The position numbers and the translations under genes are program-made. A DNA stretch of 64,000 nt from Natrinema hispanicum (GTDB lineage: Archaea > Halobacteriota > Halobacteria > Halobacteriales > Natrialbaceae), in NCBI RefSeq assembly GCF_900111485.1, contig NZ_FOIC01000001.1:62001-126000 (forward strand), read 5' to 3'. The notes under the pieces are model-generated. The model was not told where the DNA came from, searched no databases, and saw only the letters and a program-made list of their open reading frames with translations. Positions 1 through 64,000 of the stretch are shown piece by piece (the stretch's first letter is position 1; every line of letters begins with the position of its first letter).

Positions 1-427
1 TCGTGACGACGTCGTCCTCTTCGACACCGAGGTCGCGCAGCGCTGCCGCGAACTCGTTGACTTCGACGTAGAGGTCCTGATAGGTGTAGGTCCGGCGCTC
101 GCCTTGCTTGCCCTCCCAGCGGATCGCGGCGTGATTTTTCCGCCCCGACTCGAGATGGCGATCCAGACAGTTGTAGGCGGCGTTCAATCGGCCATCGGAA
201 AACCAGCGGTAGAAGGGGGCGTCGTCGTCCTCGAGGACGGTGTCGTAGGGGTCGTCCCATGAGAGGAGGTCGGCCGCACGCGTCCAGCAATCCGGCCAGT
301 TCGTCTCGAAGCGCTCGTGAATCGCCGGATCCGCGACGTTCGCCTGCTCGACGAACGAGTCGGGAGGACTGAGGGTGGAGCCTGACGGTGTCGAGGTCTC
401 GTGGCTCCGCCCGTTTCGTTCGACCAT
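1..427 (-). CDS. acs: Acetyl-CoA synthetase, N-terminal part (cut by window edge)
   Basis: The 142 visible residues begin at an ATG and run off the left edge. They match the N-terminal cap of acetyl-CoA synthetase: a segment with FYRWFSDGRLNAAYNCLDRH and then the ATP-fold opening RRTYTYQDLYVEVNEFA. The enzyme makes acetyl-CoA from acetate, ATP and CoA in the cytoplasm. The core AMP-binding motifs lie outside the window. A TATA-like TTTATTC about 30 bp upstream fits a nearly leaderless transcript. Propionyl-CoA synthetase paralogues share this N-terminus, so substrate is not settled. Confidence 0.85.
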   Translation of the reverse strand, partial: MVERNGRSHETSTPSGSTLSPPDSFVEQANVADPAIHERFETNWPDCWTRAADLLSWDDPYDTVLEDDDAPFYRWFSDGRLNAAYNCLDRHLESGRKNHAAIRWEGKQGERRTYTYQDLYVEVNEFAAALRDLGVEEDDVVT

Positions 428-455
428 GTATCGTTCGAAACGTGGTCGGTCAGAT

Positions 456-462
456 GAATAAA
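456..462 (-). promoter_or_regulatory. TATA-like box for acs
   Basis: On the minus strand the sequence reads TTTATTC, 29-35 bp before the acs ATG, the expected spacing for an archaeal core promoter with a very short leader. Prediction from spacing and AT content only. Confidence 0.45.
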
Positions 463-568
463 CGTTCCTCTGGACCACCGCGCAGTGAGACGCGCCGTTG
501 CAATCAATGAAACGGTCGGTTGAACCGTATTTCGGCCCACAGCAGGGCGATTCGAGCGTCGTTGGGGC

Positions 569-1069
569 TCAGAATCCGTCCTGGGTGGAATCGAGATCCG
601 AGCGGTCGTCTGAATCGTCCTCGTCGCCGGGTTCGCGGACGACGTAGACGTCGTACCGCTGATCATTTGCGACCGGGCTGCCAACGCTCGACTGGGGAGC
701 GATGACCGAGCCCGCGTTCTCGGAACCGATGAAGACGACCGACGCCTCGAGGTCGCCGGCGACCCGTCGGATCTCGCGGACGACGTTCGTCGTCGATGTC
801 GCGGTCGGCTCGTCGGAACTGACCCGCTCGGAGCGGACGGTCGCTTCCGGTGCGACCTCTTTGGCGCGGGTCTGCATGCCCGCGGCGATCGTCTCCGGCT
901 CGAACGGTTCGCCCTGCGTGATCCAGCCGCGATCCCGTGCGTACTCCTCGTCGTCCGGAATAACCGTCAGAACGACGACTTCCTCGTCGAGGAGATCACC
1001 GAACGTGGAGGCGCGCTCGAGTGCGTTCATGGCCAACTCCGACCCGTCGAAGGGAACGAGCAATGACAT
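569..1069 (-). CDS. Universal stress protein family protein, degenerate nucleotide motif
   Basis: A 166-residue single UspA domain that opens with SLLVPFDGSELA, the usual first strand and D-G-S loop. The ATP-binding signature G-2X-G-9X-G-S/T is incomplete: the segment reads GSENAGSVIAPQSSVGS, with Asn where the second Gly belongs. It may therefore bind no ATP, or bind differently. An acidic C-terminal tail follows the last strand. It lies just downstream of another usp gene on the same strand but is separated by about 160 bp with a hairpin, so it probably has its own promoter. Exact role unknown; stress-related by family only. Confidence 0.8.
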   Translation of the reverse strand: MSLLVPFDGSELAMNALERASTFGDLLDEEVVVLTVIPDDEEYARDRGWITQGEPFEPETIAAGMQTRAKEVAPEATVRSERVSSDEPTATSTTNVVREIRRVAGDLEASVVFIGSENAGSVIAPQSSVGSPVANDQRYDVYVVREPGDEDDSDDRSDLDSTQDGF

Positions 1070-1173
1070 AGGGGTATGTCATACGACAGCGGACGTAAAT
1101 GTTCTCCCTCCAGCAAACGGGGACTCGGGTTCGAGTACTGTTTGACACTCATCCGGGCTGCTATCACTGTGTC

Positions 1174-1208
1174 CCGGCACACCCACACCCGTCATGCGGG
1201 TGTGCCGG
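1174..1208. repeat. Inverted repeat (11-bp stem) between two usp genes
   Basis: CCGGCACACCC at 1174-1184 is perfectly complementary to GGGTGTGCCGG at 1198-1208. The loop itself can form a competing 7-bp hairpin, ACACCCG (1185-1191) with CGGGTGT (1197-1203). It sits 23 bp beyond the stop codon of the upstream usp gene. No T-run follows on the minus strand, so it could be an operator or an RNA structure as well as a terminator. Confidence 0.6.
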
Positions 1209-1230
1209 AACTGACGTCCAGTCGTTCGTA

Positions 1231-1674
1231 TCACTGGTCCCGGGCATCGTCGTCACCGACGACCAGTACCGTCCGATCGGCGACCCTGACGACCCTATCG
1301 ATGGTGCTGCCGAGCAGTGCCCCCTTGAGCGACGAGCGGCCCCGGGCACCGACGACGATCACGTCGATGTCGTTCTCGCTTGCGTACGCGAGAATCTCTT
1401 CGTGGGGGACGCCGGTCCGAACCGCCGTCTCGACGGCCACGTCGGCGTCAGCCGCTTTCGATTCGACCGTCTCGAGCCAGCCTGCGGCCCGCTTGCGAAG
1501 GTGTTGCAGAGCCTCATCGGGATCGACGATCCCCGTGTCGTACTCGGTCCGGTCGTCGGCGACGGCGATGCCGTACAGTGGCGAGTCGAACTGCGCTGCG
1601 AGCGCGAGCGCGTAGTCGACCGCAGTCGTCGCCGTCTCGCTGCCGTCAGTTGCGACCAGAATCGAATCGTACAT
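1231..1674 (-). CDS. Universal stress protein with intact ATP-binding motif
   Basis: 147 residues, the normal length for a single-domain UspA protein. It opens MYDSILVATDGSETA. The ATP-binding motif is complete: Gly109, Gly112, then nine residues, then Gly122-Ser123. Such proteins form dimers in the cytoplasm and bind ATP; their cellular role is rarely known. The neighbour on the left is a second usp gene lacking this motif, so the pair may be an ATP-binding and a non-binding form. The start is the only Met at the domain edge. Confidence 0.88.
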   Translation of the reverse strand: MYDSILVATDGSETATTAVDYALALAAQFDSPLYGIAVADDRTEYDTGIVDPDEALQHLRKRAAGWLETVESKAADADVAVETAVRTGVPHEEILAYASENDIDVIVVGARGRSSLKGALLGSTIDRVVRVADRTVLVVGDDDARDQ

Positions 1675-1774
1675 ACGTAATGCTAGGTGCCCCCGCGAGA
1701 AAGGGCTGTGGCTCTGACCGGGTATCGCACGACTGCTCGAGTCGATATCGAACCCACCGGTCCCGACAGGCCGA

Positions 1775-2539
1775 TCAGTTTGCGTCGGTCGAAACGGCGT
1801 CCAACTCGTCCTGTGCGATCCCCCGCGCCGCCGTTGCCTTCACCGAGGCGACGATCGAGCGGCCAGGCTCGAGTCCGAGCGTCTCGACGCTTTTGCGGGT
1901 GACAAGCGCCACGAGTTCGGGCGAGTCGGCTCCATCGCCGTTTGTGTCACGCTCGAGTTCGATTCCCACCCGCACGACGGCATCACCGGTATCGAGCCAC
2001 GAGATGGTACCCGAAAACCGGTTGCGGACGCTGGTTCCCTCGGCTCGTGGCACCTCACTGGGCGCATGTAGACTGACCGCATCGGAACGGATCGTCACGG
2101 CCACGCGTGCGGCGTCGGCCGGGGCGACCGCCAGTACCGCACCGACGGACGTCTCGACGGTTGCGAGTTCGCCGTCACGATCGACGACCGGCCCCGACAG
2201 GGCCGTTTCATCGACGCGCGCGACGCCCTCGTAGGCTGCGACCAGCCGATCGAACCGCACCAGCAGCTCTCGCGCCGTCTCCGTCAGGGAACTCCCACCA
2301 CCGTCGGCACCCCCGCGAGTCCGCTCGACCAGCGGGCCGATCGACTCCTCGAGTGCCACCACCCGCTGCTGGAGGCGCGGATAGGATCGCTCGAGGGCGT
2401 CTGCTGCACCCGACAGCGAGCCACAGTCGTCGATCGCGCGCAACATCTCGACGTCGCTTCGATCGACGGTCACGTCGTCGATCCGTAGGTAGGGGTCGAA
2501 CGCTTTTTCCATGATCTCAGTCAGCGGCGCGCCGCTCAC
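1775..2539 (-). CDS. ModE-like regulator with LysR-type helix-turn-helix and TOBE domain
   Basis: 254 residues. The first about 80 residues form a ModE/LysR-type winged helix (DVEMLRAIDDCGSLSGAADAL). The C-terminal half has a TOBE/molbindin-like segment (about residues 135-240), the oxyanion-binding module of ModE. It starts 14 bp after tupC, last in the tungstate transporter operon, so it most likely senses tungstate or molybdate and controls this operon. An alternative start is Met10 at 2512. Family assignment is from motifs; target and ligand are inferred from context. Confidence 0.75.
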   Translation of the reverse strand: MSGAPLTEIMEKAFDPYLRIDDVTVDRSDVEMLRAIDDCGSLSGAADALERSYPRLQQRVVALEESIGPLVERTRGGADGGGSSLTETARELLVRFDRLVAAYEGVARVDETALSGPVVDRDGELATVETSVGAVLAVAPADAARVAVTIRSDAVSLHAPSEVPRAEGTSVRNRFSGTISWLDTGDAVVRVGIELERDTNGDGADSPELVALVTRKSVETLGLEPGRSIVASVKATAARGIAQDELDAVSTDAN

Positions 2540-2553
2540 GGAGGTGTTCGCGG

Positions 2554-3435
2554 TCAGGCGGGAAGTTCGTTATCATCGTACAACAGGTCGCCGCGGACGA
2601 ACCGCGCGGTTCGCTCGTCTCGCGGATTGTTGAAGACCTGGCCCGGCGGGCCGACCTCGACCAGTTCCCCCTCGAGCAGGAAGGCGACGCGATCCGAAAT
2701 CCGCTCGGCCTGATGCATGTCGTGAGTCGCAAGCAAGACGCCGTGATCGCGCTCGCGAGAGCGCTCGATCGCCCGCTCGAGGATGGCCGTGTTCCGCGGG
2801 TCGAGATCAGACGTCGGTTCGTCAAGCACCAGCACTTCGGGCGCTGCTGCGAGCGCGCGGGCAAACGACACCCGCTGTGCTTCGCCGCCGGACAGCGACG
2901 CCGGATCGCGATCCCACGCGTCACGGAGCCCGACCAGCTCGAGGGCCTCGAGCGTCCGTTCATCGACGGCCGGCGAGCCAGTAAACTGGCGAGGGAGGAG
3001 TCGTTCGAGGAACGCTCGAACCCGGCGCGGCCACGACCACCGAACCCGTCGTCCGATATCGACGTTACGCGCAACCGGCGCATCGAACAGGCTTGCCTGC
3101 TGGAAGACCATGCCGATCCGGCGACGGATCACGAGCCGATCGTCCCGTGACAGCGCCCAGGGGTCGGTCCCGTCGTAGCGAATCGTGCCGCCGGTCGGCT
3201 GCTCGAACAGGGCAGCCAGCCGCAACAGCGTCGTCTTGCCGGCCCCCGAGGGGCCGATAATCGTCATGATTTCGCCTGACTCGAGCGCAAGCGAGATCTC
3301 CGTCAGGATTTCGGTGCCGTCGACGCCGTAGGAGACGTCCTCGAGTGCGAGGTTCATCGGCTGGTCACCTCCAGTTCGGTCGGCCGCAGTCGTCTCGAGG
3401 AGCGGTCGTTCGTCCGTCTCATGGTTATCGACCAC
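2554..3435 (-). CDS. tupC: Tungstate ABC transporter ATP-binding protein
   Basis: 293 residues with all ABC ATPase motifs: Walker [10 protein letters not shown] at 61-69, Q-loop Gln112, signature LSGGE at 181-185, Walker B ending DEPTSD at 205-210 and switch His238. It drives uptake through the permease TupB, whose gene overlaps its 5' end by 11 bp. The first 26 residues precede the conserved fold, so Met27 (start at 3357) is a possible alternative start. No C-terminal TOBE domain is fused; that module sits in the next gene instead. Function follows from gene order with TupA and TupB. Confidence 0.88.
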
Positions 3436-4096
3436 CGAGTCGCATGACGATTCCGTTGACGAGCAAGACGAGGGCGATCAAGACGGCACCGAGCGCCAGC
3501 GCCGTCTCGAACTCGCCCCGACGCGTCTCGAACGTGATTGCGGTCGTGATGGTGCGGGTTTTCGACGTGCCATCGGCGTAGGCGATGTTCCCGCCGACGA
3601 TGAGGACTGACCCAACTTCGCTGATTGCCCGTCCGAAGCCGGCGAGAATTCCAGTTATAACGCCGTAACGTGCCTCTTTGAGTGTGATAAGCGCCACGTC
3701 CGTACGGGTCCCACCCACACCGTAGGCGGTATCACGAACCGCGTCGTCGACACTCTCGACTGCCGAAAGCGCGACGCCCGTGATCACCGGCGCGGCGAGG
3801 ATACACTGCGAGATGATCATCGCCTCCGGCGTGTAGACGAGGTCCAGCGATCCGAGCGGGCCGTCGGTCGAAATAAATAGCAGGACGAACAGTCCGACGG
3901 CAACGCTTGGAAAGCCCATCCCTGTATTGATGATCGCCGTCACGAGGCGCTTCCCACGGAAGTCGGCAAAGCCGATGAGGAACGCGATCGGCAGGCTCAC
4001 CAGCGTACTCACGAAGATGGCCGTCAGACTCACCGTCAGCGAGACGCGAATGACACTCCGGAGATAGTTCGGTTCGGCGATCGGTTCGAATGGCAT
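3425..4096 (-). CDS. tupB: Tungstate ABC transporter permease
   Basis: 223 residues with about five or six membrane helices and the permease signature near [20 protein letters not shown], followed by [15 protein letters not shown], the typical EAA-loop region of TupB/ModB permeases. The ATG at 4096 was chosen because the fold begins directly with [20 protein letters not shown]; the reading frame stays open further upstream but overlaps tupA. It lies 43 bp after tupA and overlaps tupC, so the three genes form one operon. It forms the transmembrane channel for oxyanion import. Confidence 0.88.
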
Positions 4097-4139
4097 CAGT
4101 TGGTGATCTGTCCGTGTGGCTGGTCTGTGAACCCGGCGA

Positions 4140-5063
4140 TCACTCGCCGCCCGAATCCGGCTGCCATCCCTCGGGGACGTACTGCTGGAAGTCCGGATCT
4201 TCCGACAGCGCCTCCGGGAAGAACAACTGCTGGTCGTTCGCAGTGTAGTTCGCGATGAGCTCCTGTCCCTCGGGGCTGGTAAAGAAGCCGATGTAGGCCA
4301 TCGCGAGCTGGTAGTTGACGTTGTCGTGGATCTCGGGGTTGACCGCCATGATCCCGTAGGGATTCGAGAGCAGTTCCGGTCCACCCTCGATCGGGCCCTG
4401 AAGCAGAATCTCGAGGTCGATGTTATCCTGCATCGAGAGGAATGTTCCCCGGTCGGCGAGCGTATACGCGCTCGATTCATCCGCGACAGTCAACGTATTC
4501 CCCATGCCGCTGCCGGTTTCCTGGTACCACTCGCCGCTTGGCTCGATACCGGCTTCGGACCAGATCACTTTTTCTTTGGTGTGGGTCCCCGAGTCGTCGC
4601 CGCGGGAGGCAAACGTCGCTTGTGCGCTGGCGATGGCCTCGAATGCGGCCGTCGCCTGTTCGGTATCGCCCACGCCGGCTGGATCGTCGCTCGGGCCGAC
4701 GACGACGAAGTCGTTGAACATCAGATCCCGACGATTGACACCGTAGCCGTCCCGCATGAATTCGTCTTCTTGTGAGCGTGCGTGGACGAGGATCACGTCT
4801 GCGTTTCCGTTCCGAGCGGACTCGATCGCTTGCCCCGTCCCTTGTGCGTTTGCCGCGACTTGCACCCCGAATCGATCCTGAAACTCGGCGTTGATCTCGT
4901 CGAGCAGTCCCGTGTCGTACGTACTCGTGGTCGTCGCAAGTGCGAGTTCCGCTCCAGCGATCGACCCCTCGTTGCCGTCGCTCCCGCTATTCAGACAGCC
5001 CGCGATGGCCGCCGTGAGCCCAGTCGCACCTGCCCCTAAGAACGCTCGTCGTCGATATTCCAT
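4140..5063 (-). CDS. tupA: Tungstate-binding lipoprotein TupA
   Basis: 307 residues. The N-terminus has a Tat-like RRRAFLG and a lipobox ending AGC (Cys23), as in haloarchaeal lipid-anchored binding proteins. The motif TTTST at 44-48, followed by YDTGLL, is the TupA oxyanion-binding signature; ModA proteins differ here. It captures tungstate outside the membrane and delivers it to TupB/TupC. First gene of its operon, with a TATA box 28-33 bp before the ATG. Tungstate over molybdate is inferred from the TupA motif; haloarchaea use tungsten in aldehyde oxidoreductases. Confidence 0.9.
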
Positions 5064-5090
5064 ATCGGAAACAACGATGGATCGCAGTTG

Positions 5091-5096
5091 TATAAA
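5091..5096 (-). promoter_or_regulatory. TATA box of the tupABC operon
   Basis: TTTATA on the minus strand, 28-33 bp before the tupA ATG, predicts a transcript starting at or a few bases before the start codon. Confidence 0.6.
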
Positions 5097-5262
5097 CGTT
5101 GGGGCACAAATGGTTACATCGTTCGCTCGAGCGCCCGATTTGAGGAGAAAAATAACGGCTTCCGGTTACGCACGCTGACCGACACGGCCGGAAGCCACCG
5201 GCAGAGCGCTACCCGACCTGTGCGACCGCCACGACGGCGTTCGTCTCGAATCCCCAGACCAG

Positions 5263-6027
5263 CTACTCGTGTTTGTCCGGCATCGTCGAGTATCGCCCAG
5301 TCCCCTGCATGTCCGCTCGCTCCGACGGCGGCGGTGCCAGCGTGGAGTGACTCGTCGGACTGCCCGACGCCGTTCCGCGGTTCCGATCACCGCCGCGTCC
5401 GGTTTCCGCGAGGCCCTCGTCGTCCGCAGTTTCGGCGTTGGCACCTTCACGACTGGGTGTGCCGGCGCTTGCCGTCTCGAGTCGCGCTTTGAGCTGCCGG
5501 ATCTCGTCACCGAACTGCTCAAACGAGGTCTTCATCGACGATCGAAGGCGATCCTCGAGATCGGCGGCCGTCTCCTCCGCATCGTCACTTTCGTCGGCCG
5601 CTAACTCGTCCGATCGATCCCCGCCGACACCCTGTTCTTCGTCTCCGGCAGCCGATGCTGTCCGTTCGCTGATCGTCTCCCGGAGGTCGCTGACTGGCAC
5701 CTCAAGGCAGTCCTCGTCAGCACGATCGGCGAGGTTTGCGAGCCGAAGCAACCGCTGGAGGTCCGCGACGTGCTCCTGCTTACCCCGGGCGATAGCCTCG
5801 GGGATCGAACCCGGTTCGGTTCCGTCTTCGAGTGTGTCTAAGCCGACTGCTGTAAGCAACTCGTCGGGGTCGGCTGACTCGAGGAGGTCGTTCGCCTCGG
5901 TTGCGGTCTCGAATAACTCCGTCTCGGCCGCCTCGTCGCCGCCATCGCCAGCGACGAGCGAGCCACTCGATGCGCCGGCCTCGGTCAGTATCTCCTGCAC
6001 TCGGTCCTGTAGTTGCGAGTCAGTCAT
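5263..6027 (-). CDS. Haloarchaeal protein of unknown function, last gene of acidic operon
   Basis: 254 residues, soluble, no signal peptide or membrane helix. The N-terminal half (to about 125) looks folded, with a segment LQRLLRLANLADRADEDCL. The middle is acidic low complexity, then a helix with heptad-like spacing (residues about 163-185, possible coiled coil). The tail is rich in Gly, Ser, Thr and Pro and looks disordered. It starts 80 bp after the preceding glycine-zipper gene and is the last gene of that leftward group. I recognise no family and assign no function. Confidence 0.7.
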   Translation of the reverse strand: MTDSQLQDRVQEILTEAGASSGSLVAGDGGDEAAETELFETATEANDLLESADPDELLTAVGLDTLEDGTEPGSIPEAIARGKQEHVADLQRLLRLANLADRADEDCLEVPVSDLRETISERTASAAGDEEQGVGGDRSDELAADESDDAEETAADLEDRLRSSMKTSFEQFGDEIRQLKARLETASAGTPSREGANAETADDEGLAETGRGGDRNRGTASGSPTSHSTLAPPPSERADMQGTGRYSTMPDKHE

Positions 6028-6107
6028 GGGTGCCCCTCCGATCTCACCGCGCCGCTAGTCGTGTCGTCTGTCCCTCGTTCGACGCTTGGGCGGTGTGTGT
6101 CCCTCGA

Positions 6108-6953
6108 TTACTCGGCTTCAGCCGCCGGTTCCGACTCCTCGCTCGAGTCCGAGTCCGACTCATCGTCCATCACCGTCTCGATGATTTCGCCAGTCATCTC
6201 CTCGCGGCTGCGGTTCGCTTTCACGCCGACGTCCTTCGCGACCGACTGCAGGTCGTCGTAGGACATCACGCCGAGGAAATCCTCGAGCGTGTCCTTCCGA
6301 AGGTCCTCGAGGTGCTTCATCGACGACTCGTCTTTGCCATCGCCGGACGAGTCGGCTTCGTCGGCCGCCTCCTTGGATTCGGTCGTAACATCTTCGGCTG
6401 TCTCTCTCGCGTTGTCAGCAGTTCCCTCGACTGCCGCTCCTGCTTTGTCGGCAGCTTCTTTGACAACCGCTTTGGCGTCCGTTTCGTCGCGCTCTGTGTC
6501 TTCGTTTTCCCGTTCTTCCGCTTCGTCCGCCGGTTTCTCGTCCTGTGGTTCAGTCTGTTCCTCACGCTCGTCGCCACCGGTACCGTCCAGGAGTCCTTCG
6601 ACGCTGCTCCCGTTGGTGACGCCTTTGGCCATCGACTCGAGCGAATCGCGGCCCTCGATCTCAGAGAACGACTCCGTGAGGGCGTCTCGAATCGCCGTCG
6701 AGAGGTCGTCCTGAATCTCGCCAAGTTCCTTTCCTTCGTCGACGCCGGCAGCGATCGTCTCGTGGACGTTCCGGCCGACCGACGCGCCGACATCACGTCC
6801 GAACTGTTCGCCGAACTGACAACCGACCGCTGCGCCGACGTCGCCGCCGTCGATACTGTCTTCGATACTCCCATCACCGAGCACATCGGCGACATCGAGT
6901 TGGTTGCTGACCTCATCGGCAACCATTCCCTTCAGTCCGGATTCCTTACTCAC
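6108..6953 (-). CDS. Acidic glycine-zipper protein with SAP-like C-terminal motif
   Basis: About 281 residues from a GTG start at 6953; GTG at 6962 and ATG at 6926 are alternatives. Gly residues recur every fourth position at 40, 44, 48, 52, 56 and 60, a perfect GxxxG zipper able to pack helices. A long acidic, Ala/Glu-rich stretch (about 120-215) follows. Residues about 223-262 (TLEDFLGVMSYDDLQSVAK and on) resemble a SAP/Rho-N helix-extended-loop-helix motif, often nucleic-acid binding. Paralogue of the gene at 7007-7483 over the zipper. Function unknown. Confidence 0.65.
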   Translation of the reverse strand: MSKESGLKGMVADEVSNQLDVADVLGDGSIEDSIDGGDVGAAVGCQFGEQFGRDVGASVGRNVHETIAAGVDEGKELGEIQDDLSTAIRDALTESFSEIEGRDSLESMAKGVTNGSSVEGLLDGTGGDEREEQTEPQDEKPADEAEERENEDTERDETDAKAVVKEAADKAGAAVEGTADNARETAEDVTTESKEAADEADSSGDGKDESSMKHLEDLRKDTLEDFLGVMSYDDLQSVAKDVGVKANRSREEMTGEIIETVMDDESDSDSSEESEPAAEAE

Positions 6954-7006
6954 GATAACCACCTCGATTGGATCCGTGGAACGCGTGATTTTCCCGGGTC
7001 ACAGTG

Positions 7007-7483
7007 TTACTCTTCGGCTTCGGTCGATTGCTCCGGTTCTTCGTCCGCCGATTCATTGTCCTCCGTGTCCGACTCGGAGTCACCTTCTGCCTCGGTGTCG
7101 TCTTCGGATTCATCGCCGTCGCTTTCGCCTGCTCCCTCGGCCTCGGTTTCTTCGTCGCCTTCCTCGGCGGTCTCTTCACCCGTTTCGTCCTCCTCATCGG
7201 TTTCCTTGCCTTCCTCGGCGGGTTCCTCAGCCATGTCCGCTTTGGCTTCCTCTTCGCTGGAACTGAGGAGTTCGTCAACGACCATGTCCCCGATCGTCCG
7301 TCCAAGGGATTCGCCGATCGCTCGTCCGAGGATCGCGCCGATCTGCCCGCCCAGCGCTTCGCCGAGCGGCTTGTCCCCGTCGATTTCGTCCTCCCACTGG
7401 GTTCCTTCGACCAGTTCATCGACGTCGACGTTGTCGCTAATCTTCTCGGTATCGATCCGCTGGGTCAGTGTGCTGTCGCTCAT
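7007..7483 (-). CDS. Small acidic glycine-zipper protein
   Basis: 158 residues. Residues 41-65 carry Gly at 41, 45, 49, 53, 57, 61 and 65, a seven-fold GxxxG repeat with charged residues in between, so an amphipathic helix rather than a standard membrane span. From residue 74 the protein is an almost pure Glu/Asp/Ser/Gly tail, certainly disordered. The start ATG overlaps the stop of the upstream gene by 4 bp, showing translational coupling. The zipper and the EDEIDGD lead-in match the neighbour at 6108-6953, suggesting a duplication. No known function. Confidence 0.72.
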   Translation of the reverse strand: MSDSTLTQRIDTEKISDNVDVDELVEGTQWEDEIDGDKPLGEALGGQIGAILGRAIGESLGRTIGDMVVDELLSSSEEEAKADMAEEPAEEGKETDEEDETGEETAEEGDEETEAEGAGESDGDESEDDTEAEGDSESDTEDNESADEEPEQSTEAEE

Positions 7484-8217
7484 GCTGTTGCCTCCGCCTG
7501 TGACGGCTCCCGCTGTTCGCTGGTCTCTTCGGGTCGTTCGGGCTCAAATCGTTCGACTACCTGTTCGATCACTTCACTGACGATCGCTGCCACGATCTCC
7601 TCGGTGGGGAAGCTAGGCACGAACGCGGCCAGCTTCTCTTTGAGCCAGCCGATCGCTCTGGAGATACGACCGGGGGAGTCGTCACCCGGTTCTGCGCCTT
7701 CGCCTTCCGTCTCATCGTCGGCACCACGATCCCCGAACAGGGCATCGAGGAATTCACTTGGCTTGTTCAGCAGCGACTCCACCGTCTCGAGCATGCCACC
7801 GGCCCCGTTGAAGAGCCCCGAGACCGCTGCAAGGAGGTTCCCGAGCAGGTTGTTCTCACCCGGTCTCGCCGAGACGTCGAGCGTGACCGGATTCAGGTTC
7901 ACCTCGAGGCCGAGCAAATCGAGGAACAGGCCGTCGAGGTCGAGGTGGAGAACACCCGCAACCGCCTCGTCTTGATAGACATCTTCGGCGTCTTCGACGT
8001 GGTAGTCGTCTTCTGCTGCTTCCTTCTCCGCTTTTTCCGCTTCCGATTCTTCTGCTTCCTCCTTTGTCTCCTCTTTCGCTTCCGGTTCCTCTGCCACCTC
8101 TGCTTCCGGCTCTTCTATCTCTTCCTCGCCTTCACCCTCGGTTTCTTCGTTTTCGGGTGCTTCTTCGGCGTCTCCCTCAGCATCACTGTCGGCCGTTTCG
8201 TCTTCCGATGCTTCCAT
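7480..8217 (-). CDS. Acidic protein with conserved NLLGNLL-type domain
   Basis: 245 residues from ATG 8217, chosen because AAGTATTG lies 22-29 bp upstream and because the frame further upstream is Arg-rich and unlike a haloarchaeal protein. Residues 2-71 are Glu-rich. Residues 92-138 hold LDLDGLFLDLLGLEVNLN and then ARPGENNLLGNLLAAVSGL. I recall the same pattern (dual LDLLGL and NLLGNLL) in many uncharacterised secreted bacterial proteins, mostly actinobacterial. Here no signal peptide is visible. A C-terminal amphipathic region (about 190-225) follows. First gene of the acidic operon; function unknown. Confidence 0.68.
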   Translation of the reverse strand: MEASEDETADSDAEGDAEEAPENEETEGEGEEEIEEPEAEVAEEPEAKEETKEEAEESEAEKAEKEAAEDDYHVEDAEDVYQDEAVAGVLHLDLDGLFLDLLGLEVNLNPVTLDVSARPGENNLLGNLLAAVSGLFNGAGGMLETVESLLNKPSEFLDALFGDRGADDETEGEGAEPGDDSPGRISRAIGWLKEKLAAFVPSFPTEEIVAAIVSEVIEQVVERFEPERPEETSEQREPSQAEATA

Positions 8218-8238
8218 CTCCGCCTGTCCGCCGTCAGT

Positions 8239-8246
8239 CAATACTT
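8239..8246 (-). promoter_or_regulatory. TATA-like box of the acidic operon
   Basis: AAGTATTG on the minus strand, 22-29 bp before ATG 8217. It decides the start chosen for that gene over the ATG at 8358. Confidence 0.4.
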
Positions 8247-8463
8247 GGCGTGGCGGCCCTGCCGCATGCACAGCACAGTCAGGACGGCTCGAGGAACGCT
8301 CGCCCCGCTCAGAATCCAAGCGTTCCTCGAATCCGTTATGTGCGAACTCATCGGTCATTATACGGAAAAGCAGAGGGTCGTGACCGTTGTGGCGGTTGGC
8401 CTTGCGTATGCGACTAGTCGGCACAGCGTGGCAGAAACACCGCTCTCGAAACCCCAGTCGAGA

Positions 8464-9738
8464 CTACTCGAGCGAGCCGACACAAAGCGCGTATTCGCCG
8501 CGCGTCGCTCCCTCGTCGTGGTACTCGACAGGTTCCTCGATCGTAGCGACGGTGTCGTCGGCGACGGCAGCTGCCGTCGCGATTCCATCGATGCGTTCGA
8601 CTCCCTCCGCGCCGGACTCGAGGTCGAACCAGCGGACGGCGTGGGTGTCTGGATCGCGAACCCGGAAGTTCTGAGCACAGGGCGCGACGAGCCGATCGCC
8701 GTCGGTAGCCAGCCCGTGGACGAACCCGCGAACCGTATCGTCCCACACGAGGTCGCCGTCAGCGTCGAACGCGGCGACCCGGTGTTCGTTCGGATGCCGG
8801 CTCTCGGTTTCGCGACTCTCCGCAGCGTAGGTGTTGCCGGTCACGAACGCCACCCGGCCGTCGTTCGCGTAGGCGTGGTTCGGATAGGCATACAGCGTCT
8901 CGCCCTTGATCTCGGTTTCGACCGCGAGATCGACGTGCCAGCGCTCGGCACCGCCGGGGCCAAGCAGATAGCCGCGTTTGTCACCGTGACTCGAGACGGC
9001 GATCGTCTCGCCGTCGAAGGAGACGTCGCCGACGCGGCGGTCGCCGTCGGTGCCGGGGTCCCAGGTCCACGCGAGCTCGCCCGTGTCGCTCTCGAGGACA
9101 ACGAGTCCGGTGTCGTGATCGCCCATACAGCGGTTGTAGCCCACCGCGAGGCGCTCACCGTCAGCGTCGAGGTCGAGCGCGATCGGCGAGGCGTCGGTTT
9201 CGTAGGTCCAGCAGACCTCGCCGTCGGTGTCGAACGCATAGATCGTGCTGTGCCACTGTCGCGTCTCACCGTCACGTTCGTACCGGCGTGCGGCAGCATA
9301 GAGTCGCTCGTTGCCGTCGGCGTCCGTGCCGGTCTCGAGCGAGACGACGTAGGGCAGGTAGAAGACGGTGTCTTTGACTGCCTCGCCAACGTCGTCGGCG
9401 GTGTCGTAGCGCCAGCGCTGGTCGCCCGTCTCGGCGTCGTAGGCTGCGATCGCGCCGGTGTCGCCGCGGCCGGCGACGACGATCGTCTCGTCGTGCTCGA
9501 GCGACGCGATGCCGACCGCGTGGTCCGGATGGTCGACCGTCCAGCGGGTCTCGAGCGAGTCGGCATCACGGGCAGTGACGGTGCCGTCCCACTCGCCGGT
9601 GACGACGAGGTCGCCCGACTCGGCGACGCCGACCGCGGATCGAGTCCACATGTGTCGGCTCCGCGCCGGTTCGATCTCTCCGAGCGGCCCCCGTTGGAAA
9701 TCGACCCCGCTGTCGTGTTCGGGTGCAGGTTCAGCCAT
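8464..9738 (-). CDS. PQQ-type beta-propeller repeat protein, cobalamin operon
   Basis: 424 residues built of repeated propeller blades of the form GxITAYDAETGDxRWRY (clear at about 45-65, 90-110, 165-180, 210-230). No signal peptide is present, so it should be cytoplasmic, unlike most PQQ enzymes. It is the last gene of the cobalamin operon; the ATG at 9738 lies 2 bp after the DUF3209 stop, and a GTG 6 bp earlier overlaps that stop. Haloarchaeal cobalamin clusters often carry such a gene, so a scaffold or delivery role near cobalt chelation is plausible, but no catalytic residues point to a reaction. Confidence 0.75.
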   Translation of the reverse strand: MAEPAPEHDSGVDFQRGPLGEIEPARSRHMWTRSAVGVAESGDLVVTGEWDGTVTARDADSLETRWTVDHPDHAVGIASLEHDETIVVAGRGDTGAIAAYDAETGDQRWRYDTADDVGEAVKDTVFYLPYVVSLETGTDADGNERLYAAARRYERDGETRQWHSTIYAFDTDGEVCWTYETDASPIALDLDADGERLAVGYNRCMGDHDTGLVVLESDTGELAWTWDPGTDGDRRVGDVSFDGETIAVSSHGDKRGYLLGPGGAERWHVDLAVETEIKGETLYAYPNHAYANDGRVAFVTGNTYAAESRETESRHPNEHRVAAFDADGDLVWDDTVRGFVHGLATDGDRLVAPCAQNFRVRDPDTHAVRWFDLESGAEGVERIDGIATAAAVADDTVATIEEPVEYHDEGATRGEYALCVGSLE

Positions 9739-9740
9739 CG

Positions 9741-10112
9741 TCACTCCTCTACCGGAAACGTCTCGTGGAGGGTGTCGTGGGCATCACCGAGTCCGTCGAC
9801 GATACTCTCGCCTTGCGTGGCCAGCCGCCCGACCGCTCGCTCGGCGTCACGAACCGCCAGCAGTCGCCCTCGCGTGTAATCGTATTCCGGGTCGTCGCTG
9901 TCCATCGTAGCGACCTCTTCCTCTAAGTCGACCAGCGCCGCGTCGAGGTGACGCTGGAGTTCCGTGAGGCTGTCGGCCTCCACGAGACCCTGAATCGGGC
10001 CCTCGAGGTGGCCTTCGAGTTCTTTCTCCGCGTGCTCGCGGGCGCTGTCGTCCCCGACGCCGAGGACGTTCATCAATCCGAGTCGTAGTGCTTCGATTTC
10101 GTGGCAGCTCAT
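9741..10112 (-). CDS. DUF3209 family protein, cobalamin operon
   Basis: 123 residues, all-helical by sequence, opening MSCHEIEALRLGLMNVLG. I recognise this as the DUF3209 family, found next to cbiX in haloarchaea. The conserved Cys3-His4-Glu5 and Asp/Glu-rich helices could bind a metal, which would suit cobalt handling, but that is inference. It follows cbiX by 53 bp and precedes the propeller gene directly. No signal peptide. Confidence 0.8.
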   Translation of the reverse strand: MSCHEIEALRLGLMNVLGVGDDSAREHAEKELEGHLEGPIQGLVEADSLTELQRHLDAALVDLEEEVATMDSDDPEYDYTRGRLLAVRDAERAVGRLATQGESIVDGLGDAHDTLHETFPVEE

Positions 10113-10165
10113 AGGTGAGTTCGTGGTGGTCGGTCGTGTGTCGGTTCGGTAGGCGATACCACTCG

Positions 10166-11398
10166 CTACAACGTTTGATCGACGAGATCGCTGACGATGC
10201 GGTCCCGATCGAGATGGTCGGCGACGATCCGCTCGGCGTCGTCGTCCGCGACGTCGCCGTACCAGATTCCATCGGGGTAGACCGCGACCATCGGCCCGTC
10301 GCCACAGCGGCCGAGACAGGACGACCGCGTGATTCGGGCGTCGGCGTGTTCGGAGTCCCGGACCTCCTGACGCAGGCGCTCGAGTACCGCTGGCGAGCCC
10401 ATCTTCGCGCAGGTCTGGTTGGTACAGACCGCGACGTGCTTTTCGGGCGCGTCGTGACTGTGGGGCTCGTCGTCGATATCCTCGCGGTCGGCGTGGGCCT
10501 CCTGGTGGGCTAGCGCACGCAACATGGCGCGAGCGCCGCCGACGTCTTCCTCGTAGCCCTCGAGGTCGACCTTGTACTTGCAGGTGTCACAGGACATCTC
10601 GACGCTGCCCGACCGCGCCTCCTGCCAGCGATCGGCGAAGACATCGAGCAGCCGCGAGTCCGTCCCGAGCGGGTCGCCTGCCAGCGCGTCGACGTAGGGA
10701 TAGTCCTCGTCGAACTCGGCGGTCCAGTCGCGGACCCGCTGGGTGAGGACGCCGTCGCCGAGCATGTACGGCAACACGACGACAGCGTCGGGACGGTGCT
10801 TCGAGAGCCCATGCAAGGTGTCCTCGAGCGTCGGCTCCGTGACACCGATGAATGTCGCCTCTACGCGGTCGAAATCCCGGCCCTCGAACAGCAAGCGTGC
10901 GAGTTTGTGCACATCGCCGTTGGCGTCGGGATCGCTCGAGCCTCGCCCACAGACGACGACAGCGACGTCATCGTCGGCGCGGTCGACGCCCAGTTCGCGT
11001 TCGACGGCAGCGGCGCGGTCGTCCAGCAGATCCAAGATGGCGGGATGAACCCCCAGATGTGCGCCGTTGTTGATCGCGATATCATGTTCAGCGCGGGCCT
11101 GCTCGATCGCCAGCGGCACGTCGTTTTTGACGTGGCTCGCGGCAAAAAGCGAGCAGTGGACGACCGTCACCTGATCGGCGACGGGTGCAAGTCCCGCGAA
11201 GGCCTCGTCGATCGACGGCTCCGCGAGTTCGAGGAACGCGGCGTCGACCGGAATCCCGAGCCGTGACTCGAGGCCGGCGGCCAGTTTGCGGACCTGTTCG
11301 TTCGATTTCTCGCGACGGGAACCGTGACCGATCAGGAGGACGGCTTCGTCGTCGAAGCCGGCCACCGTCGCGGGCGTGGAGTCGTCAGGTGTGCTCAT
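10166..11398 (-). CDS. cbiX: Sirohydrochlorin cobaltochelatase with C-terminal 2Fe-2S domain
   Basis: 410 residues. Two CbiX-type chelatase halves span about 18-135 and 145-265. The metal-binding His25 (LIGHGSRR) and His89 (ASHVKND) are both in the first half. A Cys270-x2-Cys273 pair follows, then a His/Asp-rich linker and a thioredoxin-like ferredoxin domain with Cys325, Cys330, Cys361 and Cys365 (2Fe-2S pattern C-x4-C, C-x3-C). It inserts cobalt into sirohydrochlorin, the first committed step of the early-cobalt pathway. ATG 11398 was chosen since upstream in-frame sequence overlaps the next gene and is Arg/Ser-rich. Confidence 0.92.
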   Translation of the reverse strand: MSTPDDSTPATVAGFDDEAVLLIGHGSRREKSNEQVRKLAAGLESRLGIPVDAAFLELAEPSIDEAFAGLAPVADQVTVVHCSLFAASHVKNDVPLAIEQARAEHDIAINNGAHLGVHPAILDLLDDRAAAVERELGVDRADDDVAVVVCGRGSSDPDANGDVHKLARLLFEGRDFDRVEATFIGVTEPTLEDTLHGLSKHRPDAVVVLPYMLGDGVLTQRVRDWTAEFDEDYPYVDALAGDPLGTDSRLLDVFADRWQEARSGSVEMSCDTCKYKVDLEGYEEDVGGARAMLRALAHQEAHADREDIDDEPHSHDAPEKHVAVCTNQTCAKMGSPAVLERLRQEVRDSEHADARITRSSCLGRCGDGPMVAVYPDGIWYGDVADDDAERIVADHLDRDRIVSDLVDQTL

Positions 11399-11411
11399 CG
11401 ATCTCGAAAGA

Positions 11412-12167
11412 TTACGGCTCGTCGCCGTCGTACGCCGACGCTTGCTCGATGCTCCGCTCGAGCTTGCGGCGGCGACTCGGCGCGAACAGGCCGGTTTCCT
11501 CGCAGTTCTCGTAGAGCCAGGTGCCGAACTCGGGGACCGCGTCGTCGTCGACGCCGAACCAGTAGCCACCCGACGAGGTCGCCGAAAGGTCGCCCGTGGG
11601 GGCGTCGATCGGACAGTCGGCGATCAACTCCTGCGTCGCCTCGAGCAGTTCGCGGTCGTCGTGGACGAACGAAATGCCCACAGTGCCACTCGAAGACTTG
11701 AAGCAGATGGTGCCACAGCCCTCGAGCAGGCCCCGAAGGAGCTCCCGATCGTGACTCGAGAACGCGCCAAACCGGTAGTTGCCGCGGCCATCGACGGGGA
11801 GCGAGAGTGTGCTGTTTCGACCCAACAGCCTTCCATCATCTCCGTCGCCGATCGACAGCGTGTACTCGTCTTCGGTGCGCGTGATCGAGGTGTCGTGAGC
11901 GTACTCGCGGGTCGTCGTCTCGTGCTCGAGATCGCCGCCCGCGATCGCAGCGAGCACCTGCGCGGATTCCTCGTCGTTGGTGACGACCTCGAGGTGCTCA
12001 CGGCTTCGCCGTTCGCTGTCCGTGGTTCTCGCTTCGCTCCGAACCACGCTCCCACTGCCGGCGACGTGGCCCCAGAAGTACGCCGTCGCTGGGTGGCCCG
12101 CGAGCGGGTCCGACGGGACCGCGATCTCTAAGGCGTCGCCGTCAGCCGTCGGGTCGGCGTCGCTCAT
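11412..12167 (-). CDS. Degenerate LAGLIDADG-fold protein in the cobalamin operon
   Basis: 251 residues. Residues 30-41 (YFWGHVAGSGSV) and 143-154 (LLRGLLEGCGTI) resemble the two dodecapeptide helices of a two-repeat LAGLIDADG protein, spaced about 113 residues apart as expected. The catalytic acidic residue is Ser38 in the first and Cys151 in the second, so nuclease activity is unlikely. The C-terminus GLFAPSRRRKLE resembles the usual basic end of such folds. It overlaps the ferredoxin gene by 4 bp and precedes cbiX by 13 bp. Probably a domesticated DNA- or RNA-binding or regulatory protein; function not known. Confidence 0.7.
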   Translation of the reverse strand: MSDADPTADGDALEIAVPSDPLAGHPATAYFWGHVAGSGSVVRSEARTTDSERRSREHLEVVTNDEESAQVLAAIAGGDLEHETTTREYAHDTSITRTEDEYTLSIGDGDDGRLLGRNSTLSLPVDGRGNYRFGAFSSHDRELLRGLLEGCGTICFKSSSGTVGISFVHDDRELLEATQELIADCPIDAPTGDLSATSSGGYWFGVDDDAVPEFGTWLYENCEETGLFAPSRRRKLERSIEQASAYDGDEP

Positions 12168-12430
12168 TCGCCCACCTCCTCGACGATGATCGCATCTGTC
12201 GGGCAGGCTGCTGCGGCCTGCTGGGCTTCCTCGATGCGGTCGTCGTCGAACGTCGCGACGACCCGTTCTGTGGTGTCGGTGACTTCGCCCTCGCAGTCGT
12301 AGACCGGATCGGCGTCCGGGTCGACCGTTGCGAGGCCGTCGTCGCCTTCGACGAACCGCGGGTCGCGGGTCAGGCAGGCGAAGATGCCGTCGCAGGCGTC
12401 CTTCTCGATGGTGACTTCGTATCGTGGCAT
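12164..12430 (-). CDS. Ferredoxin, single 3Fe-4S/4Fe-4S cluster
   Basis: 88 residues with Cys13 and Cys19 in C-x5-C (CDGIFAC), where the position of the usual middle Cys is Ile16, and a distal Cys-Pro (ACPTDAI). This is the pattern of small ferredoxins with a 3Fe-4S or a three-Cys-ligated cluster. A long acidic insert lies between, as in halophilic proteins. It sits between cbiH and the LAGLIDADG-like gene in the cobalamin operon, with 1-bp and 4-bp junctions, so it may give electrons for a reductive step or serve the 2Fe-2S domain of CbiX. Confidence 0.82.
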   Translation of the reverse strand: MPRYEVTIEKDACDGIFACLTRDPRFVEGDDGLATVDPDADPVYDCEGEVTDTTERVVATFDDDRIEEAQQAAAACPTDAIIVEEVGE

Positions 12431-12431
12431 G

Positions 12432-13409
12432 TCAGTAGTCGTACTTCGTCTCGTAGCCCCGCGGCGTGACCATCCGGTCGTCCCAGACGTAGGTGTCCTC
12501 GGTACCGACGACGATCGTCGTCGTCATGTCGATGATCTCGCTTTCACCCAGGTCCTCGAGTTCGCCGAGTTCGGTGATCATCACCTGTTCGTCCTCACGG
12601 CCAGCGCCGTGGACGATACCGACGGGCGTGTCTTCGTCGCGGTGAGTTAGCAGGATTTCACAGCACTTCTCGAAGTTCTCCCGGCGCTTGCGACTCCAGG
12701 GGTTGTAGATCGTGATCGTGAAGTTCTCGCTCGCGACTGCGTGCAGCCGCGACTCGATTTCCGGCATCGGGACGAGGTGGTCCGACAGCGAGACCGAGAC
12801 GGTGTCGTTGACGAGGGGAGCACCCAGGCGGGCACCACAGGACTGGGCCGCCGGGACGCCAGGCACAACCTCGAAGTCGACCATCGAGGCCGTTGCGCCC
12901 TTCGACTCGAGGATCTCGAGTGCCAAGCCCGCAAGTGCGTAGACGTTGGGGTCGCCGCTGCCGACGATCGCCACGTCGTTGCCCGCGAGCGCGCGGTCGA
13001 TCGACTCCTCGGTTCGGGAAACTTCGCCACACATCGGCGTGTCGTAGATGTCGTCGGCCTGTTCCGTGATCTCGTCGGGAATTAGCTCGATGTAGGTCGT
13101 GTAGCCGACGATGTGCTCGGCCTCGAGTAGGGCGTCTTTCGCGCGCTCGGTCATCCCCTCCGGATGACCGGGGCCAAGGCCAACGGCGATCAGCTGGCCG
13201 GGCTCGGCGTCGAAGTCGTCGACCGTTGCGCCGACTTCCTGCTCGTTAGAGTCATCGTCGGAACTGGAAGCGCCGCACTTGCTCGAGGACGAAGAACTGG
13301 AACTCGAAGAGCCACCGCATTTGGAGGTGCTCGAGTCGTCGGTGCTGCTCGATGCGCCACACTTGGAAGTCGATTCGTCGTCAGCGTCTGCGTCGGTGTC
13401 CGTGCTCAT
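12432..13409 (-). CDS. cbiH: Cobalt-precorrin-3B C17-methyltransferase with Ser-rich SKCG-repeat tail
   Basis: 325 residues. From about 70 on it is a tetrapyrrole methylase: SAM loop GLGPGHPEGMT, VGSGDPNVYAL, then SLSDHLVPMPEIE and YNPWSRKRRENF, the canonical CbiH/CobJ signature. It methylates C17 with ring contraction. The first 60 residues are Ser/Asp-rich with Cys17, Cys31 and Cys45 exactly 14 residues apart, each in SKCG. That tail is absent from bacterial CobJ and may bind metal. Placed 5 bp after a second cbiH gene. Of the two paralogues this one is closer to the family consensus. Confidence 0.88.
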   Translation of the reverse strand: MSTDTDADADDESTSKCGASSSTDDSSTSKCGGSSSSSSSSSSKCGASSSDDDSNEQEVGATVDDFDAEPGQLIAVGLGPGHPEGMTERAKDALLEAEHIVGYTTYIELIPDEITEQADDIYDTPMCGEVSRTEESIDRALAGNDVAIVGSGDPNVYALAGLALEILESKGATASMVDFEVVPGVPAAQSCGARLGAPLVNDTVSVSLSDHLVPMPEIESRLHAVASENFTITIYNPWSRKRRENFEKCCEILLTHRDEDTPVGIVHGAGREDEQVMITELGELEDLGESEIIDMTTTIVVGTEDTYVWDDRMVTPRGYETKYDY

Positions 13410-13414
13410 GGATA

Positions 13415-14287
13415 TTAGAAATCGTCGACGTCACGCCCGCCGCGCGGGGTGACAAGGTACGTTCGGTCGTCGTTACTCCAGGTTTCGGTTTCGTGGTTGC
13501 CGATGATCAGCGAGGTGCCCATTCCGGAGACCTTGTCGTCGTGGTCGGCGGCCTCGCCGAGCGTCGTAATGAAGTGGCTCTCGCCGTTGCGGCCGGCGTC
13601 TTCGCGGCCGGCGTCGTTGACGATGGCCACGTAGGCGTCGTCGGTCCGCTCCTCGCGGACGATCTCGACGGCCTCTTCGTAGTTGCGCCAGCAGTTGTAG
13701 AGGACGATCACGAAGTCGCTGATTGCGGCCGCCCGCAGTTTCTCCTCGATCTCGTCCCAGCCGCGCCACTTGTCAGACAGCGAGATCGTACAGAAGTCGT
13801 TACACAGCGGCGCGCCGACGTTCGCCGAGCCGCCGAGTGCCGCCGTCAGGCCGGGGACGATCTCGATCGGGATGTCCGTCGCATCGTCTTCCTCGGCCAT
13901 CTTGAAGATGAGGTCGGATTTGCCGTAGACCGACGGGTCGCCGCCGGAGACGTGGGCCACGTCCTTTCCTTCTCGGACGTGGTCGAACGCCGCGCGAGCG
14001 AGTTCGATCTGCCGTCCCATCGTCGAGCGGACGATTTCCTGCTCGAAGCCGTCCTCGCGAGTCGCGATACCGTCGTCGTCGACAGCGTCCTCCGGCGGGA
14101 GCGTCCCGTCGTCACGCAGGAACTCCTGATAGAGGCTCGAGGCGATAACGACGTCCGCCGATTCGATGACCTCCTTGGCCCGGAGAGTCATATGCTCCGG
14201 TAGGCCAGGGCCGATGCCGACGACGGAAAGGGTGCCGTGGTCGGCGGGGGTGCCATCGGCGGGTGTGGAATCAGCGTCGGAACTCAT
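13415..14287 (-). CDS. cbiH: Cobalt-precorrin-3B C17-methyltransferase paralogue
   Basis: 290 residues, tetrapyrrole methylase fold: VGIGPGLPEHMTLRA, SGGDPSVYGKSD, VPGLTAALGGSANVG. It belongs to the CbiH/CobJ group, but the signature following SLSD reads KWRGWDEIEEK and the YNP-S-R motif is replaced by YNCWRNYEE. The change at the substrate side may mean a different methylation site or precursor. It overlaps cbiG by 4 bp. Haloarchaea commonly carry two cbiH genes side by side; which performs C17 methylation is unclear from sequence. Confidence 0.82.
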   Translation of the reverse strand: MSSDADSTPADGTPADHGTLSVVGIGPGLPEHMTLRAKEVIESADVVIASSLYQEFLRDDGTLPPEDAVDDDGIATREDGFEQEIVRSTMGRQIELARAAFDHVREGKDVAHVSGGDPSVYGKSDLIFKMAEEDDATDIPIEIVPGLTAALGGSANVGAPLCNDFCTISLSDKWRGWDEIEEKLRAAAISDFVIVLYNCWRNYEEAVEIVREERTDDAYVAIVNDAGREDAGRNGESHFITTLGEAADHDDKVSGMGTSLIIGNHETETWSNDDRTYLVTPRGGRDVDDF

Positions 14288-15267
14288 CGGCCGATCGCCA
14301 CCGTAACCTCGTTTTCGTAGCCGATTTTCTCGAGGACGAGTTCCTGTTCAGCGCCGCCGGCGATCGCGGAGGCTTCCGAGACGCCCGGCCAACCGATCAG
14401 CTCCTTCGATTTCGAGGGGGTCGGTCCCTCGTGGTCGAGTAGCGTCTCCTTGTCGAACGCGACGACGCCCAGATCGAGTTCCTGGGCCGCTGCGAGCAGG
14501 CCCTCCTCGTCTTCCTTTCGGGTCGCGGTCCCGACGAACTCGACGTCGTCGAGGTCGTAATCGGTCTGTGCGAGCGCCTCTTCCCAGGCGTCGAGGAACG
14601 ACTCCTTGCTCGCGCCGGAGACGCTGCCGGTGCCGATGACGACGCCGTCGTCCTTGTTGCGCTTGAGGACGGTGACGTCGTCGCCGACCAGCACCGCTTT
14701 GGGACCCTCAAGGCGGGCGACGGGACCGAGATTGTCGTCGAGGACGGCGAGATTCGTCTTGACCGTCGAGTCGCCGTTGACGACGTGGGCGTCCATCGCT
14801 TTCGCCTTCGACTCGACGCCTTGCTTGCCAGCGGCCTCCGACGCCGTCGTCATGGCCGGGACGGCACCCATCGTCGCCAGGTCCTGTGCGACCTGATTCG
14901 CGCCGTGGTGGCCGCCCGTGATCGGGATCGCCCACGTCAGTTCCTCGTCGACGACACAGATGGCGGGGTCTTCCCACTTGTCGTCGAGCAGGTGGGCCGT
15001 CTTGCGCATCGCGATGCCCGACGCCATCAGGCCGATGAAGCAGTCGTACTCGCCCCAGTGCTCCTCGAAGACGTCGCCGTGGTACTCGATGATGTCGATC
15101 GTCTCGTAGCGATCGCCGATTTCGGCTTTGATCTCCTCAGCGGTGTCCATCTTCCGGCCGAAGGAGATGATCGCGATCTCCTCGGCGACTTCGCCATCCG
15201 AATCCGGCGTCGAACAGTGGCCGCCCGAATCCGATCCCGAATCTTCGTTCGTATTGTCCGTGCTCAT
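14284..15267 (-). CDS. cbiG: Cobalt-precorrin-5A hydrolase
   Basis: 327 residues. CbiG N-terminal domain (DCFIGLMASGIAMRKTAHLL), the central region and the C-terminal CbiG_C domain (GTGSVSGASKESFLDAWEEA) are all present. The enzyme opens the delta-lactone ring of cobalt-precorrin-5A and releases acetaldehyde; its presence marks the anaerobic, early-cobalt branch. A short Ser/Gly/Asp-rich tail with Cys18 precedes the fold, echoing the tail of the cbiH at 12432-13409. It starts 3 bp after cbiF ends. Confidence 0.92.
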   Translation of the reverse strand: MSTDNTNEDSGSDSGGHCSTPDSDGEVAEEIAIISFGRKMDTAEEIKAEIGDRYETIDIIEYHGDVFEEHWGEYDCFIGLMASGIAMRKTAHLLDDKWEDPAICVVDEELTWAIPITGGHHGANQVAQDLATMGAVPAMTTASEAAGKQGVESKAKAMDAHVVNGDSTVKTNLAVLDDNLGPVARLEGPKAVLVGDDVTVLKRNKDDGVVIGTGSVSGASKESFLDAWEEALAQTDYDLDDVEFVGTATRKEDEEGLLAAAQELDLGVVAFDKETLLDHEGPTPSKSKELIGWPGVSEASAIAGGAEQELVLEKIGYENEVTVAIGR

Positions 15268-15270
15268 AGG

Positions 15271-16176
15271 TTAGTCGTCTCCTGCCTGTGTTTCCGATTC
15301 GGTCGTGTCGCTCGAGTCAGCGCCGCGATTCGCCCAGTCGCCGTAGAGGAAGGAACGCTCGTAGCCCGCGCCGGTCACGGCGTCGCCGATGACGACCAGC
15401 GCCGAGGCGCGATAGCCGGCTTCCTCGACCTTGTCGGCGATCGTTCCGATGTCGCCGATAATCACGTCCTCGTCCGGCCAGGAGGCGTGGTAGATCACCG
15501 CAACCGGCGTCTCTGGGTCGTGGTCATCTTCGAGCAACCGATCCATCGTATCGCGAACCGCGTGGGTCCCCAGATAGATGCAGGTCGTCACGTCGCCCAT
15601 CTCCACGAACTCGGAGATGTGGTCTTCCTCCTCGGTCAGGGTCTTGCCCTGCGGTCGGGTGAAGGCGACGTGATTCGAGACCTCGTTGAGCGTCAACTGG
15701 GTTCGCAGCGTTGCGCTCGCGGCAAATGCCGAGGTGACGCCCGGCACGAAGTAGGTCGGGACGCCCTCGTGTTCTAACGCGTCCATCTGCTCGAGTGCGG
15801 CCCCGTAGATCGCGGGATCGCCGCTGTGCAGTCGGACAACGTTGTCGCCGTCCTCGTAGGCGTCCCGCATCAGGGGGATGAGTTCCTCGAGATCCTTCCC
15901 GACTGAGTTTACCAGTTCGGCGTGGGAACAGTACTCGTCGAGAAGTTCGCTGTTGACCAGCGAACCGGCGTGGACGACGAGGTCTGCTTCCTCGAGTAGT
16001 TCCTTGCCCGCGACGGTCAGCAGGCGCGGGTTGCCGGGGCCGGCCCCGACGAAGGGAACGCCCTCCTGGTCGTCGCCGGCGCTGTGCTCGAAGATCCGAT
16101 CGTCCAGTTCCTCACGGCGGCGGTCACTCTGTGAGTCGATCGCGTCCTGCGGGTCGTTGGGTGTCTCGTCAGTCAT
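15271..16176 (-). CDS. cbiF: Cobalt-precorrin-4 C11-methyltransferase
   Basis: 301 residues. Tetrapyrrole methylase with the CbiF/CobM marks: FVGAGPGNPRLLTVAGKELL, HAGSLVNSELL, LHSGDPAIYGA, LTLNEVSNHVAFTR and the ending YHASWPDE. Uses SAM to methylate C11 of cobalt-precorrin-4. It overlaps cbiL by 8 bp and is followed by cbiG after 3 bp. N-terminal 40 and C-terminal 25 residues are acidic extensions typical of halophiles. Confidence 0.93.
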   Translation of the reverse strand: MTDETPNDPQDAIDSQSDRRREELDDRIFEHSAGDDQEGVPFVGAGPGNPRLLTVAGKELLEEADLVVHAGSLVNSELLDEYCSHAELVNSVGKDLEELIPLMRDAYEDGDNVVRLHSGDPAIYGAALEQMDALEHEGVPTYFVPGVTSAFAASATLRTQLTLNEVSNHVAFTRPQGKTLTEEEDHISEFVEMGDVTTCIYLGTHAVRDTMDRLLEDDHDPETPVAVIYHASWPDEDVIIGDIGTIADKVEEAGYRASALVVIGDAVTGAGYERSFLYGDWANRGADSSDTTESETQAGDD

Positions 16177-16909
16177 CGGTTTCCTCCGCTGCTGTCGCAG
16201 AACGGCCGCCGGCGTCGCTTGCCTCGGTCTCGAAGGCGGCCGTCGCCTGTTCGACCTCGAGATCCTCCTTTTCGGCGTAGGCGAGCGTGTAGTAGTCGCG
16301 CTCGTCGATCGTCTCGGGATCGTCGGTGATGATGGTCTCGCCCTGCTCCATGAAGAGCCGGCGGCCGTAGGTCACGTCGTAGCCGGCCTCGACGAGCCCC
16401 TCGTGGGTCGCGGGTGCGTCGGTGACTTTGAACAGGATCATCCGATCCGGGCCCGTGGGGCTCACGCCGGCGGCGGCCTCTCGCAGCGAGAGCCCCGCGC
16501 CGGCTTCGATTTCGACTCCCATCGCGGTCGCGAACGCGGTGACGGCACTGACGCCGGGGACGATCTCGAGGTCCACGTTGGGGTGGAACGCGTCGATCGT
16601 CCGGCGCAGGTGACCGAAGGTCGAGTAGACGTTCGGATCGCCGAGCGTCACGAACGCGACGTCGCCGTCGCGTGCGTTCGGAGCGATCTCCGCCGCGGCT
16701 TCCTTCCACGCCCGGCGCAGCTTTTCCTCGTCTTTCGTCATCGGGAAGTCGAGATCCCCGATCTTCGACTCGTCGACGTGGTTCAGTGCAACCGTCCGTG
16801 AGAGGCGGCCCGGCGAGTAGACCACGTCAGCCGACTCGAGGACTTCCTTTCCGCGAACCGTGACGAGGTCGGCCTCACCGGGGCCGAGTCCGATGCCGTA
16901 CAGCGTCAT
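16169..16909 (-). CDS. cbiL: Precorrin-2 / cobalt-factor II C20-methyltransferase
   Basis: 246 residues opening MTLYGIGLGPGEADLVTVRG, the CbiL/CobI start with the SAM-binding GLGPGxxDLVT loop; TLGDPNVYSTFGHL and the VPGVSAVTAFATAMG segment follow. Transfers a methyl group to C20. It overlaps cbiT by 4 bp upstream and cbiF by 8 bp downstream. Family assignment is firm; substrate cobalt-factor II is inferred from CbiX and CbiG in the same operon. Confidence 0.92.
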   Translation of the reverse strand: MTLYGIGLGPGEADLVTVRGKEVLESADVVYSPGRLSRTVALNHVDESKIGDLDFPMTKDEEKLRRAWKEAAAEIAPNARDGDVAFVTLGDPNVYSTFGHLRRTIDAFHPNVDLEIVPGVSAVTAFATAMGVEIEAGAGLSLREAAAGVSPTGPDRMILFKVTDAPATHEGLVEAGYDVTYGRRLFMEQGETIITDDPETIDERDYYTLAYAEKEDLEVEQATAAFETEASDAGGRSATAAEETDD

Positions 16910-17487
16910 CGGCTCACCTCGTCGCTTTTCTCGTCCGGGGTTGCGCTCCCGACCAGCATGTAGACCGGGTTGTCCGAATTAAAGCTCGTCGCGCCGGCGA
17001 GTTCGTAGCCGTGACTCACCTGGAACTGGACGACTTCCTCGAGCAGGTCGCGCTCGCGGAAGGCCTCGGTCGCTCTGCCGGCGACCTCGAGTCGCGCGAC
17101 GTTCATCACGACGCGATCGATTTCCGTGTCGACGGCGTGGTCGAGCACCGCTTCGAAGTTGCGGCTGCCGCCCAGAAAGAGCGCGTCGGCGTCGTCGGGC
17201 AGTCCCGCGGGCGCTTCCGCGTTACGCAGGTCGATATCCGCGCGAATCGAGTCCTCGTTGGCGGCGATGTTCTGCTCCGTCGTCTCGAGACGCTCGGATT
17301 TCCGCTCGATGGCGGTCACCCGCCCGGCTCGCTGTGCGGCTTCGATCGTGATGGCTCCGGTACAGGAGCCGACTTCCGCGAAGTGGTCGTCTGGCTCGAG
17401 TGCGAGCTTCGAGCCGACGACGGCCCGGACCTCCGGCTTGGTCGGTCCGGCCTTCGCGTCGTGTGGAAGCGCGATGGGTGGCATCAT
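16906..17487 (-). CDS. cbiT: Cobalt-precorrin-7 C15-methyltransferase (decarboxylating)
   Basis: 193 residues with a class I SAM fold: FAEVGSCTGAITIEAA is the motif I region and DADALFLGGSRNFE is the family segment. CbiT methylates C15 and decarboxylates the acetate side chain. It is the first gene of the operon. The message begins with two ATG codons in a row at 17487 and 17484; TATA-like sequence 23-29 bp upstream supports the first and a leaderless transcript. The partner C5 methylase cbiE, and cbiC and cbiJ, are not in the window. Confidence 0.9.
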   Translation of the reverse strand: MMPPIALPHDAKAGPTKPEVRAVVGSKLALEPDDHFAEVGSCTGAITIEAAQRAGRVTAIERKSERLETTEQNIAANEDSIRADIDLRNAEAPAGLPDDADALFLGGSRNFEAVLDHAVDTEIDRVVMNVARLEVAGRATEAFRERDLLEEVVQFQVSHGYELAGATSFNSDNPVYMLVGSATPDEKSDEVSR

Positions 17488-17508
17488 CCGTGGGAAGTCA
17501 GCCCGACC

Positions 17509-17521
17509 CTAAAACAATTTT
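17509..17521 (-). promoter_or_regulatory. TATA region of the cobalamin operon
   Basis: AAAATTGTTTTAG on the minus strand, centred about 27 bp before the cbiT start. The operator-like repeats begin 3 bp further upstream. Confidence 0.5.
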
Positions 17522-17523
17522 GT

Positions 17524-17580
17524 TTGGAGTAGACCAACTACGGTTGCCCAGCTACACTTGGAGTAGCACAACTCCCGTTG
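17524..17580. promoter_or_regulatory. Tandem operator-like repeats upstream of the cbi promoter
   Basis: Two 23-bp direct repeats, 17524-17546 and 17558-17580, share TTGGAGTAG at the left and an inverted repeat CAAC-N4-GTTG at the right (17535-17546 with TACG inside, 17569-17580 with TCCC inside). Centre spacing is 34 bp, about three helical turns. Their position directly upstream of the TATA region suggests binding sites for a dimeric regulator of cobalamin synthesis. No archaeal cobalamin riboswitch is seen. Confidence 0.6.
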
Positions 17581-17784
17581 TCAAATGCGAACGGACAGTC
17601 AGCCCACCGAGAACGTTCGACTGATACGGGCTGCTGTCCCGGCCCGGCCGCAGTGCGGGTCGCGGCCGGCCGTCACTGACTGACAGGAGCCCGTCTGAGA
17701 CGCCGTCGTCTCGAACTCGAGACGGACTTTAAAACGAGACTCGAGTCAGTTCCAGCGACCCGAGCAAACGCGACTACCGCGCGA
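17581..17784. other. Intergenic region between cbi operon and reductase gene
   Basis: With 17488-17580 this makes a 297-bp gap. It contains an inverted repeat CGTCTCGA-AC-TCGAGACG (17707-17724) and the T-run described as a terminator. I see no gene. Confidence 0.5.
17731..17748 (-). terminator. Possible terminator of the SDR reductase gene
   Basis: On the minus strand, 37 bp after the reductase stop, the palindrome GACTCGAGTC is followed by TCGTTTT. T-runs end transcription in archaea; the run here is short. Confidence 0.3.
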
Positions 17785-18567
17785 TTACCACTCCATGCCG
17801 CCGTTGATACCAAGCACCTGCCCGGTCATGTACTGCGCCTGATCGCCGGCGAGGAAGCGAACCATGCCGACAATGTCCTCGGGTTCGGCGAACCGATCGA
17901 GCGGAATGTCTTCGCGGATCTTCTCCTGGACGCGTTCGGGGACCTTCTCGAGCATATCCGTCTCCGTGAAGCCGGGTGCAACGCAGTTGGCTGTTGAGTC
18001 GTGGGCAGCGAGTTCCAGCGCGAGCGTCCGCGTGAACGCAAAGAGGCCGCCTTTTGAGGTCGCGTAGTTCGCCTGGCCGTAGTTACCCTGCTGGCCGACG
18101 ACGCTCGAGATGTTGATCAACCGGCCATGATTGGATGTCTTGATGTCCTCGTAGAACGCCTTCGTGCAGTTGAACGCCCCATTGAGGTTGACGTCGATGA
18201 CTGTCCGCCAGTCCTCGTAGGTCATGTTCTCGAACGTCCGATCGACGGTGATGCCCGCGTTGTTGACGAGGACATCGATTTCGCCGAGTTCCGCCCGGAC
18301 TTCCTCGGCCATCCGCTCGACCTCTGCTGGATCGGAGACGTCCGCCTGAACGGGAACAGCCGTCTCGCCGTTTTCTTCGATCGCTTCTGTGACCTCGCGG
18401 GCCAGTTCGTCCGAGGAGCGATAGTTGACCGCCACGTCGGCACCACAACGGGCGAGTTCGAACGCGATCTCGCGACCGATCCCGCGCGAAGAGCCAGTCA
18501 CGAGACAGGTGCGGTCGGTCAGCGGCTTGCGCTCTAAGGGCTCGAGGCGCTGGACTGTTTCAGCCAT
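17785..18567 (-). CDS. SDR-family 3-oxoacyl / acetoacetyl-CoA reductase
   Basis: 260 residues from ATG 18567. The classical SDR marks are present: TGxxxGxG as TGSSRGIG, NNAG, catalytic Ser in NISSVVG and Tyr-x3-Lys in YATSK. The best match is the PhaB/FabG group; in haloarchaea such proteins reduce acetoacetyl-CoA for polyhydroxyalkanoate synthesis. An in-frame ATG 48 bp upstream is less likely because AATAGTTAA sits about 27-35 bp before 18567. It stands alone between the cbi operon and cbiA, with no other PHA gene nearby, so substrate is unsettled. Confidence 0.8.
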   Translation of the reverse strand: MAETVQRLEPLERKPLTDRTCLVTGSSRGIGREIAFELARCGADVAVNYRSSDELAREVTEAIEENGETAVPVQADVSDPAEVERMAEEVRAELGEIDVLVNNAGITVDRTFENMTYEDWRTVIDVNLNGAFNCTKAFYEDIKTSNHGRLINISSVVGQQGNYGQANYATSKGGLFAFTRTLALELAAHDSTANCVAPGFTETDMLEKVPERVQEKIREDIPLDRFAEPEDIVGMVRFLAGDQAQYMTGQVLGINGGMEW

Positions 18568-18647
18568 GGCTAGTGGTACGCTGTCACACGTGTTAACTAT
18601 TCGACCGAGTTTCAAAATCCGTGAATGGCAGTGTAAGTGTTATATCG

Positions 18648-19955
18648 TCACCGACCGACACGCTCGAGGAACCGATCGAACGCCCCGCTCTCGGGATGAA
18701 CGTGGACGTACGTGCCGAGCGAGTCGTACTCGGTCAGGCCGTCGTGGTCGCCGTCGATGCCATCACCACGGACCGTCTCGAATGCGAATCGGGCATCGCC
18801 GTCGACGTCAGCACTCGAGTAGTGGAACTCGTGGCCTCGAATCGTCTCACCGGCGGCTGCCGTCAGCGTTCCCTCGATGGCCTCGAGTTCGACGTGATCG
18901 AGCGCCTGATAGCGGTCGCACATGGTCACGTCCGCAGGCAGGATTCCAGCCATTGCGCTCGTCTCACCCTCGGCCGTCGTCAGCGATTGAGTCATGGCCA
19001 TCAGGCCGCCACACTCCCCGAGCACTGGCAGCCCCTCAGCGGCGCGTTCGCCCAGGTCGGCCAGCGTGCCGGCCGCCTCGAGTTCGGCGGCGTGGAGTTC
19101 GGGGTAGCCGCCGGGGAGATAGACCGCGTCGCACTCGGGCACAGAATCGCCCGCGAGTGGCGAGAACGTAACCAGGTCGGCTCGCTCGCGGAACCGCTCG
19201 ATCGTCGCCGGATACTGGAAACAGAAGGCCGCGTCGCTGGCGACGGCGACCGTCGTGTCGACCAACTCGGCAGGCTCGATCGGCGTCTCCGGAGCGCGTG
19301 GCTCGCTTGCGACGGCCGCCAGTCGGTCGGCCCGCAGCGACTCCGCGGCATCCGCGAGCGCCTCGCGTGGCAGCGCAGCCTCGTCGCCCATCTCGAGCCC
19401 GAGATGACGGTCAGGGATCTCGAGGTCGCTCGAGGGTGGAATCCGGCCGAAGTACTCGAGAGAGTCGGGCAAGGCGTCGCGAATCCCCTGTTCGTGGCGG
19501 CCGCCGTGGGCACGCTGGGCGACGACGCCGGCGACATCGATGTCACGGCCGATCGCGTCGGCATACTCGCGGAAGCCGAGGGCGGTCGCCGCGACGCTCT
19601 CCATCCCCGCCTTGGCGTCGACCACAAGAACCACGGGAAGATCGAGGGCTTCGGCGACCATTGCGGTGCTCGAGCCGTCGCCGTCGTACAGGCCCATGAC
19701 GCCCTCGACGACGCAGATGTCACCTGCGCCGCGCTGAAGATTCCGGCGGAGGCCGTCTGCCCCCTCGAGCCAGAGATCCAGCGTCCGAGAGGGGCGGCCC
19801 GCGATCGCCTCGTGGTGGCTCGGATCGATGAAATCCGGGCCCGCCTTGGCCGGCTGGACCGCGTGGCCGGCGTCCTCGAGCGCCTGCATGATCGACAGCG
19901 TCGCGACTGTCTTCCCGACGCCGGAGCTGACGCCGCCGAGGACGAACCCCTTCAT
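18648..19955 (-). CDS. cbiA: Cobyrinate a,c-diamide synthase
   Basis: 435 residues. N-terminal ATP-grasping P-loop GGVSSGVGKTVATLS at about 7-21 and a C-terminal class I glutamine amidotransferase part with YLPGGYPELHA and the catalytic Cys in LGECGGLMA. It amidates the a and c side chains of cobyrinate using glutamine and ATP. ATG 19955 was chosen over a GTG 9 bp upstream because MKGFVLGG is the family start. That ATG overlaps the TGA of a 28-codon leader ORF (ATGA). Transcribed toward the reductase gene. Confidence 0.93.
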   Translation of the reverse strand: MKGFVLGGVSSGVGKTVATLSIMQALEDAGHAVQPAKAGPDFIDPSHHEAIAGRPSRTLDLWLEGADGLRRNLQRGAGDICVVEGVMGLYDGDGSSTAMVAEALDLPVVLVVDAKAGMESVAATALGFREYADAIGRDIDVAGVVAQRAHGGRHEQGIRDALPDSLEYFGRIPPSSDLEIPDRHLGLEMGDEAALPREALADAAESLRADRLAAVASEPRAPETPIEPAELVDTTVAVASDAAFCFQYPATIERFRERADLVTFSPLAGDSVPECDAVYLPGGYPELHAAELEAAGTLADLGERAAEGLPVLGECGGLMAMTQSLTTAEGETSAMAGILPADVTMCDRYQALDHVELEAIEGTLTAAAGETIRGHEFHYSSADVDGDARFAFETVRGDGIDGDHDGLTEYDSLGTYVHVHPESGAFDRFLERVGR

Positions 19956-20038
19956 CGGTTCCACACCGGGACGACGACAGCCGTCCCTGCAGTTGCAGTC
20001 TGCGTCCGCGAGAGCGCGGCAGAGCCCACTAGCATCAT
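19952..20038 (-). CDS. Possible 28-residue leader ORF coupled to cbiA
   Basis: An ORF starting with two adjacent ATG codons (20038, 20035), 17-28 bp downstream of a palindromic TATA element, so it would be the first codon of a leaderless transcript. Its stop overlaps the cbiA ATG as ATGA. The product (MMLVGSAALSRTQ, then Ala/Thr/Val-rich) has no recognisable domain. It may serve to load ribosomes for cbiA rather than to make a peptide, or it may be chance. Confidence 0.4.
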   Translation of the reverse strand: MMLVGSAALSRTQTATAGTAVVVPVWNR

Positions 20039-20054
20039 TGTAATTGCGTTAGTA

Positions 20055-20066
20055 CAAGTATACTTG
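20055..20066 (-). promoter_or_regulatory. Palindromic promoter element upstream of cbiA
   Basis: CAAGTATACTTG is a perfect 12-bp palindrome with a TATA core, 17-28 bp before the leader ORF ATG. A second CTTG-bearing copy, GATACTTGTATG, lies at 20097-20108 before the rightward gene, so the two may be matched promoter elements of a divergent pair. Confidence 0.5.
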
Positions 20067-20129
20067 AATCCGTCGACACCCACTGCCAACCGACAGGATA
20101 CTTGTATGTCGTTTGCATTGGCCGGAGAT

Positions 20130-20690
20130 ATGAGTTCCATCGACTCCACGAGTGACTCGATGCCTGCGCTGAAAGAGCGTGCCGGCGTCGTCAACGCCCT
20201 GATCGACGGCGTACAGACCGTCCTCGTTCGCCATCCGACGCTCGATCCCGGCGAGATCGATGAGCCGTTCGTTCTCTACCCGGCCTACAGCCACCAAGAG
20301 CCGGCCCGCTATCAGGCCGGCTACGAGGACTACTACCACCGGGCGAGCACCAAACCCGATGCCGGCGTGCCGATCCGCGCACTCGCCGACGTCTGCGAGG
20401 AGTACACCGTCTCGAGCAACGACCTCGAGGCCCTGGCCCGCCACTACGTCTACACGCCCGACGGCCTGCGCGACAAGTACGGGCCGGACGACGAGCTGCG
20501 GGTGCTGTTGCTCCGGGTATCAGAACTCGCGTCACCGCGGCTGATCGAGGAACGCGGCAGCTACCGGGGCTGTCGGGCCTGGATTGACTTAGCCGAGGAC
20601 GTCGCGATCGACCGCGAATCAGCCACACCGGTGCTGGATGACGCGACGTTCGCCGAACGCCGGGCGGCGGTTCGCGACGCGCTCGAGTGA
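20130..20690 (+). CDS. DUF1802-like protein
   Basis: 186 residues from ATG 20130; an in-frame ATG at 20106 would add eight residues. The opening PALKERAGVVNALIDGVQTVLVRH and the segment EPFVLYPAYSHQEPARYQAG match my memory of the DUF1802 family (a conserved ALKEW-like start and LYPTYEHQ). No signal peptide or membrane helix. It is divergent from cbiA and followed by a 55-codon gene. No known function; a link to cobalamin is only positional. Confidence 0.7.
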   Translation: MSSIDSTSDSMPALKERAGVVNALIDGVQTVLVRHPTLDPGEIDEPFVLYPAYSHQEPARYQAGYEDYYHRASTKPDAGVPIRALADVCEEYTVSSNDLEALARHYVYTPDGLRDKYGPDDELRVLLLRVSELASPRLIEERGSYRGCRAWIDLAEDVAIDRESATPVLDDATFAERRAAVRDALE

Positions 20691-20749
20691 CCGACACCAC
20701 CGACGAGTTTAACCGCTCGAGTCCGTTACGACCGCTCCCTCGAACCACC

Positions 20750-20917
20750 ATGACCGACACGACCGACACCGAGACCAGCGAGCATCTTCGTGCGGCGCTT
20801 CGCCACCTCGAGGCGGCCCGCCAGCAGGGAGAGCTTCGGAAGACGAACGCTGTCGCGCTCGAGAACGTGTCGAATACCGTGTCGACGGTATTGCGCGAAT
20901 ACGAAGGCGACGAATAG
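20750..20917 (+). CDS. Small haloarchaeal protein, unknown
   Basis: 55 residues, helical and acidic, SEHLRAALRHLEAARQQGE in the middle. ATG 20750 was chosen over upstream in-frame codons because a TTTAA element about 40 bp upstream gives a short leader and the longer form overlaps the preceding stop. No motif recognised. Codon use and charge fit a real haloarchaeal small protein. Confidence 0.55.
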   Translation: MTDTTDTETSEHLRAALRHLEAARQQGELRKTNAVALENVSNTVSTVLREYEGDE

Positions 20918-21206
20918 CAGTCTGCCGGTTTTCGTCGCGAGGCCAACGCGTGGTCCCTTTGAGCCGAGATATTAATGCGTGACATTCACAAGCACATTAT
21001 TTATGATAGCGCAGCGCGGAGTCATCCCTGTCACTGGGCGATAGCAAGTCTGGTGATTGAGAGGCTGTCTCGTGTGTCAAGCACCGATGATACACAGGCC
21101 ACGCGTCCTCGAAGAACGGAGAGAGAAAAGCACGAACGAGGATCTGAGCACCGTTTCGCGTGGCCGTTTGGGGGCACTCGGTACCGGACGCGGTACCGAT
21201 TTTCAT
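20918..21206. other. Gene-free stretch, possible small RNA
   Basis: No convincing ORF. It holds AT-rich patches (GATATTAATG near 20968, CATTATTTATGATA near 20995) that could be promoters reading right, and it ends with a hairpin followed by T4 (21178-21204). A transcript of roughly 175 nt is possible. Then the 72-bp repeat begins. Confidence 0.3.
21178..21204 (+). terminator. Hairpin followed by TTTT
   Basis: TCGGTACCG (21178-21186) pairs perfectly with CGGTACCGA (21191-21199) around GACG, followed by TTTT. Looks like an intrinsic terminator for rightward transcription. Confidence 0.45.
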
Positions 21207-21278
21207 ACTGCCGGACAGAACGATGTGAAGCCGGCCGCAAATTCGCGACCGGCTTCGTATTGACTGCTGTCCGGTAGT
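21207..21278 (-). repeat. 72-bp dispersed hairpin repeat, copy 1
   Basis: Nested inverted repeat: outer arms ACTGCCGGACAG and CTGTCCGGTAGT, inner arms GAAGCCGGCCGC and GCGACCGGCTTC. Its reverse complement matches 60717-60788 at 63 of 72 positions, without gaps. It lies 15 bp beyond the queC stop. Differences between copies keep the base pairing (see findings). Confidence 0.85.
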
Positions 21279-21293
21279 CTCATGACGCGATCG

Positions 21294-22025
21294 CTAGTCG
21301 TCGACGTACGATGGCCGCTCGGCGTACTCGATCGGGTCACGAACGCCGATCCGCTGGAACGCCTGGAGCCGGAAGGCACACGCATCACAGGTCCCACAGG
21401 CGGGTTCGTTCTCGCGGTAGCAACTCCACGTGTGTTCGTAGGGAACCTTGAGTTCGACACCGCGTGCGGCAATGTCGGTCTTCGAGTGCTCGACGAACGG
21501 CACTTCGATCGCGATCTCGGTTGCGGGTTTCGTGCCGACGTCGACCACGTGTTCGAAGGCCTCGAAGAACTCGGGACGGCAGTCAGGATAGCCAGAGAAG
21601 TCCTCGCTGTGAGCACCCATGAACACCGCATCACAGTCGTTTGCCTCTGCATACGAGACCGCCATCGCGAGCAAGTTCGCGTTTCGGAAGGGGACGTACG
21701 ACGATGGGATTTCGTCGCTCTCTAAGTCGGCGTCTTCGACGGCCAGCTCGTCATCGGTGAGACTCGAGGCACCGATCGCCGCGAGATGGCCGGTCTCGAT
21801 CCGCAGGAAGTCGGCCGCGTCGAGGTCGTCGGCGAGTTGGCGAGCGCACTCGAGTTCGCGATCCTCGGTTCGCTGGCCGTAGGAGGTGTGCAGCGCGTAG
21901 ATCTCGTAGCCCTGCTCGCGGGCCTCGTAGGCGGCGGTGGCACTGTCCATCCCGCCGGAGAGGAGGACGACGGCGCGTTTCGTGGTCGATTCGTCAGCTG
22001 CGGAGTCGCGTGATGTATCAGTCAT
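21294..22025 (-). CDS. queC: 7-cyano-7-deazaguanine synthase (preQ0 synthase)
   Basis: 243 residues. The PP-loop SGGMDS is at 23-28 and a C-terminal zinc site has four Cys in SCYRENEPACGTCDAC. It converts 7-carboxy-7-deazaguanine to preQ0 with ATP and ammonia. In archaea preQ0 goes to archaeosine at position 15 of tRNA. It follows queE by 15 bp and ends the queD-queE-queC operon; folE-type cyclohydrolase and tgt genes are not in this window. Confidence 0.94.
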   Translation of the reverse strand: MTDTSRDSAADESTTKRAVVLLSGGMDSATAAYEAREQGYEIYALHTSYGQRTEDRELECARQLADDLDAADFLRIETGHLAAIGASSLTDDELAVEDADLESDEIPSSYVPFRNANLLAMAVSYAEANDCDAVFMGAHSEDFSGYPDCRPEFFEAFEHVVDVGTKPATEIAIEVPFVEHSKTDIAARGVELKVPYEHTWSCYRENEPACGTCDACAFRLQAFQRIGVRDPIEYAERPSYVDD

Positions 22026-22040
22026 CGTGAGGTCGAACGG

Positions 22041-22835
22041 TTACGTTTCGGGCGCATCGTTCCAGAGGTCGACGTGCAGTCGCGGCGTATACCGGAAGCC
22101 GTACTCCATCGCGAGGTCGGCGACGCGGCTACGCGTCTCGGCGAGTCGTTCGCGGGTCGCCCCTTCGGGCATCAAGAGGACGTCCTCATCGGGGATCGGG
22201 ACATCGGCAGCCGCTCGCAGGTCCGCGAGCAACTCGAGAATCTCCGGCATGTCGTCGGCGTCAGTGACGACGAATTTGAGCTGGAAGTCGTACTCTGCGA
22301 CCAGCCGAGCGAGTGCGTCGATATCGATCCGATCGGCTTCGTGGCGCTCGGCCCACTCACCCTCCCCCGACGGATCGCGTTCGGGCGTTGGCGTGCTGCT
22401 TGCGAGTTTCGGGCTCACGGAGACGAGATCGATCGGCGCGTCCCGGTAGATCGTCCCGTTAGTCTCGACGGTGGTGTGGTAGCCCCGGTCGTCAAGCGCC
22501 TCGAGCAAGGCGACGCTGGCCTCGTGGAGCAGTGGTTCACCGCCGGTGAGGACGACGTGATCGGCGTCGGAAGCCTCGATCTCTGCGACGATCTCCTCGA
22601 GGCTCATCCAAGCGTGAGTCGGCTCCCAGGAGGTGTGATAGGAGTCACAGAACCAACACCGGAGGTTGCAGCCGCTCGTGCGGACGAACATCGACGGGAC
22701 GCCGGCGAGGATACCCTCTCCCTGCAGCGAGTAGAACAACTCGTTGATCGGCAAGCCGTCGGCTGACTCGTCGCCACTGCGCTCGCCGTCGGTCTCGCGG
22801 CCGGGCTCACGGTCAACGGAATTAGAAACCGGCAT
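22041..22835 (-). CDS. queE: 7-carboxy-7-deazaguanine synthase (radical SAM)
   Basis: 264 residues. Radical SAM cysteines in CNLRCWFC (C-x3-C-x2-C), preceded by the family segment NELFYSLQGEGILAGVPS; LTGGEPLLH and VETNGT follow. It rearranges 6-carboxy-tetrahydropterin to 7-carboxy-7-deazaguanine. ATG 22835 was chosen because it lies one base after the queD stop; an ATG 30 bp upstream would overlap queD. First 25 residues are an acidic leader. Confidence 0.93.
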   Translation of the reverse strand: MPVSNSVDREPGRETDGERSGDESADGLPINELFYSLQGEGILAGVPSMFVRTSGCNLRCWFCDSYHTSWEPTHAWMSLEEIVAEIEASDADHVVLTGGEPLLHEASVALLEALDDRGYHTTVETNGTIYRDAPIDLVSVSPKLASSTPTPERDPSGEGEWAERHEADRIDIDALARLVAEYDFQLKFVVTDADDMPEILELLADLRAAADVPIPDEDVLLMPEGATRERLAETRSRVADLAMEYGFRYTPRLHVDLWNDAPET

Positions 22836-22836
22836 C

Positions 22837-23316
22837 TCAGAGCGTGCTCCCCCCGCAGAGTTCACTCGTCTCGTTGACCTGTACCGCGATGTCGGTCACG
22901 GTCTCGGGGAGGGCCGCCGCGAGTTTCCGCTCTAGGACGACGCTCATTACCTCGGCCGTCGGCGGGTGTTCGAGAACGATGACTGCATCGTCGTCGCCGG
23001 CCGCCTCGAAGGCCTCGATGAGGGGATCGCCGGCCTCGAGCAGGAACATGTGGTCCCACTCGTCGATGACGTCGGTAATATCACCTTTGTCGGCGATCCA
23101 TCCTTCCTCGGTCAGCTGTCCCGCGACGGTGACGGATATTTCGTAGTTGTGGCCATGCGGTCGCGAACACTTGCCGTCATGATGCCGAATCCGGTGGCCG
23201 GTGCTGATTCTGATCGGACGATCACGGCCGACATGGAGGACACGACGGTGCCCGACGACACTGTCATCCGTCGTGGTGGCTGGTCCGGCGTCACATGTCT
23301 CAGCGGGAGTGGTCAT
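22837..23316 (-). CDS. queD: 6-carboxy-tetrahydropterin synthase
   Basis: 159 residues. Zinc ligands His41, His54 and His56 and catalytic Cys50 in GKCSRPHGHNY, the QueD/PTPS signature. It makes 6-carboxy-tetrahydropterin from dihydroneopterin triphosphate. First gene of the archaeosine operon; a TATA element 20-28 bp before the ATG indicates a leaderless message. Confidence 0.93.
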   Translation of the reverse strand: MTTPAETCDAGPATTTDDSVVGHRRVLHVGRDRPIRISTGHRIRHHDGKCSRPHGHNYEISVTVAGQLTEEGWIADKGDITDVIDEWDHMFLLEAGDPLIEAFEAAGDDDAVIVLEHPPTAEVMSVVLERKLAAALPETVTDIAVQVNETSELCGGSTL

Positions 23317-23335
23317 ACTTCGATATTCTTTCGAG

Positions 23336-23344
23336 AATACTTAA
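23336..23344 (-). promoter_or_regulatory. TATA box of the queDEC operon
   Basis: TTAAGTATT on the minus strand, 20-28 bp before the queD ATG. Confidence 0.55.
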
Positions 23345-23532
23345 GGATGGCCGCTTGGGGCCGACCTGCTCCCGGACGTGGTCGTCGTGTGTCGCCGGGA
23401 GAAACGGTACTCGATCGGCGTCGCCACGACACGGTTGCCGCCCACAAAATCAGGTTTCGTCTCGATCACGCGAGCATCGTCGGTGGCGACTCGAGAACGT
23501 GCTCGCGCGGTCGTTGACCGGCGGCGGCCGCC

Positions 23533-23889
23533 TCAGCTCTCGAGTTGGTCTTGAAGCCTGTTTTTCGCCTCGGTACGACGTTTGCGCGAGAATTCGGGCG
23601 TCTCGTCCGAGAAGTCGATCTCGATCTCGTCTAACGTTCGGCGATAGATGTTCGTTCGTCTTCCCTCATCGGATAGTCGCCGCCCCTCACATGTCAATAG
23701 GCCTGCATTAACGAGTTCTTCGATCCGACGATAACAGGTTGCAATCGGAATTTCGATATCTTCGCTGAGCGCTTGCGCAGATTTCGGTGTCCCTGCTGCA
23801 CAGAGTATCTCTACGCTATATTTACTCCCCAATGCGGAGAGCACTGCAGCCGAGTCCCCCTCGGTTTGTTTTATCTGACTCCGAGACAT
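23533..23889 (-). CDS. ArsR-like winged-helix regulator
   Basis: 118 residues. An ArsR-type winged helix spans about 12-80: SALGSKYSVEILCAAG, then the recognition helix IPIATCYRRIEELVNAGLL and a wing with EGRRLSDEGRR. The C-terminal helix is charged and basic (FSRKRRTEAKNRLQ). No metal-binding Cys pair of the classical ArsR sensors. GGAG lies 3 bp before the ATG, a possible ribosome site. Divergent from the CinA-like gene across about 130 bp, which it may control. Confidence 0.78.
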   Translation of the reverse strand: MSRSQIKQTEGDSAAVLSALGSKYSVEILCAAGTPKSAQALSEDIEIPIATCYRRIEELVNAGLLTCEGRRLSDEGRRTNIYRRTLDEIEIDFSDETPEFSRKRRTEAKNRLQDQLES

Positions 23890-24023
23890 ACTCCTTTCGT
23901 TACTAATTATCAGAATTGAATCTTGTGGTTACTACCACTTTATCGAAGATCATAGCGATATGACAGTATTCGAAACAAGAGGTGGGCGAGATGCATTTGA
24001 ACCACGGGTGCAAACGCCCCGGT

Positions 24024-24707
24024 ATGAATGTCGCGGTCGTGACGGTCGGAGACGAACTGCTTGCCGGACGAACGACGGATACGAACGCTACGTGGCTCTG
24101 CGAGCAACTCGACGATCGTGGCGTCGGCGTCGAGCGCGTCACGACGGTTCCGGATCGAGTTAGCGACATCGCTCGCGTTATCAACGAGTACCGCGCCGAG
24201 TACGACGCCGTCATCGTCACGGGCGGGCTCGGGCCGACCCACGACGACCTCACGATGGAGGGCGTCGCTGCCGCCCTCGGGCGCGACCTCGAGGAACACG
24301 ACGAGGCCCTCGCCTGGCTCGCGGCGGACGGGTACAGCCGCGACGATCTCGTGGCCGGGACCGCCGAACTGCCGGCGGGTGCGCGGGCGCTGCATAACGA
24401 CGCGGGCGTCGCCCCCGGTGCCGCACTCGAAGGTGTCTATGTGCTTCCCGGCGTCCCCGCCGAAATGAAGGCGATGTTCGAGACGATTGCAGACGAGTTC
24501 GCCGGGACGGCGACTTACCGCGAGGCGATCGTCGCCGACGAACCAGAAAGCGCACTCCTCGATCGGATTGCCGAACTGCGAGAGCGGTTCGACGTCTCCG
24601 TCGGGAGCTATCCGGGCGATTCGGTCCGGATCGAGCTCAAAGGGACTGACGAAACGACCGTTGCTGACGCGGCCGCGTGGCTGCGTGAGCGGGTCGAATC
24701 ACCGTAA
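24024..24707 (+). CDS. CinA-like / MoaB-type molybdopterin-binding domain protein
   Basis: 227 residues from ATG 24024 (MNVAVVTVGDELLAGRTTDTN), the start of the family. Conserved VTGGLGPTHDDLTMEGVAAAL and LPGVPAEMKAMF match the CinA N-terminal (competence/damage-inducible protein A) domain. The C-terminal deamidase domain of bacterial CinA is absent, as is usual in archaea. It may be a pyrophosphatase acting on nucleotide derivatives such as ADP-ribose. An in-frame ATG 42 bp upstream gives no conserved residues. Confidence 0.85.
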   Translation: MNVAVVTVGDELLAGRTTDTNATWLCEQLDDRGVGVERVTTVPDRVSDIARVINEYRAEYDAVIVTGGLGPTHDDLTMEGVAAALGRDLEEHDEALAWLAADGYSRDDLVAGTAELPAGARALHNDAGVAPGAALEGVYVLPGVPAEMKAMFETIADEFAGTATYREAIVADEPESALLDRIAELRERFDVSVGSYPGDSVRIELKGTDETTVADAAAWLRERVESP

Positions 24708-24717
24708 CCCGGTGCTG

Positions 24718-24846
24718 TCAGCGGTACAGATAGAGCGTCCAGGCGATGACGACGAACAGGCCCAGCGCGAGTGCGCCCCAGCCGACGATGTTCATCGGGA
24801 GCTGCGTTTCCGTCGCAAGAACAGCGGCATCGATCAGTGTGGTCAT
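24718..24846 (-). CDS. Small single-span membrane protein
   Basis: 42 residues starting MTTLIDAAVLATETQL and ending in one membrane helix (NIVGWGALALGLFVVIAW) with TLYLYR at the cytoplasmic end. Found by reading the gap; too short for usual thresholds. It converges on the CinA-like gene with 10 bp between stops. Small proteins with this WTLYLYR-type end are common in haloarchaea. Function unknown. Confidence 0.6.
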   Translation of the reverse strand: MTTLIDAAVLATETQLPMNIVGWGALALGLFVVIAWTLYLYR

Positions 24847-24995
24847 GGTTGGCGCTCGGACCGCATCCCTCTTAATCCTTCAGAAATCGTGCGCGTCGCT
24901 TGCTCCGTCGCCGCCTGCTCGCTGAGCCGCGACGACGGTGATCTCTCCGGTCGGCGACACGATATCGCTTTCCGGCTGGCGTGCGACGCTCGAGT

Positions 24996-26216
24996 ATGGA
25001 ATCCATCGGCGTCGTCGTCAACCCGATCGCCGGGATGGGTGGTCGGGTCGGGCTGAAGGGGACCGACGGGAAACTCGAGGAGGCGCGCCGTCGCGGTGCC
25101 GAGCCGCGAGCGCCGGAGCGGGCACGCGAAGCGTTGCGCTCGCTCCATCGGCGGGCACCCGAGCTCACCGTCTACACCGCCGCCGGTGTGATGGGCGAAC
25201 GGGCAGCTCGGGACGCTGGCTACGAGCCGACGGTCGTCTACGATCCAGCAACAGTCCGTGAGGACGACGCTGTCGATCCGGCACGGCCCGGCGACCCTGC
25301 GAACGCCGAGACGACGGCAGCCGATACCCGGCGCGCCGTCCGTGCGGTACTCGAGCACGACGTCGAACTGATCCTGTTCGTCGGTGGCGACGGCACTGCC
25401 GTCGACGTCGCCGACGTGCTCGAAGACGCAACCACTGCGGAGGCAGAGCGGGTCGCAGCGACACCGCGAGACGTCGCCGAGACGCCGATGCTTGGCGTCC
25501 CGGCCGGCGTCAAGATTTATTCGTCGGTCTTCGGCGTGACGCCGGCCGATGCCGGCCGGATCGCCGCCGAGTTCGACCGCGTCGAACCCCGCGAAGTCAA
25601 CGACATCGACGAGGACGCCTACCGCGAGGGTGAGGTCAGGACGGCGCTACGGGCGATCGTGCCGGTCCCCGTCGCGCCGGATCTCCAATCGAGCAAGCAG
25701 GTCTCGAGCGGGAGCGTCGACTCGCTGGCGACGGGGTTCGCCCGCGAGGTCGAACCTGGTCGGACCTACGTCTTCGGCCCCGGGAGCACCGTCGGTGCGA
25801 TCGAGGCGGCACTGGGCATCGATGCCTCGCCGTTGGGCGTCGACGTCTGGCGGGCCGCAGCCGATACCGAACCGGACAAAACTGACTCCGAACGCGACTC
25901 CGACGGGCGCGAGGGGACGGTACTTGCCCGCGACGCTGCGGAAACGGATCTCCTCGAGGTCCTCGAGGATCCGGTGACGATCGTCGTCTCGCCGATCGGC
26001 GGACAGGGCTTTCTTTTCGGTCGCGGAAACCACCAGATCTCACCGCCAGTGATCCGTCAGGCCGACGAGATCGCCGTCGTCGCCTCGGACGAGAAGCTAG
26101 ACGGGATCGACTCGCTTCACGTCGACACCGACGACGAGGAACTCGACGATGACCTCCGAGGGTGGCAACAGGTGCGAACCGGGCGGTTCACAACGCGAAT
26201 GATGCCCGTGTCCTGA
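24996..26216 (+). CDS. ATP-NAD kinase-like protein
   Basis: 406 residues from ATG 24996 (MESIGVVVNPIAGMGGRVGLKGTD). The NAD kinase/diacylglycerol kinase signature FVGGDGTAVDV is at about 130-140 and a second conserved block IVVSPIGGQGFLFGRGNHQIS lies near 330. This is the long archaeal-bacterial ATP-NAD kinase family resembling AcoX-linked proteins, not the short NadK. Substrate is not certain. An insertion of acidic residues (about 285-310) looks halophile-specific. Stands alone. Confidence 0.8.
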   Translation: MESIGVVVNPIAGMGGRVGLKGTDGKLEEARRRGAEPRAPERAREALRSLHRRAPELTVYTAAGVMGERAARDAGYEPTVVYDPATVREDDAVDPARPGDPANAETTAADTRRAVRAVLEHDVELILFVGGDGTAVDVADVLEDATTAEAERVAATPRDVAETPMLGVPAGVKIYSSVFGVTPADAGRIAAEFDRVEPREVNDIDEDAYREGEVRTALRAIVPVPVAPDLQSSKQVSSGSVDSLATGFAREVEPGRTYVFGPGSTVGAIEAALGIDASPLGVDVWRAAADTEPDKTDSERDSDGREGTVLARDAAETDLLEVLEDPVTIVVSPIGGQGFLFGRGNHQISPPVIRQADEIAVVASDEKLDGIDSLHVDTDDEELDDDLRGWQQVRTGRFTTRMMPVS

Positions 26217-26298
26217 CGTGTCACGCTGCTCACTGGCTGTTTTGCAGGGGTACCGTGTGAATGATTTAAGGGTCGATTCATAACGGCCATCAATCACA

Positions 26299-26337
26299 AC
26301 CATATAACGATCGCACTCGAGATAATGACCATATAGT
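26299..26337 (+). promoter_or_regulatory. Promoter of the PhoU-like gene with repeated ACCATATA
   Basis: ACCATATA occurs at 26299-26306 and 26328-26335, 29 bp apart. The second, followed by GTC, lies 37-44 bp before the ATG and would place the start site about 10-15 bp before it. The first could be a second TATA box or part of a binding site. Confidence 0.45.
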
Positions 26338-26371
26338 CAAGATTAAGGTCGGGTCAAGCCTACGGTGTGAT

Positions 26372-27403
26372 ATGGAAACGCGGAAAGTGCAACGACTCGG
26401 CCCGTCAACACTCGCGATGACCCTTCCCGCGGAGTGGGCGTCCGAACACGACGTCGAGAAGGGCGATGAGGTGTCGTTGCGGACCAGCGGCAAGGGGACC
26501 CTGACCGTGATGCCCGAGTCCGCAAGCACGGAGGAGACGGAAGCGATCATCCACACCGACAACTTAGACGCAAGCGCTGTCGAGCGTGCGATCGTCGCCC
26601 AGTACGTGCTCGGACGGCGTATCATTCGCATTGAGCGCGAAGACGGTGCGCTCGACTCGGATCACATCAACGCGGTCTATCAGGCCGAAACACAGCTCAT
26701 GGGGCTTGGCGTCATCGAGGAAACGCCCGAGAGCATCTCGATCCGCTGTTCGGTCGACCCCGAAGACTTCACGCTCGATAACCTACTCGAGCGCCTCGAG
26801 CGAACGGGCCAGACGATGCGCGGCGAGTCGATCAAGGCACTGGCCCACGGCAACCCCGATCTGGCCCAGCGCGCCCTGAACCGGGAACGACAGGCCAACA
26901 AGATCTTCGTGCTCCTGTTGCGCCTGATCTTTACGGCTTACCAGAACCCGAATCTCGCGCGAGCGGTCGGGCTGAACAGCGGTTTCCCGCTGATTGGCTA
27001 CCGGTCGATCGCGAAGAACTTAGAGCTCACGGCGGACAACGCCGAGGACATCGGCGATATCGTCATGGAGACCGAAGGCCACACGTTAAACGTCGACAGT
27101 TCAGTGATGCGTGAGATTCGCGAACTGAACGAGATGGTCGACGAAATCACGTCCCGGGCTGTCGAGGCAGCCGTCGAACGCGATTACAACAAATCCAACG
27201 AGGTCCGGAAGCTGTTCCACGATATCGCCAACCGAGAACAGGAAATCCTGGCCGAGCTCCCGGAGATGCCAAACGAGGATCTGCTTCGTGTCCGTGAAGT
27301 GCTCGTCAGCCTCCAGCAAACCGCCCAGTACGCGATGCGAAACGCAGAAATCGCGGCGAACCTCGCGCTCAACGAGGAATCCGAACACACCACGATCAAG
27401 TGA
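26372..27403 (+). CDS. AbrB-PhoU family regulator
   Basis: 343 residues. N-terminal SpoVT/AbrB-like DNA-binding swapped-hairpin fold (METRKVQRLGPSTLAMTLPAEW, about 1-50) joined to two PhoU-like helical bundles (about 100-330), with YNKSNEVRKLFHD in the second. The haloarchaeal PhoU proteins with this architecture regulate phosphate uptake by binding metal and interacting with PhoR or Pst partners; no pst gene is here. The start is fixed by the AbrB opening. Confidence 0.88.
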   Translation: METRKVQRLGPSTLAMTLPAEWASEHDVEKGDEVSLRTSGKGTLTVMPESASTEETEAIIHTDNLDASAVERAIVAQYVLGRRIIRIEREDGALDSDHINAVYQAETQLMGLGVIEETPESISIRCSVDPEDFTLDNLLERLERTGQTMRGESIKALAHGNPDLAQRALNRERQANKIFVLLLRLIFTAYQNPNLARAVGLNSGFPLIGYRSIAKNLELTADNAEDIGDIVMETEGHTLNVDSSVMREIRELNEMVDEITSRAVEAAVERDYNKSNEVRKLFHDIANREQEILAELPEMPNEDLLRVREVLVSLQQTAQYAMRNAEIAANLALNEESEHTTIK

Positions 27404-27500
27404 GCTGATCGGTAGGTGAGTGTCCGGCGACCAGCCGAGAGGGTCCCAGAACCGCTCAGCAATGAGTGAAGTTAAGAGACCCCACACACAACGCCCGAGC

Positions 27501-27680
27501 ATGGCTACGCAAACCGAGACGGACAAGGGTATCGGACTGGGGCTCGCACTGGGCGCACTCGCAGTGATCGGCGCACTGGTCATGCTCGTTGGTGCACCGG
27601 ACGTGACCGCGGCTTGGGGCTTTGCAGGAGCCGTGATCTTTAGCTCGCTGGCGGTCGTCGGTATCCACCTCTCCTCGTAA
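27501..27680 (+). CDS. Small two-span membrane protein
   Basis: 59 residues from ATG 27501: MATQTETDKG, then two membrane helices (GLGLALGALAVIGALVMLV and WGFAGAVIFSSLAVVGIHL). In-frame sequence upstream of 27501 is polar and not conserved-looking. Resembles a widespread haloarchaeal family (recalled as DUF7525). No known function. Confidence 0.7.
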   Translation: MATQTETDKGIGLGLALGALAVIGALVMLVGAPDVTAAWGFAGAVIFSSLAVVGIHLSS

Positions 27681-27788
27681 AGACTCGAGGGGTCACGCTG
27701 GCGGATCGAACGGTGCTCAGTGGTGGATCCGTACCGTTTCGGCCGTTAAGAGTTAAGACCGACGAACACCTAGAGGTATGTACGGACG

Positions 27789-28013
27789 ATGAACGACTAC
27801 TCCGACGAAGAGCGGCGAATCATCTCGTACCTCCGCGAGAGCGCCGCCCGCGGCGAGCAATACTTCCGAGCCAAAAACATCGCGGACGCGATCGGACTCT
27901 CGTCGAAGCAAGTAGGCGCTCGGTTGCCACATCTCGCGGAGAAGACTGACGAAGTCGACATCGAGAAATGGGGTCGTGCCCGCTCGACGACCTGGCGAGT
28001 CACCATCAGCTGA
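27789..28013 (+). CDS. Small winged-helix-like protein (DUF7123 type)
   Basis: 74 residues: MNDYSDEERRIISYLRESAARG, then FRAKNIADAIGLSSKQVGARLP, a helix-turn-helix, and a C-terminal strand RSTTWRVTIS forming a wing. Highly conserved haloarchaeal family as I recall (DUF7123). Likely a DNA-binding or partner-binding small regulator. An upstream AAGAGTTAAG about 40 bp before the ATG could be its promoter. Confidence 0.75.
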   Translation: MNDYSDEERRIISYLRESAARGEQYFRAKNIADAIGLSSKQVGARLPHLAEKTDEVDIEKWGRARSTTWRVTIS

Positions 28014-28121
28014 CCGTCTCGCCACCGCTCGCGGACCGCCCCCGATGTCGGCTGTCTCCATCGGTGGGTCGGCCGCCCGCCGGTCCACGGATTTTTATCC
28101 GTCTACCCCACACGTACGGGC

Positions 28122-28556
28122 ATGACTGTACGGGTCGATCGGTCGTTCGACGTGGCGGCGTCGCCGGAGCGCGTCTGGGAGTTTATTGCTGATCCGGCAA
28201 ACCGGGCGCGAGCCATCAGCGTCGTCGAGACGTACACAGTCGAGGATCAAGAGGGACGGCGCGTGACCTGGCAGGTGTCGCTGCCGATCCCCCTCGTTCG
28301 CAGAACCGTCAGGGTCGACACCGAAGACGTCACGCGTCGGCCACCGGAGTACGTCAAGTTCGTCGGCAAGTCGAAAGTGATGCGCGTCACTGGCGAACAC
28401 GAAATCGTCGCCACCGATGACGGTGCGCGTCTCGAGAATCACTTCGTCGTCGACGGCAAACTCCCCGGCGTCGAGAAGTTCTTCAAGCGCAACCTCGATT
28501 CGGAACTCGAGAACCTGCGGCGCGCCCTCGAGCGAGACCTGCAGACGACACAGTAA
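28122..28556 (+). CDS. SRPBCC (CoxG/START-like) family protein
   Basis: 144 residues with the START-like opening MTVRVDRSFDVAASPERVWEFIADPANRARAIS and a C-terminal long helix (FKRNLDSELENLRRALERD). These folds hold hydrophobic ligands; ligand here unknown. Followed after 27 bp by the nitrilase-type gene on the same strand, so the two may be cotranscribed. Confidence 0.8.
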   Translation: MTVRVDRSFDVAASPERVWEFIADPANRARAISVVETYTVEDQEGRRVTWQVSLPIPLVRRTVRVDTEDVTRRPPEYVKFVGKSKVMRVTGEHEIVATDDGARLENHFVVDGKLPGVEKFFKRNLDSELENLRRALERDLQTTQ

Positions 28557-28583
28557 CGGTAATTGAAACGAGATAGTGTGGCA

Positions 28584-29429
28584 ATGACTCCCCCGAACGC
28601 TGCAAGCGAGGTGTCTGCGGAGGGTCTCACGATTGCGCTCGCACAGCTCGAGATCGAGGCCGGCCACGTCGAGGCGAACGTCGATCGCGCACTCGAGGCG
28701 GTCGAACGGGCCGCCGCTCGCGGTGTGGATCTGGTCGCCCTGCCGGAACTGTTCAACGTCGGGTACTTCGCGTTCGATTGCTACGCGCGTGATGCCGAAC
28801 CGATTACCGGCGAGACGGCGACCCGGCTACAGAAGGCGGCGGCCGACCACGAAATCGCCGTCCTCGCGGGAACCATCGTCGAGGACCTGGCGGCAGCCGA
28901 CGCCGTCGACACGCCCGCCGAAGAGGGATTGGCGAACACTGCCGTCCTGTTCGACGCCGACGGTACTCGCCAGCTGGTCTACCGGAAACACCACCTGTTT
29001 GGCTACGAGTCCGCGGAGTCAGAACTGCTCGTTCCCGGCGAACGCCTCGAGACGGCAACGATCGGCGGCGTGACCGTCGGCGTGACGACCTGTTACGATC
29101 TCAGATTCCCGGAACTCTACCGGCGGCTGGTCGATGCCGGTGCGGAACTGATACTCGTCCCGAGTGCGTGGCCCTATCCCCGCATCGAACACTGGCAGAC
29201 GCTTTCGCGGGCGCGTGCGATCGAAAACCAGTGTTATGTCGCGACGATCAACGGAGTCGGCGAATTCGAGGATGCCACGTTGTTGGGTCGCTCGACCGTC
29301 TACGACCCGTGGGGCGTCACGCTAGCCTCGAGCGGCGACGGGCCGACACTGGTGACGGCCACCGTCGACCCGGAAGCGGTCGCAGACGTCCGCGCGGAAT
29401 TTCCGGCGCTTCGGGATCGCCGGCTGTAG
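28584..29429 (+). CDS. Carbon-nitrogen hydrolase (nitrilase superfamily)
   Basis: 281 residues from ATG 28584. The Glu-Lys-Cys triad is visible: Glu in ALPELFN, Lys in VYRKHHLFG and Cys in GVTTCYDLRFPEL. This pattern, with YDLRFPEL, is that of omega-amidase/Nit2-like and N-carbamoyl hydrolases. It cleaves a C-N bond of an amide; the substrate is unknown. The N-terminal 15 residues are an extension before LTIALAQLEIEAG. Downstream lies a gene-free stretch of 347 bp. Confidence 0.87.
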   Translation: MTPPNAASEVSAEGLTIALAQLEIEAGHVEANVDRALEAVERAAARGVDLVALPELFNVGYFAFDCYARDAEPITGETATRLQKAAADHEIAVLAGTIVEDLAAADAVDTPAEEGLANTAVLFDADGTRQLVYRKHHLFGYESAESELLVPGERLETATIGGVTVGVTTCYDLRFPELYRRLVDAGAELILVPSAWPYPRIEHWQTLSRARAIENQCYVATINGVGEFEDATLLGRSTVYDPWGVTLASSGDGPTLVTATVDPEAVADVRAEFPALRDRRL

Positions 29430-29776
29430 GCCGACAGCACCACCACGTGTGGCTGGCGAGGAGTGACGACTCGACCGCTGACTTTTTGGTTGGGCACGCC
29501 TTCGGTACGGACGCCGGCACAGACGCTTTTCACGTCGAAACCGGCACTGCGCGTCGCTCCGGCCCGTCGCATGCGCTCGGTTCCCGGGACCGAGCGCACT
29601 CCCGTCTCCTCGTCTTCCGCGTCCACCTTTCGCCTCCACATCCCACCTTTCGCCGCTTCATCCGCTCACGAAGCGCGACGAGAACGTGGTCATCGAAAAC
29701 GGAACGTCGCCATCGCGGAGACCGACTCTCCCGAGAGCCGGATTCGGCGGACAGACTCGCTCTCGAGTGGCTGTGG
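29430..29776. other. Gene-free stretch between convergent genes
   Basis: 347 bp between the amidohydrolase stop and the stop of the leftward nucleotidyltransferase. The possible frames give Ser/Arg-rich products without haloarchaeal acidic character. A CTTTTT run near 29482 could end the rightward transcript. I see nothing else. Confidence 0.5.
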
Positions 29777-30967
29777 CTACCGATCCCGCTCGACGGTTTC
29801 GCCTGGCATCGTCGTCGCGCCAGCCGTGAGCTTCAGGCCAGGCGTAAGACTCGTGTTGATCCCAGTTTTGGCCCCGTCGCCGGCGACGACGCCGAACTTC
29901 CGCCGGTCAGTCGAGACGCGCTCGCCTTTGACGGTAAACCGGATGTCGGCGTCATCGTGGCGCAGATTCGCGACGTTCGTCCCCGCACCGAAGTTGACGT
30001 TTCGCCCGAGCACGCTGTCGCCGACGTAGGAAAGATGACTGACCGACGTCCCCTGTGAGATAACGCTGTTTTTGATCTCGACGGCGTGGCCGACTTCGGC
30101 GTCGGCTTCGATGAGCGTCGCGCCACGGACGTAGGCGTTCGGTCCGACCTCCGCCCCCTCGCGGATCAGCGCCGGTCCCTCGATCACGACGCCGGGTTCG
30201 ACCGTCGCACCCTCCTCGACGACGACTGCGCCCTCGAGTGTGGCGTCCTCGCTGACATTGCCGTCAACGCGGCGCTCGAGGTCGGCGAGCTTCCACTCGT
30301 TTGCCTCGAGTAGTTCCCACGGGCGGCCAACGTCGAGCCACCGCTCGAGGGTGACGGGCGTGACATCGTACTCGTCGATCACCTGCGCGACGACATCGGT
30401 GATCTCACGTTCGCCACGTTCGCTTTCGGGGACCTCGAGCCACTCGCGGGCTTCAGCCGGGAAGGCATAGGCCCCCGCGTTGGCGAGATTCGTCGGCGGA
30501 TCGGCTGGTTTCTCGACGATCCCAGTCACGGAGCCGTCCTGCCCAGGTTCGGTGCTGAGAACGCCGTAGTTGCTTGGGTCAGCGACTTCGATCGCACAGA
30601 TTGCCGGACAGGCGTCGAACAGTCGGTCGATCGCGGCCGGATCGTAGAGGTTGTCACCGTTGAGGACGGCGAAGGGGCCCTCGAGATGGTCGCGGGCGGC
30701 GTTGACGGCGTCGGCCGTCCCGGCCTGCTCTTCTTGGATCGCATACGAGATCGGTACGCCACGGTATTCGGGACCGAAGTACTCCCGGACCGTCTCGGCC
30801 TCGTAGCCGATTACCAGCACGACTTCGGTTGCACCGGCGTCGATCGCCGCATCGACGGTGTGGGCCGCAAGCGGGCGGTCGGCGACCGGCAGCATCGGCT
30901 TCGGAATCGATTCGGAGAGCGGTCGCATGCGCGTACCCTGGCCTGCAGCGAGGACGACTGCCTTCAT
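29777..30967 (-). CDS. GlmU-like bifunctional sugar-1-phosphate nucleotidylyltransferase/acetyltransferase
   Basis: 396 residues. Nucleotidyltransferase domain first (MKAVVLAAGQGTRMRPLSES; IPKPMLPVADRP; LNGDNLYD), to about 230. Then a left-handed beta-helix of hexapeptide repeats (about 235-390; GAVVVEEGATVEPGVVIEGP). Archaeal homologues (Sulfolobus ST0452 type) make UDP-GlcNAc or dTDP-glucose-type products and acetylate GlcN-1-P. Which sugar is used cannot be told. Likely feeds S-layer glycosylation or cell-surface sugars. A different, shorter paralogue is at 42179-43159. Confidence 0.88.
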   Translation of the reverse strand: MKAVVLAAGQGTRMRPLSESIPKPMLPVADRPLAAHTVDAAIDAGATEVVLVIGYEAETVREYFGPEYRGVPISYAIQEEQAGTADAVNAARDHLEGPFAVLNGDNLYDPAAIDRLFDACPAICAIEVADPSNYGVLSTEPGQDGSVTGIVEKPADPPTNLANAGAYAFPAEAREWLEVPESERGEREITDVVAQVIDEYDVTPVTLERWLDVGRPWELLEANEWKLADLERRVDGNVSEDATLEGAVVVEEGATVEPGVVIEGPALIREGAEVGPNAYVRGATLIEADAEVGHAVEIKNSVISQGTSVSHLSYVGDSVLGRNVNFGAGTNVANLRHDDADIRFTVKGERVSTDRRKFGVVAGDGAKTGINTSLTPGLKLTAGATTMPGETVERDR

Positions 30968-31183
30968 GTACTGGCCCCTTCCATGAATCGTCGGATAAGC
31001 GGTTCGTTTGCCGGTGGGAACTGAGAGGGGACCGGTCCGTTGATAGGACGGGGGCTGCTACCGTGGCGCTAACGGGGAGAACGACGCGACAGACTCCGTT
31101 GTCCGCTTGCTACTGCACAGCGAACCGGCGACAGATAGATTCCGGTGGAGGCCGTCGGTCTCTCCTCGAGGATTTTTCCCTCG

Positions 31184-32716
31184 TCAGTCCTCGGAGATCT
31201 TGATGTCGGCCGACAGCCCCTGTGCCATCTTGATCTCCTCGGCGTTGTTCATCGTCCACGCGGTGCGCTCGGTGACGGCTTCGATGGCCTCGCGGGCGCT
31301 CGGGTAGCCGTTGCCCGACTTCTTGACGCCGCCGAAGGGCAGTTGGACTTCCGCGCCGATACACGGCAGGTTCGCGTAGGCGAGGCCCACCTCGGCGTGG
31401 TCCCGGAAGTAGTTGAGTTGGCGGTAGTCCTCCGAGATGATCGCCCCCGCCAGCCCGTAGGGGGTGGCGTTGTGCATCTCGACCGCGCGTTCGATGTCGC
31501 CCGAGTACTCAAGCAAGGCGACGTGTGGGCCGAAACACTCCTCGTTCAGACAGCGCAGGTCAGGGTCGTACTCGATCTCGTAGACGAACGGGCCGACCCA
31601 GTGGCCGTTTTCGTGGCCGTCGGGGATCTCGCTGTCCTCGAGTTCGAATCGGTCGACGAGGACGTTCGCACCCTCCTCGCGGGCGAGGTCGTTGTAGCTC
31701 CGAATCTTCTCGACGTGATCGGCCTCGATCGCGGGGCCCATGAAGGTGTCTTCCGCGAGCGGATCGCCGACCGCGACGTTCTCGGCGATATCGACGAATC
31801 GAGCTTTGAACTCGTCGTAGACGTCCTCGTGGACGATCAGGCGCTCGCTCGAGACACAGCGCTGACCGGTGGTTTTGAACGAGGACATGATCGCCGCATG
31901 AATCGCGGTGTCCATGTCGGCGTGTTCGGTGATGACGATCCCGTTTTTGCCGCCCATCTCGCAGGCCGCGAGTTTGCCGGGCTCGCCACCGACTTTGTCG
32001 GCGATTTCGTGGCCGACTTCGGCCGAGCCAGTAAAGAGAACCGTGTCGACCCGCTCGTCGTCAGTGATGGCCGCGCCGGCGTCGCCGAAGCCCTGGACCA
32101 TGTTGAAGACGCCGTCGGGAATCCCCGCGTCTTCGAACATCTCGGCGACGATCTGGCCACACCACGGGGTCTGTTCGGCGGGTTTCCAGACGACCGTGTT
32201 GCCCTCAACCAAGGCGATAGCCATGTGCCAGAAGGGAATCGCGACCGGGAAGTTCCACGGCGTGATACAGCCGACGACGCCCCGCGGTTTGCGCCGCATG
32301 TAGGAGTCTTTGCCCGCGACTTCGGAAGGGACCACGTCGCCGTGGGGGTGGCGTGCGTTGCCGGCCGCCCACTCGACCATATGCCAGGCCTCGGTCACGT
32401 CCGCCTTTCCTTCGGAGATCTCCTTGCCACACTCCTTGGTGACGATCTCGCCGAGTTCCTCGTGGCGATCCCGTAGCTCGTGGTAGATGTCCCACAGGTG
32501 CTCCGCGCGGTCGATATACGACTTATCGCGCCACTCCACGAAGGCTGATTCAGCAGCCTCGAGCGCCGCATCGACGTCGGCCGCGGTCCCGCGCTGGAAG
32601 GTTGCCAGCGGCTCGCCAGTCGCGGGGTTTTCGCTCTCGAACGTGGGTCCGTCTCCGGTGGTCCACTCGCCGCCGATGTAGTGTCCGTGTGCCTGTTCGG
32701 TGGCTTGCTGGCTCAT
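31184..32716 (-). CDS. Aldehyde dehydrogenase (NAD(P)-dependent)
   Basis: 510 residues, standard ALDH length. Catalytic Cys in TTGQRCVSSERL, general-base Glu in ACEMGGKNG, cofactor motif FTGSAEVG and the N-terminal PWNFPVAIPFWH. The GQRC and PFGGVKKSGNGYP context is nearest to 2-aminoadipate-semialdehyde / 1-pyrroline-5-carboxylate dehydrogenases. Substrate not certain. Glutamate dehydrogenase is 3 kb away, which would fit amino-acid breakdown, but the genes are separate. Confidence 0.88.
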   Translation of the reverse strand: MSQQATEQAHGHYIGGEWTTGDGPTFESENPATGEPLATFQRGTAADVDAALEAAESAFVEWRDKSYIDRAEHLWDIYHELRDRHEELGEIVTKECGKEISEGKADVTEAWHMVEWAAGNARHPHGDVVPSEVAGKDSYMRRKPRGVVGCITPWNFPVAIPFWHMAIALVEGNTVVWKPAEQTPWCGQIVAEMFEDAGIPDGVFNMVQGFGDAGAAITDDERVDTVLFTGSAEVGHEIADKVGGEPGKLAACEMGGKNGIVITEHADMDTAIHAAIMSSFKTTGQRCVSSERLIVHEDVYDEFKARFVDIAENVAVGDPLAEDTFMGPAIEADHVEKIRSYNDLAREEGANVLVDRFELEDSEIPDGHENGHWVGPFVYEIEYDPDLRCLNEECFGPHVALLEYSGDIERAVEMHNATPYGLAGAIISEDYRQLNYFRDHAEVGLAYANLPCIGAEVQLPFGGVKKSGNGYPSAREAIEAVTERTAWTMNNAEEIKMAQGLSADIKISED

Positions 32717-32928
32717 ACCAGAGGGAACGGCGCGTGCGGTGAAAGTCCTGATGGTTGTTCACATATGACGAACCATGTGCCGAATTCATGATGCCGTCTG
32801 TATCAATTCGTGCAATCATGCCACTGGTTCGGTAGACGGATGGAGTGACTACGACTGTTCCCGCTGGTCACCGGCGATCAGCAGTCAGTTGGCCACGAGC
32901 GCGACGGTCGTATTCGGCTACCCGACGC

Positions 32929-33750
32929 TTATCCACCGCTGAGATCCGCCGCCTTCTCGAGTTCGCTACGCAGCGTCGTCGAGTCGAACTCGTGGTCGGG
33001 ACGCAACCGGACGAAATCGAGAAACGCCCGCGCCGAGAGCAGTGTCGAGGGGGCGTAGGCCGTTGTCGCTGCATCAACGGCCTTACGCGGGCCGATCCGG
33101 GGCTCGAGGACGGCCAGCGCACAGGCCAGATCGTATGCCGTCGTCTCGTCGGCGCGATCGTCGTGAACGCTGGTCGCGTCGATGAAGTAGAACTCACCAT
33201 CGCTAAGGAGGATGTTTTCGGCTCGCAGGTCGCCGTGGGCGAGTCCGTGTTCGTGCAGACTCGATAGCATCTCGAACAGTTCTGCTGCCCGGTCGGCGAT
33301 CACGGCGTCGGAGACGTCATCGAGCGATTCGAACTTGGGAAGATACTCGAGGACGAGTACGCCCAGTCCGTTGACCTCGAAGGCGTCGATCGGTTGTGGC
33401 GCGTTGACACCGATCTCGCGCATCCGCTCGGTCGCCTCGTACTCGTGTTCGACCATCTCACGAGGAGTGTCGAACCGGTCGAAAAACCCCTCAGTGCCCG
33501 AGGAGAACGCGCCGACGTTCCGGCCGGTCGTCAACACCGCATGCACCAAGGCGTTCTGCCGGGAGACGATCTTGACAAACCACTCGTCGTCGATTACACA
33601 CGGCGTCGAAAGCCAGTTGTCGGCCTCGAGGAACTCGACGCGAACGCACTCGCGGTCGTAGCGGTCCGCCAGCGTCTGAACGACGCGCTCGATGCGGCTC
33701 CACTCGACGGTTCCTCGTGCGAGCCGGCGGATGTCCATACCACTCATCAC
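32929..33750 (-). CDS. RIO/APH-like protein kinase
   Basis: 273 residues; Met5 (MDIRRLARG) is an alternative start. Kinase fold: catalytic loop HGDLRAENILL (Asp and Asn present) and metal-binding FIDATS in place of DFG. The glycine-rich loop is not clear, as in RIO and aminoglycoside-phosphotransferase-like kinases; the Lys may be in WFVKIVSRQ. The family occurs across haloarchaea as RIO-like Ser/Thr kinases of unknown target. Divergent from the membrane protein to the right. Confidence 0.78.
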   Translation of the reverse strand: MMSGMDIRRLARGTVEWSRIERVVQTLADRYDRECVRVEFLEADNWLSTPCVIDDEWFVKIVSRQNALVHAVLTTGRNVGAFSSGTEGFFDRFDTPREMVEHEYEATERMREIGVNAPQPIDAFEVNGLGVLVLEYLPKFESLDDVSDAVIADRAAELFEMLSSLHEHGLAHGDLRAENILLSDGEFYFIDATSVHDDRADETTAYDLACALAVLEPRIGPRKAVDAATTAYAPSTLLSARAFLDFVRLRPDHEFDSTTLRSELEKAADLSGG

Positions 33751-33882
33751 GGCCGTCGGCGTTAAATGCGTCTCGACCTATTACCAACGGAACGTGTTTG
33801 CCGCCAGCGTGTTTATTGTCAGATAGTCACGTGACAGCGAGACCCGTGGCTCGAGGGGGTGTGTCGATAGTAACAGGGCAAC

Positions 33883-33890
33883 AATATTAT
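33883..33890 (+). promoter_or_regulatory. TATA box of the polytopic membrane protein gene
   Basis: AATATTAT, 27-34 bp before ATG 33917, supports that start over one 21 bp earlier. Confidence 0.5.
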
Positions 33891-33916
33891 CACAAGTGGA
33901 ACTAAAGCTATCAGTA

Positions 33917-35059
33917 ATGTTTGCGATCGACGACCTGAGTGATGCGATCGACGTGACCCGGGAGTTCCTAACGCCGGTTCGTCTCTGGATGTGGCTCAAG
34001 CTGGCACTCCTCGTGTTCTTTGTCGGCGGTGCCGGCTTCGGCTCACCGATGTCGTTCGGCGGTGGCTTCGGTGGCGAGCCGACACCGGGACCAGGGGCCG
34101 ACCCAGGGACGAGCGTCGACGTTGGAGAGGTATTACCGATAGTGATCGCGGTCGTGGTCGTCGTCCTCGTTGTCGGACTCATCTTTCTCTTCGTCAGCTC
34201 GCTGTTCGAGTTTACGCTCCTCGAGTCGCTACGCTCGGGCGAGGTCCACGTCCGCCGATACACGAAACGCAACGTCAGCCATGGCACCCGACTCTTCGGC
34301 TTTCGCGTCGCCCTCGGACTCGTTGGTCTCGTTTTGTTCGGTGTCCCCGTGCTTGCGATCGTCTTCTCGACGTCTGAAACCGTCTCGCTGGGGCTGATCG
34401 GCCTGCTGGTTCTCCTTGCGATTCCGATCAGCATCGCCTTCGCCATCATTGATCGGCTCACGACCGTCTTCGTCGCGCCGACGATGCTCAAACACGATCT
34501 CGGCGTCGTTGCTGCCTGGAAACGGTTCTGGCCGACGCTGCGAGGACAGTGGACCGAGTACGTCGTCTATCTCTTGCTTGTCTGGGTCCTGCAGCTGGTG
34601 CTTACCGTCGTGACTGGTGTTCTCTTTGTCATTTTGTTGATCCCGTTTCTGATCCTCTTACTCATCCCAGTTCTCGGCATCCTCGTGCTCCTACTCGGTC
34701 TCCCGGTGATTCTGCTGGGCGTGTTGCTGGTCCAGGTTCCGATCGTCACCTACCTCCGTTACTACGCACTGTTGGTGCTTGGTGACACGAATGCAGACCT
34801 CGATCTGATCCCCGACCAGCGAGCGGCGGTTCGGGGCGGCGGTCCCGACCGAACCGACGGGCCAGACGGTGGCTGGAACACGGACAGCAATGGGCCTGCC
34901 GGGGACGATTACGGACAAGGCGACACGTCCGATCCATGGGGACGCGATGAGTCCCAAGACCGGGACGACACCGACTCGAGCGGTCGGGACGACGATACCG
35001 GCTGGGGAGACTCGAGCGGCTGGGACGACAGCGACGACGAAGATGACCGCTGGCGATAG
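33917..35059 (+). CDS. Polytopic membrane protein with acidic Gly/Asp tail (DUF7544 type)
   Basis: 380 residues from ATG 33917. About six membrane helices between residues 25 and 295, with a Gly/Pro-rich loop at about 40-70. The last 85 residues are Asp/Gly/Ser-rich with repeated WGD/WDDS motifs and end DDRWR, a cytoplasmic disordered tail. Family known to me only as a haloarchaeal integral membrane protein (DUF7544). No enzyme motifs. It converges with the lipoprotein gene. Confidence 0.75.
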   Translation: MFAIDDLSDAIDVTREFLTPVRLWMWLKLALLVFFVGGAGFGSPMSFGGGFGGEPTPGPGADPGTSVDVGEVLPIVIAVVVVVLVVGLIFLFVSSLFEFTLLESLRSGEVHVRRYTKRNVSHGTRLFGFRVALGLVGLVLFGVPVLAIVFSTSETVSLGLIGLLVLLAIPISIAFAIIDRLTTVFVAPTMLKHDLGVVAAWKRFWPTLRGQWTEYVVYLLLVWVLQLVLTVVTGVLFVILLIPFLILLLIPVLGILVLLLGLPVILLGVLLVQVPIVTYLRYYALLVLGDTNADLDLIPDQRAAVRGGGPDRTDGPDGGWNTDSNGPAGDDYGQGDTSDPWGRDESQDRDDTDSSGRDDDTGWGDSSGWDDSDDEDDRWR

Positions 35060-35083
35060 GGGAACGGCCACCACTCGACAGGA

Positions 35084-35875
35084 TTAGCCGAGGAGGTCGT
35101 CGTTGCTTTCGGTTTTAACACTCACGTTGACAGATCCATTAACGCTCGTCGCGTTACCGAGTTCATCAATGTTCGTGGAATCGGTGAGGTTTTCGGTATC
35201 GCTCGCGGCGGAATCGGAGCCGGCACTCGAAGGGTTCTCGTCGACATCGGTCGTCACCGCCGCCGTGAGGGACATAATGTTCGACTCCTCAAGTCGCTGG
35301 ACGTACTCGGGGTAGACGCCGATGGTCACGAGCAGGTCCTCGTTGGCTTCCACGGCTTCGGTGATGTGGATGTTGACCGAGACATCTTGGCCGTTGAATT
35401 CCGCGTCGGCGGTAAACCGCGACTGTGTCGTTGACTGATCGAGAACCGTAACGTCGGTATCGGCTTGATGCTCGATGTTCCCAATCCCGTCGTAGTTCTG
35501 TCTGACGAGTTTGACGAGTTCCTGTGTCGACATCTCCTCGATAGGATTGAGTTCACGACCGAGAATCGAGACCTGCGGGGTCGTCAAGACGTTGAAGACG
35601 GCACCGCGTTTCCGGCCCAGTGGTCCCATGTCCACTGCCTTCTCGTGGGAGGTCATGTAGTTGGTGACGGTCACGGCCTCGTTCGTCGGCCCGACCTCCC
35701 GGTCGACGGTGAGTGGTTCGATGGCAGTCTGTTCGTAGCCTGTCTCCGCGCGAGCGGCGGCCGTAACACCGGCGGGTGACGACTCGTGTTCGGCCAGTCC
35801 GACTAGTCCCAGACAGCCCGAGAGACTAGTAAGTCCAGTGACACCGAGTCCTGCGAGAACGGTTCGTCGGTTCAT
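35084..35875 (-). CDS. Haloarchaeal lipoprotein (DUF6517 type)
   Basis: 263 residues. Signal MNRRTVLAGLGVTGLTSLSGC with twin Arg and lipobox Cys21, so a Tat-exported lipoprotein. The mature part has an AETGYEQTAIEPL segment and a Ser/Asn/Thr-rich acidic tail with many N-x-S/T sites (at least five), which may be glycosylated. I recall the family as DUF6517. Function unknown. No partner gene nearby. Confidence 0.78.
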   Translation of the reverse strand: MNRRTVLAGLGVTGLTSLSGCLGLVGLAEHESSPAGVTAAARAETGYEQTAIEPLTVDREVGPTNEAVTVTNYMTSHEKAVDMGPLGRKRGAVFNVLTTPQVSILGRELNPIEEMSTQELVKLVRQNYDGIGNIEHQADTDVTVLDQSTTQSRFTADAEFNGQDVSVNIHITEAVEANEDLLVTIGVYPEYVQRLEESNIMSLTAAVTTDVDENPSSAGSDSAASDTENLTDSTNIDELGNATSVNGSVNVSVKTESNDDLLG

Positions 35876-35984
35876 CGTTCTGCTAATGCCCCGGCAGCCG
35901 CTAAGTGTTTATTGAAACAACGACTGTCTGTCAAGCCGAAAAAAGATCGTCGGTTACCTCGTGTCGCGACCAGCGAGCCCGAAT

Positions 35985-37241
35985 TCAGGGCCAGGTGCCG
36001 GCTTCCTCGAAGGCGTCGGCGACGCGCTGGATCGCGACGACGTAGGTGGCCGTCCGTGGGTTGTCGAGGTCGTGTTCCTCGTAGGTCTCGACCAGTGCAT
36101 CGAAGGCGTCGACGATGACGCCCTCGAGTTCCTCGTTGACGCGCTCTTCGGACCAGGCGAAGCGCTGGCGGTTCTGGACCCACTCGAAGTACGAGACGGT
36201 GACACCGCCCGCGTTCGCGAGGATGTCCGGGATAACGAAGACGTCCTTGTCCTCGAGGACCTCGTCGGCGGCGGGCGTGAGCGGCCCGTTTGCAGCCTCC
36301 GAGATGACGTCTGCCTTCACGTCTTCGGCGAGGTCGGCGTCGACCGCGTTCTCGAGTGCGGCAGGAATCAGCAGGTCGACGTCGAGCGTGAGCACGTCCT
36401 CGTTGGTGATCTCCTCTTCGCTCCCCGCGAAGCCGACGACGCTGCCGGTCTCGTTCTTGTGGTCTTTCGCCGCGACGGGGTCGAAGCCGTCGGGGTTGTA
36501 GATGCCACCGCTCGAGTCGCTGGCGGCGACGACGGTTGCGCCCATCTCGTCGATCAGTTTGGCCGCGATCCAGCCTGCGTTCCCGTAGCCCTGCACGGCC
36601 ACGGTCGCGCCCTCGAGGTCCTTGTCGAGGTAGTCGAAGGCTTCGCGTGCGGCGATGACCGTCGAGCGACCGGTTGCTTCGACGCGACCCTCGCTGCCGC
36701 CCGAGTCGAGCGCCTTCCCCGTGATGACGCCAGGCTCGGTCGTGTTCTCGATAGTCTCGTAGGTGTCTTTGATCCAGTTCATCTCCCGCTGGCCTGTGTT
36801 CACGTCAGGCGCGGGGACGTCGCGGTCCTCGCCGATCATCGGCGTCAGCTCCTTCGCGAACGCACGGGTGAGTCGCTCGAGTTCCGCTTCGGAGTACTCG
36901 TCGGGGTCGATGATGATGCCGCCTTTGCCGCCACCGAGTGGGATGTCGACGATCGACGTCTTGTAGGTCATCCAGCCGGACAGCGCCTTGACCTCGTCGC
37001 GGGAGACGCCCGGGTGATAGCGGATACCGCCCTTGTACGGACCACGGTCGCCGTTGAACTGCGAACGGAACGCCTTGAAGCGCTCGAGTTCGCCGTCGTC
37101 ACGCTCGATCGTCAGGTTCGTCTCGAGGACGCGCTCGGGGTGTTTGAGTCGCTCGATCACGTCGTCGCCGATGTCGAGGTACTGTGCAGCCTCGTCAATC
37201 TGCGCTTGCAGACTTTCGAACGGGTTGGCTTCGTCTGACAT
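35985..37241 (-). CDS. gdhB: Glutamate dehydrogenase
   Basis: 418 residues. Catalytic site [11 protein letters not shown] and PLGGGKGGI, Rossmann motif [12 protein letters not shown] and the C-terminal [21 protein letters not shown]. It interconverts glutamate with 2-oxoglutarate and ammonia. Haloarchaea carry several copies; coenzyme cannot be read safely, and the gene symbol is by resemblance. A TATA box 24-31 bp upstream indicates a leaderless transcript. It borders the replication origin. Confidence 0.92.
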
Positions 37242-37264
37242 TGACAGTAGCTTCCGAGGTAATC

Positions 37265-37272
37265 AAAATAAA
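37265..37272 (-). promoter_or_regulatory. TATA box of gdhB
   Basis: TTTATTTT on the minus strand 24-31 bp before the ATG. Confidence 0.5.
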
Positions 37273-37470
37273 CGTGGCGAATGCACCTCATAGTGCATAA
37301 AAGACAATATAAGGGATTGAAAGAGAATTATATATTGGCAAGGACGACACTGACGAAGGTAGCAGTCGTCCCGAATAGCTACCGGATGGGACAGTTCGAT
37401 TTTAGAAGCTATTTGACTATCTATGCCCTCGAGAGTGGCCGAGAGCAGTGACGACGGTTCGGTTCGATGA

Positions 37471-37497
37471 GGGACACCCCTCTTTCAGAGTGAAAGG
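37471..37497 (+). repeat. ORB repeat 1
   Basis: Core TTCAGAGTGAAA at 37484-37495 with GGGACACCCC on its left. C-rich side faces away from the AT-rich element. Confidence 0.8.
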
Positions 37498-37561
37498 TCG
37501 ATCGAGCGGGCAAGCGGATGGGAATTCGGCGTGGCTGGAGACCGAGGGAGTAGTGTTGGGT

Positions 37562-37590
37562 GGTCACACTCCCCATTCAGAGTGAAACGG
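37562..37590 (+). repeat. ORB repeat 2
   Basis: Core TTCAGAGTGAAA at 37576-37587, C-rich CACACTCCCC on the left. Same orientation as repeat 1. Confidence 0.8.
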
Positions 37591-37610
37591 CGTCCTGTTG
37601 TGGCAGCAGA

Positions 37611-37633
37611 CGTTCACTCTGAATCGGGTGTCC
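37611..37633 (-). repeat. ORB repeat 3, opposite orientation
   Basis: Core TTCACTCTGAA at 37613-37623 followed by TCGGGTGTCC. It is the reverse complement of the others and has a shorter G-string, so it may be a weaker site. Confidence 0.75.
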
Positions 37634-37673
37634 GCCCGGTCTGTCCTGGGCCGATCGGACACGGGAAATGATG

Positions 37674-37705
37674 GGACCCACACCCCCTATTCAGAGTGAA
37701 AACGG
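37674..37705 (+). repeat. ORB repeat 4
   Basis: Core TTCAGAGTGAAA at 37690-37701 with CACACCCCCTA on the left. It lies nearest the AT-rich element on this side. Confidence 0.8.
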
Positions 37706-37838
37706 ATCAAAGGGGTGGGAGGGGTATTGCGATCGGTTCGATTCGATCGGTTAAACCCCGTTTCACTGCGGTAAAACCGGACTTCTCGGATTTCGACCGG
37801 AGCTCGTAATTTGAGCGGCCAGATATTGCCTTTACCGT

Positions 37839-37912
37839 AACATTCAATACTATATCTAGATAGTCTAGTATATTCTATATGTAGATCAATATTATATATG
37901 AACATTAAACAC
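37839..37912. other. AT-rich DNA unwinding element
   Basis: About 74 bp almost free of G and C, with many TATA and overlapping short palindromes (CTAGATAGTCTAG near 37855-37867). By far the most AT-rich part of the window, between ORB 4 and ORB 5. Confidence 0.8.
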
Positions 37913-38023
37913 AGCGTATTGTGACTTTATATCGTGGATTCTTTCCAAGAGCGTCGTTTGAGTTGTGAAATCCTTTGGATCTGACGTTCTCATCGCGGGG
38001 GCTGGCCCATCACTGTCTGTCGA

Positions 38024-38052
38024 TTTCAGTCTGAACGAGGGGAGGGTGGGTC
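38024..38052 (-). repeat. ORB repeat 5
   Basis: Core TTTCAGTCTGAA at 38024-38035 followed by CGAGGGGAGGGTGGGTC. One base differs from the consensus core. Orientation is opposite to repeats 1, 2 and 4, so the G-rich side again faces away from the AT-rich element. Confidence 0.75.
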
Positions 38053-38227
38053 AGCGAGAGCGTACTGCAGTTACGTCTCCAATTGAGGTGGCGATCAGAA
38101 CGGAGCCGATTGTTCGTTTCGGCGTTCAGTCTGCATCCGGTCTGTTGAATAATCCTCAGACAAGCCACCAAACAACAGATACAGATTCTCTACGCCGACT
38201 CTATCAGTCTGAACTACCTTCCATAGA

Positions 38228-38235
38228 TTTATACG
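38228..38235 (+). promoter_or_regulatory. TATA box of orc1/cdc6
   Basis: TTTATACG, 23-30 bp before the ATG, so a leaderless message is expected. Confidence 0.6.
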
Positions 38236-38257
38236 TACTGTCTTCCAGAACGGAACT

Positions 38258-39544
38258 ATGGCTGAGCAGACCAGTGGGGACCCGCTTTTCCGATCTCACG
38301 ATCCTATCTTTAATCGGAAAGAACTCCTCCATGTCGGCCACGTCCCGGATGAGGACCGGATCGTCGGGCGTGACGACGAGATTCAATCCGTTGCCGCCGA
38401 GGTCGGGGCGATCACACGCGGTGATCCGCCGAACAACGTCATGATCTACGGCAAAACCGGTACCGGAAAGAGCCTCATCTCCCGACACGTTGCGACTCGA
38501 GCCCAGGACGCCGCCCGAAGCAACGAGATCGACTGTGCCGTACTCTACGTCGACTGTTCGGAAGCGAACACCGAGACCCGTGCCACGCGACAGTTGGCAC
38601 TCAATTTGAAAGAGCAGACTGGGTATCAACAAAACATCCCGCTTCGGGGCGTCGGGACGATGGAGTATTACCAGCACATCTGGGAGATTCTCGAGGATTG
38701 TTTCGACGCGGTCATCGTCATTTTAGACGAGATCGACAAACTGGACAACAGTAATATACTCATGCAACTCTCGCGTGCGCGTGAGGCACAGAAGACCGAC
38801 ACCTACATCGGCGTTATCGGGATCAGTAACAAGGTCCAGTATCGGGAGACCCTCGACGAACGGATCGACAGTAGCTTCGGCCACCGTGAGCTGTTCTTCC
38901 ATCCCTACGACGCCTCGCAACTCCGTGAAATCATGCGCAATCGCGAGGACGCGTTCCAGCCGGGGGTCTTGGAAGGTGGGACGATCGAACTCTGTGCAGC
39001 CCTCGCGGCCAAGAAACACGGCGACGCTCGGAAGGCGATCGAAATCCTCAAAGAGGCTGGCGAACTCGCACGCCGGACCGGTAGTGAGACCGTCTCCGAA
39101 GCCCACATCAAGCAAGCACAGGAGGTCGCCGAGATCAACCGGATCGAGGAACTCACAAGCGGGGCAACCGTCCACGCGAAACTCGCTCTCTATGCGCTCG
39201 CGAGCCGCATCATCACGGGCGGGCGAGAGACGTACAAGACACGGGAGATCTACGAGCGATACGTCGGGATCTGTGAACTGGTTGCGAACGATCCGATCAC
39301 CGAAAACGGACTCTATCGCCAACTCAAAGAACAGGCGTTTCTCGGCGTCATCGAGTCCGAGAAGACCGGCGGCGGCCGATCACAGGGCAGTTATCTCCTC
39401 CATCGGCTCGTTACCGATCCGAAACACATCGTCAAGGCCGTTCGGCGCGATTCCTCGCTCGAGGAACTTCCGACCTACGACCAACTCCACGAAACCAGCC
39501 CGTCGGCGACGAACCGGGAGCTCGATCTCGATTCCTTTTCGTGA
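38258..39544 (+). CDS. orc1: Orc1/Cdc6 replication initiator
   Basis: 428 residues. AAA+ ATPase with Walker A GKTGTGKS at 65-72 and Walker B VIVILDEID at 152-160, sensor 1 in VIGISNK and a C-terminal winged helix (about 320-415) for ORB binding. It recognises the repeats beside it and loads MCM. It is flanked by ORB 5 upstream and ORB 6 downstream. Which of the several haloarchaeal Orc paralogues it is cannot be told from one window. Confidence 0.95.
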   Translation: MAEQTSGDPLFRSHDPIFNRKELLHVGHVPDEDRIVGRDDEIQSVAAEVGAITRGDPPNNVMIYGKTGTGKSLISRHVATRAQDAARSNEIDCAVLYVDCSEANTETRATRQLALNLKEQTGYQQNIPLRGVGTMEYYQHIWEILEDCFDAVIVILDEIDKLDNSNILMQLSRAREAQKTDTYIGVIGISNKVQYRETLDERIDSSFGHRELFFHPYDASQLREIMRNREDAFQPGVLEGGTIELCAALAAKKHGDARKAIEILKEAGELARRTGSETVSEAHIKQAQEVAEINRIEELTSGATVHAKLALYALASRIITGGRETYKTREIYERYVGICELVANDPITENGLYRQLKEQAFLGVIESEKTGGGRSQGSYLLHRLVTDPKHIVKAVRRDSSLEELPTYDQLHETSPSATNRELDLDSFS

Positions 39545-39593
39545 ATTCTCTGAATTTTGATGTGTACTGCGACCCCCTCCTCGCTCGAGACAC

Positions 39594-39623
39594 GTTTCAC
39601 TCTGAACGAGGGGTGTGGGTGTC
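39594..39623 (-). repeat. ORB repeat 6, downstream of orc1
   Basis: Core TTTCACTCTGAA at 39595-39606 followed by CGAGGGGTGTGGGTGTCC. It is the fullest match to the consensus. It sits 50 bp beyond the initiator stop codon, 1.7 kb from the AT-rich element. Confidence 0.8.
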
Positions 39624-39692
39624 CGTGAGATCGGCCGATCGACAGGGGCAAACGCTATGCGTGCCAGTGCTTGACAATCGACAGTGACGTGA

Positions 39693-39920
39693 TCATGTCG
39701 GCAGGCCTTCTGGTGTTTCGATGGGATCTGACCGGCGGACTGAGCGGCGGTCGATAACGGACCCACAGTCAGTACAGACGAGCAACCGTTCACTGGCGGT
39801 CGTCGTGACATCCCAGTCGCCGGTGATCGGACTTCGGTGGCCACAGTCCGGACAGAAGAGGACCGTCTTTTGTGTTTCAGTAGGGGGTGGCGAATCGTCG
39901 TGCGCTGGAGACGTTGTCAT
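39693..39920 (-). CDS. Small zinc-ribbon protein
   Basis: 75 residues with two Cys pairs: FCPDCGHRSPI and LVCTDCGSVIDRR, a treble-clef/zinc ribbon. The N-terminal 18 residues are Ser/Pro/Thr-rich. Type common in haloarchaea (a small CPxCG-related protein). Likely binds one zinc and a partner or nucleic acid. Function unknown. Confidence 0.75.
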   Translation of the reverse strand: MTTSPAHDDSPPPTETQKTVLFCPDCGHRSPITGDWDVTTTASERLLVCTDCGSVIDRRSVRRSDPIETPEGLPT

Positions 39921-40063
39921 TATGCTGGCTAGCCACTCGAGCGAAATAGGGATTGTGCGACACGATCGTTCGTGACGGATCGAGCGCGTCTCTAATGGAG
40001 TATGACAGCGCTATAATGGAATCTAATAATGAATTTTTCACACAGTCTCCGTGTAACTGCCGT

Positions 40064-40414
40064 CTAGAGCACGGTCACAATTATGTAGGCGTTTAGGGTC
40101 GCAGCCACCAGCCACGGCACCGCGAGTCCGGCCGGGACGATCGGGCGATACGGCCGCTCGAGAAACGGTCGACAGACGAGGCCGACGGTGACTGCAAACG
40201 CTTTCAGGGCGAGCATACCGGCCATCCCGTAGTCCTCAATCGCACCGCGTGCAGCCGGGTTCGACTCGGAGAGCCCCAGTTCAAGGCCGACGAACGTCGT
40301 TGCGACGTCCGCAATCAAAGCAAGCACGACGACGACCCAGAGTAGTCGCTCGAGCGTCCCGGGTGTGACGTCACCCGGCAGGTGGCGATATGGAACCGCG
40401 CCCTCGGACCTCAT
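40064..40414 (-). CDS. Small membrane protein (DUF5658 type)
   Basis: 116 residues from ATG 40414; upstream in-frame sequence is Arg-rich and rejected. Three membrane helices: LLWVVVVLALIADVATTFVGL, LALKAFAVTVGLV and GLAVPWLVAATLNAYIIV. The pattern ADVATTxxGLELGxxExNPxAR is that of the DUF5658 family. No known function. Divergent from the Tat protease. Confidence 0.75.
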   Translation of the reverse strand: MRSEGAVPYRHLPGDVTPGTLERLLWVVVVLALIADVATTFVGLELGLSESNPAARGAIEDYGMAGMLALKAFAVTVGLVCRPFLERPYRPIVPAGLAVPWLVAATLNAYIIVTVL

Positions 40415-40689
40415 AGCCTCCCCACCGGAGTCGAACCAGCGTCGTGCCCTGGGAGCACGCGCCGATTCCATCACGCGAGGTATTGTTATGACAGGCGTAG
40501 CGTGACGGCGGGTCTCAGTAACCACGTCTAACAGCTCGAAACGGGGTGCTACCGATCGAACCGGTCCCCCGCGGCACCTGCAGGCAGAACCCCTTTTGTC
40601 GATTTCGACGTTCAATTCGACGGTTACCGACGCCGCTTCGCGGCGGGAGACAGTGGCGAAGCGGGAGCCAGCGCTGGCAGGAGTTCGAC

Positions 40690-41862
40690 ATGCCGGAGAC
40701 AGAGACTGAACAATCAGCCCATCGACTCGCGATGCTTCGAGACCGGCTCGAGCAGGGAATGGATCGGCGTGCGTTCCTGCGAACGCTCGTCAGCGGCGGC
40801 TACGCCATTGGAATGGCCGCCTGGCTCGGTGTCGACGACTTTCTTGCGGCTGACGACGACGAGGTCCCCGTCGTCACCGCGCTCGTCAGGGACGATCCTG
40901 CCGATCCATGGTCGATCCAGAAACGAACGCGAACGGTCCCCGCCGAGTGGTACGCCGCCGTCAAGCAGGCCCTTGAAGTAAACGAGCGGCTGGCCCAACT
41001 CGGCTTTACCGGCTATCTCGGCAGCGCAGTCGTCCCTGGCGACCAGAAAAGTGGGACCGCTTCCATCTCCGTTGGCCTCTCGAGCGACGGCCACTCGATC
41101 CCCGAGATGGTCACCGAATTCGCGGAGGGCATCGACCTCAATTCGGAGACGATCATCGATGTCGACGAGATACAGAACGGGCCGGTACGCCGTGAGCCTC
41201 ACCTCGCAGACATGCTCGTGAACGAACGGGTCCCTAGCGGTGTCGCCTGCGAAACCCCCTCGAGCATGGCGACGCTCGGCCCGGCACTGTATCATCCCGA
41301 TGGGAAGCGACGCTTCTTCGTGACGGCCGAGCACGCGTTCATGGAAAACCACGACGCAACCGACGGGACCCTGCTGCTTCCACGCGAGGACAGTGACACG
41401 GTCGAAGTAGGGTCTGTTGCCAACTACCATCCCGTCGAAGACGTTGCGGCCATCGAACCCACTGGTGAGATCGAACCCGCGAGTCGTATCGACGCACCGT
41501 CACGACCCCGGGTTCGCGGCCAGTTCACCAAGTTCGGCCTCGCGACGCTCGTCGCACAGGACGCCGAACTCGAGAAAGTCGGCGCACTGACCGGTCATAC
41601 GACTGGAAAGATTCAGGGGATCGACGCAGTGACCTGCTTTACCGATGACTTCTGTCGCCGTGGACAGATTCGCTGGGGCGGCGAAATGGATCTCACGGAC
41701 GGCGACAGCGGCTCCGTGAGCTATCACCGCGACCCCGACGGTGACGACAACGACGTACTCATTGCGGGCTTTAACAACGCCCGGACGTGGTGGCCCGGCC
41801 AGAGCTACGTCTGGGGCGTCAGTGCCTATCAACTGACAGCACAACACGGCTATCACTTCTAA
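40690..41862 (+). CDS. Tat-exported trypsin-fold serine protease-like protein
   Basis: 390 residues from ATG 40690. Arg26-Arg27 in MDRRAFLRTLV start a Tat signal with a hydrophobic core to about 47. A chymotrypsin-type triad can be read: His215 in VTAEHAF, Asp251 in VEDVAAIEP and Ser340 in GDSGS. Cys316 and Cys322 could form a disulfide. The first 190 residues after the signal are a domain of unknown kind. Likely a secreted or membrane-side peptidase; propeptide and substrate unknown. No lipobox is clear. Confidence 0.7.
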   Translation: MPETETEQSAHRLAMLRDRLEQGMDRRAFLRTLVSGGYAIGMAAWLGVDDFLAADDDEVPVVTALVRDDPADPWSIQKRTRTVPAEWYAAVKQALEVNERLAQLGFTGYLGSAVVPGDQKSGTASISVGLSSDGHSIPEMVTEFAEGIDLNSETIIDVDEIQNGPVRREPHLADMLVNERVPSGVACETPSSMATLGPALYHPDGKRRFFVTAEHAFMENHDATDGTLLLPREDSDTVEVGSVANYHPVEDVAAIEPTGEIEPASRIDAPSRPRVRGQFTKFGLATLVAQDAELEKVGALTGHTTGKIQGIDAVTCFTDDFCRRGQIRWGGEMDLTDGDSGSVSYHRDPDGDDNDVLIAGFNNARTWWPGQSYVWGVSAYQLTAQHGYHF

Positions 41863-41885
41863 CCACCGACTGACCACACATTCAC

Positions 41886-42119
41886 ATGAGTAACGATCCC
41901 TCCCGCAGTTCACGAACCGACCGTGCTCGACCCACGTTCAGCGCCGTCACAAGCGGCACCCTTCGACTGCTCGGTGACGTACTCGTCATTTCGCTGTGGG
42001 TTCTGTTCCTGACAGTGTTGTTCCTCGAGACCGCCTGGCCACGCTGGGCGTTTTACGGCGCACTGCTGCTCGGCGTCGGCGTCTACGTGTCGATCACGAG
42101 CGGCTGGTGGGCGCGATGA
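41886..42119 (+). CDS. Small two-span membrane protein
   Basis: 77 residues. Polar N-terminus to about 25, then two membrane helices (LGDVLVISLWVLFLTVLFL and FYGALLLGVGVYVSI) and a short WWAR end. It begins 23 bp after the protease stop on the same strand, so the two may be cotranscribed. No known function. Confidence 0.68.
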   Translation: MSNDPSRSSRTDRARPTFSAVTSGTLRLLGDVLVISLWVLFLTVLFLETAWPRWAFYGALLLGVGVYVSITSGWWAR

Positions 42120-42178
42120 CCGCCGACGGTGACATGTAAAGAGCAGTCCGCAGAAGATGTAACTGGGAGCCGCTCCCC

Positions 42179-43159
42179 TCACCGGTCGTCGGGAATCCGA
42201 GTGTAGGCACCGATCAGGGCGCGCTCGAGGTCGAAGCCGCTGATTCTAGCACCCTCGTCGACGAGAGAGTCGCGAACGGTTGTGGACTCGAGGGCCGCGT
42301 CCGGGAAGATCACCGACCGTTCGACGTCGGCGTCAATGAGGGTCGCGCCCGGCATCACGTGGACGTCGTCACCGACGGCGCTCTCCCGAACGGTCGCCGA
42401 ATCCGCGATCAGCGAGTCGCCGTCGAGAGACCAGGAAACGGCGTCGAGGTAACTTTCCCTAGTGCCGATGTCGAACCACGCGGTTTCGAAGGTGTAGGCG
42501 TAGGTCGATTCCCGGTCCTGGAGCCACTGGACGAACCAGCCGGGTTCGTCCGGATCGTTCCCCGCGTCGAGGTATGGGGGAAGCAGCGACAGCGTCTCCC
42601 GGGGGAACGCATAGCAGCCGATCGAGACGAGGGAACTCTTCGGCTCGGCGGGCTTTTCCTGGAAGTCGACGACGCGCTCGTCGTCCAGTTCGATCACGCC
42701 ATAGGACGTTGCCCGCTCCCGGGAGCCGACGTCGTAGGCGGCGATCGCCGGCCCGTTCCGTCGGTCGAAATAGTCGAGAAAATCCTCGATGGCAAAGTCA
42801 AAGAGGTTGTCACCTGCGATCACCAGCAGCTCCTCGTCGAGGCGCTCCCGGTCGATCAACTGCGCGAGCGCCCCGACGACGCCGAGTTTCTCGTCCTCGT
42901 GTGCCGTTTCCTCGACGGACAGGCGGGGCTTGTCGTAGGGGGTGTCCTCGAGGTGGGCCTCGAAGTCGGCGGCGAACCGTTCGTTCGTACTCACGTAGAC
43001 TTCGTCGATCCGATCGAGGTCTTCGAGTTCGGCGTAGATCCGATCGATAACGGTCATCTCGCCGAGCGGGAGAAACATCTTGGGTCGATGCCTCGTGATC
43101 GGCCACAGTCGGGTCGCGTAGCCGCCGGCCAGGACGACAGCTGTAGTGGGTCCAGTCAT
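42179..43159 (-). CDS. Sugar-phosphate nucleotidylyltransferase
   Basis: 326 residues. Nucleotidyltransferase opening TTAVVLAGGYATRLWPITRHRPKMFLPLG, IAGDNLFDF for metal and a short left-handed beta-helix at the C-terminus (about 250-320; LIADSATVRESAVGDDVHV). Such proteins transfer a nucleotide to glucose-1-phosphate or similar. Substrate unknown. The neighbouring TreT-like glycosyltransferase uses nucleotide-glucose, so a supply role is possible. It lies downstream of gap on the same strand, 79 bp apart. Confidence 0.87.
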   Translation of the reverse strand: MTGPTTAVVLAGGYATRLWPITRHRPKMFLPLGEMTVIDRIYAELEDLDRIDEVYVSTNERFAADFEAHLEDTPYDKPRLSVEETAHEDEKLGVVGALAQLIDRERLDEELLVIAGDNLFDFAIEDFLDYFDRRNGPAIAAYDVGSRERATSYGVIELDDERVVDFQEKPAEPKSSLVSIGCYAFPRETLSLLPPYLDAGNDPDEPGWFVQWLQDRESTYAYTFETAWFDIGTRESYLDAVSWSLDGDSLIADSATVRESAVGDDVHVMPGATLIDADVERSVIFPDAALESTTVRDSLVDEGARISGFDLERALIGAYTRIPDDR

Positions 43160-43238
43160 CTCAGTGATTAGCTTCGAGGTCGTCGATGGGTCGAAACGTG
43201 GGCATGGCTGCGGGTGGTGCTCGCGTGTCTCGGTCCCG

Positions 43239-44312
43239 TCAGTGGACGACGGTCCATCCGGTATCGATGCTCTCTGATTCTCTCGCGACGTGCTTTGCGA
43301 GTTCGAGCAGCTGATTCGAGAAGCCGTACTCGTTGTCGTACCAGGCCAGCACTTTCACCGTATCGTTCGCCGCGACCATCACGGACTCGAGATCGACGTA
43401 CGAGGCGAACGGCAGGCCGACGATGTCCCGTGAGACGATCTCGTCGTCGGTGTAGCCGAGGACGCCGGCCAGCCTCCCGTCGGCCGCTGCTCGGATCGCG
43501 TCGAGCACGTCGTCTCGCTCGACTGGTTCGTCGATGTTGACGGTGATGTCGGTGATCGAGCCGTTTGGAACCGGCACTCGCATCGCCATCCCCTCGAGTT
43601 TCCCTTCGAAAGCGGGCAGGACTTTGCTTGTCGCGCCCGCGGCTCCGGTCGTCGTCGGGACGATGTTCTCGGCGGCGGCGCGGCCACGCCGTCGCTTGTC
43701 CATCGGGCCGTCCACGAGTCCCTGGCTGCCGGTGTAGGCGTGGACGGTCATCAGGAGGCCAGAGACGACGTTGAACTCGTCGTCGAGGACCTGCAAAACC
43801 GGTGCGACGGAGTTCGTCGTACAGGAGGCATTCGAGATGACGTCGTCCCCGTCGTATTCCTCGTGGTTGACGCCGTAGACGAACATCGGGACCTCCGTCT
43901 CGCCTTTCGGCGGTGCCGAGATGATCACCATGTCGGCACCGGCCTCGAGGTGCTGAGCAGCCTCGTCGTGGGTCCGGAACAGCCCGGTCGCTTCGAAGAC
44001 GACGTCGACCTCGAGTTCGTCCCAGGGAATCTCCGACGGGTCGTGCTCGGAGAGGAGTTGGAACTCCTGGTCGTGTACGAAGAGGGTGTCGCCGTGACGG
44101 GACACCCCATCGAGCCGGCCGTGGACCGAGTCGTATCGGAGCAGATACGCCATGTCGTCGTCGTCCATCACGTCGTTGATCGCCACGATGTCGATGTCGT
44201 CGTGGGCCAGTGACGCACGCAGGAGACTCCGGCCGACTCGTCCGAAGCCGTTGAGCCCGACTCGAAGCGCTTCATCGCCTCCTGAATCGCCGCTATTGGT
44301 ACCCAGTCTCAT
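43239..44312 (-). CDS. gap: Glyceraldehyde-3-phosphate dehydrogenase (type I, bacterial-like)
   Basis: 357 residues. NAD-binding GLNGFGRVGRSLLRA, catalytic Cys in SNASCTTN, phosphate-site TGAAGATSKVLPAF and the C-terminal WYDNEYGFSNQ. This is the bacterial-type enzyme, distinct from the archaeal GapII; haloarchaea may hold both, one for glycolysis and one for gluconeogenesis. A TATA box 24-31 bp upstream fits a leaderless message. Its position between nucleotidyltransferase and TreT groups it with sugar genes. Confidence 0.93.
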   Translation of the reverse strand: MRLGTNSGDSGGDEALRVGLNGFGRVGRSLLRASLAHDDIDIVAINDVMDDDDMAYLLRYDSVHGRLDGVSRHGDTLFVHDQEFQLLSEHDPSEIPWDELEVDVVFEATGLFRTHDEAAQHLEAGADMVIISAPPKGETEVPMFVYGVNHEEYDGDDVISNASCTTNSVAPVLQVLDDEFNVVSGLLMTVHAYTGSQGLVDGPMDKRRRGRAAAENIVPTTTGAAGATSKVLPAFEGKLEGMAMRVPVPNGSITDITVNIDEPVERDDVLDAIRAAADGRLAGVLGYTDDEIVSRDIVGLPFASYVDLESVMVAANDTVKVLAWYDNEYGFSNQLLELAKHVARESESIDTGWTVVH

Positions 44313-44335
44313 GGTTGGACGGTCACCACGTCGGG

Positions 44336-44343
44336 GTAAATTT
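44336..44343 (-). promoter_or_regulatory. TATA box of gap
   Basis: AAATTTAC on the minus strand 24-31 bp before the ATG. Confidence 0.5.
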
Positions 44344-44455
44344 GTTCCCCTCAGAACGTCAGTAATCGTGAGTTACGGGGCTTCTAACTACTGTTCAGCG
44401 CCGAAGACAGCCCCAACTGATACGAACGTCGTCGTCGTCCGAACGGGTACGGACG

Positions 44456-45700
44456 ATGCACGCTCCCTCGTTACCGACCCGCTCGATCGACGCGTACGCC
44501 GCCGTGACCGAACGCGACCGCCTCGAGCGACTTCGTTCGGTCGCCGAGGCGCTTTCGGACGTCCGGATCCTCCACGTCAATTCGACGGCGACCGGCGGCG
44601 GGGTCGCGGAACTGCTCCGTTCGATCGTGCCGGTCTGCAACGATCTCGGTATCGACACCGATTGGCTCGTCATGGACGCTGGCGACGACTTCTTCGAGGT
44701 CACGAAGGCGATCCACAACGGCCTCCAGGGGAGCGGTGAGCCGTTGACCGACGAGATGAAAACGATCTATCGCGAGGTGACAGCACGCAACGCGGCCGAG
44801 ATCGAGGACGAATACGATCTCGTCGTCGCTCACGATCCACAGCCACTCGGCATGCTCGAGCGACTCACGGAGCGGCTGCCGGATGCGCCGATCATCTGGC
44901 GGTGTCACGTCGATCTCACCGACCCGGTTGCGGCGTACCGCGCGTTCGTCTCGGCGTACACAGATTGGATCGATCACGGGATTTTCAGCCGCTCTGCGTA
45001 CGCGAAGGCGATCGACAGTCCGGAGACGAGCATCGTCTACCCATCGATCGACCCGGTGACGGAGAAGAACCGATCGCTCGACGAGCCAGAGCTGGCGACC
45101 GAACGGGACCGACTGGATCCGCTCTCGTTCGACGCGCCGGTCGTAACCCAGGTGTCACGCTTCGATCCCTGGAAGGATCAGTTCGGCACGCTCGAGGCGT
45201 ATCGGCGTGCCCGGGAGGACATCCCGGCGCTCCAGCTGGTGCTTGCTGGTGGGATGGCCGGCGACGATCCGGAGGGGCTGGTGCTGTACGAGCAGGTCGC
45301 CAGCGAGGCGGTCGACGATCCGAACGTCCACGTCCTGACGGATCTCCCGGACACGACGGTGAATGCCCTCCAGCGGCTATCGGACGTCGTCGTCCAGAAA
45401 TCCTTGCGCGAGGGGTTCGGAATCGTCGTCTCGGAGGCACTCTGGAAGCGCACGCCGGTCGTCGGATCGACGGTCGGCGGGATCCCGTTGCAGGTCGAGG
45501 ACGGCCGAAACGGCTACCTCGTCGAGCCGGACGACACGGCAGCCGCCGGCGACCGGATCGTTGCGCTCCTCGCGGACGACGAGCGCCGAACGCAGTTCGG
45601 CGCGAACGCCCATGAACACGTTCGCAAACGGTTCTTGCTCCCTCGGCAGCTCGTGGATCTCCTCGAGGTTTTCGTCGAGACGCTGAACCGTGACAGCTAA
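44456..45700 (+). CDS. treT: Trehalose glycosyltransferring synthase-like GT4 glycosyltransferase
   Basis: 414 residues, GT-B fold. HVNSTATGGGVAELL near 40 and WRCHVDLTDP match TreT, which joins nucleotide-glucose and glucose to trehalose. HDPQPLGM and the C-terminal EGFGIVVSEALWKRTPVVGSTVGGIPLQ (donor site with the two Glu) are present. Other members make different glycosides, so trehalose is inferred, with osmolyte need in halophiles in support. Divergent from gap across 143 bp and followed by a tandem usp gene. Confidence 0.78.
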   Translation: MHAPSLPTRSIDAYAAVTERDRLERLRSVAEALSDVRILHVNSTATGGGVAELLRSIVPVCNDLGIDTDWLVMDAGDDFFEVTKAIHNGLQGSGEPLTDEMKTIYREVTARNAAEIEDEYDLVVAHDPQPLGMLERLTERLPDAPIIWRCHVDLTDPVAAYRAFVSAYTDWIDHGIFSRSAYAKAIDSPETSIVYPSIDPVTEKNRSLDEPELATERDRLDPLSFDAPVVTQVSRFDPWKDQFGTLEAYRRAREDIPALQLVLAGGMAGDDPEGLVLYEQVASEAVDDPNVHVLTDLPDTTVNALQRLSDVVVQKSLREGFGIVVSEALWKRTPVVGSTVGGIPLQVEDGRNGYLVEPDDTAAAGDRIVALLADDERRTQFGANAHEHVRKRFLLPRQLVDLLEVFVETLNRDS

Positions 45701-45754
45701 TAGCGCCTCTCGGCCGACCACCCCTACACAATTAACCCCCGAGCCGGTGAAGTA

Positions 45755-46663
45755 ATGCAGGACTCTCCAATGAGCCGGTTCATCGAATCGATACTGGTAC
45801 CGACCGACGGCAGCGACGGAGCGCTCGCAGGTGCGAAACATGGGATCGCGCTCGCGTCGCGGACGGCTGCGGACCTCCACGTCCTGTCGGTCGTCAAATC
45901 CCGACTCTCGATTGCGGATTTCGACGAGGTAGAACAGCCACCGCTCGAGGAGAGGGCCACGGAAGCGGTCGAGGAAATCGCAGGGCTGGCCGCGGCGTAC
46001 GACGACGACCTCGACGTCACGACGAGGGTCAGAGAGGGGACGCCGTTTCAGTCAATCAGGGAGTATGCCAACCGGCGTGAGATCGACGTCATCGCGATGG
46101 GGACGAAAGGCCACACAGAACTCGACAATGTCTTCCTCGGGAGCGTCACCGAGAACGTTCTCCGAACGGCACGGAAACCCGTCCTCGCCGTCCCCCCAAA
46201 CGCCGTCGAAGCCGAGATTGATGATGTCCTCTTCGACCGACTGCTCTTGCCGACGGACGGCAGCGACGGAGCGGCGATCGCGACCGAGTGGGGAATCGCA
46301 CTCGCGGCCCGGCTCGAGTCGTCGGTCCATACGCTCTACTCGATCGATACAAGTCCGTTTATCGACACACGAGAGCGCGACGAGGTTCTCGGGGCCCTCG
46401 AGCAGAGCGGCGAAGAAGCGATCGACGCAGTACGAGAACGCGGGGAGGAGGCTGCCGTGAGCGTCTCCGACTCGATCGTGACCGGCTCTCCAGTAGTCGA
46501 AATTACCGCGTACGCGAGCGAGCACGATGTCGACCTGATCGTCATGGGAACCCACGGCTGGACAGGCATCGGACAGTGGTTCCTCGGGAGCGTCACCGAA
46601 AACGTCGTCCGTCAGACGGATGTCCCGGTGTTTTGCGTGCCGGTGAGCGCCGAGTCGCCGTGA
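45755..46663 (+). CDS. Tandem universal stress protein (two Usp domains)
   Basis: 302 residues. Two UspA domains, about 6-148 and 155-297, each with the ATP motif: GTKGHTELDNVFLGSVT and GTHGWTGIGQWFLGS. Each domain begins with LVPTDGSDGA / LLPTDGSDGA. Likely forms an internal pseudo-dimer that binds two ATP. ATTAACC 21-27 bp before ATG 45755 supports that start over ATG 45770. It lies 54 bp after treT, possibly in one transcript. Confidence 0.88.
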   Translation: MQDSPMSRFIESILVPTDGSDGALAGAKHGIALASRTAADLHVLSVVKSRLSIADFDEVEQPPLEERATEAVEEIAGLAAAYDDDLDVTTRVREGTPFQSIREYANRREIDVIAMGTKGHTELDNVFLGSVTENVLRTARKPVLAVPPNAVEAEIDDVLFDRLLLPTDGSDGAAIATEWGIALAARLESSVHTLYSIDTSPFIDTRERDEVLGALEQSGEEAIDAVRERGEEAAVSVSDSIVTGSPVVEITAYASEHDVDLIVMGTHGWTGIGQWFLGSVTENVVRQTDVPVFCVPVSAESP

Positions 46664-46675
46664 TGTCGTCGCCGA

Positions 46676-48049
46676 CTACCGGTCGGTGGCCACGGCGAGT
46701 TCCAGGATGAAACTCGATGACGAGACGATGTCGCCGATGCCGACCGTGCCCGCCGGCTCGTCGACGACGCGATTGGGGCAGGCGACGACCGTGGGTGTCT
46801 CGAGGACCCCGTCTGCAGCCGTCTCGTCTATGTGATCTGCCAACAGTTCGATCGCCTCGCGGCCCATCGCCGAGGGCTCGTACGCCAGCCCGGTTTCGAG
46901 GTCGTCGGGCGACGTGATCTCCCCGCGGGCCGCTTTGGCCGCAGCGTTGACGGCGGCGAACTCGAGCCCCCGTCGAACGGCCTCCGGCGAGTGAGACGAC
47001 TCCATCACGGCGAGGTGATACTCCATGGCGTGTAACTGAACGCAGTCGACGCCGAGTTCCTCGCGAACCGCCTCGAGCATCCGGTAGTGATCGAGTATCT
47101 CGTCCGGTTCGAACGGCGTCGCCTCCGACGGTGGGTCCGCTACGACCCCCAGGCTCGCGTCGTCGTGGAGCATCGTCAGCTCGTGTGTGTCAGCGCCCAC
47201 GACGTTCGCCGCCGGCAAGATCCACTCGTACATACTTTCTCTGAGGTCGTCGTCGTGGGTGACGGCGTACTCGATGTGGACGTCGACGTCGCCTCCTGAC
47301 CGGAGTCGGCGGATGACCTCGCGTGCGTGGCGGTGTGTCTCCTCGTACCCGTCTTTCACGTGGTCGGGCGTGAGATTGTGATACCCCGCGAGGAGGGCTC
47401 CGTCGACGTCTTCGCCGACCTGATCGATCGTCTCGTCGAGGTCGCCGGCAGTCAGGTCGAACTCCGGTGGTCTCGAGGCAGCGATAAAGCGGGTGTCTTC
47501 CGTCGCAGTCACGCCGAAAAGTTCGTCGCCTTCCCTGAACTCGAACACCCAGTTGATTTTCGTTCGATCCGTGTTGACGGCCTCGGGCAGTGGGACGTAG
47601 CTCACCCGGCCGTCCTCGACGGTCGGATACCGAATCGTCTCGGGGTGTTCGAACATCGACACCTGTCGCTCGGACAGCAGATACGTGTACGTGATCGGCG
47701 CTGTCCCCAGCGCGGTGAGCAGGTTTGTCATGATCCCCGCCTGGCCGCCCATCTGTTGTCTGTCTGGGATGAGTTCGGACTCGAGGAGCGTCGCGAACGA
47801 ATCGGTCATCGCGACCTCGTCACCCTGGCCGGTCGCCATTGTGTGTGCGATCGCCGCCGCGAGCTCTCGTTTCGATGCCAGCGGACTCGGAGGGACGTCC
47901 GTCCCGGGATCGGCCGGTCGCTCGAGGAATGATTCCAGTTCCTCGTCGACCCGAACGATCGCGTCGACGTTCGCGTTGTACGCGATGAACACCGGCAGCG
48001 CCTCGAGCATGGCGATGTCTGCCTCCAGTTGGGCGTGGGCGTCCTGCAT
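46676..48049 (-). CDS. ADP-dependent sugar kinase (phosphofructokinase/glucokinase family)
   Basis: 457 residues from ATG 48049, 27-36 bp after GGATTATCC. The ADP-dependent kinase fold shows FIAYNANVDAIVRVDEELE, GGQAGIMTNLL, HIEYA (HxE motif), GADTHEL where the NxxE motif is expected (Asn replaced by Asp), and the catalytic GIGDIVSSSSF near the C-terminus. Archaeal members phosphorylate glucose or fructose-6-phosphate using ADP. The genes for FBPase and aldolase follow upstream on the same strand, which favours a fructose-6-phosphate role. Converges with the usp gene by 12 bp. Confidence 0.82.
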   Translation of the reverse strand: MQDAHAQLEADIAMLEALPVFIAYNANVDAIVRVDEELESFLERPADPGTDVPPSPLASKRELAAAIAHTMATGQGDEVAMTDSFATLLESELIPDRQQMGGQAGIMTNLLTALGTAPITYTYLLSERQVSMFEHPETIRYPTVEDGRVSYVPLPEAVNTDRTKINWVFEFREGDELFGVTATEDTRFIAASRPPEFDLTAGDLDETIDQVGEDVDGALLAGYHNLTPDHVKDGYEETHRHAREVIRRLRSGGDVDVHIEYAVTHDDDLRESMYEWILPAANVVGADTHELTMLHDDASLGVVADPPSEATPFEPDEILDHYRMLEAVREELGVDCVQLHAMEYHLAVMESSHSPEAVRRGLEFAAVNAAAKAARGEITSPDDLETGLAYEPSAMGREAIELLADHIDETAADGVLETPTVVACPNRVVDEPAGTVGIGDIVSSSSFILELAVATDR

Positions 48050-48368
48050 GGCACGGCTCTCTCCCAGCCGCAGCGGGATAATCCTGGGGTGCCCATGCCG
48101 TCTGTCGTCCCCCTGCGAACGGGAGACCGTCCGATCGGAATCGGTGGCGACGCACCCTCGATGAGTCCGGCGTACACCGAGTTCCTGCTCGAGGCCACTA
48201 TCGATTCGATCTCGGCCTCGCCGGATGTCGTCGTGGAGGCGATCCTGACGGTCGTAAAATACGAAAACCGATTCGTGGCCGTCGATCAGACGGACTGCTG
48301 TCAGCCAGTGCCAGTGCACCCGCGACCCGTCCTGCGGGCGCACCGGGAACTCGTGACAGCAGCCCGTC
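48050..48368. other. Gene-free stretch between sugar kinase and fbp
   Basis: 319 bp. It holds the kinase promoter. A rightward ORF of 80 codons (48161-48400) overlaps the fbp 3' end and lacks acidic character. I see no other feature. Confidence 0.45.
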
Positions 48369-49232
48369 TCACTCGAGCGCGGCCTCGAGCCGATCGATAA
48401 GCTCGGTGTTGCCGACGTGTAGCGGCACCCTGTCGTGGAGGTCGGTCGGTTCGACCTCGAGTATCGACTGAGTTCCGTCGGAGGAGCGACCGCCGGCCGC
48501 TTCGATGAGGTACGCGATCGGGTTCCCCTCGAACTGCAGACGGAGTTTGCCACGGGGGCTGTCCTCGAGGGCGGGGTAGGCGAAGATGCCGCCGTAGGTC
48601 AGCACCTGATTGACGTCGCCGATCATCGCGCCGCCGTACCGGAGTTTGTGACCGGGATCTGACTCGATCTCCCGGACGTACGCCCGAAAATCGTCGTGCC
48701 AGTGAGGAACCCGGCCGCCGAAGCCGTAGACGAGCGGGTCGTCGGGCAGGGTGACGTCTTCCTCGACGACCGTTCGCCCGCCGCCGGTGAGTTCGTACTT
48801 CGTGACCGAGCCGTCCCGGGCACACGCCATCGTCGTAATCGGGCCGTAAAGGATCCAGCCGGATGCGACGAGCGCGGAGCCCGGTGCGGGGAGGGGTTCG
48901 TCGTAGATGCCAAACACCGTCCCCATCGTGTTGTTCGATTTCAGGTTCGACGAGCCATCGAGGGGATCGACGGCGACGTAGACCTGGTCGTCGCCGGCAT
49001 CGATGATCTCGGACCGTTCCTCGCTTGCGTACTGGCCGACGCCATCGATCGACGACAGCCGGTCGGCGAGCAGTTCGTCGGCCCAGATGTCGGCCTCGGC
49101 CTGTGTCTCGCCGCTGGGGTTCTCCTCGTCGGCTTTGCCCCGGCGACCGACCAGCCCCTGGCGGATCTCGGCCGCCGAGCGGGCGATCGTAGCGACGACG
49201 TCGTCGACCGGATCGGGATCGGAGGCGGTCAT
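48369..49232 (-). CDS. fbp: Fructose-1,6-bisphosphatase, class I
   Basis: 287 residues from ATG 49232. Metal- and substrate-site VDPLDGSSNLKSNNTMGTVF, RYGGAMIGDVNQVLTYGGIF and the C-terminal GNPIAYLIEAAGGRSSDG. Hydrolyses fructose-1,6-bisphosphate to fructose-6-phosphate in gluconeogenesis. It starts one base after the aldolase stop, so the two are translated from one message and act in sequence. Confidence 0.93.
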   Translation of the reverse strand: MTASDPDPVDDVVATIARSAAEIRQGLVGRRGKADEENPSGETQAEADIWADELLADRLSSIDGVGQYASEERSEIIDAGDDQVYVAVDPLDGSSNLKSNNTMGTVFGIYDEPLPAPGSALVASGWILYGPITTMACARDGSVTKYELTGGGRTVVEEDVTLPDDPLVYGFGGRVPHWHDDFRAYVREIESDPGHKLRYGGAMIGDVNQVLTYGGIFAYPALEDSPRGKLRLQFEGNPIAYLIEAAGGRSSDGTQSILEVEPTDLHDRVPLHVGNTELIDRLEAALE

Positions 49233-49233
49233 C

Positions 49234-50028
49234 CTATTCGGTCGCCTCGAGCGCGGCGTCGGCCGTCTCTTCCTCGTAGATGACTTTCTCGAGGGCATCG
49301 AGCAGCCGGGTGGGGTCCTCGCGCTGCCAGACGTTGCGGCCGACGGCCAGGCCTTTCGCACCGGCGTCGATGACGGCCTCGACGGTCGAGAGGAACTCGT
49401 AGTCCGACGTTTTGGAGCCGCCGGACATGACGACTTTCATGTCGCCGGCACACTTGACGGCGTGGGCCATCGCGTCCTTGCTGCCGGGGTATTTGACCTT
49501 CGCGATGTCGGCACCGAGCTCGAGCGCCAGCCGGGTCGCGTAGGAGATCGTCGAGGGCTTGGTGTCGTTTTTCAGGCCCTGTCCGCGGGGATACGACCAC
49601 ATGACCATCGGGAGGTCGTACTCGCGGCCCTTCTCCTGGGCGTCGCGGAACTCCTCGACCATCTCGATCTCGTGGTTCGAGCCGCCGTAGACGGTAAAGC
49701 CGAGGGCGTCAGCACCCAGTTCCGCAGCGTAGTCGACCGAGCAGTTGACCGCCGAGTCGGGCTCGCCCATCCAGAGGTTCGACGTGCCGTTGAGCTTCAA
49801 CAGGAGGTTGACGTCGTCTTCATAGCTGGGGTAGTAGCCCTCGGCGATCCCCTTCTGGACCGCCATCGCAGTGACGGCGTCGTGAGTCGCCGTCTCGAAG
49901 ACCGTCGACGGGTCGAGTTTCTCCGGAACATCCTCGAAGTCGACTGGGCCGTGCTCGAGTCCGTGGTCCATCGCCAGAATCAGTGACTTGCCGTCGCGAA
50001 CGATCGGAGAGTCGTCGATCGGAATCAT
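49234..50028 (-). CDS. fba: Class I fructose-bisphosphate aldolase (archaeal DhnA type)
   Basis: 264 residues. DhnA-type TIM barrel: ILAMDHGLEHGPVDFE at the N-terminus, Schiff-base Lys in IAKVKYPGS and the phosphate loop VMSGGSKT and GLAVGRNVW. Makes fructose-1,6-bisphosphate from DHAP and glyceraldehyde-3-phosphate. Leader of the fba-fbp pair, with TATA box 24-31 bp upstream. Confidence 0.93.
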   Translation of the reverse strand: MIPIDDSPIVRDGKSLILAMDHGLEHGPVDFEDVPEKLDPSTVFETATHDAVTAMAVQKGIAEGYYPSYEDDVNLLLKLNGTSNLWMGEPDSAVNCSVDYAAELGADALGFTVYGGSNHEIEMVEEFRDAQEKGREYDLPMVMWSYPRGQGLKNDTKPSTISYATRLALELGADIAKVKYPGSKDAMAHAVKCAGDMKVVMSGGSKTSDYEFLSTVEAVIDAGAKGLAVGRNVWQREDPTRLLDALEKVIYEEETADAALEATE

Positions 50029-50051
50029 CTGTTAGACGGTCCAACAGGCCG

Positions 50052-50059
50052 CTATAAAT
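50052..50059 (-). promoter_or_regulatory. TATA box of the fba-fbp operon
   Basis: ATTTATAG on the minus strand 24-31 bp before the fba ATG. Confidence 0.55.
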
Positions 50060-50162
50060 CTCTGATGATCCGCCGCATCGAGCATTGAGTACGGTCGTAG
50101 TTAGAAATAGTAGCAACGGCGGACGGTAGCCGGTCTGTGGTGAACAAAGCACACCCGCGAAA

Positions 50163-50930
50163 TCACTCGAGCAGTTCCCGGGCGTTGTGTCGCCACATCC
50201 GGACGTGCAACACGTCTAGATCCAGCAGCTCGGCGACGGTCATCGCGTCGATCGTCGCCAGCCGTTCTGCCGACTGGATGCCGGCCTCGGCCAGCGTGTC
50301 GGCGTCTGCGGGGCCGATACCCATCACCGCCGTTACCGGCGTCGGCTTCGGGTACGGCCGCTCCGTGGGTCGGTCTCGAGCGACCGAAATCGGCTCCGTG
50401 TGGTCGTACTCGAAGGCCTGCCACGTCTCGTCGCTGCTGACTTCGATCCACTCGCGTTCGGCCTCGCCGAGGCCGCGAACCGCCGTCGAGCGCCGATCGA
50501 GATCGCCGTCGGTCTCGAACGACCACGGCAGCGACAACCGTCTTCGAAGGGCGTCTGCGATCGGTTCGGGGACCCCGTTGTCACGCAACCGACGGTACGA
50601 ACACTCCTGCTCGAGGACTGCGTCGGGGTCGATCCCGGCATCCTCGAGTGCCTCGCGTTCCGCAGGCTCGAACCCGGCATCAGGCTCGGGCGCAGGATCA
50701 GACCCGATAGTGGTCTCTGCTCCGGACTCGGCCGCTTCAAGAAGTTCGTCTTCGTCGAACTCGAGTTCGATATCAGTCGCACCTTCATCCTCGGTGGCGG
50801 CCCCGACGTCAACGGTGATTCCGATATCGACGACGTGGGGTCCGCCGCCCTCACTCTCGGTTCCCCCCTCACTCGAGTCAGGAACGACATCGTTCTTGCT
50901 CACGCGGTTCACCAGTCGTCCATAGCTCAC
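50163..50930 (-). CDS. Helix-hairpin-helix protein, haloarchaeal
   Basis: 255 residues. The C-terminal 60 residues (VMGIGPADADTLAEAGIQS and AELLDLDVLHVRMWRHNAREL) form one or two helix-hairpin-helix units like those binding DNA. The N-terminal half is acidic with a Gly/Glu-rich stretch (about 20-95); the middle has a segment with ECSYRRLRDNG. No nuclease motif. Possibly a DNA- or partner-binding protein. Not in an operon with its neighbours. Confidence 0.65.
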   Translation of the reverse strand: MSYGRLVNRVSKNDVVPDSSEGGTESEGGGPHVVDIGITVDVGAATEDEGATDIELEFDEDELLEAAESGAETTIGSDPAPEPDAGFEPAEREALEDAGIDPDAVLEQECSYRRLRDNGVPEPIADALRRRLSLPWSFETDGDLDRRSTAVRGLGEAEREWIEVSSDETWQAFEYDHTEPISVARDRPTERPYPKPTPVTAVMGIGPADADTLAEAGIQSAERLATIDAMTVAELLDLDVLHVRMWRHNARELLE

Positions 50931-51037
50931 ACTGTCTCGTCTTGAAACTTGTCTTCGGCTGTCGAACGGCTAATCGCCGGAAGAAAACAGCGTTGCACAG
51001 CAAAATTATTTGTGAGTGACACTCGTGGGTCGAGATA

Positions 51038-52339
51038 ATGCGAACCGCCCATCTCGTCCTCGCCCTCTGTTGTGTCAGTGTTGGCTTGGCCGGTGTTCCC
51101 GCCGTTTCCGGCGCGCCACCACCGTCACAGCTCTGTGGGGTCTGTGGCCCTGGTGTCGCAAACACTGCTCAGATCGACGGTGCAACTGGCCACGGAACGC
51201 TCGACGTGTACGTCACCGAGACCGGCGATTCGCAGTGGCACGCCCGCGTGCCCGTTACCGCCGCGGCCGCCGACCGATATCAGACCAACGTGACCGCGCT
51301 CGAGGCTGCAGTCGACGATGCTTGGGCGCGATACCACGTCGCCGACGGCGACGTCCGGGCCGTCGAGACGACGCTCGAGGACGACACCGTCGTCGTGAAC
51401 TACACGGTCGAAGACGTCGCCAGACGCGGTGTCGACGACACCTGGATCGTCGATTACTTCGCGACCGGCACGTCGCCCACACGCTACCAGCTCGTGGCCG
51501 ACCGTATGACGGTACATACGCCCGACGGAACGGAAATCACGAATAACATCCCTGCCGCCACGGTCGACGGCAATACGGCGACGTGGACGAACGAAACCGG
51601 GGACGAATGGGACAGTGATTTCGACGATCAGACGTACATTACCTACGGCGGCGACGGCTTCCTCGACACCGCGAGGGGTTACGCCACGATCGGCCTCGAG
51701 ATCGGCCCAACAGCGCTTTCACACGGGGTCCGCGGCGGGCTCATCCCTGCAGTGTCGATCGCGCTCGTCGGCGTCGTGATCGGTCGTACCGAACGAGGGT
51801 ATGCTCGCGTTGATGCGGCGACGCTCGAGCAGGTGATCGTGACCGTCGGTGTGATCGGTGCAGGAGGGTTCCTCGTCACCAGCGCGGTTTCAACCAGCGC
51901 TGGCCCCACACCAGATGCCGTCGCGCTGGCCTCGCTCGGAGTCGGTTATGCGCTGCTGGGAATCGCGGCGCGTCGACTCGGGAGCCAGCTCGGGACCCGC
52001 GGGCTCGCTGGACTGGCGGTACTCGCAGCGATTACCACGGCAGGAATCACCGTGCTGCTCGTCGGCCCGCCAGTATACGCGTCCCCGTTCTGTCTCGGGT
52101 TGGCGACCGCACTCTGTCTGCCGATCGGTCATGCGTTCGCCCGTGGGCGGACGCCAATTGCGCTCATCGCAGTCGCTGCGCTCACACCGATCGCCGCGAT
52201 TGCGGTCACCTCCCCGCATCCGGTGTCCGGGTACGGGGTAGCTTTGTTCAGTCTGCTGTTCCTGCCGTGGGCAGTCAGCGTCGCCACGTTCGGCTATCCG
52301 CTCGCGTTGCTGGGACGGCACCTCGCACTCGACGACTGA
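51038..52339 (+). CDS. Haloarchaeal membrane protein with extracellular N-terminal domain
   Basis: 433 residues. Sec-type signal peptide (MRTAHLVLALCCVSVGLAGVP, cleaved near VSGAPP). An exported domain of about 190 residues follows with a Cys pair (CGVC) and many N-x-T sites, then about eight membrane helices from residue 230. No enzyme motif. The nearest homologues I can name are only hypothetical haloarchaeal membrane proteins. Confidence 0.72.
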   Translation: MRTAHLVLALCCVSVGLAGVPAVSGAPPPSQLCGVCGPGVANTAQIDGATGHGTLDVYVTETGDSQWHARVPVTAAAADRYQTNVTALEAAVDDAWARYHVADGDVRAVETTLEDDTVVVNYTVEDVARRGVDDTWIVDYFATGTSPTRYQLVADRMTVHTPDGTEITNNIPAATVDGNTATWTNETGDEWDSDFDDQTYITYGGDGFLDTARGYATIGLEIGPTALSHGVRGGLIPAVSIALVGVVIGRTERGYARVDAATLEQVIVTVGVIGAGGFLVTSAVSTSAGPTPDAVALASLGVGYALLGIAARRLGSQLGTRGLAGLAVLAAITTAGITVLLVGPPVYASPFCLGLATALCLPIGHAFARGRTPIALIAVAALTPIAAIAVTSPHPVSGYGVALFSLLFLPWAVSVATFGYPLALLGRHLALDD

Positions 52340-52445
52340 TACTGTGGCAGCACGACTTGGCGATCGGTCGGCCGAATGCGTTGATCGTCTCCTCCGTGAG
52401 TTCGGGCCAACAGTATGACCACGCTACAGGCGACCCAGCACGTCG

Positions 52446-52868
52446 TCACTCGAGAAATCGCTCGCCGACGCTGACGTCGCTCGGTGGCATCACACACTGG
52501 TCTTTCTTCCCAAACCAGCGGTAGCGACGGGCAGCGACGAAGTCGTACGCCCAGTCACGGAGGCGACGTGGCAGGACTCGAAACGGGCCGAACAGGGCAT
52601 AGACACCGCCGAGGAGAGTCGCAATGCGAATGACCGCGTCCGACTTGGTGTAGCAGTCGTCACCCTCGATGAGGACCACCGACTCGAGTTCGTCGGTTGG
52701 GAGACCGTGTTCGGCTAACAGTTCCTGCCCGACATTGGACTGGAGGGATGCAAAGCGAAAGCGCCCGTTCGTGTCCCGCGGGAGGATAAACTGGACGAAC
52801 CCGTTACAGAGATTGCAGACGCCGTCGAAGAGGACGACCGGGTTATCGTCCGGGTTCGCATCGCTCAT
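52446..52868 (-). CDS. DCC-family thiol-disulfide oxidoreductase
   Basis: 140 residues with the opening VVLFDGVCNLCNGFVQFI (DxxCxxC) typical of the DCC family (DUF393), and KSDAVIRIATLLGG. The CxxC may act in thiol exchange; the reaction is unproven for the family. No signal peptide, cytoplasmic. It is 91 bp downstream of the squalene synthase stop on the same strand. Confidence 0.82.
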   Translation of the reverse strand: MSDANPDDNPVVLFDGVCNLCNGFVQFILPRDTNGRFRFASLQSNVGQELLAEHGLPTDELESVVLIEGDDCYTKSDAVIRIATLLGGVYALFGPFRVLPRRLRDWAYDFVAARRYRWFGKKDQCVMPPSDVSVGERFLE

Positions 52869-52959
52869 CGGTCACCTGTTGGTTGTAACCGTCCGTAGTT
52901 CAGCGTTCCGGTCGCATGAACACGACCAGTCTGGTCCCACAAAACGGTTCAGCGGCGGC

Positions 52960-54006
52960 TCACTGATGGAGCGGCTGTTCGGACATCTCCGCGCGAAGTT
53001 CGTCGAGGCGCGAGCGAGAGACGCCGTCCTCGAACTGTTGGAGGAGTTCGTACACTTCGGCTCGAGAGACCTTGACGTCGCCCTCGCGGACGACGTCCTC
53101 GGGACGTTCGCGCAGTTCTCGGAGCGTGCCGACCGCCAGCAAATAGGGGATTGCCCACGCTGAGAGTCGGTTGCCGTGTTGTTCGGGCACGATCTCGAGA
53201 TAGCGCTGGGCGTCGTCGAGGTAGCGTTCGGCACGGCCCGTCACGCGCTTGATGACGTTCGTGACGCCACCCTGATGGGCTTCGTCGGTGACGGCCTCGA
53301 CATCAACGTCTTCCGCCGCGAGCCACTCGGCGGGGAGATACACGTTGTTCTCCTCGTGGTAGTCGTCGTCGACGTCTTTCGCGATGTTGACCAGCTGTAA
53401 GAGCAGCGCGAACGAACGGGCGTTTTCACGCATTTCCTCGGCGCGTTCCTGTGAGGTGCCGCGGGCGACCAGGCCAGTGATCAGGGTGCCGACGGTGCCG
53501 GCGGCATACCAGCAATACTCCTCGAGTTCTTCGATCGTCTGGAGCCGCAGACCGCCCTCGTTCGCATAGCGGCTGGTGAACATCGCCATTCCGTCGACGA
53601 GTTCCCGGACCGGCTCGCGCATGATCTCACGGGGCTTCTCCTCGAGCGACTCGAACGTCCGGAGCACCCGTGGCGTCTCGGCGACGACCTCCCAGTCGTC
53701 GGTTCGCTCCTCGGGGATCCAGGGCTCGACGTCGTCCATGAACGATGCGACCGACTGCTCGGCGTCCGGATCGAGCAACTCGTCGTACGTCGAGAGCAGT
53801 TCAGTCTGGGTCTCCGGCGGGATGTGTCCTGCATCCTCGATCGTATCCGCAATTCTGCATAAGAGATATCCGAGACAGATATGTCTCGCCATCGGCTCTT
53901 CGAGCCGATCGATCGTGATCGAAAAGGTTCGCGAAACGCCATGAACCGCATCGTAACACCACTCGAGGTCGGCATCGGTGGGTGGTTCGGGCTGGCCCGT
54001 GGTCAT
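52960..54006 (-). CDS. Squalene/phytoene synthase family prenyltransferase
   Basis: 348 residues. Two Asp-rich motifs bind Mg and diphosphates: DTIED at about 54-58 and DVDDDYHEENNVYLP near 217. The CLGYLLCRIAD and GTVGTLITG segments belong to trans-isoprenyl head-to-head synthases. Squalene synthase versus phytoene synthase is unclear; the NVYLP context and lone placement favour squalene. Makes membrane C30 or carotenoid C40 chains. No carotenoid gene nearby. Confidence 0.85.
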   Translation of the reverse strand: MTTGQPEPPTDADLEWCYDAVHGVSRTFSITIDRLEEPMARHICLGYLLCRIADTIEDAGHIPPETQTELLSTYDELLDPDAEQSVASFMDDVEPWIPEERTDDWEVVAETPRVLRTFESLEEKPREIMREPVRELVDGMAMFTSRYANEGGLRLQTIEELEEYCWYAAGTVGTLITGLVARGTSQERAEEMRENARSFALLLQLVNIAKDVDDDYHEENNVYLPAEWLAAEDVDVEAVTDEAHQGGVTNVIKRVTGRAERYLDDAQRYLEIVPEQHGNRLSAWAIPYLLAVGTLRELRERPEDVVREGDVKVSRAEVYELLQQFEDGVSRSRLDELRAEMSEQPLHQ

Positions 54007-54231
54007 CTACTCAAGTTAGTTTGGTGACCATCCGGGAAAAACACCGCGGTCGCGGCGTGATCTTCCGATCGAACGTTTCCAGGGACGAATCCGGGGTGTT
54101 AGCCCGCCTCTCGCCGGCTGTGTTGGATCACTGCCGTCTCGCCACCTGATTACTGCCGACGACCGCGATTAGAGCGCCGTTCGTGACCGACGCCACGATG
54201 ACTGGGCTGCAGACAGAAATGAAATATATGC

Positions 54232-54238
54232 TATAAAA
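54232..54238 (+). promoter_or_regulatory. TATA box of the acyl-CoA ligase gene
   Basis: TATAAAA at 24-30 bp before ATG 54262; decides that ATG over a GTG 12 bp upstream. Confidence 0.6.
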
Positions 54239-54261
54239 AGAGTAATGCGGTGTATAAACAT

Positions 54262-55929
54262 ATGGCACAGACACCGATGCCAGGGGGAACAAGCCAGACA
54301 CTGCGACCGTTTTTGTGGCGTGCAACCAACCTGTATCCCGACACGGAGATCGTTTCCCGCAACCACGACGGGCTGCAGCGATACACCTACAGCGAGTACG
54401 ACGATCGAACGTGCCAACTCGCGAACGCACTCGAGGCGGCCGGTATCGAGACCGGCGACCGGGTCGGGACGTTCTGTTGGAACCACTCACGACACTTCGA
54501 GACGTACTTCGCCGTCCCGTCGATGGGTGCCCAACTGCACACGATCAATCCGCTGCTCCCTGACGCACACATCCAGTACATCGTCGACAACGCCGACGAT
54601 CAGCTCATTTTCGTCGACCCATCGCTCGCCCCGAAACTTGCGGGCGCAGTCGCCGACGCTGACGACGAGTTCGACGGCGTCGACTTCGTCGTGATGGGCA
54701 GTGAGGCGGTTGAGGATCTCGAGGCAACGCCCTACGAATCGTTCATCGGAGACCACGAGTCAGACTACGACTGGCCCGACGTCGACGAAGACCAACCCGC
54801 AGGGATGTGTTACACGTCGGGGACGACCGGCAACCCGAAAGGCGTCGAGTACACCCAGCAGATGCTCTGGAGTCACACGATGGCCTCTCAGACGCCACAG
54901 GGAATCCCGATGGCAGACGACGACGTCGTCATGCCTGTCGTCCCGATGTTCCACGTCAACGCCTGGGGGATGCCGTTTACGGCGACCGCAGGCGGTGCCA
55001 AACAGGTCTTCCCCGGCCCATCGCCCGAACCAGAGGATCTCGCGACCCTCATCGAAGACGAGGGGGTGACGATCAGCGCCGGCGTCCCGACCGTCTGGCT
55101 CGGCTTGATGGACTACTGTTCGGAGAACGAGGTCGACCTCTCGGCACTCGAGACGGTGATCGTCGGCGGCTCTGCGGCACCGAAATCGATGATCGAATGG
55201 TTCGACGAGCACGGTGTCGAGGTCCTTCACGCGTGGGGGATGACCGAAACGGCCCCGATCGGGTCGGTCTCGCACCTCAAAGCCGACCTGCAAGACGCAG
55301 CATACGATACCAAGATCGACAAGCGCAGCAAACAGGGGCTTGTGGTCCCCGGCCTCGAGTTCACAGTAGTCGGCGACGACGGCGAGGAGGTCGCCTGGAA
55401 CGGCGAGGAGTTCGGCGAACTGTGGATTCGCGGACCGTGGGTGACGACGGAGTATTTCAAACGTCCCGAAGCCAACGAGACGGAGTTCGAGGACGGCTGG
55501 CTCAAGACCGGCGACGTCGTTACCGTCGACGAGGACGGCTACATGGAACTCGTCGACCGCGAGAAAGACGTGATCAAATCCGGCGGTGAATGGATCTCGT
55601 CGGTCGAACTCGAGAACGCGATCATGGCCCACGACGACGTCTCCGAGGCAGCGGTCGTCGGCGTCCCTCACGAGCGCTGGCAGGAGCGACCGGTCGCCTT
55701 CGTCGTTCCCGGCGAGGACGCTGACCGCGAGTCGTTGCCCGACGAAATCGATGACATGCTCGCCGACGAGTACCCCAAGTGGTGGCTGCCCGACGAGATC
55801 GAATTTATCAAGCAAGTGCCGAAGACAGCGACGGGCAAGTTCTCCAAGAAAGACATCCGCCAGGAGTACGCCGACCAGTCGCTCGTCGACGGACAGGTTC
55901 CGGACGAGGCCGCTCCGGACCGCGACTAA
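54262..55929 (+). CDS. Acyl-CoA synthetase (medium/long-chain, AMP-forming)
   Basis: 555 residues from ATG 54262. AMP-binding motifs: P-loop-like YTSGTTGNPKGVEYTQ, GWLKTGDVV, and the C-terminal Lys in KTATGKFSKKDIR. Most like archaeal/bacterial long-chain fatty-acid ligases with 3-methylmercapto type. Activates a fatty acid with CoA and ATP. An acyl-CoA dehydrogenase follows 146 bp later on the same strand, so beta-oxidation of a fatty or branched acid is a reasonable role. Exact chain length unknown. Confidence 0.85.
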   Translation: MAQTPMPGGTSQTLRPFLWRATNLYPDTEIVSRNHDGLQRYTYSEYDDRTCQLANALEAAGIETGDRVGTFCWNHSRHFETYFAVPSMGAQLHTINPLLPDAHIQYIVDNADDQLIFVDPSLAPKLAGAVADADDEFDGVDFVVMGSEAVEDLEATPYESFIGDHESDYDWPDVDEDQPAGMCYTSGTTGNPKGVEYTQQMLWSHTMASQTPQGIPMADDDVVMPVVPMFHVNAWGMPFTATAGGAKQVFPGPSPEPEDLATLIEDEGVTISAGVPTVWLGLMDYCSENEVDLSALETVIVGGSAAPKSMIEWFDEHGVEVLHAWGMTETAPIGSVSHLKADLQDAAYDTKIDKRSKQGLVVPGLEFTVVGDDGEEVAWNGEEFGELWIRGPWVTTEYFKRPEANETEFEDGWLKTGDVVTVDEDGYMELVDREKDVIKSGGEWISSVELENAIMAHDDVSEAAVVGVPHERWQERPVAFVVPGEDADRESLPDEIDDMLADEYPKWWLPDEIEFIKQVPKTATGKFSKKDIRQEYADQSLVDGQVPDEAAPDRD

Positions 55930-56075
55930 CCCTCGCGTCGCTCGTCCGCTGGATCGACATACCGATGTTGGCTCGTTTTGCACTCGAGGCTAACACTACT
56001 AAGCAGAATACTGTCTGGACAATACGATAGACGAAATAGCGAACAATAAAGGGCCGAGCCCACGAACCGCCACGT

Positions 56076-57221
56076 ATGGACTTTGGACTTTCCCCCGAAC
56101 AACAACAGATTCGGGATATGGTATCGGAGTTCGTCGACGAGGAGATCGTCCCTGTCGCCGATGAGATCGACCACGACGACGAGTTCCCATCCGACCTCAT
56201 CGACGAGATGGCCAAGCTAGGGCTGATGGGCATGCCCTTCCCGGAGGAGTACGGCGGTGCCGGCCTCGACTATCACTCCTATGCGATCGGCCTCGAGGAG
56301 ATCTCGCGTGGCTCGGGCGGACTCGGGACGATCGTCGCCGCTCACACCTCGCTTGCGGGGAACATGCTCTACGAGTTCGGCGACGAGTCCCAGAAAGAGG
56401 AGTACCTGACGCCGCTTGCAGCCGGTGACGACATCGGCGCGTTCGCGCTCTCGGAAGCCGGTGCAGGCAGCGACGTGCCCGCCATGGATACGACCGCCGA
56501 GAAAGACGGCGACGAGTACGTGATCAACGGCGGCAAGCTCTGGATCTCGAACGGTTCGGTGGCCGACACGGTCACCGTGTTCGCGAAGACTGACCCCGAC
56601 GCGGGCAACAAGGGTATCTCGTCCTTTATCGTTCGCCCCGAGGAGGACGACGGCTTCATCGTCGAAGGTACTGAGGAGAAACTCGGCGACAAGGGCTGTC
56701 CGACCGCCGAACTCCGCTTTGACGATCTCCGCATCCCCGAGGACCGACGCCTCGGCGACGAGGGTGAGGGCTTCGTCCACGCGCTGAAGACCCTCAACGG
56801 CGGTCGTATCACGATCGCCGCCCGCGGCGTCGGCATTGCCCGCGCCGCGTTCGAGGAAGCACGGGACTACGCCACCGAACGCGAGCAGTTCGGCCAGCCC
56901 ATCGGCGAGTTCCAGTCGATCAAACACAAGCTCGCGGACATGGATACGAAGATCCAGGCCGCCAAACTGCTCATGCACAAGGCTGCCGACAAGAAGATCC
57001 GCGGCGAGAACTACATCAAGGACGCCTCGCAGGCCAAACTCTACGCCTCCGAAGTGAGCCGCGAAGTCGCAAACGAAGGCATCCAGATCCACGGCGGCTA
57101 CGGCTACACCAAGGACTTCGCCGCCCAGCGGTTCTACCGCGACGCCAAACTCAACGAGATCTACGAGGGCACCAGCGAAGTACTCCGGAACACGATCGGC
57201 GACCAGCTCCTCGAGCAGTAG
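56076..57221 (+). CDS. Acyl-CoA dehydrogenase
   Basis: 381 residues, standard length. FAD/substrate segments FALSEAGAGSDVPAMDTTA and KLWISNGS; catalytic Glu in LNEIYEGTSEVLRN near the C-terminus (about 366). QIHGGYGYTKDF also matches. Oxidises acyl-CoA to enoyl-CoA with electron-transfer flavoprotein as acceptor. It is 146 bp after the acyl-CoA ligase; promoter AATAAAG is 30 bp upstream of the ATG, so it also has its own start. Confidence 0.92.
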   Translation: MDFGLSPEQQQIRDMVSEFVDEEIVPVADEIDHDDEFPSDLIDEMAKLGLMGMPFPEEYGGAGLDYHSYAIGLEEISRGSGGLGTIVAAHTSLAGNMLYEFGDESQKEEYLTPLAAGDDIGAFALSEAGAGSDVPAMDTTAEKDGDEYVINGGKLWISNGSVADTVTVFAKTDPDAGNKGISSFIVRPEEDDGFIVEGTEEKLGDKGCPTAELRFDDLRIPEDRRLGDEGEGFVHALKTLNGGRITIAARGVGIARAAFEEARDYATEREQFGQPIGEFQSIKHKLADMDTKIQAAKLLMHKAADKKIRGENYIKDASQAKLYASEVSREVANEGIQIHGGYGYTKDFAAQRFYRDAKLNEIYEGTSEVLRNTIGDQLLEQ

Positions 57222-57255
57222 CGACTGCGCATCGCTCGCAAGTCAGACTCGGTCG

Positions 57256-57540
57256 TTAGTCTTCGAGACACGCCCGAACCCACTCAGCGTGCTCTTGGGT
57301 CCGTCGTTCTCCAGCGTCAGTCAGCGCATAGACATCGTGAAGGCCTTCCGTTCGTTTCTCGACGAACCCCGCATCGACCAGCGCCGACAGCGAGCCGTAG
57401 AACGATTTGGGCTCGAGCCGATCGTCGTAATGAGACTCGAGGCGTGATTTCAGTTGCTGGCCACGCAGTTCGCCGTCATCGGCCGCAGCGAGGAGAACAC
57501 AGATGTCTCGGCGGCGGCCGCTTCGAAGCCACTTGCTCAT
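57256..57540 (-). CDS. PadR-like winged-helix regulator
   Basis: 94 residues. Winged helix with DICVLLAAADDGELRGQQLKSRLESHY, then the recognition region LEPKSFYGSLSALVDAGFVEKR and DVYALTDAGERR. PadR proteins usually add a C-terminal dimer helix; here only a short one (HAEWVRACLED) is present. Converges with the acyl-CoA dehydrogenase gene and may regulate that region. Confidence 0.8.
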   Translation of the reverse strand: MSKWLRSGRRRDICVLLAAADDGELRGQQLKSRLESHYDDRLEPKSFYGSLSALVDAGFVEKRTEGLHDVYALTDAGERRTQEHAEWVRACLED

Positions 57541-57588
57541 GGGACGGTGTCGGCATGGGACGCGCTCGAGCGTTATGATTTCGTATTC

Positions 57589-58488
57589 TTACTCGAGCCA
57601 TCGGTGGACAGTCACGATGGCTGTCCATGTGACCCCGCCGAGGGCGGCGACGCCGAGCAGGGCGCGATCACCGACCTCGAGCAGTGCAGTGCCGTCGGGC
57701 AGCCGGTCGTGGCGCACGAGCAGCCACCCCGACTCCGGATCGCCGAGGACGACGTCGCCGGAGCCGACGGCAAGCGAGAGCAACACGGCACCCAAGGCGT
57801 AGAGCCCGATCATGGCGAGGGTACCGACGCCCCCAGACAGAAACCGTGCGAGCAGTGGCATGCCTGGCCGTCGGTTGAGCGGCTGGCCACGCGCGCCGTA
57901 GATGCCGAAGCCGCGGACGTCACCGGGTGGGTCACCCACGCGAACGTCCGCGGGATACTGGTAAAGGACAGCAGCCATCCAGAGGTCGCCGATCGAGCCG
58001 GCCGCGTTCGCCGCCAGCGGCACGATCAACACGGGCGTAGGGACGATGACCATCACGGCGATGCCGACGGCCGTCAGCACCACGAACGGTGCGAGCAGGG
58101 CGATGAGTAACTGGTTCCGTGTATAGCGCGCACCGCTGGTTCCGGCGTAGGCGTAGGGCAGAACGAAATGTGAGACGCCGATCCCGTAGTCAGGGCGATC
58201 GCCGTATCGCGCGAGGAACACGCCGTGAAGCAGTTCGTGAGGCACGACCACACAGACCAGCAGGCCGATCGAGACGGCGAGCCAGCCAAGCACCGTCGGC
58301 GGCGACGAGGGAGCGATCACGATTGGCTCGAGTGCGGTGCCACGAATCCAGGCGAGGACGTGCCCGAAGCCGTACGCGAAGCCAAAAAACCCGATCGCAG
58401 AGACGGCAAGCCACTGGAGTGTGACCGCTCGCGTGAGTTCGAACGCCTCGAGCGGCCGACGGGCCGTCTGTGACTCGGAACGGCTCAC
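57589..58488 (-). CDS. Membrane metalloprotease-like protein (DUF3267)
   Basis: 299 residues with about six membrane helices. HELLH within VVPHELLHGVFLARYGDRP is a zinc-protease HExxH site inside a helix, followed by the DUF3267 pattern; the third ligand is perhaps Asp in GSIGDLWMA. Such proteins resemble site-2 proteases. Substrate unknown. The lower part (about 195-290) is more hydrophobic and unassigned. It is upstream of the PadR gene on the same strand, 48 bp away. Confidence 0.78.
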   Translation of the reverse strand: MSRSESQTARRPLEAFELTRAVTLQWLAVSAIGFFGFAYGFGHVLAWIRGTALEPIVIAPSSPPTVLGWLAVSIGLLVCVVVPHELLHGVFLARYGDRPDYGIGVSHFVLPYAYAGTSGARYTRNQLLIALLAPFVVLTAVGIAVMVIVPTPVLIVPLAANAAGSIGDLWMAAVLYQYPADVRVGDPPGDVRGFGIYGARGQPLNRRPGMPLLARFLSGGVGTLAMIGLYALGAVLLSLAVGSGDVVLGDPESGWLLVRHDRLPDGTALLEVGDRALLGVAALGGVTWTAIVTVHRWLE

Positions 58489-58646
58489 GAGGCGACCCTC
58501 GAAGGCAACCGAAAAATCGGTGTCGATGTGCGTCCGCCGCGACCGTATCGGTCAGGGACAGAAGATCGGCTTCCTGTGTTGGTCTCAGCGAGGCATATCA
58601 GACGAGAACCGATAGATACCCGGTGGTTGCCTCGTGATGTTCGTTC

Positions 58647-58934
58647 ATGACCGACGCCGAAGAGCGGACGGCTGATGCAAACGGCATTACAGCCACTTAC
58701 GAGGAAACCGAGACGGAGCGACTCCTCACGTTCGAGCATGAAACGGGTCCCACGGCAGCGATCGCACAGAACCGCGAGGGATACGCGATGTTGAAAGTGC
58801 GGCCAGCCGCTGATGGCGACGAACTCGAGCGCTACTACGGGTTCGATATGGCACTCGACCACGTCGGCGAACTCCTGGGTGTCTCGCCGCACGACCTCCC
58901 GATTCCGGACGCGGCCGCGGACATGGGAATGTAG
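58647..58934 (+). CDS. Small haloarchaeal protein (DUF7111 type)
   Basis: 95 residues: acidic N-terminus, then ITATYEETETERLLTFEH and a helix LERYYGFDMALDHVGELLGV; the end DLPIPDAAADMGM is conserved as far as I recall in DUF7111. No motif for catalysis. Function unknown. Confidence 0.72.
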   Translation: MTDAEERTADANGITATYEETETERLLTFEHETGPTAAIAQNREGYAMLKVRPAADGDELERYYGFDMALDHVGELLGVSPHDLPIPDAAADMGM

Positions 58935-59087
58935 CGTCGGACGACGACCACAGCGGCCGGTGTCGCCGCCTCGGAGTCGACTCGCTTGCCGGATTTCTCA
59001 CGGTTGTCCTACGAGCCGATCGGCTGAAAGCGGAAAAAACTAGTCGAAATACGAGGGGGGCGGATGAAAGCGGCAAAAGCGGGAGCC

Positions 59088-59095
59088 ATAAATAT
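59088..59095 (+). promoter_or_regulatory. TATA box of the CtaA-CtaB fusion gene
   Basis: ATAAATAT 32-39 bp before GTG 59127. Confidence 0.45.
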
Positions 59096-59126
59096 CAGGA
59101 GTCAAACGATGTAGACGAGAATAGCC

Positions 59127-60554
59127 GTGGCAATAGAGTCGTTCCCCCGTCCGATCAGTACGCGACGACGCTTTTCAGCGCTGCTCTCAGTGACCGCACT
59201 GGGCGTTTACTTGCTGTTGATCGTCGGCGCGACGACCTCACTGACGAACGCGACCGCGTCGTGTTCGACGTGGCCGACCTGCCACGCGCCGGTCGACCCG
59301 CTGAGCCAGACCGAACTCGCAATCGCGTGGGCCCACCGGCTGACGGCCGCCGTCGTTGGCTTGCTCGTCGCCACAACGGCGATCGCCGCGATCCTCGGCG
59401 ACGTCTCGAGCCGTGTCCGATCGATACTCGTGGTCGGCGGGCTCCTCTACGTCGTCCAGGTCGGCGTCGGTGCCGTCACCGCGACGGTCGGCCCCGCGGC
59501 GATCGTTCCCGGCCTTCACCTCGCACTCGGGCTCGTGATCTTCTCGGCGATCGTCCTCGCGCTCGCCTGGGACCTCGAGCTTGCGACCGGCAGCGACGAC
59601 GACGCGATCGAGTCGCCGGAACCGCTCGAGGAACTCGAGGAAGAGATCCCGACCGCAACCGAACGCACGCTCCCCTCGAGCCGGCTGGCCCGCGCCCGGC
59701 TCACCGCGATCGCGTACTTCCGAATGACGAAACCGCGGCTGATGTGGCTGCTCTGTCTGGTCGCCGCTGCCGGCATGGCGCTGGCTGCCGGTTCCGACCT
59801 CAAGCTCTCGACCATCCTCGCGACGCTCGGCGGCGGTGTCCTCGCGATCGGTGCGAGTGGCACCTTCAATCACGTCCTCGAGCGCGACGTCGACCAACAG
59901 ATGTCGCGGACGGCAGAACGGCCGCTCGCGGTCGATCTGATTCCGGTTCGAAACGCGCTCGCGTTCGGATTTGCGTTGACCGTCGCGTCGCTTGCGTTGT
60001 TCCTGACGATCAACCGACTGGCCGCGGCGCTCGGCCTCGCCGCGATCCTGTTTTACAGCGTCGTCTACACCCTCATGCTCAAGCCGAACACGGTCCAGAA
60101 CACGGTCATCGGCGGCGCTGCGGGGGCGCTACCCGCGCTCATCGGCTGGGCTGCGGTCACCAACGAGATCGGTATGCCGGGACTGGCACTCGCGGGCCTG
60201 ATCTTCCTCTGGACGCCGGCACACTTCTACAACCTCGCGCTGGCCTACAAGGACGACTACGCCCGCGGTGGCTTCCCGATGATGCCGGTTGTTCGCGGGG
60301 AGACCGTCACCCGAAAACACATTCTCTACTACATCGCCGCGACGCTTGCGAGCGCAATCGCACTGACCTGGATCACCAACCTCGGCATGCTGTACGCTGC
60401 GACGGTCGTCCTCTTTGGGGGGATCTTCCTCTGGGCCGCCGTTCGCCTCCATTTCGAACAGACCGAGGCCGCGGCGTTTCGCTCGTTCCACGCCTCGAAC
60501 GCGTTCCTCGGAGCCGTGCTGGTCGCAGTTCTGGTAGACGCGATGGCGTTCTGA
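59127..60554 (+). CDS. ctaB: Fused half-size CtaA and protoheme IX farnesyltransferase (heme O synthase)
   Basis: 475 residues from a GTG start. Residues 1-155: four membrane helices with a CtaA-like Cys pair (SCSTWPTC), AHRLTAAVVGLL and GLHLALGLVIF as heme His motifs, equal to half of bacterial CtaA. A linker of acidic residues (about 155-185) follows. Residues about 195-475 are CtaB with NHVLERDVDQQMSRTAERPL and the FLWTPAHFYNLAL motif. CtaB adds a farnesyl tail to heme B; the front domain may oxidise the product to heme A. It is a cytochrome oxidase assembly gene. Confidence 0.9.
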   Translation: MAIESFPRPISTRRRFSALLSVTALGVYLLLIVGATTSLTNATASCSTWPTCHAPVDPLSQTELAIAWAHRLTAAVVGLLVATTAIAAILGDVSSRVRSILVVGGLLYVVQVGVGAVTATVGPAAIVPGLHLALGLVIFSAIVLALAWDLELATGSDDDAIESPEPLEELEEEIPTATERTLPSSRLARARLTAIAYFRMTKPRLMWLLCLVAAAGMALAAGSDLKLSTILATLGGGVLAIGASGTFNHVLERDVDQQMSRTAERPLAVDLIPVRNALAFGFALTVASLALFLTINRLAAALGLAAILFYSVVYTLMLKPNTVQNTVIGGAAGALPALIGWAAVTNEIGMPGLALAGLIFLWTPAHFYNLALAYKDDYARGGFPMMPVVRGETVTRKHILYYIAATLASAIALTWITNLGMLYAATVVLFGGIFLWAAVRLHFEQTEAAAFRSFHASNAFLGAVLVAVLVDAMAF

Positions 60555-60716
60555 GCGGACGAGTACCGACACTCCTGCGGGGTGCATTTCAGACATATTC
60601 GCTCGCCTGTACGCTCTCGAGTCACTCCCGTCGTCACTCGGTTCGTGAGTGAAACGCAGGGCAAACGCGATGACTGCGTCGCGGAGCCACTCGAGACAGG
60701 CGGGACCCAATCTCAT

Positions 60717-60788
60717 ACTACTGGACAGCAGTCAATACGAAGCCGGTCGCATGTATGCGGCCGGCGTCACGTCGTTCCGTCCAGCAGT
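60717..60788 (+). repeat. 72-bp dispersed hairpin repeat, copy 2
   Basis: Outer arms ACTACTGGACAG and CCGTCCAGCAGT, inner arms GAAGCCGGTCGC and GCGGCCGGCGTC. It is 63/72 identical to the reverse complement of 21207-21278. It ends 2 bp before the stop of the halocyanin gene on the minus strand. Confidence 0.85.
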
Positions 60789-60789
60789 A

Positions 60790-61206
60790 TCAGTAGTAGC
60801 CTCCCCCATCAGCGTCGCTGCCATCGCCGAGTGGATCCTCGATGGTTTCATCACCGATGCTCACCTTCATACTCATCCCCGACAGGTCGGCGTCGCCGTG
60901 GACGCTGCAATAGACATCGTACACCCCGCTTCCCCCGAACGTGTGGGTCGTCTCCGCGCCGCCAGGAACTTCGCTGTCTTTCTCCCAGTTGTCCGAGGCT
61001 GCCGTGACCGTATGGCGCGTCTCGTCCTCGTTGGTCCACGTGATCGTCGCATCCGTGTCGGCGTGGACGTTCCGCGGATCGAACTGCTCATCGACCATCG
61101 ACACGTCAGTGGTCTCTTCGCCAACCGGATCGCTCCCACCCAGACAGCCCGTTACGAACAACGTCGACATCCCTCCTGTCGCTGTGAGAACTGTTCGACG
61201 GTTCAT
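60790..61206 (-). CDS. Halocyanin-like blue copper lipoprotein
   Basis: 138 residues from ATG 61206. Signal MNRRTVLTATGGMSTLFVTGC with twin Arg and lipobox Cys21. Plastocyanin-fold mature domain with the type 1 copper ligands His in TRHTVTAAS, then Cys, His and Met in YCSVHGDADLSGM. Tat-exported, lipid-anchored electron carrier. Fits the neighbouring heme O synthase gene as part of a respiratory chain. The repeat copy 2 abuts its 3' end. Confidence 0.9.
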   Translation of the reverse strand: MNRRTVLTATGGMSTLFVTGCLGGSDPVGEETTDVSMVDEQFDPRNVHADTDATITWTNEDETRHTVTAASDNWEKDSEVPGGAETTHTFGGSGVYDVYCSVHGDADLSGMSMKVSIGDETIEDPLGDGSDADGGGYY

Positions 61207-61523
61207 ACATGTTACCATGCGTATTTCGATACAATAGCTGTTCGGAGTGATCGCTTTGGCCGACTGTTTCGATCCGCTGTCGCTATCCCTGACAGGTGTC
61301 GAGCGTCCGCCAGTCCGGTCGAACTCTCGTGGTCCGGACAAGCGTGCTGTTATTCCTCGAGACGATCGACTGGCATACTGCCCGCTGGGTATCCACAACG
61401 ACAACCGAAGCGAGCGCCGACCGAGGCCGACAGTTGTCCGCCGAGAAGACACCGAAACGACGGTGACTGCTCGAAACCACCACGAGTCAGCAGAAACGAC
61501 TGTGTACGAAGCTCAGTCGTCGT
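61207..61523. other. Gene-free stretch
   Basis: 317 bp between the halocyanin start and the transporter stop. A rightward frame is open from 61247 but its product is Arg/Thr/Ser-rich without haloarchaeal character, so I reject it. I see no repeat or hairpin of note. Confidence 0.45.
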
Positions 61524-63152
61524 TTACCACAGCAGGCTCGGCCAGACGAACGTAAACAGCAGCCAGATAATTCCCGTCAGGATGACGGTCATAATCGCGT
61601 TCAGGATGAGCCCCGTCCGGAGCATGTGGCGCTGTTTGATGTAGCCGCTGCCGAACACGATGGCGTTCGGCGGCGTCGCAACCGGGAGCGCGAACGCGAA
61701 GCTCGCGGCGATCGCCCCGGAAACCGAGAGGAAGAGCGCGGTCGAGAAGTCCGTCAGCCCGAGCGTCGCCGAGAAGACGCTGCCCAGGCTGATCAGGATG
61801 GGAACGATGATGCTGGTCGTCGCGGAGTTCGACGTCATCTCGGTCAGGAAGATGACCAGCAGGACAACCGCGCCGATGACGAGGACGATGGGTGCGCCGA
61901 CGAGCCCGCCGAACACCGTCTCGGCGATCCACTTCGTCGCGCCCGTGTCCGCCAGCGCGTTCGCAAGCGAGATACCGCCGCCGAACAGCAACAACGTGCC
62001 CCAGTCGATGTCGACCAGTTCGTCCCACTCCATCGTATCAGCCAAGACGAGCGCCGGCACCGCAGCGACGCCGACCATCACGTAGTAGAGCAGGCCCTGA
62101 TGGCCTTCGACGCCGAGGACCGTCATGCCATCGCCGCCGAACAGCGTCGTCATCCAGGCACTCGGGAGGTACGGCTCGAAGACTTTACCGAGGCCGCCGA
62201 GCATCCAGAGGCCGGCCGTCGCGGCGAAGATCAGCGCCACGCGCTTGCCGCGCGGGTCGAGTTCGCCTTCTGCCTCGAGCTGTTCGCGAGCGATGGCTCG
62301 AGCCTGGTCGACCTGTGGAATCTGTGGCGGGTACAGCACGTACGTCAGGAGGAACCACACCAGCGGGAGCGTCACGACGACGACCGGGAAGCCGACGAGG
62401 AACCACTCGGCGAACCCGATCTCGTAGTCCAGAATGGCGTTGAGCTGACCGACGAGGATCGCGTTCGGCGGCGTGCCGATGATCGTCCCGACGCCGCCGA
62501 CGCTCGCTGCGTAGGCAGTCCCCAGCAACATCGAGATCTGGATATTTGTGAAGTCGCCCGTCGAGCCGACGGCCCCACCATCGGTGGCCGTATCGGCCGC
62601 GTCGGCTGCGTCAGCGTCGGGTACCGGTTCTTGCGACGACGCAAGGTCGTCGCGATCGAGCACCTGCGTGAGAATCCCGACAGCGATGGGCGTCATCATC
62701 GCGGCCGTCGCGGTGTTCGAAACCCACATCGACAACACGGCGGTCACGATCATGATCGCGAGAACCAGCCGTCGCGGCGAGCTGCCCATCTTGGCGATGG
62801 TGTAGAGCGCGATCCGCCGGTCGATATCGTACTTTTGAATCCCGTTCGCAAGCATAAAGCCCGCGAGGAACAGGAAGACGATGTGATCCGCGAACCCCGC
62901 GAGTGCGGTGTCCATGGAGTTGTAGATGCCGGTGCCAGTCAGCAAGACAGGAATCGTCAATGCGGTGACCGCAAGCGGAAGCGTCCCGGTCACCCAGAGG
63001 AAGCCGGCGAAGAACATGGTCGCGATTGCGTACTGGCCCGCGACCGAAAGACCGGCCGGCGTGGGTGCCGCTGCGATCGCCACCATCCCGATCCCCGCAA
63101 GGAGAAATTGTACTAATCGTCTGTTTAAACCACCCAACAGTCCATGTATCAT
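61524..63152 (-). CDS. DASS/SLC13-family anion:sodium symporter
   Basis: 542 residues with about 12 membrane helices. The two SNT motifs are present: WVSNTATAAMM and MTSNSATTSIIVP, and GGVGTIIGTPPN. These bind sodium and carboxylate or sulfate in the family. An acidic cytoplasmic loop (about 165-200) is halophile-like. Substrate (sulfate, succinate or another dicarboxylate) not resolved. AATAATGAT about 18-25 bp upstream is a possible TATA region. Confidence 0.88.
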   Translation of the reverse strand: MIHGLLGGLNRRLVQFLLAGIGMVAIAAAPTPAGLSVAGQYAIATMFFAGFLWVTGTLPLAVTALTIPVLLTGTGIYNSMDTALAGFADHIVFLFLAGFMLANGIQKYDIDRRIALYTIAKMGSSPRRLVLAIMIVTAVLSMWVSNTATAAMMTPIAVGILTQVLDRDDLASSQEPVPDADAADAADTATDGGAVGSTGDFTNIQISMLLGTAYAASVGGVGTIIGTPPNAILVGQLNAILDYEIGFAEWFLVGFPVVVVTLPLVWFLLTYVLYPPQIPQVDQARAIAREQLEAEGELDPRGKRVALIFAATAGLWMLGGLGKVFEPYLPSAWMTTLFGGDGMTVLGVEGHQGLLYYVMVGVAAVPALVLADTMEWDELVDIDWGTLLLFGGGISLANALADTGATKWIAETVFGGLVGAPIVLVIGAVVLLVIFLTEMTSNSATTSIIVPILISLGSVFSATLGLTDFSTALFLSVSGAIAASFAFALPVATPPNAIVFGSGYIKQRHMLRTGLILNAIMTVILTGIIWLLFTFVWPSLLW

Positions 63153-63210
63153 TGATACAGGCGGGAATTATCATTATTGTTCTTAAGCCCTTCTATTCGT
63201 GAACCTGTCA

Positions 63211-63456
63211 CTAGAAGTGATCGACGATCGCCCGTACCTGCTCATCGGTGAGTTCGGTGCTGTAGAGATCCAGCAACGTCTTTCGTCGCGCTCGAGACAG
63301 CGATCGATTCCCGCTCTCGAGCATCGAGACGTGTGCCTGCATGAGTTCGTCTATCTCTCGTTCGACCGCCCGCTGCTCGTATCCGGCAGCGACGCGGAGC
63401 AGTCGCCACGCAAGCGGCGTGATCCCATCCGGATCATACAGGTCCGAAGCACCCAT
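63211..63456 (-). CDS. Small helical haloarchaeal protein
   Basis: 81 residues from ATG 63456 (MGASDLYDPDGITPLAWRLLRVA). Helical, charged, with YEQRAVEREIDELMQAHV and a final ELTDEQVRAIVDHF. In-frame sequence upstream of the ATG is Cys/Ser-rich and unlikely. I do not recognise a named family; it looks conserved in haloarchaea. Function unknown. Confidence 0.6.
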   Translation of the reverse strand: MGASDLYDPDGITPLAWRLLRVAAGYEQRAVEREIDELMQAHVSMLESGNRSLSRARRKTLLDLYSTELTDEQVRAIVDHF

Positions 63457-63838
63457 GCATAATCCGACAGAGAAAGCATAGAAGTGTCTGTTGGAACTCA
63501 CGTCAGGAGAGCAAGTCGCTCTGCAACCTGCTTGTCGCTTCAACCTGATCGCGTTATGCTTCCACGAACGCCCTATTCGTCACATAGCCGCCGTGCGAGC
63601 GGGACTGCAGTGACTGGAAGTCGCTATTCGTTCCGCGATCGAATCCCGAGGAGCGTAAACCACGATTACCGAATTTGGGTAGCCGGTGCCAGTCACCGAT
63701 TGGACAGGGATAACACGGATTTGGAAGTCCCTCATCGCTCATTACGAAATCCGGGTGCAACGATCGCTCGAACGGATTCTCACGGCCGGACTGTAACGGC
63801 CGGCACGTTTTTTCAGCGCCTTCGCGGTAGGACTGAAT
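63457..63838. other. Gene-free stretch before SPW-repeat gene
   Basis: 382 bp. Two ACGGCCGG copies (63782 and 63796) flank a short spacer, then a T6 run (63808-63813), which lies 26-31 bp before the next ATG and could be its promoter region. No convincing ORF. Confidence 0.4.
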
Positions 63839-64000
63839 ATGAGTGAGTCCACAACCAACGACCCGGCGACCGGTGACTCGTCCACCCGGCAGCGTGGCTC
63901 CGACGGGGAGAAGTGGCTGAGTGGATTCGTCTCCCTGATCGGGCTATGGATCGCCCTCTCGCCGTTCGTCTACGGGCCGGCAGCGTCCATGCTGTGGAAC
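63839..64000 (+). CDS. SPW-repeat membrane protein, 5' part
   Basis: 54 residues are visible before the window ends. The polar, acidic start MSESTTNDPATGDSST leads to WLSGFVSLIGLWIALSPFVYG, an SPW-repeat helix with the SPF/W core, and then ALWN-like MLWN. Complete proteins have two such repeats, each of two membrane helices. Function unknown in general. The T-run region about 27 bp upstream may be its promoter. Confidence 0.72.
   Translation, partial: MSESTTNDPATGDSSTRQRGSDGEKWLSGFVSLIGLWIALSPFVYGPAASMLWN

Follow-up and report, generated by a model that had tools for sequence, protein, structure and literature searches.

The same hairpin stands twice, in inverse orientation, in a 64,000-nucleotide stretch of haloarchaeal DNA (the window) from a genome of 3.96 Mb, and we asked what kind of element it is. 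The original prediction had described a 72-bp repeat whose compensatory base changes implied selection on the folded form, as RNA or cruciform, and had offered a REP-like element, a miniature transposon (MITE) or a shared bidirectional terminator as its nature.

Extent and setting of the two window copies

Upon recomputation, the reverse complement of 21207-21278 agreed with 60717-60788 at 63 of 72 positions without gaps, exactly as predicted, with differences at positions 6, 35, 36, 37, 39, 50, 55, 62 and 67. The match stood, but the boundaries did not: the ungapped inverted match runs to 74 bp, and the true units are 21206-21279 and 60716-60789, both of the shape TACTG...CAGTA-like and with direct TCA repeats just outside. 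Compared with dinucleotide shuffles, both fold very stably (copy 1, plus strand, -46.8 kcal/mol, z -8.9; copy 2, minus strand, -37.3 kcal/mol, z -5.4). Both also lie near the 3′ ends of minus-strand genes, as had been noticed, copy 1 ∼14 bp beyond the queC stop codon and copy 2 abutting that of a halocyanin-like gene. The features are as follows:

21178..21203, plus strand: native terminator-like hairpin and TTTT beside copy 1, present at relatives' empty sites
21203..21205, no strand: target-site duplication TCA left of copy 1 (TGA on the minus strand); single TGA in the orthologous empty site of sister genome G002
21206..21279, plus strand (better-folding): MITE copy 1, 74 bp, ends TACTGCCGGACAG and (reverse complement) GACTACCGGACAG
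21280..21282, no strand: target-site duplication TCA right of copy 1
21294..22025, minus strand: queC (PF06508, 3.3e-74), with copy 1 in its 3′ flank
60713..60715, no strand: target-site duplication TCA left of copy 2
60716..60789, minus strand (better-folding): MITE copy 2, 74 bp, ends TACTACTGGACAG and (reverse complement) TACTGCTGGACGG
60790..60792, minus strand: target-site duplication TCA, which is the TGA stop codon of the halocyanin-like gene; single TGA in the orthologous empty site of G002
60790..61452, minus strand: cupredoxin-domain (halocyanin-like) gene (PF13473, PF00127), whose stop codon is the target of copy 2

A dispersed family and its empty sites

A BLAST search with copy 1 returned 37 pieces at about two dozen loci of its own genome, where the end motif TACTGNNGGACRG occurs 26 times, compared with 6 for the reversed control. 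These copies are mostly 74 or 107-108 bp long and have similar ends, differing palindromic cores and mostly TNA flanks. The wider search that the original prediction had proposed was likewise productive: of the 293 genomes sampled from the order, 44, belonging to 21 of 87 genera, contained the family termini TNATACTGYCGGACAG, and the reversed-pattern control gave 0. One genome, G229, carries ∼100 end motifs, mainly of a 79-bp element that it has in common with named Halobellus contigs, and is therefore probably a Halobellus. Overall, the hairpin elements are non-coding, measure 74-110 bp and have 13-bp terminal inverted repeats and no transposase. The majority end in TACTGYCGGACAG, with the conserved form TACTGYCGGACAG(A/C)A, and show a 3-bp TNA target duplication. 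Across 190 collected end pairs, the 3-bp flanks were identical in 126, and 125 of these were TNA (TCA 59, TGA 44, TTA 11, TAA 11); the target sites give the logo YTNAR, in which C or G is preferred at the central base. The element enters YTNAR-like targets and duplicates their central TNA. Searches elsewhere gave no match to a described RNA family (Rfam, window), no element in a phage collection, and six chance matches to the element pattern in IMG/VR, with no MITE structure among the sequences inspected.

One member of the family in G229 (L345, 1504-1713) is 210 bp long, with ∼130 bp of extra, unrelated-looking sequence in the hairpin loop and TGA/TGA flanks. A second palindromic MITE family (ends TACGG-YTGCTGT) has two window copies, at 48289-48368 (TCA/TCA) and 17625-17695 (TGA/TGA), and 47 copies in the fetched loci, of which 34 have identical 3-bp flanks, 33 of them TNA; at L107 (1147-1335) and L358 (1504-1694), it is nested within members of the first family.

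The orthologous loci of related species record the insertions. At queC, the sister genome G002 reads GCGTCG-TGA-AAATCGGTACC, and the same TGA is occupied by a 74-bp element, with TGA on each side, in the window genome, G019 and G024; in G016, the sister of G019, the element was seemingly lost via a small deletion. At the halocyanin-like locus, G002 reads TACTAC-TGA-GACTGGG and the window genome TACTAC-TGA-[74 bp]-TGA-GATTGGG. Comparison of these loci shows both window copies to be absent from the sister species, in which one TNA is left. The original prediction had named as the contrary case two solitary copies, with sister loci bearing no target-site footprint; we found more copies, and a single TGA in G002. 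Locus trees fit an insertion after the split from G002, with one node weakly supported (0.59), and movement is read here from orthologous loci rather than directly observed. The orthologous copy-2 element measures 42 bp in G024, 74 bp in the window genome and 108 bp in G019. The 74- and 108-bp forms differ by 34 bp, which are bounded by the imperfect direct repeats CCGGTCAC and CCGGCCGC, so that hairpin slippage probably produced the two forms. Just past queC in G002 (L384), there is also a third palindromic insert, TAGTAGCCACTGAACG...GTTTCAGTTGTTACTA, apparently TA-flanked and within the TAG stop codon of queC.

The guess of a MITE was therefore well placed: the copies are many and scattered, they carry inverted repeats at their termini and TNA duplications at their sides, empty counterparts of their sites exist, and an IS630 relative resembles them at its ends (see below). 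The REP-like option fared worse. Short, extragenic, dispersed palindromes are indeed what would be seen if a tyrosine (RAYT or IS200-605-like) transposase moved a REP/BIME palindrome, or if the hairpins were haloarchaeal PATEs. However, in most copies inverted repeats are clear at the termini and 3 bp of the target are duplicated, empty sites exist, and similar ends occur on a DDE-type IS630 element, which makes this origin extremely improbable; PATEs have neither terminal inverted repeats nor a target duplication (PMC3119063). A closer likeness is to the MITEs or SMRs of Haloquadratum walsbyi (HqIRS), which are also short, non-coding haloarchaeal elements with terminal inverted repeats. The SMRs, of ∼80-110 bp, leave the target unduplicated, bear repeats that are not related to those of known transposons and have other mobile elements as their targets (PMC3119063), whereas the present family duplicates TNA and is enriched on stop codons.

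Paired changes in the palindrome

The stable folds and the position at gene ends would also suit an RNA or cruciform kept by selection, for example a bidirectional terminator shared by the adjoining genes. Pairing was examined across 79 elements of the 108-bp size class. As RNAalifold yielded no consensus fold that could serve for them, the fold of a single copy defined the pairs. Paired changes do occur in other copies, as the original prediction had anticipated: 13 of 40 pairs show compensatory types, and Watson-Crick pairing (0.842) exceeds that of shuffled controls (0.815). These changes are real but appear to mark subfamilies (for example, G31-C80 versus C31-G80). Among derived one-sided departures within pairs, G.T (88) and A.C (99) are similarly frequent, with no strand preference; a selected RNA would favour G.T, and the near equality therefore indicates decay of double-stranded DNA. 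Even at position 6, the pair types among the 79 copies are C.A 28, T.A 26, C.G 21 and T.G 2. Between the two window copies, the predicted double change at positions 6 and 67 (C-G to T-A) is present, but the other differences said to keep pairing are not of this kind: positions 35-39 lie in or beside the apical loop, and 50, 55 and 62 changed on one side only.

Comparison across species points the same way. At the copy-1 site, three species differ by single, uncompensated substitutions near one end that partly break pairs, the copy-2 core varies in length as described above, and relatives lack the element altogether. Nor is there a terminator-like site, a hairpin followed by a T-run, at either element; the separate native hairpin beside copy 1 has this form and predates the insertion, which speaks against a shared terminator. 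The orientation of elements relative to the gene whose stop codon is struck was uneven but not significantly so (17 versus 8, p 0.11). Taken together, the paired changes fail to demonstrate selection on an RNA, contrary to the initial claim, and a selectively conserved structure is very unlikely. We infer that the palindrome was inherited from a succession of source elements built as inverted repeats, and that it is not maintained after insertion.

Candidate mobiliser and insertion at stop codons

A search of loci with PF13358 (DDE_3) led to a 1070-bp IS element in G024 (flanks TCA/TCA), in the window's own genome (L456, 884-1953) and in G229. Two overlapping frames of the element encode HTH_33 and DDE_3. 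It matches model NF033545 (IS630) and belongs to a haloarchaeal subgroup of the IS630 family (DDE_3, Tc1/mariner-related) that is annotated as 'IS630 family transposase' on plasmids of Natribaculum, Haloarcula, Natrinema and Halovenus. Transposases of this type lie between MITE-like ends at L456, L475 and L455 and in plasmid copies. Close relatives on Natribaculum, Haloarcula, Halorubrum and Halovenus plasmids have related ends (TACTGTCRGC... and TACTCACRGACATAAGTACGT...) and identical TNA flanks, the Halovenus left end being the most divergent. The 1070-bp IS has ends of the form TACT..C.GACA.AA.TACGT.AAGA, which resemble those of the MITE. As read by eye, identical TNA flanks enclose 7 of the 10 copies whose ends could be read; the exceptions are in the own genome and G229 (both TGA/TCA) and in Natrinema zhouii. 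Past the TACT, 14-18 of 24 positions of the IS ends agree with the best MITE end; none of 78 control TNA-TACT sites exceeded 14. The MITE differs in its lack of a transposase, and the likeness is confined to the terminal ∼25 bp. The search for a RAYT or DDE transposase with matching ends, proposed in the original prediction, thus turned up similar ends on a DDE-type IS, but exact 13-bp TACTGYCGGACAG ends on none of the IS elements searched; the type of transposase is therefore well supported, and a specific autonomous parent is not.

Since 1070-bp elements that resemble the MITE in their ends and in TNA duplication occur in the own genome and in relatives, the MITE is probably moved by an IS630-family DDE transposase that would act in trans. 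IS630 elements usually duplicate TA, and the other groups examined, including the ISNamo16 group, look TA-type. As the MITE and 7 of 10 related IS copies show TNA instead, IS630 membership is stated here for the transposase only, and the MITE 'works like' such an element. The bacterial MITEs ERIC, RUP and Correia/NEMIS are likewise small non-autonomous palindromes, in some cases linked to ISs of the IS630 type, but duplicate TA; the present family, likened to them by description, differs in its TNA duplication. A further IS630-type element, in G245 (L457, 1432-2503), has perfect 13-bp ends TAGGGATCAGCAG and TGA/TGA flanks and possibly represents another TNA-duplicating group.

Another DDE family could in principle have moved the MITE, the likeness to IS630 ends being convergent. 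The IS5/IS1031 group is known for TNA duplications, and DDE_Tnp_1 transposases are numerous in the genus. However, TACTG ends were found at none of the sampled DDE_Tnp_1 loci, DDE_Tnp_1 matches number only 5 in G229 and 2 in G158, both of them rich in the element, and PF13586 and PF13359 were absent from the six genomes tested; no element ending in TACTG emerged from the PF13586, PF13359 or PF01609 searches. As it is the IS630 elements that combine end similarity with TNA flanks, such a mobiliser is unlikely. Candidate long terminal-inverted-repeat pairs in L107, L227, L217 and L254 turned out either to arise by chance or to enclose unrelated genes lying between distinct MITEs.

At copy 2 the target is a stop codon, and TNA is a stop codon on one strand whatever the N (TGA/TAA or their complements). 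Flanks were joined, and genes called with a home-made codon-usage caller. Exact stop-codon positions account for 29 of 102 non-coding insertions, compared with 162 of 3127 other non-coding TNA sites at the same loci. Merging of orthologous insertions left 112 independent ones, 96 non-coding and 16 scored as coding, some of which may be gene-caller errors. Of the 96, 28 coincide exactly with the stop codon of a gene, compared with 5.2% for the background TNA sites (p 2e-13, odds ratio 7.5), a statistic that by itself cannot tell target choice from purging of harmful insertions. The excess persists among YTNAR sites (20/53 versus 28/535). This shows that insertion exactly on stop codons is over-represented. 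The excess may arise because TNA always forms a stop codon on one strand: an element landing on a gene's own stop is harmless, since the insertion duplicates the stop and the protein stays intact, and most other genic hits would be purged. It is also conceivable, though rather doubtful, that the machinery itself favours stop codons, with an IS630-type transposase and TNA target perhaps guided by gene-end sequence or state, making a self-harmless 'stop-codon homing' family.

Overall, the hairpins are very probably copies of a transposase-less haloarchaeal MITE family with YTNAR-like targets, a TNA duplication, a probable IS630-type transposase in trans, an excess on stop codons and a palindrome that is not maintained. 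The family is ordinary in kind; what is unusual is that an IS630 subgroup duplicates TNA and that stop codons serve as sites without harm, and in the open-access literature, mainly its titles and abstracts, we found no description of harmless stop-codon landing via TNA or of a TNA-duplicating haloarchaeal IS630 subgroup. The finding accounts for a recurrent unannotated hairpin of haloarchaeal genomes and removes a tempting but false signal of RNA structure. It indicates a haloarchaeal IS630 subgroup that duplicates TNA, not TA, and shows how a 3-bp TNA duplication permits a transposon to sit on a stop codon without damage to the gene.
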